Shown here: positions 1-21,101 of the stretch, in pieces
Layout: every line of letters starts with the position of its first letter
How positions within the stretch are numbered: the stretch's first letter is position 1
Source of the DNA: a virus
Strand: one strand, 5' to 3'
Virus record (IMG/VR): IMGVR_UViG_3300049255_000569
Location: 1 to 21,101 of that record
DNA length: 21,101 nt
The notes under the pieces: generated by a model
Database searches by the model: none
The model's input: only the letters and a program-made list of their open reading frames with translations
What the model was told of the DNA's origin: nothing
Translations under genes and position numbers: made by a program

Positions 1-2006
1 ATGGCCGAAACGAATTCCGCCGCGGATCCAGATGGGACGGGGATGTTCCAGACCCTGCAGACGTGGTTCCGGCAGGACCGCGACCATACGCATGACTGGC
101 GGCGTGAGGCGCGCGAGAGCTTCGACATGGTGGCCGGTCACCAATGGTCACCGGAAGATACGGCCAAACTGAAGATCGAGCTGCGTCCCGTCGTGACGTT
201 CAACCGCGTGGCGACCGTGATCGACAGCGTGGCCGGGCTCGAAGTGGGCAACCGCCAGGAGGTGCGGTTCATCCCACGCCAGCTCGGCCAGGCGGGCGTG
301 AACGACCTTTTGACCGGCGCGGCCAAATGGATCCGCGACGAATGCGACGCGGAGGACGAGGAATCGGACGCCTTCGTCGATTTGATCGTCACCGGCATGG
401 GGTGGACCGAGACGCGTCTCGACTGGACGAGGATGCGGATGGCCGGCTGAAGGTCGAGCGGGTCGATCCGCTCGAGATGTATTGGGACGGCAGCGCCACC
501 AAGAAGAACCTCGGCGATGCGCGGCGCATGTTCCGCGTGCGCGAGGTGCCGCTGGAGGTGGCCGAGGACATGTTCCCCGGGGCAGACGCGGCCGATCTGC
601 ATGCCGGGTGGGCCGATGACGCGGGGGCCGGTCCCAACTCGCCGCACGACGCGCAGCAGGCCCCGTTCTATCGCAACGACCAGTCGCCTGAGATCGACAA
701 GTCCAAGATGAAGGTGCGCCTCGTCGAGGCGCAGTGGTGGGACCACGAGAAGGTCTGGCGCGCCCTCGATCCGTTCACCGGCCGCGTCGTCACGGTGAAG
801 TCCGACGAGTTCGAGGTCTTGAAGGCGAGGCTCGCGGCGCTCGGCCTGTCGACGCCGGCCGCCGTGGCGCAGAAGCGGCGCGTCTATTGGCGCGCGTTCC
901 TCGGCGCCAGGCTGCTCAAGCAATGGCGCGGGCCGGACCAGGGCGGCTTCACGTACAAGTGCATGACCGGCAAGCGCGACCGCAACCAGGGCATTTGGTA
1001 CGGCCTCGTGCGGGCGATGATCGACCCCCAGAAATGGGCCAACAAGTGGCTGAGCCAGGTCCTGCACATCATCAACACGAACGCCAAGGGCGGAATCCTG
1101 GCGGAAGCCGACGCGTTCGACAACCCGCAGGAGGCCGAGGACACCTGGGCCGATCCGAGCGCCATCACCTGGCTGTCGCCCGACGCCCTCCGGCTCGGGA
1201 AGATCAAGGACAAGCCGCAGGCGCAATGGCCGCAGGGGGTCGAAAGCCTGATGCAGTTTGCGATCGCGTCGATCCGCGACGTGACCGGGGTCAATCTCGA
1301 GCTCCTCGGCCTCGTCGACCGTGAGCAGCCGGGAATCCTGGAGCATCAACGCAAACAGGCCGGCATGACCATTCTCGCCGGCTTGTTCGATTCCTTGCGG
1401 CGCTACCGCAAGGAGCAAGGGCGGCTGATGCTCTGGTACATCACCGAGTTCTTGTCCGACGGCCGGCTGGTGCGCATCGGCGGGCCTGAGGAGGCGCGCT
1501 ACATCCCCCTGCTGCGCCAACCCGGCACGGTCATCTACGACGTGATCGTCGATGACACACCGAGCTCGCCGAACCTCAAGGAGCGCACCTGGGCCGTCCT
1601 CGTCCAGATGATGCCGTTCCTGGCGCAGCTGCCGGTGCCGCCACAGGTCTATCTCGAGATCCTGAAATACGCGCCGCTGCCGGACACCATGATCGCCGAC
1701 ATCGCCCGCGCTGCCATGCAGCCGCCGCCGCGCCCACCTGTGGGCCCGGACCCACGGCTGCCCGAAATCCAGTCGCGCGCCCAGCTCAACGCGGCCAAGG
1801 CCAACCTCCACAATGCGCAAGCGGCAGCGGCAATGCTGCGGGCACGCGGCGATGTGGCCGAAAGCGCCGCCGCGGCCACCGCCAAGCGGGCAAGCGCAGC
1901 GCTCGACCTGGCCAAAACCGGCGCCGTGCACACTGGCCGCGCGATCGACAGCTTCAATGCGATCGCGGAGGCGCTCGGCCGAACCGCAGCGCCCCGTCAG
2001 CCGTAG
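1..2006 (+). CDS. P22-like portal protein, interrupted by a one-base frameshift
   Basis: The portal is the dodecameric ring at the capsid vertex through which DNA is packaged and ejected. Residues 1-142 are read in frame 1 (1-426); the rest continues one base back (-1) to the stop at 2006, giving about 668 residues, near the size of P22-type portals (about 725). Family-like segments include the N-terminal helix with W-rich ETRLDW, then [17 protein letters not shown] across the junction, a central region around [16 protein letters not shown], and an Ala-rich helical tail resembling a barrel. Read literally, the first frame stops at 450 and the second has no good start near the junction, so the gene is either broken, mis-sequenced or recoded. 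The window begins at its ATG, so its ribosome site is not visible. Location just upstream of the scaffold and coat genes fits a portal. Family call is confident; intactness is not. Confidence 0.85.
420..450 (+). other. Frameshift site in the portal gene
   Basis: Frame 1 reads ETRLDW, then runs into TGA at 448-450. Stepping back one base after the codon ending at 426 gives [19 protein letters not shown], a typical acidic turn for this family. This is equivalent to loss of one G next to 425-426. No X XXY YYZ slippery heptamer is visible here and I saw no obvious downstream pseudoknot, so a point deletion or a sequencing/assembly error is more likely than programmed recoding. Confidence 0.8.
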
Positions 2007-2039
2007 CTTCCTATCGATCATAGTTGGAGAACCAGCCCG

Positions 2040-2939
2040 ATGTCTCTCGATACACTGAGTGCGAGCGAACAGAAATATTTCGACAGCAAAGGCGCCACGC
2101 CGCCGGCCGACGCGGCGCCGCCCGCGGCCGCGCCGCCGGCGACGGATGCGGCGGATCCGGCCGCGGTCGCGGCACGTCCGGCCGCCGAGTCCAAGACCGT
2201 GCCGCTGGCCGCACTTCATGAGGAGCGCGAGCGGCGCAAGGAGTTGCAGCGGCAGATCGAGGACGTCAACCGTCGCGCCGACGAGCGGTTCAACCTGATC
2301 GCCCAGAAGCTGGCCGCGTCCGCGCCGCCGGCCGATTCGGCCAAGCGCGAGATTCCGGACCCGGAGAAGGACACGGTCGGCGCCATCCGCATGACGGCAG
2401 AAGAAGTGAAGGTCCTCTCGGACTTCAAGCGGCAGGTCGAAACCCAGGCGGCGCAGAGCCAGGCGATCCAGGCGGTCTTGGCCCATGCGTCGCGCCTGGA
2501 GACGGAATTCGAGAAGGACACCCCCGACTTCCAGGCGGCGAGCGCCCACTTGCGCGATTCACGGGCGCAGGAGCTCTCGGCCTTCGGCGTCGATCAATAC
2601 CGCATCCGCCAGATCCTCGGCCTCGAGAAGCTGCAGCTCGCGCAGGCCGCACTGCAGCAAGGCCGCAATCCCGCGGAGGTCATCTACGCGCTCGCCAAGA
2701 TGCGCGGCTATGCACCGGCGCGGGCGGGCGGCAAGACCTCTGCGGCAGCCGACGGCGAGGCCGCCAAGCTCGCGCGCATCGCGCGGGGCCAGGAGGCCGG
2801 TGCTTCTTTGGGGGCGGCGAGCGGTGCCGCGCCGGGCAAGACCGGCATCGAGGCGCTGCTCGCGATGAGCGATGCAGAGTTCGCAACCGCCCTCGACAAG
2901 ATGTCGGCCGACCAGCTCCGCCAGCATTTTGGCAATTGA
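2040..2939 (+). CDS. Capsid scaffolding protein
   Basis: This 299-residue protein is probably the scaffold that guides coat assembly and is then removed. Residues 15-50 are an Ala/Pro-rich disordered segment, 55-95 are a charged coiled-coil-like stretch (ALHEERERRKELQRQIEDVN), 120-160 form another helix, and the C-terminal about 40 residues (GIEALLAMSDAEFATALDKM onward) are a short helical end like the coat-binding end of P22-type scaffolds. It lies between the portal and the coat genes, the usual place for a scaffold in podoviruses. GGAG at 2026-2029 lies 10 bases before the ATG and supports this start. No protease signature is seen. Sequence similarity within scaffolds is generally low, so the call relies on position, helicity and composition. 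Confidence 0.75.
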   Translation: MSLDTLSASEQKYFDSKGATPPADAAPPAAAPPATDAADPAAVAARPAAESKTVPLAALHEERERRKELQRQIEDVNRRADERFNLIAQKLAASAPPADSAKREIPDPEKDTVGAIRMTAEEVKVLSDFKRQVETQAAQSQAIQAVLAHASRLETEFEKDTPDFQAASAHLRDSRAQELSAFGVDQYRIRQILGLEKLQLAQAALQQGRNPAEVIYALAKMRGYAPARAGGKTSAAADGEAAKLARIARGQEAGASLGAASGAAPGKTGIEALLAMSDAEFATALDKMSADQLRQHFGN

Positions 2940-2955
2940 GCGCTTAACCCCTGTG

Positions 2956-2979
2956 GCGGCGTCGCCCCCGCGACGCCGC
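2956..2979. other. Strong hairpin after the scaffold stop
   Basis: A perfect 10-bp inverted repeat (left arm 2956-2965, right arm 2970-2979) with a CCCC loop lies 16 bases after the scaffold stop and before the cargo genes. It has no T-tract, so it is not a standard intrinsic terminator. It could stabilise the upstream mRNA 3' end or attenuate transcription into the cargo. Confidence 0.45.
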
Positions 2980-3046
2980 AAATTCGCCGGATCCGCCGGC
3001 TCAACTGATGCCGGCAGGGACAACACCGGCCCGGAGGATCGGCAAG

Positions 3047-3739
3047 ATGCCCGGAACGTTCGACACCCTGTTCGACCACGACGAGCCGATGGGAGCTTTC
3101 GGCGGCTATCGGCCGCAGTTTCAGAACGTCGTCGCCAAGCTGGCGGACAACCGAAAGAGTCCTGGCCAGGTGACCCCGGTCACTGACACTGCCGCCGCGC
3201 CGGCTGCATATAGCGACGCTGCGCCAAGCGTGCTGACTTATCCCGACGGCTCGCCGGTGCTCGACGGCCAAGGCCATCCTTATCTGCAGCCGCCAGGGCT
3301 CGACATGCAAAAGAACCTCGCGATCGGGCAGGATATTGCCGACAAAGCGGAGCAGGTTCTGCCGACCGGAGAACCCCCGTTGGACCGCGACGCTATGTTC
3401 GCCCCTCATTTCATTCCGGGCGGCGATATGGACTACAAACGGCCGGACGGGACGTTTGGGTCGCGTGACATGCAGTTCCGCCCGGCCACTTATTACAATT
3501 ACGGGGCGATGGCGGCGAAGGCGGGATATGGCGAGGAAGAGGCCCTTCGGAATGCGGGTCTCTACAACCGATATCTGGGCGGGAGGTATTTGGGCGCCAA
3601 CGGCGTCAACACGCTGTTTGGCCATCCGCCAAAGCTGAAGAATCCTTATGGCCTCGACGGCGATGATGCGGAAGCATACATCCGGCAGGGCTATGAGGAT
3701 TATGCGAACGGACGTTGGACGCCGAGCCCGTCGAATTGA
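3047..3739 (+). CDS. Cargo protein A1, polymorphic toxin type 44-like C-terminus
   Basis: A 230-residue protein. The start at 3047 is chosen because GGAGG (3033-3037) sits 9 bases upstream and because the sequence from MPGTFDTLFD onward matches the second copy A2 (4797). Residues 1-30 are nearly identical to A2; 42-70 share PVTD and APSVLTYPDGSP; then the copies diverge. Residues about 116-222 resemble the polymorphic toxin type 44 domain as I remember it: DMDYKR (127-132), YYNYGAMAAKAGYGEEE (149-165), LRNAGLYN (167-174), NPYGLDGDDAEAYIRQGYED (199-218). There is no signal peptide or membrane segment. It is followed 17 bases later by membrane protein B1. Toxin 44 domains occur at the ends of bacterial effectors; I do not know a firmly established activity. 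It could instead be a degenerate or virion-packaged protein. Domain resemblance is from memory, not a search. Confidence 0.6.
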   Translation: MPGTFDTLFDHDEPMGAFGGYRPQFQNVVAKLADNRKSPGQVTPVTDTAAAPAAYSDAAPSVLTYPDGSPVLDGQGHPYLQPPGLDMQKNLAIGQDIADKAEQVLPTGEPPLDRDAMFAPHFIPGGDMDYKRPDGTFGSRDMQFRPATYYNYGAMAAKAGYGEEEALRNAGLYNRYLGGRYLGANGVNTLFGHPPKLKNPYGLDGDDAEAYIRQGYEDYANGRWTPSPSN

Positions 3740-3756
3740 TCTTACGAAACGCTCCG

Positions 3757-4326
3757 ATGATCGAAAACAAACGTCGCCTTTCGGACCGCATTACGTTGTG
3801 GCTCGCCTGGACCGCGATCGGGTCTGCTACGGCGCCGTTCGTCCTGCCAATCGTCGCGGTCTCCGCCTGGCTTGCCATTTCCGTTTACTTGGAAGTCTGG
3901 CGAAGCCACTACGGTCTTGGCTGTTCGGCGCATACGATTTCGGACGTGCTATCGCCATCAGGCCGATGGACCGCACGAGCCCGGCGCGTTCACTGTTTCA
4001 CGATCTCACGAGATCCGGCGACCAATCAGTGGATTCAGGTCGTCCTCATCTCCAACGATCGGCCGCGCGTTTTCGCCCGGTATCGCGAGGTTTTTTATCG
4101 TTTCCTCGGCGATGAACGGCCCCGTGACGGCGGCCGGATCGCTTTGAAATGGACTGGCGATTACGCGTTGGAGATCGACACGCCGCCGTGCGAGCCGGCT
4201 TGCGAAAGAGCGGACAACGGCACGCCCCTATTGGCGCCAACAGGCATCCAACCATGCGACGCCGAATGCCGCAACGAAACGAGGGCGGCCAGCGTCCGCG
4301 TCTCGGTCAAGCCGCCGCAGAGCTAA
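3757..4326 (+). CDS. Membrane-anchored Cys-rich partner B1
   Basis: A 189-residue protein; the first in-frame ATG after A1 whose N-terminus matches a membrane protein is at 3757. Residues 12-45 are strongly hydrophobic (one long or two short membrane segments) after a positive N-terminus. The rest is soluble and contains GLGCSAHTISDVLSPSGRW (53-71), a Cys at 80, the segment IQVVLISND, KWTGDYALEI (131-140) and two Cys pairs (CEPAC 145-149, CDAEC 167-171). B2 has the same order of elements and the same Cys positions. The paired cysteines suggest a disulfide-bonded domain outside the cytoplasm. Directly following a toxin-44-like gene, it is placed like an immunity protein, but superinfection exclusion or a lysis accessory role is also possible. 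No ribosome site of note is seen. I do not recognise a named family with confidence. Confidence 0.65.
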   Translation: MIENKRRLSDRITLWLAWTAIGSATAPFVLPIVAVSAWLAISVYLEVWRSHYGLGCSAHTISDVLSPSGRWTARARRVHCFTISRDPATNQWIQVVLISNDRPRVFARYREVFYRFLGDERPRDGGRIALKWTGDYALEIDTPPCEPACERADNGTPLLAPTGIQPCDAECRNETRAASVRVSVKPPQS

Positions 4327-4796
4327 CTTCGAGCGCGCCGAAGTACGAGGCATCGCCAGCCCTGCGACTCCCGGCGCCAGGATCATCAACGACATAAGCG
4401 GCATCGCCGAAGCCGCCGCAGTATTGACCAGTGCTGAGCGTGCGAGCGCTGTTGTTTCGTCAACGCAATTGGCCATCTTGCCTACAAGGCATCTTGGCGC
4501 TTGATCCCCGCTTCGTGGTTCGCATAGCTTCCGAAATTGAAGCTGGCGAGTTCCGCTTAAACGTCGCCGGTCTTTGCGCGAGCGTATTTGCCGTCGTCAG
4601 CGACAGCGTCCGCCGCTCCCTCTTTCGGAATGAAACGCCTGATCTGCTGCAGAGCAGACGTCCGGCGGTCTATCCATGGCCCTCGCATCCTCACGTTTGC
4701 GCGGGGCGCTGCGTCATACGTGACGCCCGCGTGTCGACCCCGGACTCATCTCCCCCGCGATGTTCAGGGCGCCACATCCGCGCGCCGGCTCGCAAC
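4327..4796. other. Long gap between cargo units, no convincing gene
   Basis: This 470-base stretch separates B1 from A2. It holds the first copy of the 110-bp repeat (4436-4545) and, just before it at 4410-4427, a short sequence reading KPPQY-stop that resembles the last codons of B1 (KPPQS-stop, 4312-4326). This hints at a degraded B-like 3' end. The frame of A2 stays open upstream to 4431, but no ribosome site or homology supports an extended start. From 4546 to 4796 I see nothing I can name. Confidence 0.5.
4436..4545. repeat. 110-bp direct repeat, copy 1
   Basis: It matches 5878-5987 without gaps, with four mismatches in 110 bases, all in the first 40 bases. It contains a small hairpin (TGCCT-ACA-AGGCA, 4479-4491). 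It follows a B-type gene end and precedes A2. It has no convincing coding potential. It could be a promoter/leader element, a recombination joint or a recent conversion tract. Confidence 0.9.
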
Positions 4797-5360
4797 ATGC
4801 CCGGAACCTTCGATACCCTGTTCGACGACGACGAGCCCATGGGGGCCTTCGGCGGCTATCGGCCGCCGTACCAAAACGTCGTCGCCGTACCCGCCAGCAA
4901 CAGGCTGGGCCCCGGTCCAGTGACTCCGGTCACTGACGCGACCGCCGCATCCGGCGCAAATGGCGACGCCGCTGCCCCAAGCGTGCTGACCTATCCCGAC
5001 GGCTCGCCGGGGATGGATATCAACACGGGTCAGCCATACCCGCGGCCCGATCGGCTCAACATGCAAAACAACATTGCAACGGGACAAGTTTTAAAACGGC
5101 TTGCCGATGCGCCCCCGGGAGATATTCCAAATCCGAACGTAATGTTTGCGATGTTGTTTCCTCATGGATCTCTGATGGACGACCAAAGACCCCTTGGTCG
5201 TCAAGATGGCCCATTTGACCAAACCAATACCAATGTCAGCGCCTACAACTTCGGGGTGGTCGGTGCTGCGGCTGGCCATGACCTCGAGGATCTCTTGAGG
5301 GGGGCCGGATCGTATAATCTCTGGCGTGGCAATCCGTCGCCCAGTCCAGTTGAGCCATGA
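4797..5360 (+). CDS. Cargo protein A2, shortened toxin type 44-like copy
   Basis: A 187-residue paralogue of A1. The start at 4797 is set by its match to the A1 N-terminus (MPGTFDTLFD), since no clear ribosome site is visible. About 80 of the first 90 bases agree with A1. Residues 42-47 and 60-71 keep PVTPVTD and APSVLTYPDGSP. In the C-terminal region it keeps AYNFGVVGAAAG (149-160) and LLRGAGSYN (166-174), the family core. However, DYK becomes DDQ (128-130), and the segment NPYG...DAEAYIRQGYEDY of A1 is absent: the protein passes straight from GSYNLWRGN to the PSPS end. It may therefore be an inactive toxin, a decoy or a differently specialised copy. Its stop overlaps the start of B2 (ATGA), so the two are probably translationally coupled. 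Confidence 0.6.
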   Translation: MPGTFDTLFDDDEPMGAFGGYRPPYQNVVAVPASNRLGPGPVTPVTDATAASGANGDAAAPSVLTYPDGSPGMDINTGQPYPRPDRLNMQNNIATGQVLKRLADAPPGDIPNPNVMFAMLFPHGSLMDDQRPLGRQDGPFDQTNTNVSAYNFGVVGAAAGHDLEDLLRGAGSYNLWRGNPSPSPVEP

Positions 5361-5869
5361 CAATCCTCAATCGCGTGGCTGTGCTCTCGGCATGGGCGGG
5401 TTTGGCCGCCGTTGTAGGCGTGATCGCCGTAATGATTGTCGGCCCGTTTGTTCGCGCCGGTTTGTCGGTTTACCTTGTTTGGCATCGGGGTTACGGGGTG
5501 GCGTGTGCCGGGCACGTACTTTCAGAAGCCCTATCGCCGTCGAAACGCTGGCTCGCCAAAGCCCGGCTTGTTTCATGTGGAGGCGTCGCTGGTGGGCAGT
5601 CAGTGGACGTCGTACTCGTGCCTAATGTCGCGATCCCGCTCGCGGTTCGCTACACGGAAGTGTTCTCGCGGCATATCGAAAGCGGCATGCGGGATCGGGG
5701 GGATCATCTTGCCGTTCATTGGCTCGATGACCACGCGCTCGAACTGGAAGGCGCGCCCTGTGTGCCGTGTCAAAGTGGGAGCTATCCTCGGCGGTCGTGC
5801 GATTGGGAATGCCGAGCTGCGAGTGAGGTGAACGGCATCACGATTCTATTGAAGCTGACGCAGCATTGA
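5357..5869 (+). CDS. Membrane-anchored Cys-rich partner B2
   Basis: A 170-residue paralogue of B1. The ATG overlaps the A2 stop by four bases (ATGA). Residues 6-42 form a long hydrophobic N-terminal region. The soluble part aligns with B1 in order: GVACAGHVLSEALSPSKRW (47-65), Cys74, DVVLVPN (84-90), EVFSRH (101-106), HWLDDHALELE (121-131), CVPC (135-138), CDWEC (148-152), and a short hydrophobic C-terminal strand ending LKLTQH. Overall identity to B1 is modest (I estimate 30-35%), but cysteines and hydrophobic pattern are kept, so the fold is under selection. Role as for B1: predicted to be anchored with a disulfide-stabilised domain outside the cytoplasm, possibly an immunity partner of A2. 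Whether it is one-pass or two-pass is not clear from reading. Confidence 0.65.
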   Translation: MTILNRVAVLSAWAGLAAVVGVIAVMIVGPFVRAGLSVYLVWHRGYGVACAGHVLSEALSPSKRWLAKARLVSCGGVAGGQSVDVVLVPNVAIPLAVRYTEVFSRHIESGMRDRGDHLAVHWLDDHALELEGAPCVPCQSGSYPRRSCDWECRAASEVNGITILLKLTQH

Positions 5870-5877
5870 CGCGTCCC

Positions 5878-5987
5878 GAGCGTGCGAGCGCTGTTGCTTT
5901 GTCAGCGCAATTGACCATCTTGCCTACAAGGCATCTTGGCGCTTGATCCCCGCTTCGTGGTTCGCATAGCTTCCGAAATTGAAGCTG
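5878..5987. repeat. 110-bp direct repeat, copy 2
   Basis: Second copy of the element at 4436-4545 (106 of 110 bases the same), starting 9 bases after the B2 stop. The hairpin is at 5921-5933. Here it lies upstream of the major capsid gene, with a further 217 bases (5988-6204) in which I recognise nothing beyond the coat ribosome site. Confidence 0.9.
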
Positions 5988-6204
5988 CCGACCTGTGCGC
6001 GTCAGAACTCGCTACGCCCGCCTTCCGCAATTCGCAGTTTAAGTGCAGAACGGTGGCACCAGCCGCTGCCGATGCCTTTCGGCCCGCCGGTCCGTCATCC
6101 GACGCTCATCGCCCCCGCCCGTGCGTCATCGGGCGTCTCGCGCGTCGCCCGCGCCTGCGCGACATCGACCCGAAACCCATTCCCATTTCAGGAGCACCAT
6201 TCCC

Positions 6205-7269
6205 ATGGCGCAAACGTCATACGGGGTGAACGACCCGTTGGCCGTCAAGCTGTGGTCCAAGAAGCTCGCCGTCGAGGCGCTGAAGCAGACCTGGGCCAGC
6301 AAGTTTTTCGGCACCGACTCGTCCGCCCTCATCCACATCAAGGACGAAACGCAGAAATCCGCCGGCGACAAGATCACCTACGGTCTGCGCATGCAGCTCA
6401 CCGGCTCCGGCGTTCAGGGCGACGGCGCTCTGGAAGGCAACGAAGAGGCACTCACGACCTACAGCGATGCGGTGCTGCTCAACCAGCTCCGCCATGCGGT
6501 GCGGTCGGCGGGCCGCATGAGCCAGCAGCGGGTCCCCTTTGACATCCGCCAGGAGGCGCTGTCGGGCCTGCGCGACTGGTGGGCGGACCGGCTGGACAGC
6601 AGCTTCTTCAACCAAATCTGCGGCAATACGGTGCAGACCGACACGCGCTACACCGGCAACAATGCGGCGATTACGGCGGATGCGAACCATCGGGTCGATG
6701 CGGCCGGCGGCACGGCGGACGAGAGCCTGACCTCGACCAATCTCTTCACGCTCTCGGTCATCGACAAGGCGGTCGAGCACGCGAAGACGCTGACCCCGGC
6801 AATCCGGCCGGTGAAGATCAAGGGCAAGGAGTACTACGTCGCCTTCCTTCACCCGTACCAGGTGACGGACCTGCGCACCAATACCAACTTCGGGCAGTGG
6901 CTCGACATCCAGAAGGCGGCGATGACCGGCGGCGAGATCGACGACAACCCGATCTTCGACGGCTCGCTGGGCGTCTACAACGGCGTGATCCTGCACTCCG
7001 ACTTTCGCGTGCAGCAGGGCGTCAACTCGACCACGCCGACCACGCAGGTGACGAGCGTCCGCCGCGCCGTCCTGTGCGGCGCGCAGGCGGCGATGCTCGC
7101 CTTCGGCCGCGAGGACGGGCTCGAGCGCTACACGTGGGTCGAGGAGCTGTTCGACTACGAGAACGAGCTCGGCGTGTCGGCCGGCCTGATCTTCGGCCTC
7201 AAGAAGACGACCTTCAACAACGCCGACTTCGCGTCGATCGTGATGTCCTCGTGGGCGGTCCAGCACTGA
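6205..7269 (+). CDS. Major capsid protein, N4-gp56 family
   Basis: A 354-residue protein that builds the icosahedral shell (HK97-fold coat). The start MAQTSYGVND at 6205 is supported by CAGGAG at 6189-6194. An open frame extends upstream to 6043, but that part is unlike the family. Family-like features are the N-terminal stretch DPLAVKLWSKKLAVEALKQT, the segment DETQKSAGDKITYGLRMQL (residues about 48-66), the central RQEALSGLRDWWADRLD, a long insert with TNTNFGQWLDIQKAAM, and the C-terminal YTWVEELFDYENELGVSAGL followed by IFGLKKTTFN. Length agrees with N4-gp56-type coats found in many prophages. It lies after scaffold and cargo and before a decoration-like gene. The gene is G/C-rich and well biased, unlike the cargo upstream. 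I am confident of the family. Confidence 0.93.
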   Translation: MAQTSYGVNDPLAVKLWSKKLAVEALKQTWASKFFGTDSSALIHIKDETQKSAGDKITYGLRMQLTGSGVQGDGALEGNEEALTTYSDAVLLNQLRHAVRSAGRMSQQRVPFDIRQEALSGLRDWWADRLDSSFFNQICGNTVQTDTRYTGNNAAITADANHRVDAAGGTADESLTSTNLFTLSVIDKAVEHAKTLTPAIRPVKIKGKEYYVAFLHPYQVTDLRTNTNFGQWLDIQKAAMTGGEIDDNPIFDGSLGVYNGVILHSDFRVQQGVNSTTPTTQVTSVRRAVLCGAQAAMLAFGREDGLERYTWVEELFDYENELGVSAGLIFGLKKTTFNNADFASIVMSSWAVQH

Positions 7270-7315
7270 CCTCGTTTGACCGCCTCGCAACCTGCCGCCC
7301 GCCGGACGGATATTG

Positions 7316-7336
7316 CCAGGGGGCGAAGCCCCCTGG
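7316..7336. other. Perfect hairpin after the capsid gene
   Basis: A 9-bp perfect stem (7316-7324 with 7328-7336) closed by a GAA loop lies 46 bases after the coat stop. It has no T-tract. It could protect the 3' end of the coat mRNA, or be an extragenic palindrome of the kind common in G/C-rich alphaproteobacteria. Confidence 0.5.
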
Positions 7337-7425
7337 GAGCCCGGCCCAGGTTGCTCGGCGGCGAGCGGCCATCCGGCCGCTCGGGTGACTCACGGCGGGC
7401 GCCCGGCTTACGGCGCCGCCTCTTG

Positions 7426-7459
7426 CCGCACATGCAGAGGCATGTGCGGTTTCTTCTTT
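7426..7459 (+). terminator. Intrinsic terminator between coat and decoration genes
   Basis: A perfect 10-bp stem (7426-7435 with 7440-7449), loop AGAG, is followed by a T-rich run (TTTCTTCTTT). It ends just before the ribosome site of the next gene (GGAAGG at 7461-7466). It probably reduces transcription from the very highly expressed coat gene into downstream genes. Confidence 0.7.
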
Positions 7460-7475
7460 CGGAAGGATTCCTCCC

Positions 7476-7916
7476 ATGACCAACTACAACTCCAACAAGG
7501 CGCAGCCCGGCGTGCAGCCGAAGCAGTTGCCCACCGGCGACATGGCGGTCTATGCCGCCTATGCCTTCCCGAGCGTGTCGCCGCCGACGCTCAACACCGG
7601 CGACACGATCACCATGATGACAGTGCCCACCGGAGCTACCATCACGGGCGTGACGCTCGACGTCGACAAGCTGGACACCGGCGGCTCGCCGGCGATCAAG
7701 CTCAACGTCGGCGACGCGACGGTCGCCAACCGGTTCATCAGCCAGACGACCGCGGGCCAAGCAGGCGGCTATCAGGTGCCGAACATCAACGGCGCGATCG
7801 GCAACCAGTACCAGGCGAATACCCCGATCCTGGTGACCGTGCAGACCGGAGCGGCGGGTGCCGTCCAGGCCGGCGCCGCCATCCGGCTGGTCGTCAACTA
7901 CTCGATGGATCCGTAG
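7476..7916 (+). CDS. Putative capsid decoration protein
   Basis: A 146-residue protein directly after the coat gene. The start has GGAAGG about 10 bases upstream. It is rich in Thr, Gly, Val and Ala with alternating beta-strand patterns (TITMMTVPTGATITGVTLDV, residues about 46-65) and ends in a beta-strand and YSMDP. It has no signal peptide or membrane segment. Small beta-rich proteins immediately after the coat in tailed phages are commonly head decoration or stabilising proteins; that role is inferred here from position and composition. I do not recognise a named family. The gene is preceded by a terminator-like hairpin, so its level is probably set lower than the coat's unless it has its own promoter. 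Confidence 0.6.
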   Translation: MTNYNSNKAQPGVQPKQLPTGDMAVYAAYAFPSVSPPTLNTGDTITMMTVPTGATITGVTLDVDKLDTGGSPAIKLNVGDATVANRFISQTTAGQAGGYQVPNINGAIGNQYQANTPILVTVQTGAAGAVQAGAAIRLVVNYSMDP

Positions 7917-7963
7917 AGGAGCCGTCAGCCGTCGGCGCTCAGCGTTCGGCCGGGGCGTATCTC

Positions 7964-7991
7964 CGCTGACCGCTGATCGCTGACCGCTGGC
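7964..7991. repeat. Four 7-bp tandem units (CGCTGAC-like)
   Basis: CGCTGAC, CGCTGAT, CGCTGAC and CGCTGGC lie in a row after the decoration gene. The reverse motif GTCAGC occurs at 7924-7929, so the region can also fold into a hairpin. It lies between the 3' ends of the decoration gene and the opposite-strand gene at 8009-8275, and may serve as a two-sided transcription stop. Confidence 0.6.
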
Positions 7992-8008
7992 TGTTACCCG
8001 CTTCTCAC

Positions 8009-8275
8009 TCAGCCCACGCCGACAGTGGGCTGGCTCGCCAATGCGGCGATCGTCGCGTCGAGCTGCTCGCAGGCAGCTTCGAGGCCGCACTGGGCGCGCT
8101 GGGGCAGAGCATCGCCCTCGCGCCGCAGATAGCTCATGACGGAGCGTCGCAGTGCCGCCAGGGCGCAGGCCATTTCGGCGCCGGTGCGCGGATCGGCCGT
8201 CATCGGAAGCTGCAGCGGCAGAAAGAGGATGCCGCCCTCGGGATCGAGCGCGCCTAGGCGGGCTGAGTTGGTCAT
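8009..8275 (-). CDS. Small hypothetical protein on the opposite strand
   Basis: An 88-residue reading frame running against the structural genes. It starts MTNSARLGALDPEGGILFLP, with an AGGGG-like ribosome site about 7 bases upstream (on the minus strand). The C-terminal half is a plausible amphipathic helix pair (ALAALRRSVMSYLRREGDAL, then LEAACEQLDATIAALASQ). No gene occupies this stretch on the + strand: the region 7917-8422 is otherwise empty. No family is recognised. Its helical, small, antisense-placed nature would fit a small regulator or moron, but that is only position-based. It could also be a chance frame in G/C-rich DNA, though the amino-acid composition looks protein-like. Confidence 0.5.
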   Translation of the reverse strand: MTNSARLGALDPEGGILFLPLQLPMTADPRTGAEMACALAALRRSVMSYLRREGDALPQRAQCGLEAACEQLDATIAALASQPTVGVG

Positions 8276-8422
8276 CGAAATCCCCTGAGACAGCCCGGTT
8301 GATCGACAGTGCGTCAGGTTAGCCAGGCTTCGGTGTCCGATCTCGCGTCAACAAAGTGGCAAATGACCTGTCCTGTTCACGCAAGCGTCGTGTCCTTCGC
8401 AACCCCAGCAGGAGAAATTCCC

Positions 8423-8635
8423 ATGAAGCTCAAGGGCAAAGGCAGCCATGGCTCACCCCGTCACACCGAAACCCGCGGGCCCGGCCCGGTCGCCGGTGCG
8501 GGCGAGCTCACCATCGGTCACGGTCCGGGACCGGCGGCCAAGCGCGTGCGTCCGGCGATGGCAAACGAGCCGCAGCCGGCGGCGAGCGGCGGCACGCCGG
8601 ACTCGCCCTCCGCCGGCGACGACGACGAGGACTAG
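8423..8635 (+). CDS. Small disordered protein with acidic C-terminus
   Basis: A 70-residue protein. The start MKLKGKGSHG at 8423 is chosen because AGGAG (8410-8414) is 8 bases upstream; the open frame extends further to 8309 without a ribosome site. The sequence is rich in Gly, Pro, Ser and Ala, basic at the N-terminus and ending DDDED, so it is probably unstructured. It lies between the decoration-like gene and the head-tail adaptor. No family is recognised. Roles such as a minor head component or an assembly chaperone are possible but unsupported. Confidence 0.55.
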   Translation: MKLKGKGSHGSPRHTETRGPGPVAGAGELTIGHGPGPAAKRVRPAMANEPQPAASGGTPDSPSAGDDDED

Positions 8636-8692
8636 CCCGTACCGCCCGGCCTTCGCCGCCGGCTGAAAGCCAATCCGGATGGAGGTCTCGCG

Positions 8693-9355
8693 ATGACGAC
8701 CTATGGCGATATGCAGGCGCGGATTGCGGACGAGTTGGGTGGACGGTCCGACCTGTCCTCTCAAATCCAGCACGCGATCCAGTCCGCGATCGCCAAATGG
8801 GAACGCGAGCGCTTCTACTTCAACGAGCTGCGCGCGGCGAATGCGTTCAACACCGTCCGAGGCCAGGAGTTCTATGGGGCTGCGGACTACGCGCCGCTCG
8901 CCGCGCTCGCGCATCTCGACAAGGTGACGGTCCTGGTCAGCGGCAACCGCTACACCTTGTCGCCGCGCCTCGCGCAATATCTCGAGGACATCTCGGTCAA
9001 CCCGATCGTCCAAGGCCAGCCCGTGGACTACGCATACTATGCCGAGCAGCTGAGGCTCTACCCCATTCCCGACAATGCCTATGCCATCAGCCTGCTCGGC
9101 ACCACGCGCTTCGCGGCCCTCGTCAACTCGGGCGACAGCAACGCCTGGACGCTCGACGCCGAGGCGCTGATCCGCTGCGAGGCGAAGTCGGACCTCTACG
9201 AGAGCATCCTGCAACAGCCGGACCTCGCCGACCGCATGCGCGTCCTGATCCATGGTGATCCGACCAAGCCCGGCCACCGCGGCTATCTCTACGCGCTCAA
9301 GGCCGAGACGACACGGCGGACCGCGGTCAGCCATATGCGGCCGAGCTATTTCTGA
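8693..9355 (+). CDS. Head-tail adaptor, SU10-adaptor-like
   Basis: A 220-residue protein probably forming the ring below the portal that links head to the short tail. It opens MTTYGDMQARIADELGGRSD followed by a helix (QIQHAIQSAIAKWERERFYF, residues about 24-43), the pattern of podoviral adaptor proteins annotated as phage adaptor. The middle is beta-rich (LDKVTVLVSGNRYTLSPR), followed by the segment VDYAYYAEQLRLYPIPDNAY typical of the family, and a helical C-terminus. GGAGG a few bases before the ATG supports the start. It precedes the tail nozzle gene, the usual podovirus order. Confidence 0.8.
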   Translation: MTTYGDMQARIADELGGRSDLSSQIQHAIQSAIAKWERERFYFNELRAANAFNTVRGQEFYGAADYAPLAALAHLDKVTVLVSGNRYTLSPRLAQYLEDISVNPIVQGQPVDYAYYAEQLRLYPIPDNAYAISLLGTTRFAALVNSGDSNAWTLDAEALIRCEAKSDLYESILQQPDLADRMRVLIHGDPTKPGHRGYLYALKAETTRRTAVSHMRPSYF

Positions 9356-9467
9356 GCCCATTTCGGGCGGTGCCACCGACGGTTGAAACCGCCTGCGGTC
9401 TTCAGCTCAGCCGCTGATTTGTTCCACCGGTCTCTTCGTCCGGCCCACCATACCGAAAGGACGACGC

Positions 9468-10988
9468 ATGCCGTCAGCGCCGATCATCCTGCCGGTCGCC
9501 GAATGGGCGCCGGACATGCCGGCGTTCCAAAATCCGGGCTGCGGCAACGTGCGCAACGTGGTGCCGCGCACTCAGGCGAGCTATGGGCCGCTGCCGGGCC
9601 TCACGGTCTATTCGAACGCGCTGGCCCATCGTTGCCAGGGGGCGGCCGCGTTTCTCGACACCGCCGGTAACGTCAACCTGTTCGCAGGGGACGCCCACGA
9701 CCTCTACGCGTTGACCTCGGCCGGGTCCACGTGGTCGACGGTCAGCAAGACCAATGCGCATCCGTATGCGGCGCCGAGCGACAGCATGTGGAATTTCGCG
9801 CTGTTTGGCCCGCGCGTGCTGGCCACGGATATCGCCGACCCGATCCAGAGCTTCGTGCTCGGGTCCTCGACCGCGTTTGCCGATCTCTCGGCGTCGGCGC
9901 CGCGGTGCCGCTATCTCGCCGTGGTGCGCAACTTCCTGGTCGCGGCCAACACCGACGATTCGACGAACGGCCCGCAGCCGCAGCGCGTGTGGTGGTCAGC
10001 GCTCAACGACCCGACGAACTGGCCGACCCCCGGTACGGCCGCCGCGGCGGAGGTGCAGTCGGACTACAACGACCTCTTGGGCGCGGGCGGCTGGATCCAG
10101 GGGATCGTCGGCAATCTCGGCACGGCGGACGGGGCGGTGTTCATGGAGCGCGCGGTGTGGCGCATGGTGTATGCGGGGCCGCCGGCGGTCTTCTACTTTT
10201 TCACGGCCGAGGGTGCGCGCGGCACGCCCGCACCCGGCTCGATCGTGCAGCTCGGGCCGCTCGTCTATTACCTTGGTCGCGACGGCTTCTACGTATTCGA
10301 CGGCACGACCAGCCGGCCGATCGGCGTCAATAAGATCGATAAATACTTCTACAGCAACGTCGACCAGAACAACCTGGCGCGTGTCGTCGGCGCCATCGAC
10401 CCGATCAACAAGCTCGTCATGTGGGCGTGGCCCGACCTTGCCGCGTCGAACGGCAATCCCAATCACCTCTTGATCTACAACTGGCAGCTCGATCGCTGGA
10501 GCATCGCCGACCTGACCGTGGAGACCCTGCTGTCGCTGATGTCGTTCGGCGTATCGCTCGACGCGATGGACGTCTATGGGACGTTCGACAGCATGCCGCA
10601 GTTTCCGCTCGACTCGCGCGTGTGGACCGGCGGCAAGGATATCCTGGCCGCGTTCGACCCGAACCACTGCCTCAACTTCTTCAACGGCCAGAACCTGGCC
10701 GCGACCGTCGATACGACCGAACTGCAGCCGTTCCCCGGACGCACGGCCTTGATCAAGAATACGCGCCCCCTGGTCGACGGCGGGGTGCCGTCAGTCGCGA
10801 TCGGCACGCGCAACCGCCTGGTCGATGCCGCGGGTTTCGACGCCGCGGCGCCGATGAACAGCCTCGGCACCTGCCCGCAGCGGGCAACAGGTCGCTATGT
10901 GCGCGGCGAGATCACGATCCCGGCCGGCGCCTCCTGGACGCATATCCAGGGCCTGGAGCTGGACGCGACGCCTGCCGGAGTCAGGTAA
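9468..10988 (+). CDS. Tail nozzle / packaged DNA stabilisation protein (P22 gp10-like)
   Basis: A 506-residue protein likely forming the tail nozzle that plugs the portal and retains packaged DNA. It is beta-rich throughout, with beta-propeller-like repeated blades, for example VFMERAVWRMVYAGPPAVFY and YYLGRDGFYVFDGTTSRPIG (residues about 270-290), followed by NKIDKYFYSNVDQNN and the blade LLIYNWQLDRWSIADL. This motif order is typical of podoviral stabilisation/nozzle proteins. AAAGGA about 8 bases before the ATG supports the start. The stop overlaps the next start (TAATG), so the downstream small gene is likely coupled. Family call is by pattern; the exact P22 gp10 relationship is not verified. 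Confidence 0.72.
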   Translation: MPSAPIILPVAEWAPDMPAFQNPGCGNVRNVVPRTQASYGPLPGLTVYSNALAHRCQGAAAFLDTAGNVNLFAGDAHDLYALTSAGSTWSTVSKTNAHPYAAPSDSMWNFALFGPRVLATDIADPIQSFVLGSSTAFADLSASAPRCRYLAVVRNFLVAANTDDSTNGPQPQRVWWSALNDPTNWPTPGTAAAAEVQSDYNDLLGAGGWIQGIVGNLGTADGAVFMERAVWRMVYAGPPAVFYFFTAEGARGTPAPGSIVQLGPLVYYLGRDGFYVFDGTTSRPIGVNKIDKYFYSNVDQNNLARVVGAIDPINKLVMWAWPDLAASNGNPNHLLIYNWQLDRWSIADLTVETLLSLMSFGVSLDAMDVYGTFDSMPQFPLDSRVWTGGKDILAAFDPNHCLNFFNGQNLAATVDTTELQPFPGRTALIKNTRPLVDGGVPSVAIGTRNRLVDAAGFDAAAPMNSLGTCPQRATGRYVRGEITIPAGASWTHIQGLELDATPAGVR

Positions 10989-11332
10989 TGCCGGTCACCA
11001 ATCCGAACGCCCAGCCGGTGCCGGAGTTTCTGGTCGACGACAAGGAACATCGCCGGCAGATCGCCCGCCGGGTCAACCTCATGACGCAGGGCAAGCTCAA
11101 CGTGACGCTCGACGTGACCCTGGCCGCGAACGCGGCGGGCACCACCGTCACGGACCCGCGCATCAGCTTTTATTCGGCGGCGATCCCGGCGATGGCGATG
11201 ACCGCCAACGCGGCGCGCGAACTGGCGAGCGGCAATGTCTACGTGGACACGTTGGTCAAGGGCAGTTGCGTCGTCCACCACAGCCCCAGCCCCGAGACCG
11301 ACCGCACGATCCGCTTCCTCATCATAGGGTGA
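10988..11332 (+). CDS. Small structural protein of unknown function
   Basis: A 114-residue protein whose ATG overlaps the stop of the nozzle gene (TAATG), a sign of coupled translation. An N-terminal charged helix (FLVDDKEHRRQIARRVNLMT) is followed by a beta-rich region with TLAANAAGTTVTDPRISFYS and a C-terminal strand, RTIRFLIIG. No membrane segment or signal peptide. No family is recognised. Position between nozzle and ejection-type genes suggests a minor tail or virion protein. Confidence 0.75.
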   Translation: MPVTNPNAQPVPEFLVDDKEHRRQIARRVNLMTQGKLNVTLDVTLAANAAGTTVTDPRISFYSAAIPAMAMTANAARELASGNVYVDTLVKGSCVVHHSPSPETDRTIRFLIIG

Positions 11333-11336
11333 TCTC

Positions 11337-11924
11337 ATGACAGGCTTTTCGAGCCCGGTCGCCGGCGGCGGCCTCGACGCCTTGGGCGGCGGGTTGCCCG
11401 CATCCGCGCTGATGCAGCTGCTCGCGCGCACCGGCGTCAGCGGGCTGCCGGGCAGCCTGGCGCCGCAAGTCCCGACCTTGCCCGGTGCGCCGCGCGGGGC
11501 CGCCGGGCCGCTGCCGCCGATGCCGGCGGCGCCTCAGCCGCCGAACACGACGCTGGGCGCTCTGACGGCGCTCGGCAACGGGTCGCTGGGCAGGGTGCTC
11601 GCCGGCACTGCGGCCAGCACCCAGCCGTTCATGTGGCAGGCGAGCACCGGCTTGTTCGGGGGCAACGGGCCGTTGTTCGGCGTCGGCGCGCCGTTCGGGC
11701 CCGGCGGATTGTTCGGATCGACGCCTGCAACATGGGGCAGCGTCGATCCCTGGAGCACGCTGAGCGCCGCGCAGCTTGGCGGGCTGAACGCGGGGACAGG
11801 CATGGGTTTCGATACGGGTGCGGGCGCTCTCGGCGCTGGTGCAGCCGGCGCAGCATCCGCCGCCGCGGCGCCCTATATCGATCCGCTGGCGGCGATGATC
11901 GGCTTCTCGATGGGCGGCGTTTGA
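11337..11924 (+). CDS. Gly/Ala/Pro-rich putative virion protein
   Basis: A 195-residue protein of low complexity, starting 4 bases after the previous stop. It is dominated by Gly, Ala, Pro and Leu, with repeated LFG-type turns (TGLFGGNGPLFGVGAPFGPG, residues about 103-122) and an Ala-rich helix near the end (ALGAGAAGAASAAAA). No catalytic motif. Its stop overlaps the next start (TGATG). Such flexible hydrophobic proteins beside ejection genes are often internal virion or pilot proteins that leave with the DNA; this is inference from position and composition. Confidence 0.6.
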   Translation: MTGFSSPVAGGGLDALGGGLPASALMQLLARTGVSGLPGSLAPQVPTLPGAPRGAAGPLPPMPAAPQPPNTTLGALTALGNGSLGRVLAGTAASTQPFMWQASTGLFGGNGPLFGVGAPFGPGGLFGSTPATWGSVDPWSTLSAAQLGGLNAGTGMGFDTGAGALGAGAAGAASAAAAPYIDPLAAMIGFSMGGV

Positions 11925-12421
11925 TGCGGCTGCGCGCGGTCGCAGCGCACGACCTGCCGGAGCTCTGGCCGCAGCTCCGTGAGCGCGTGGCGAGCTGTTG
12001 CGCGCGCAGCGGCGGGAAATACGAGCCGCTCGACGTGCTGATGCATTGCCTGTCCCGGCGCATGGACCTCTGGCTTGCGATCGAGAATCGCGACGGCGAG
12101 AGCTGTGAGCCAGCCGCGCCCACGCATGCGGGGGCGCCGGCGGGCGACCTGGCTTGGCGGCCCGCGGATCGGGAGTGCGCCAGAATAGCGGCGCTCGCGA
12201 TTACGGAGATCGTCGTCTATCCGCGGATCACGGTGTGCAAGCTGCTCGCGTGTACGGGCGACGACGCACAGCGGTGGATCGATCTGCTGGCGCCGCTTGA
12301 AACCTGGGCCAAGGCGCAAGGTTGTGCCGTGATGGAGCCGATCTGCCGGCCGGGATGGGAGCGCCAGCTGAAGCCGGCGGGATACCGCAAAACCCACGTC
12401 GTTTTGGAGAAGAGCCTATGA
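11924..12421 (+). CDS. GNAT-like phage protein
   Basis: A 165-residue protein starting at the overlap TGATG with the preceding gene. It has an N-terminal strand-helix (MRLRAVAAHDLPELWPQLRE), a segment MDLWLAIENRDGE, a core ITEIVVYPRITVCKLLACTG (residues about 95-114), a helix DDAQRWIDLLAPLETWAKAQ and the ending GWERQLKPAGYRKTHVVLEK. This layout, with the terminal strand GYRKTHVVLEK, is the GCN5-like acetyltransferase fold as seen in phage virion-region proteins. The usual acetyl-CoA P-loop (Q/RxxGxG/A) is not clearly present, so it may be non-catalytic. A Cys pair is at 25-26. Acetyl transfer is therefore uncertain. Its stop overlaps the next start (ATGA). Confidence 0.7.
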   Translation: MRLRAVAAHDLPELWPQLRERVASCCARSGGKYEPLDVLMHCLSRRMDLWLAIENRDGESCEPAAPTHAGAPAGDLAWRPADRECARIAALAITEIVVYPRITVCKLLACTGDDAQRWIDLLAPLETWAKAQGCAVMEPICRPGWERQLKPAGYRKTHVVLEKSL

Positions 12422-13554
12422 CCACTCGGTTCGATCGGGAGTGCTGGATCTGCGACGCTCAGAACGGGATCGCGGCGTTCGGCGGCGGTTCCGTCCAACC
12501 GGCCGGGAACACGACCACGACGCAGACGACGAACCCGTGGCCGGGCCAGCAGCCGTATCTCGGCGATTATTTCCAGCAGGCGCAGAACTTCTACGACGGG
12601 GGTCCGACCAGCTTCAATCCGGCGAACGCGCCGCAGTATTATCCGGGCCAGACCGTCGCCCCGTTCACGCCCCAGCAGACGCAGGCGATTGGCATGGCGA
12701 CGTCGCTCGCGCAAAACGACCCGACGACCGCCGCGGCGCAGAACGCCGGCAATCGATATCTATCCGGATCGATGTTGGGCGCCAACCCGGAGAACTCGCT
12801 CCTCTCGCCGTACACGAGCGGCGCCATGCTGAACAGCAATCCCGAGAACGCGTATCTGTCGCCGTTCCTCAGCGGCACTCTTATGAGCGCGCAGAATCCG
12901 TATTTCCAGGCAGCGGCGAACTCCACGCTCGCCAACGTGGTGCCCGGGCTCGAGGCGCAGTTCAACCAGGGCAACAGCCTCAACAATCCCGGCGTCGCCT
13001 ATGCCGTGTCGCAAGGTGCCGCCAACGCGTTGGCGCCCGAGGCATTCGCGAACTATCAGCAAGGGCTGTCGAATGCGCTCTCTGCCGCGCAGCAGGTCGG
13101 CCAGAACTACAACACCGGCCAAGGCAGCCAGCTCGCGGCACTCGGCCAGCTCGGCCAGAATTTCAACACCGCCGCCGGCCAGCAGATCCAGTCGCTCGCT
13201 TTGGCGCCGCAGATCCAGGCCCCTGGCTTCAACGACAGCAGCCAGCTCTACAATGCCGGCGCGGAAAGCCAGGCGCAGAACCAGGCGAACATCGATGCCG
13301 CCATCAATCAGTGGAACTACCAGCAGCAATTGCCGATGCAGATGCTGGCAAATTACGGCAACTCGATCCAGGGCGGCTACGGCTCCACGTCGACGATCTC
13401 GCAGCCGTACTACCAGAACCAGACCGCCAATATCCTGGGCGGCGCGCTGGGCGGCGGCATGCTCGGCAACATGCTGGGTGGCTCGCTCGGCATCGGGTCC
13501 GGCATGGGCGCCTTGGGCGGCGCCGGGCTCGGCACGCTGCTCGCATTCCTATAA
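12418..13554 (+). CDS. Gln/Asn-rich putative ejection or internal virion protein
   Basis: A 378-residue protein whose ATG (12418) overlaps the previous stop (ATGA), which decides the start over earlier in-frame codons. Residues 25-110 are Thr, Gln, Asn and Pro rich; 116-133 and 134-151 are two copies of an 18-residue repeat (SGxMLxxNPENxxLSPxx), with the start of a third; 160-310 are a long Ala/Gln-rich helical region with a second pair of repeats (GQNYNTGQGSQLAALGQ and GQNFNTAAGQQIQSLAL); 338-378 are a Gly-rich hydrophobic tail that could insert into a membrane. This matches the style of podoviral DNA ejection or pilot proteins. A Cys pair CWIC at 9-12 is unexplained. Function inferred. Confidence 0.65.
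   Translation: MTTRFDRECWICDAQNGIAAFGGGSVQPAGNTTTTQTTNPWPGQQPYLGDYFQQAQNFYDGGPTSFNPANAPQYYPGQTVAPFTPQQTQAIGMATSLAQNDPTTAAAQNAGNRYLSGSMLGANPENSLLSPYTSGAMLNSNPENAYLSPFLSGTLMSAQNPYFQAAANSTLANVVPGLEAQFNQGNSLNNPGVAYAVSQGAANALAPEAFANYQQGLSNALSAAQQVGQNYNTGQGSQLAALGQLGQNFNTAAGQQIQSLALAPQIQAPGFNDSSQLYNAGAESQAQNQANIDAAINQWNYQQQLPMQMLANYGNSIQGGYGSTSTISQPYYQNQTANILGGALGGGMLGNMLGGSLGIGSGMGALGGAGLGTLLAFL
12763..12870 (+). repeat. 18-residue tandem repeat inside the ejection-type protein
   Basis: Two adjacent units encode SGSMLGANPENSLLSPYT and SGAMLNSNPENAYLSPFL (residues 116-151). A partial third begins SGTLM. DNA copies have diverged, so this is an old protein repeat rather than a recent slippage. Confidence 0.8.
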
Positions 13555-13574
13555 CCGCGATCTGGAGCATGCCG

Positions 13575-13871
13575 ATGGCCGGCTTCTTCGATTTGAGCGA
13601 TCCCGACAACGCGGCTCTCTTGGGCATGGCCTCGGGCCTGCTGCAGGCCGGAGCGCCCTCGCGGCTGCCGATGCCGTTGGGCGTCGCGCTTGGCCGCAGC
13701 CTGCAGGCCGGCATTCAAGCCGGCCAGCGAGCCGAAGCCGGCAATCGTCTTCGCGCCGATCCCCTGGCCGTGCTTCGTCGCCGCCTCGCAGCGGCTGGCC
13801 CCGCTCCGTACGGCATGGGGCCGATCGGCGCATGGCCCGGAGTGTGGGGCGCCCCGCCGGTTTTACGGTAG
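13575..13871 (+). CDS. Small virion-region protein, possibly a shortened form
   Basis: A 98-residue protein. GGAG at 13564-13567 is 7 bases before the ATG at 13575 (MAGFFDLSDP), which I prefer to the ATG at 13569. Residues 8-52 (DPDNAALLGMASGLLQAGAP onward to GVALGRSLQAGIQAGQRAEA) resemble the N-terminal part of longer phage internal virion proteins that start with a similar helical Gly/Ala-rich motif. The rest is Ala/Arg/Pro-rich and ends GVWGAPPVLR. It may be a shortened remnant of such a protein or a complete small one. It is the last gene before the strong terminator at 13895. Confidence 0.55.
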   Translation: MAGFFDLSDPDNAALLGMASGLLQAGAPSRLPMPLGVALGRSLQAGIQAGQRAEAGNRLRADPLAVLRRRLAAAGPAPYGMGPIGAWPGVWGAPPVLR

Positions 13872-13894
13872 CCACAATCCGCTGGCGCCCGCAT

Positions 13895-13924
13895 GGCCGC
13901 TCCGACCGAGCGGCCTTTTTGTTT
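13895..13924 (+). terminator. Strong intrinsic terminator ending the head/tail operon
   Basis: A perfect 8-bp G/C-rich stem (13895-13902 with 13908-13915), loop CGACC, is followed at once by TTTTTGTTT. It closes the run of overlapping genes and separates them from the tail fibre gene, whose ribosome site (GGAG, 13925-13928) starts right after the T-tract. Confidence 0.88.
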
Positions 13925-13934
13925 GGAGTGATGC

Positions 13935-15392
13935 ATGGCCGAGCTCAACAACTCCGGCACGGGCCAGTGGTCGGAGACCGACGCCAACAACACCTCGCCG
14001 CCGCCAGACGGCGCACCAGTCGGCACGTTCCCCAACCAGGCAGAAGGCATCTGGCGCGCGATCATGGGGGCGCTCAAGCGCTTCTGGGACCGCATCAATG
14101 GGACCGTGACGACAACGGGCTCGGCCGGAGCCTATGTCTACGCCCCGAGCAATACGAGTTTCCCGACGGCCTACGTGCAGGGCGAGACGTATGTCTGGCG
14201 CGCCAACTTCACCAGCGTCGGCGGCGACACGCTAAACATCAACGCGCTCGGCGCCAAGGGCATCTACAAGCCGTCGACCAGCGGACTGACGGCCATTGCG
14301 GCCGGCGACATCCAGAGCGGCCAGATCGTCCACACCGTCTACGACGCCAATCTCGGGGGCGGCGCCGGTGGATTCCAGCTCATGAGCCCGATTGCCAACG
14401 GGCTCAATCCTGCCAGCCTCACGGCGAAGCCGTCCCCTTCGGCATCCGATCTGATCGTCATCGGCGATTCAGCCGCGAGCAGCGTTGCGAAGACGGCGAC
14501 CGTGGCGGCCATTGTCGCTCTCGCCACTCCTCAGGGTGAGACCGTTTCGTCTCAAACCGGCGGAAGCTTCTCGGCCGGCACGACGAACAACACGCTCTAC
14601 GTCGTGAGCAGTCAAGCCTCGGTCGCGACACTGCCGAGCGCCGGATCGTCCGGCGTGGCAGTCGGCTTCCGCGTCGGAGTCAAAAACCAAAGCGACGGGC
14701 TGGCGGTGTCAATCGCACCGCAAAGCGGCGATACGATCGACGGGCTGGCGAGCTATGCGGTTCCGGGCCGCGATACGATCTGGCTGGTCAAGGACAGCGC
14801 CGGGTCGTGGACGGTCGAGATGCCGCCTAAGCATCTCATCGGCGAGACGGTTCAGTGGGATGCGAATACGCTGCCGGCGGGCGGATGGGCGTGGAAGAAC
14901 GGCCAGTCGCTCAGCACCTCCGCCTATGGCGGCCTGTTTGCGATCTTAGGCTATGCGTATGGCGGCTCCGGATCCTCGTTCGGCGTGCCGGACGAGCGCG
15001 GCCGTCTGAAGGCCGGCAATGACGCCATGGGGGGCGCCTCGGCAGCCAACCGGATCACGAGCGGCGGCTCCGGCATCGTCGGCACGACCACGGGCGCCGC
15101 GGGAGGAGCGGAGACAGTATCCCTTACGGTCGCGCAGCTCGCCTCACACAGTCACGGCGTCAGCGATCCCGGCCACGGCCACGGGGTAAACGATCCGGGG
15201 CATGCGCACGGTACAGCACAATGGCTTAGGGTCGATATTTCTGGCGGATACGGCTTGGGTGTATGTGGCTCCTGGGTCATATTCACCCCGGTGCTCCTTC
15301 ATCCAATTCCAGCACTCCATTCCGAGAAAGAGAGGCGAGGCTCTTGTTTCGATCTGTGTGAAGAACGTCGGCGCGCGGCAGCGGAGGTCTGA
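13935..15392 (+). CDS. Tail fibre with phage tail collar domain, altered C-terminus
   Basis: A 485-residue fibre-like protein for host recognition. Residues 1-55 hold an N-terminal segment (MAELNNSGTG; NQAEGIWRAIMGALKRFWDR) typical of podoviral fibre attachment ends. About 60-300 are beta-rich. Residues 302-365 form a tail collar domain (IGETVQWDANTLPAGGWAWK; FGVPDERGRLKAGND). Residues 404-426 carry repeated His-x-His motifs (SHSHGVSD, GHGHGVND, GHAHG), like the metal-binding knobs of other fibres. After residue 428 (base about 15219) the sequence no longer resembles a fibre and ends in a charged, Cys-containing tail. This last part overlaps the convergent gene at 15144-15686, so the receptor-binding tip looks replaced or lost. 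GGAG at 13925-13928 supports the start. Confidence 0.85.
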   Translation: MAELNNSGTGQWSETDANNTSPPPDGAPVGTFPNQAEGIWRAIMGALKRFWDRINGTVTTTGSAGAYVYAPSNTSFPTAYVQGETYVWRANFTSVGGDTLNINALGAKGIYKPSTSGLTAIAAGDIQSGQIVHTVYDANLGGGAGGFQLMSPIANGLNPASLTAKPSPSASDLIVIGDSAASSVAKTATVAAIVALATPQGETVSSQTGGSFSAGTTNNTLYVVSSQASVATLPSAGSSGVAVGFRVGVKNQSDGLAVSIAPQSGDTIDGLASYAVPGRDTIWLVKDSAGSWTVEMPPKHLIGETVQWDANTLPAGGWAWKNGQSLSTSAYGGLFAILGYAYGGSGSSFGVPDERGRLKAGNDAMGGASAANRITSGGSGIVGTTTGAAGGAETVSLTVAQLASHSHGVSDPGHGHGVNDPGHAHGTAQWLRVDISGGYGLGVCGSWVIFTPVLLHPIPALHSEKERRGSCFDLCEERRRAAAEV

Positions 15393-15686
15393 GAGCACGT
15401 GATGCTGCGCAACTGTGAAAAGAAAAATTTGGAAGTCGACCGCGAAGAGATTCGGTTCGACCAGAACCGGAAAACCTCTGTTCACAGGATCGTAATAATT
15501 CAACCCGTGCAACTGTGGGCCGAAAAGACTGTGAATTTGAAATATCGCGCGGTCCAGCGCTGAGGCTCGGAACTGACGTGCGTTTTCTCGAAACGATCCG
15601 TAAGTGTTGAGGACCGGGTTGAAATCGATCGATCTCGGGCCAACGGCGAAGAAGTGCGGAATGAGGATCGCGACACGTGGGCTCAT
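15144..15686 (-). CDS. Truncated glycosylation-associated protein
   Basis: A 180-residue leftward frame whose ATG overlaps the stop of the upstream gene (ATGA, 15683-15686), so it belongs to the glycosyltransferase operon. Residues 40-137 (SALDRAIFQIHSLFGPQLHG; SPLFLGMECWNWMKEHRGEY) resemble a protein family I have seen in bacterial polysaccharide loci, where the segment LLGFEC...YD continues into an acidic EDD motif. Here the resemblance stops at residue 137 (base 15276), and what follows (PGATYTQAVSAR onward) reads through the tail fibre's 3' end. I therefore regard it as C-terminally truncated and probably inactive. The family link is from memory and moderate. Base composition is lower in G/C than the virion genes. 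Confidence 0.55.
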   Translation of the reverse strand: MSPRVAILIPHFFAVGPRSIDFNPVLNTYGSFRENARQFRASALDRAIFQIHSLFGPQLHGLNYYDPVNRGFPVLVEPNLFAVDFQIFLFTVAQHHVLSDLRCRAPTFFTQIETRASPLFLGMECWNWMKEHRGEYDPGATYTQAVSARNIDPKPLCCTVRMPRIVYPVAVAGIADAVTV

Positions 15687-16639
15687 GCGCCGAACGTCTC
15701 CCTGATCGTCGTAGCGAATGACGAAAGGGCAGGCAGCTCCGCTTTCATTTTTTCGTACATCGCCCGAGCGTGCTCGCGGTCGCCTGCGCGAGCACCAAAT
15801 TCTGTGCAGATCTCGAGGAATTTCTCCTTCGGCGTTACGATACAGTAGGAAGCCAGATAGTGCGGCGCCCCATCATATTCGACGATCACCGGAACGCGAT
15901 TCATGATCGCGTGGTGGACGCGCGAGATCGAAAATATGTGATGATTTTCGGTCTTCTGAACCGATAGCGTCGCCCGCGTCCGCTCCAGCGTGCTATCGCG
16001 TATGAAGGTCGGCTCGAACGCTGTGGCATACGTCGTAAAGCCGAGCTGCATCAGCTTGCGCGCCATTTCCATGCGGCGCTCCGTGGGCTCGCCTGAAATG
16101 TGGAAGTCAATTTGGCGCGGGCGTTGTGATGGCTCGCGTAGCGTTGCAAATCCATCGAGATAGCCGAACTTGAGGAAGTGACTGTTCGGATTAATCGTAC
16201 GACATACCGAAACCGACTCTTCGATCAAACACCACACAAACTCGGCATTTTGGGCTGAGACGCTGAAGTCCTGGAATTTCTTTCTCGCTTGTTCGGGCGT
16301 CATATCGGGCGCGCTATACAGGCCATCTTCCGTCAGATGCTCTGTACAGATGAGGCCGTAGCGATAACCGCGATGCTTCAACTCGGTCGCCTGCTCCGGC
16401 TTGTAGAAATATTCCCAGAAGAGATTAATGGCCCCGGCGTCAACGTGACTGAGATTGATGTCGACGCGATGGCCAAGTTGTTCGAGCGCCATCCTGATAA
16501 AACGAACCATGTCGTGCCCCAGCGACACGCGTAGGAAATGTAGATTAATGGTCTCGGCATGAGTGGCTCGCTGAAGGAGCGTGTTGCCGAAGCTCATATT
16601 GAAGTGCATCAGGCTTAACGTTAGCTGCGTGCTCACCAA
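15683..16639 (-). CDS. GT-B-like glycosyltransferase
   Basis: A protein of up to 318 residues; the start is uncertain, being TTG at 16639, GTG at 16636 or ATG at 16609, with no clear ribosome site. It reads as a GT-B fold: an N-terminal half with LGHDMVRFIRMALEQLGHRV and the strand YGLICTEHL, a linker FLKFGYLDGF, then a C-terminal half with RQIDFHISGEPTERRMEMAR and the motif LSVQKTENHHIFSISRVHHA followed by IMNRVPVIVEYDG, which resembles the donor-binding region of glycosyltransferases (conserved E in TEN, helix, then VPVIVE). It has the same block order as the next gene (16683-17594), so they are paralogues. Probable role: sugar transfer to host surface or fibre. The donor and acceptor are unknown. 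Lower G/C than neighbours. Confidence 0.65.
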   Translation of the reverse strand: MVSTQLTLSLMHFNMSFGNTLLQRATHAETINLHFLRVSLGHDMVRFIRMALEQLGHRVDINLSHVDAGAINLFWEYFYKPEQATELKHRGYRYGLICTEHLTEDGLYSAPDMTPEQARKKFQDFSVSAQNAEFVWCLIEESVSVCRTINPNSHFLKFGYLDGFATLREPSQRPRQIDFHISGEPTERRMEMARKLMQLGFTTYATAFEPTFIRDSTLERTRATLSVQKTENHHIFSISRVHHAIMNRVPVIVEYDGAPHYLASYCIVTPKEKFLEICTEFGARAGDREHARAMYEKMKAELPALSSFATTIRETFGA

Positions 16640-16682
16640 AAGAAAAGCGGCCTAGCCGAAAAAGGATGGACGCCGGCATCCG

Positions 16683-17594
16683 TCACGCCCCCAGCGCCGG
16701 ACACTCATCGAAGTTGCGTTCGATCTCAGCCTTGTGCGGCAGTTGGGTCCGATAGTTGGCGGCGATCTCCTGCGCTTGGGCGAACGCGGCCGCTCGGTCG
16801 CGGCCGAGATGGCCAAACCGGGCAAGGAAGTCCTCGGGCGACGTGAACGTCGGGAACAGCTGTGATTGGCGGGTGACCATGGAGGTGGCCTCGGCGGCGC
16901 AGCCGACGCGGGCATGACCGATCCGCGCCAGCCGCGTCTGCGGCGGCATGGCCCAGTCGGGATGCTGCTTCAGGCAGACATGTACGGCCGAGTAACGGAT
17001 CAGGTCGATATAGTCGGCCGGCGGCAGCGCCACCGCCGTATTCTGCGCAAGGTTCACGCCCGGTGTTTGGAGATCCACCTTGCCCGCCACGGCCTCGAGG
17101 AACCGCCGACGATGCGGGGTGAGAGCGCCGCTGAACGAGAAATCGTGGCGCCACGCCGAGGGCGCGACTGGATTGGCCAGAAGCTCCGTATATCCCAGCT
17201 CGAAATATGTGGCGGGCGCGATCTTGCGCAGCGCCTCGACGTTGGACGGCACCGACGTGATGAAGCCCTTGTAGTGTTCGGCGATCGACAGGAAGTCGGC
17301 GTAGCGCCGGCGCCCGTCCCAGGCGCCGTGCGCATCGTCGAATTTGTCGTCGGCGATCACTTCGGTCACGAAGCAGATGAGATTGATCTTGCCGCGATGC
17401 GCCTCGAGGAACGGCTTGAATCCCGAGTTTTGAAACTCGAAGATGATGTTGGGGACATCGGCGCGAAACAAGCGGTCCGACGCCGACAGCTTGAGGCCCA
17501 GCTCCTCGCAGCCCGCCCATAGCCAGTCGATGAGATCCGAAAGCGTGGTCGCGCGGCCGCCGTGGTTCGCCGTGTTGATGTGGATCTCGCGCAT
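16683..17594 (-). CDS. Putative GT-B-like glycosyltransferase, paralogue of neighbour
   Basis: A 303-residue protein starting MREIHINTANHGGRATTLSD, 7 bases after the stop of the GT41 gene. Segments parallel those of the 15683-16639 gene: NIIFEFQNSGF, KINLICFVTEVI, YKGFITSVPSNVEALRKI, ATYFELGYTELL, RHDFSFSGALTPHRRRFLEA, then the C-terminal YIDLIRYSAVHVCLKQHP followed by RLARIGHARVGCAAEAT, a recognisable acceptor/donor-half layout. The C-terminal part lacks the TEN-type motif of its neighbour. G/C content is high, like the virion genes, so it was probably acquired separately from the A/T-rich neighbour. Substrates are unknown. Confidence 0.6.
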   Translation of the reverse strand: MREIHINTANHGGRATTLSDLIDWLWAGCEELGLKLSASDRLFRADVPNIIFEFQNSGFKPFLEAHRGKINLICFVTEVIADDKFDDAHGAWDGRRRYADFLSIAEHYKGFITSVPSNVEALRKIAPATYFELGYTELLANPVAPSAWRHDFSFSGALTPHRRRFLEAVAGKVDLQTPGVNLAQNTAVALPPADYIDLIRYSAVHVCLKQHPDWAMPPQTRLARIGHARVGCAAEATSMVTRQSQLFPTFTSPEDFLARFGHLGRDRAAAFAQAQEIAANYRTQLPHKAEIERNFDECPALGA

Positions 17595-17601
17595 GGGCGA
17601 T

Positions 17602-19371
17602 TTATACGGCCTTCCGTCCGGCGGCGCACCAACGGCGCCAGGTCATGCGCAGCAGGCGTTCGAAATGGCGGGCATACGACCGCCCGTCGCACAGAGGCGA
17701 CGTCGCGACGCGCGCTGGCAAGCCCCCGCGAAAGGCCGCGAGCTGTGCGGGATCTTGCGCCAGCCGTTCGGCGATTGCCACGTACTCGGCCGGCGTGCGG
17801 GCGATCAGGCCATCGAGCTTCAGGGTGTGCAGAAGAGAGGCGCTCCATCGGCCGACCATCGCGTCACCCCACAGTGTCACCACCGGGACGCCGACGGATA
17901 GCGCTTCGAACGTCGTGGTCGAGCCCGTGAACGGGAAGGGGTCCAAGGCGACGTCGATCTGTTCATAGGCGGCAAGGTGCGCCTGATAATCCGCGAGCCC
18001 CCGCCGAAATTCGACGCGCTCGGGAGCGATGCCGAGCCAGGTCAACATTCGCTGGCGCAGGCCTTCGTCGGCGTACCAATCCTGGAAGCCAAACCGGATA
18101 TGCGCGCGCGGCAGGCGCTGCAGCAATTGGCGCCAAAGATCGAGGACGGCGTCGTTGAGCTTGGCCGGATTATTGAAGCTTGCAAACGTGACATAGCCAT
18201 GTCGCGCGGCCGGCGGGCCGCCGATGTCCGGCACGCCCGCAATCGGGTCGTGAATGTAGAAATGAGGGAGACGGACGACGCGCTCGGTAAAGCCTTCGCT
18301 CGTGCGGCGCGGGGCCAGCAGCGGGTCGGCCACGAGGTAGTCGAGCGGAAGACCGCTGGTGGCCGGATCGTGAAAGCTGACCAACAGCGGTGCCGGCCGC
18401 AAGGCTGCGACGAGTGGCCGATTTCGGTCGAAGCGGCCGGCGAGGACGAGAAGGATATCGATCTCGTCGCGGCGAATAAGGTCGGCCGCTTCGGCATCGG
18501 AGCGGCCTTTGATGTCGCGCCATCCCTGCGCGGCGCTCTTGAACCGCGCTGTCATGTCATCCTCTCTCGCGATGTCGGCGTAGCAGACGGAGACGACGCG
18601 GTCGGGGTCGAGATTGGAGAAGAGCGGCCAGACGTTGCGTGCCACAGGGTGTCGGCTCAAGTCGGCGGACAGCCAGCCGATCCGGAGGCGCCGGTTTGGA
18701 TCGGGAACGTTCGGGAAGGCCGCCGCCGGCGTCGGCGCCGCAAACCGCTCGCCGAACGCCCGGTGCAGGGCAAACCGTTCGGCTTGTCCGAGCGCCGGGT
18801 CATAGAGGGCGGCCGTCAGAAGCGACCGATAGCACTCCGCATCGCCGGGTTCGTCGCTCAACGCCTCGGCGTAGGTCGCGCGGGCCTCGGTCGGCCGTCC
18901 CGTCTTCTGGAGGATCTCGGCCAGCCCCTTGCGCGCGCCGGCGTGCGAGGGAGATACGGCAAGAACCTGGCGGTAGGTACGTTCCGCCTCGAAGCGTTCG
19001 ACCGTGCGCAACGCGGAGGCGAGGTTCATCAACGCCGGTACGTAGCTCGGCGCCAGCGACGCTGCCTTCCGGAAGCTGGCGATAGCAGCGGGAAGATCGC
19101 CGCTGTCGTCCAACGCTTTGCCGAGATTGTTGTGGAACGGGGCCATATCCGGCCGTAGTGCCGTCGCCCGCTTGAGCAGCCGGACGGCGTCCACAAGCTC
19201 GCCGCGTTGCCCCGCCACCAGACCCAACAGGTGGAGCGCGTCGGCGTTCTCGGGGTCGTGATCCAGCACCTCGCGATACGCCGCTTCAGCCTCGGCGAGA
19301 CGCCCCGACTTCTGGGCAGCAAGCCCGCGTTCGAGCCGGGCGCGACTCTGGTCTGCAACTCTGCCGGACAT
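17602..19371 (-). CDS. TPR-GT41 protein O-glycosyltransferase (FlmG/OGT-like)
   Basis: A 589-residue cytoplasmic enzyme. The start MSGRVADQSR at 19371 is chosen because the TPR fold begins there; upstream residues are unlike the family. Residues about 10-175 are roughly five tetratricopeptide repeats (for example ALHLLGLVAGQRGELVDAVR; NNLGKALDDSGDLPAAIASF). Residues 228-585 are a GT41 (SPINDLY/OGT) catalytic domain: IGWLSADLSRHPV with His241, equivalent to a conserved OGT histidine; SFHDPATSGLPLDYLVADP (332-350); FASFNNPAKLND with Lys404, equivalent to the OGT UDP-binding lysine; DPFPFTGSTTTFEALSVGVP (477-496). This architecture is shared with alphaproteobacterial FlmG, which glycosylates flagellin. 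It heads the leftward glycosylation operon. Acceptor could be the tail fibre, another virion protein or a host surface protein. Confidence 0.88.
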   Translation of the reverse strand: MSGRVADQSRARLERGLAAQKSGRLAEAEAAYREVLDHDPENADALHLLGLVAGQRGELVDAVRLLKRATALRPDMAPFHNNLGKALDDSGDLPAAIASFRKAASLAPSYVPALMNLASALRTVERFEAERTYRQVLAVSPSHAGARKGLAEILQKTGRPTEARATYAEALSDEPGDAECYRSLLTAALYDPALGQAERFALHRAFGERFAAPTPAAAFPNVPDPNRRLRIGWLSADLSRHPVARNVWPLFSNLDPDRVVSVCYADIAREDDMTARFKSAAQGWRDIKGRSDAEAADLIRRDEIDILLVLAGRFDRNRPLVAALRPAPLLVSFHDPATSGLPLDYLVADPLLAPRRTSEGFTERVVRLPHFYIHDPIAGVPDIGGPPAARHGYVTFASFNNPAKLNDAVLDLWRQLLQRLPRAHIRFGFQDWYADEGLRQRMLTWLGIAPERVEFRRGLADYQAHLAAYEQIDVALDPFPFTGSTTTFEALSVGVPVVTLWGDAMVGRWSASLLHTLKLDGLIARTPAEYVAIAERLAQDPAQLAAFRGGLPARVATSPLCDGRSYARHFERLLRMTWRRWCAAGRKAV

Positions 19372-19476
19372 GCGGCTTTGTAACAGGAAAGCGGTGCCTT
19401 CTGTAGACGCCGCGACGCTGCTCGCCGTGCCCTGATGGCCCGCCCACCCGCCTTTCTGCCAGGAGACCCGAGGCCG
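19372..19476. promoter_or_regulatory. Divergent intergenic region, likely promoters both ways
   Basis: This 105-base gap separates the leftward glycosylation operon from the rightward lysis genes, so it should contain at least one promoter for each. No -35/-10 pair stands out, so I assign none. The only clear element is AGGAG at 19461-19465 for the first lysis gene. Confidence 0.4.
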
Positions 19477-19818
19477 ATGACCAAAGATCGACCGCTGCAC
19501 CCGCTCGCCGTCGCCCTGCGTTTCTTCTGCGGCCGCAAGGGAGCGGCGATGGCGCGGGCGCTGATCACGCTCTGGACATTCGCCGGCTTCGTCTTCGGCG
19601 GGTTTGGGACATGGGCGATCCGTGCCGCTTGGACGGAGTTCAGGGCGATGCGGACCGACATCGCCCAGATCAACGCCTACATCGCGGGCGACGACGCGCG
19701 CTGGCAGGCGCTCCGCAGCGATCTCGACGGCGTCCGCGCCGACACCCGGGTGCTCGCTGATCGCGTCAACGGCATCGATGTCCGCCTGGCGCGAGAGGAA
19801 GGCCATCATGACCGCTGA
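19477..19818 (+). CDS. One-TM coiled-coil protein in the lysis module
   Basis: A 113-residue protein. AGGAG at 19461-19465 supports the ATG at 19477. Residues 27-49 form one membrane span (LITLWTFAGFVFGGFGTWAI) after a basic N-terminus; residues 50-105 are a heptad-like helix (RTDIAQINAYIAGDDARWQA; DGVRADTRVLADRVNGID), ending GHHDR. The layout of a short N-terminus, one TM and a long external coil is that of an inner-membrane spanin subunit or a lysis accessory protein. It overlaps the endolysin start by 11 bases. No matching outer-membrane lipoprotein partner is visible. Confidence 0.6.
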   Translation: MTKDRPLHPLAVALRFFCGRKGAAMARALITLWTFAGFVFGGFGTWAIRAAWTEFRAMRTDIAQINAYIAGDDARWQALRSDLDGVRADTRVLADRVNGIDVRLAREEGHHDR

Positions 19819-20356
19819 AGCCGAGGAGCTGCGTACGGCGGCGATCCGTCCGGCGCTGAAGGCGCTCGAGCCCTTCGTCCCATATTCCCTGGCTGCCGAG
19901 AACCTTGTGCTCGGCACCGCCGCGCACGAGAGCGGCGGCTTCAAGTGGCGCCGGCAGCAGGGCGCCCACGGGATCCCGACCGGGCCGGCCCTGGGCCTGT
20001 GGCAGATCGAGCCCGCCACGCTGACCGACATCTACGACAATTTCCTGAAGTTCCGGCCGCGATTGGAGCGGGCGATCGAGTCCTGTCTGCCGCACGGCGA
20101 AGCGCAGATCGACCGGCTCGCGCAGCTCGAGGCGAACGATCGCTATGGGGCCGCTCTCTGTCGGCTCAAATATGTCCGCTCACCCATGAGGCTGCCCGCC
20201 GACCCGAACGACGTGTTCGGGATGGGGCGCCTGTGGGCCGCCGTCTACAACACGCGCTTTCCGGCACAGCGCTTCATCGACGATTACCGGCGTTACGTCG
20301 AGGACATGACTGACGCCCAGGTTGCCGCGCTCGCGGCGGCCGCGTCGACGCCATGA
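19808..20356 (+). CDS. Lysozyme-like endolysin
   Basis: A 182-residue protein likely to cleave peptidoglycan at lysis. It starts within the end of the preceding gene. The core TAAHESGGFKWRRQQGAHG (37-55) supplies a candidate catalytic Glu41, followed by the family-like ALGLWQIEPATLTDIYDN (61-78), as in lysozyme/transglycosylase-type domains where a Glu precedes a G-x-x-Q-I motif. The C-terminal half (QIDRLAQLEANDRYGAALCR; LWAAVYNTRFPAQRFIDDY) completes a helical lysozyme-like fold. No signal peptide, so it needs the holin encoded downstream to reach the wall. Enzyme class is inferred from motifs. Confidence 0.75.
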   Translation: MTAEAEELRTAAIRPALKALEPFVPYSLAAENLVLGTAAHESGGFKWRRQQGAHGIPTGPALGLWQIEPATLTDIYDNFLKFRPRLERAIESCLPHGEAQIDRLAQLEANDRYGAALCRLKYVRSPMRLPADPNDVFGMGRLWAAVYNTRFPAQRFIDDYRRYVEDMTDAQVAALAAAASTP

Positions 20357-20436
20357 GCGAGGCCGTGGCCGGCCTGTCCGAGCTGTGCCTGTTTCTCGCC
20401 CTGGCCGTGGCGATCGTCGCGGCCGTCATCCCCTGA
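20353..20436 (+). CDS. 27-residue membrane micropeptide
   Basis: The frame starts at an ATGA overlap with the endolysin stop and encodes a 27-residue peptide: a short polar N-terminus (MSEAVAGLSEL), then one hydrophobic span (CLFLALAVAIVAAVIP). Overlap with the upstream gene and position inside the lysis block argue for a real, coupled small gene. It could be a small holin-like or holin-modulating peptide. I do not know a named family. Confidence 0.55.
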   Translation: MSEAVAGLSELCLFLALAVAIVAAVIP

Positions 20437-20447
20437 AAGGAGACCCC

Positions 20448-20621
20448 ATGTCGTTGCAGACTGCCGCCACGAACCTCAAAGCCGCAGCATCGGCCGCGAT
20501 CGGCGCGGTCCAAGCGGAGGCGACGAAAGCGGAGGCGGCCAAGGCGGGCTTTCTCGCCTCGGTCGAAAACGAGATCGGGGCCGGGCCGATCGGCATCGCC
20601 GCCTTCTTCCGGCGGGGCTGA
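20448..20621 (+). CDS. Small Ala-rich helical protein in the lysis module
   Basis: A 57-residue protein with AAAGGAG a few bases before its ATG. It is nearly all Ala-rich helix (ASAAIGAVQAEATKAEAAKA, residues about 15-34), ending with GPIGIAAFFRRG. It is probably membrane- or partner-associated, and sits between the micropeptide and the holin. No family is recognised. Confidence 0.6.
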   Translation: MSLQTAATNLKAAASAAIGAVQAEATKAEAAKAGFLASVENEIGAGPIGIAAFFRRG

Positions 20622-20627
20622 CGCCTT

Positions 20628-21101
20628 ATGCCCACCTGGCTGGTCAATTTGCTGGGCGGCGGTCTGATCCAGACCATCGCCAGCTTCATTCCCAATCCTG
20701 AGGAAAAGGCGAAGGCGCAGCTGGCCATGCAGCAGGCCCTCGTTCAGGCGGCGATCGACGAGGCAAAGGACCAGCGCGACGTCGACAAGACCGAGGCGGC
20801 CAACCCGTCGATGTTTGTGGCCGGGTGGCGGCCGGCGGTCGGGTGGCTCTGCGTGGTGACGCTCTTCTACCAGTGGATCGCCGCGCCGTTCCTGACCTGG
20901 TCGGCGAACTGGGCGGCCGTGGCCTGGCACTGGACGATCCCGCAGCTGCCGCATCTCGACGGCACCGACACGCAGACCTTGCTGTACGCGCTGCTCGGCA
21001 TCGGCGGCCTGCGCACGGTCGACAAGATCACCGGCAACGACACGGTCGCGGTCGGGCTCGGCAAGATCGGCCAAGCGATCAAAGGGGCTGTCAAGAAATG
21101 A
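20628..21101 (+). CDS. Holin with three TM segments (GTA holin-like)
   Basis: A 157-residue protein. Hydrophobic segments: residues 3-20, then a charged helix (EEKAKAQLAMQQALVQAAID), then the strong pair 68-90 (VGWLCVVTLFYQWIAAPFLT) and 116-128 (TLLYALLGIGGL) followed by RTVDKITG and a basic C-terminus. The order, with PSMFVAGWRPAVGWL and GLRTVDKITG, fits the 3-TM holin family first described from gene transfer agents. It would form the inner-membrane lesion that lets the upstream endolysin through. It ends with the window, so what follows is unknown. Confidence 0.82.
   Translation: MPTWLVNLLGGGLIQTIASFIPNPEEKAKAQLAMQQALVQAAIDEAKDQRDVDKTEAANPSMFVAGWRPAVGWLCVVTLFYQWIAAPFLTWSANWAAVAWHWTIPQLPHLDGTDTQTLLYALLGIGGLRTVDKITGNDTVAVGLGKIGQAIKGAVKK

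What the first reader, a model, noticed from the sequence alone, without database searches (positions are those of the whole stretch)
15144..19371. Phage-borne glycosylation operon headed by a TPR-GT41 protein O-glycosyltransferase
GT41 enzymes of this architecture glycosylate flagellin in some alphaproteobacteria. Placed beside a tail fibre and read on the opposite strand with two further GT-like genes, it may modify the fibre or virion, or alter host flagella or surface and so block other phages. Key residues (His241, Lys404, GSTTT) are kept, so it is probably active.
Basis: partly seen in the sequence, partly recalled or inferred. Interest (0 to 1): 0.65.

Follow-up and report, generated by a model that had tools for sequence, protein, structure and literature searches.

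The report
Phage glycosyltransferase cassette beside tail fibre
This virus fragment carries an O-GlcNAc-transferase-type enzyme and helper sugar-transferase genes in a spot where closely related phages carry different sugar-modifying genes, so the phage probably decorates either its own particle or its host's surface with sugars; one of the four genes is broken and the target is unproven.

Summary
Window 17602-19371(-) encodes an intact TPR-GT41 protein (His241, Lys404, GSTTT kept). ORF2 and ORF3 follow in operon spacing; they are distant paralogs with weak GT-B similarity. ORF4 is not intact: it and the tail fibre are both cut at one junction (about 15210-15276), by a real deletion or an assembly join. 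The locus is phage on both sides: lysis genes resume at 19477, and two relatives (L002, MCP 94% identical; L003) carry different GT cassettes in the same fibre-lysis slot. The window's GT41 nests in an alphaproteobacterial clade and L003's lies elsewhere, so they were acquired separately. Flagellin modification rests on analogy only. Virion glycosylation is favoured indirectly: seven other phage GT41s, all beside the major capsid gene across three capsid families, form one phage-only clade, and a related complete phage has a TPR protein, a GT8-type enzyme and a methyltransferase beside its capsid gene. The main rival is host-surface modification: some related phages and prophages carry acyl- or methyltransferases in this slot. 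A known kind (phage glycosylation cassette), new variant.

The parts
17602..19371 (-). TPR-GT41 protein glycosyltransferase (OGT-type), 589 aa, intact
   Evidence: PF13844 E 7.9e-36 and TPR families; PDB 5djs, SPINDLY and animal OGT matches; His241, Lys404 kept
16683..17594 (-). ORF2, 303 aa, GT-B-like family member (weak)
   Evidence: paralog of ORF3, blastp E 1.4e-6; family A5 with 3/13 members hitting PF13524; 7 nt after OGT
15683..16639 (-). ORF3, up to 318 aa (likely start near 16609), same family as ORF2; bacterial homologs in some genomes as adjacent pairs
15276..15686 (-). ORF4 remnant: N-terminal ~137 aa of a ~295-aa family, GT-A-like by eye only; the open frame continues to 15144 antisense to the fibre
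   Evidence: homologs in L163, L168, L169; no Pfam match for ORF4 or homologs
15210..15276 (.). junction where fibre and ORF4 are both truncated (deletion or assembly join)
   Evidence: fibre homology ends near aa 425, ORF4 homology at residue 137
13935..15221 (+). tail fibre with Collar domain, C-terminus missing (open frame runs to 15392)
   Evidence: PF07484 E 3.7e-12; 65-74% identical to L002 fibre
19372..19476 (.). divergent intergenic region between cassette and lysis side; no promoter-like match found in it
19477..19818 (+). small phage gene on the lysis side, 74% identical to its L002 counterpart
19808..20356 (+). phrog_3108 gene (unknown function)
   Evidence: PHROGs E 1.7e-29
20628..21101 (+). 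3TM holin
   Evidence: PF11351 E 2.2e-15; 74% identical to L002

Best explanation
A phage-carried, exchangeable protein-glycosylation cassette. The TPR-GT41 enzyme is inferred to bind a cytoplasmic acceptor protein through its TPR array and put the first sugar on Ser/Thr; ORF2, ORF3 and (when intact) ORF4 are inferred to extend the glycan. The most likely acceptor is one of the phage's own virion proteins (fibre or capsid) before assembly, changing particle surface properties or receptor interaction. Shown: phage genes on both sides, catalytic residues kept, operon spacing, different GT cassettes in the same slot of close relatives, separate origins of the two GT41s. Inferred: acceptor, sugar donor, order of action, benefit. 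As sequenced, ORF4 and the fibre tip are broken.
For: Phage genes on both sides, the lysis side 52-74% identical to L002. L002 (MCP 94%) has a methyltransferase, a weak GT8 match, an exostosin-type GT and a GT4-type protein in the slot; L003 has a GT41, a GT7-type and a GT4-type protein. No O-antigen flippase, polymerase, GtrA or GtrB was identified in the cassettes. Seven other phage GT41s (L174, L177, L179-L183) lie within about 2.3 kb of the major capsid gene and form one phage-only clade, support 100/99; capsid families come from PHROGs for five of them, for L179 and L181 from matching N-termini. The complete phage MW202512 (MCP 58%) has a TPR protein, a GT8 and a methyltransferase between capsid and tail genes. 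Capsid glycans have precedent in mycobacteriophages Che8 and Rita (PMC11256854).
Against: The window OGT lies outside the capsid-adjacent clade, inside a bacterial clade, is read opposite to the virion genes and is not next to the capsid gene. Some relatives carry acyl- or methyltransferases in this slot, which fits surface modification. About half of the other phage GT41 contigs show no recognised capsid neighbour. Short contigs are called viral partly because they hold capsid genes, which inflates that association. No acceptor or glycan has been observed.
Confidence: 0.45

Rival explanations
1. Lysogenic-conversion moron: the cassette modifies a host surface glycan or glycoprotein in the lysogen and so excludes other phages, as gtrABC or oac genes do in P22-like and Shigella phages.
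For: Own strand, divergent from the lysis side; slot contents differ among close relatives; AT3 acyltransferases after the fibre in a Bradyrhizobium prophage (L147), methyltransferases between the fibre and a gene that looks lysozyme-like by eye in L154 and L156, a hexapeptide acyltransferase near the lysozyme of Rhizobium phage RHph_Y1_10, which has an integrase. P22-like precedent: PMC2629481.
Against: GT41 enzymes act on proteins in the cytoplasm (established for OGT and SPINDLY); no flippase, GtrA or GtrB identified in the window cassette. Nothing shows that this phage is temperate: the record is a fragment.
Confidence: 0.3
2. Flagellin modification (FlmG-like): the TPR domain binds host flagellin and alters motility or blocks flagellotropic phages.
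For: FlmG is a TPR-glycosyltransferase whose TPR domain binds flagellins (PMC7591256); GT41 enzymes occur in enterobacterial flagellin glycosylation islands (PMC4875605).
Against: No nonulosonate or flagellin gene recognised in the proteins scanned; the bacterial homolog surroundings read showed no flagellar genes; FlmG is described as GT-B superfamily, not GT41. Host unknown.
Confidence: 0.12
3. The segment from about 15.28 kb is partly an assembly chimera, or the phage is a decaying prophage, so the operon has no function as drawn.
For: Fibre and ORF4 cut at one point; portal frame broken at about nt 426 although relatives read it whole; GC3 falls from 0.79-0.83 (OGT, ORF2) to 0.63-0.67 (ORF3, ORF4).
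Against: OGT, ORF2 and ORF3 are open over their whole length with operon spacing; the OGT side joins lysis-side genes in the same arrangement as L002; relatives have GT cassettes in the same slot.
Confidence: 0.13

Closest known systems
GT41 family (OGT, SPINDLY, TtOGT, XcOGT)
   Same: TPR array plus GT41 catalytic domain; active-site His and Lys and the TTT donor-site motif
   Different: encoded by a phage, in a cassette with further sugar-transferase-like genes; donor and acceptor unknown
FlmG flagellin glycosyltransferase of Caulobacter (PMC7591256)
   Same: TPR domain followed by a glycosyltransferase domain, soluble, similar length (596 vs 589 aa)
   Different: described as GT-B superfamily, catalytic construct residues 309-596, works with pseudaminic acid; no such pathway or flagellin recognised in the window
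Mycobacteriophage capsid glycosylation (Che8, Rita; PMC11256854 citing Freeman 2023)
   Same: phage-encoded glycosyltransferases thought to act on virion proteins
   Different: enzyme families there were not compared here; different phage type and probably different host phylum
P22-like gtrABC / oac conversion operons (PMC2629481)
   Same: exchangeable sugar-modifying gene block in a phage with a P22-like portal
   Different: gtr enzymes act on O-antigen at the membrane; the window's key enzyme is a protein-type GT41

Membership tests
GT41 | GT41 catalytic domain over curated cut-off | tested here: met
   PF13844 123.8 bits vs 25
GT41 | active-site His and Lys | tested here: met
   His241, Lys404 aligned to TtOGT, SPINDLY, animal OGT and the phage set
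GT41 | N-terminal TPR array (OGT/SPINDLY type) | tested here: met
   several TPR Pfam families, residues ~18-193
GT41 | transfer of a sugar to Ser/Thr | not testable with these tools
   no assay
FlmG | TPR domain binds flagellin | not testable with these tools
   host and flagellin unknown
FlmG | flagellin or pseudaminate genes nearby | tested here: inconclusive
   none recognised in the proteins scanned, but not every ORF was scanned and the record is a fragment
P22-like gtrABC operon | GtrA flippase and GtrB glycosyltransferase | tested here: not met
   no such match for OGT, ORF2, ORF3 or ORF4 in Pfam or NCBIfam
GT-B glycosyltransferase (ORF2/ORF3) | significant match to a GT-B family or fold | tested here: inconclusive
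   3/13 members hit PF13524, best 8.7e-4; no PDB match; model pLDDT 34.5, no fold search made
capsid-adjacent phage GT41 clade | position inside that clade | tested here: not met
   window OGT nested in a bacterial set, 100/97

The most novel reading that the evidence does not exclude
Tailed phages of several unrelated lineages use TPR-GT41 (O-GlcNAc-transferase-type) enzymes to glycosylate their own capsid or tail proteins: one phage-only GT41 clade that has travelled with different capsid genes, plus separate recruitments of host GT41s such as the window's and L003's into an exchangeable slot beside the tail fibre.
Probability: 0.4. Interest if true: 0.72.

Novelty: new variant of a known kind. 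Interest (0 to 1): 0.5.

Why it matters
If the acceptor is a virion protein, this would be a cytoplasmic, OGT-type route to glycosylated phage particles, bearing on receptor binding, stability and immune recognition, and it offers small natural pairs (a GT41 and the neighbouring capsid protein) to test O-glycosylation in E. coli. If the acceptor is a host surface protein, it is a protein-based form of lysogenic conversion. Searches of the held papers for GT41 with phage, and for capsid glycosylation with O-GlcNAc transferase, listed no paper whose title or abstract describes phage GT41s; the library lacks most subscription journals.

Tried and rejected
Viral scans with OGT, ORF3 and ORF4 alone found no relatives. 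Phage isolates: OGT matched one record, over its TPR part only; ORF3 none; L183 GT41 none; L182 GT41 one short match over its first 92 residues. Holin relatives L009-L012 are other phages with no GT cassette noticed in the stretches read; L005/L006 likewise at this slot. A PF13844 search of 33 host genomes found GT41 in 10, on contigs other than the one with the capsid gene in each case, so no GT41 was found in those prophages, within contig limits. Comparison of the ORF2/ORF3 family profile with the L002 exostosin and GT4-type proteins gave no similarity. AlphaFold of ORF2 with ORF3: pLDDT 34.5, not used. Hydropathy of cassette proteins was computed, but the control holin scored no higher than some GTs, so it is not used as evidence of solubility. 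Rejected: 'bacterial flagellar locus with a phage remnant', because phage lysis-side genes follow the operon.

Full report
What the record is. The window is the whole of a 21,101-base virus record. On the plus strand it reads portal (PF16510), major capsid protein (PF13252), connector and ejection genes and a tail fibre with a Collar domain; then comes a minus-strand block; then small plus-strand genes ending in a 3TM holin. The portal frame changes at about nt 426: residues 11-142 of frame 1 and residues from 92-95 of frame 3 match the same portal genes of L013, L014, L019 and L029. So the record carries at least one frame break.

The block. OGT (17602-19371) is an intact TPR-GT41 protein. 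Its catalytic domain matches Thermobaculum OGT 5djs (E 1.7e-64), SPINDLY and animal OGT. In an alignment of 18 phage GT41s, His241 and Lys404 are shared throughout, L180's His being one column off. ORF2 follows after 7 nt, ORF3 after a further 43 nt, and ORF4 overlaps ORF3 by 4 nt. ORF2 and ORF3 are distant paralogs (E 1.4e-6); ORF3 matches 5 of 385 sampled Alphaproteobacteria genomes, in some as adjacent pairs. Their place among glycosyltransferases rests on 3 of 13 family members hitting PF13524, so 'GT-B-like' is provisional. GC3 drops from 0.79-0.83 in OGT and ORF2 to 0.63-0.67 in ORF3 and ORF4, which suggests two sources.

The break. Three ORF4 homologs are 294-310 aa; alignment with ORF4 stops at residue 137, just before a conserved EDD motif in them. 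The fibre loses the C-terminus that L002 and L003 share and the two small genes that follow it there. Both ends fall in about 15210-15276. A deletion and an assembly join would look the same; reads would be needed. The ORF4 family has no Pfam match, so 'GT-A-like' is a reading by eye.

Same slot in relatives. L002 (MCP 94% identical) and L003 carry mainly minus-strand blocks between fibre and lysis side: Methyltransf_24, a weak GT8 match, Exostosin_GT47/RXYLT1_C and a GT4-type protein in L002; GT41, a GT7-type protein (plus strand) and a GT4-type protein in L003. The two GT4-type proteins are 80% identical. Further off: AT3 acyltransferases after the fibre in the Bradyrhizobium prophage L147, methyltransferases between the fibre and a gene that looks lysozyme-like by eye in L154 and L156, and a hexapeptide acyltransferase near the lysozyme of Rhizobium phage RHph_Y1_10. 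For other prophages the ORFs listed after the fibre were read by N-terminus only and no such gene was picked out. Capsid relatives in genomes are mostly Alphaproteobacteria at the top of the list, which is the basis for guessing the host.

Where the GT41 comes from. Of 385 sampled alphaproteobacterial genomes, 151 match the catalytic domain, best 53%. In the tree of 43 domains the window OGT sits in a set with six bacterial rows (100/97) and L003's lies elsewhere, so the two were probably acquired separately. The GT41 surroundings printed (L137, L138, L141) were judged by N-terminal sequence and showed no flagellar genes. In the 10 of 33 prophage-bearing genomes that have a GT41, it lies on a contig other than that of the capsid gene.

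Other phage GT41s. A scan with five GT41 domains gave 18 viral contigs, one of them L003's. In L179, L181 and L182 the GT41 gene lies just upstream of the major capsid gene, in L174 with one small gene between; in L183 it lies two genes after it and before the head-tail adaptors; in L177 about 2.2 kb after it, with a methyltransferase gene among those between; in L180 one gene before it. PHROGs names the capsid proteins of L174, L177, L180, L182 and L183 (phrog_3437, phrog_10, phrog_212); those of L179 and L181 are assigned by near-identical N-termini. These seven GT41s form one phage-only clade (100/99). The other contigs show no recognised capsid neighbour; L178's neighbours had no PHROGs match. 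MW202512, a complete phage with a 58% identical capsid protein, has a 525-aa TPR protein, a methyltransferase and a GT8-type protein between capsid and tail genes; the TPR protein's C-terminal part has no good Pfam match, so calling it a TPR-glycosyltransferase is a guess.

Weighing. Virion glycosylation is favoured because GT41 enzymes act on proteins in the cytoplasm (established knowledge of OGT and SPINDLY), because no O-antigen machinery was identified in the block, and because a clade of other phage GT41s keeps company with capsid genes. It is weakened by the window OGT's different ancestry and strand, by acyl- and methyltransferases in the slot of some relatives, and by the bias of short viral contigs. 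Flagellin is possible but rests on analogy. I make no general claim on whether prophages carry such blocks: the two relatives with blocks like the window's are fragments, and among genome contigs some prophages have other sugar-modifying genes in this slot.

Noticed in passing
window 1-2006: Portal frame is broken at about nt 426 although relatives read it whole; sequence error or decay.
   Followed up: partly
window 3008-4326 and 4431-5869: Tandem duplication of a two-gene unit upstream of the capsid gene (copies 52% and 32% identical).
   Followed up: partly
L174, L177, L179-L183: Phage-only GT41 clade lying beside the major capsid gene in three capsid families.
   Followed up: partly
MW202512 (L191:13685-17118): TPR protein, endonuclease, methyltransferase and GT8-type gene between capsid and tail genes of a complete phage.
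   Followed up: partly
genomes G309 and G386: About 50 first-look GT41 candidates each in single alphaproteobacterial genomes, of which only five per genome were scored.
   Followed up: no
window 16664-16681: Terminator-like hairpin between ORF2 and ORF3; such matches are no more frequent than in shuffles.
   Followed up: no
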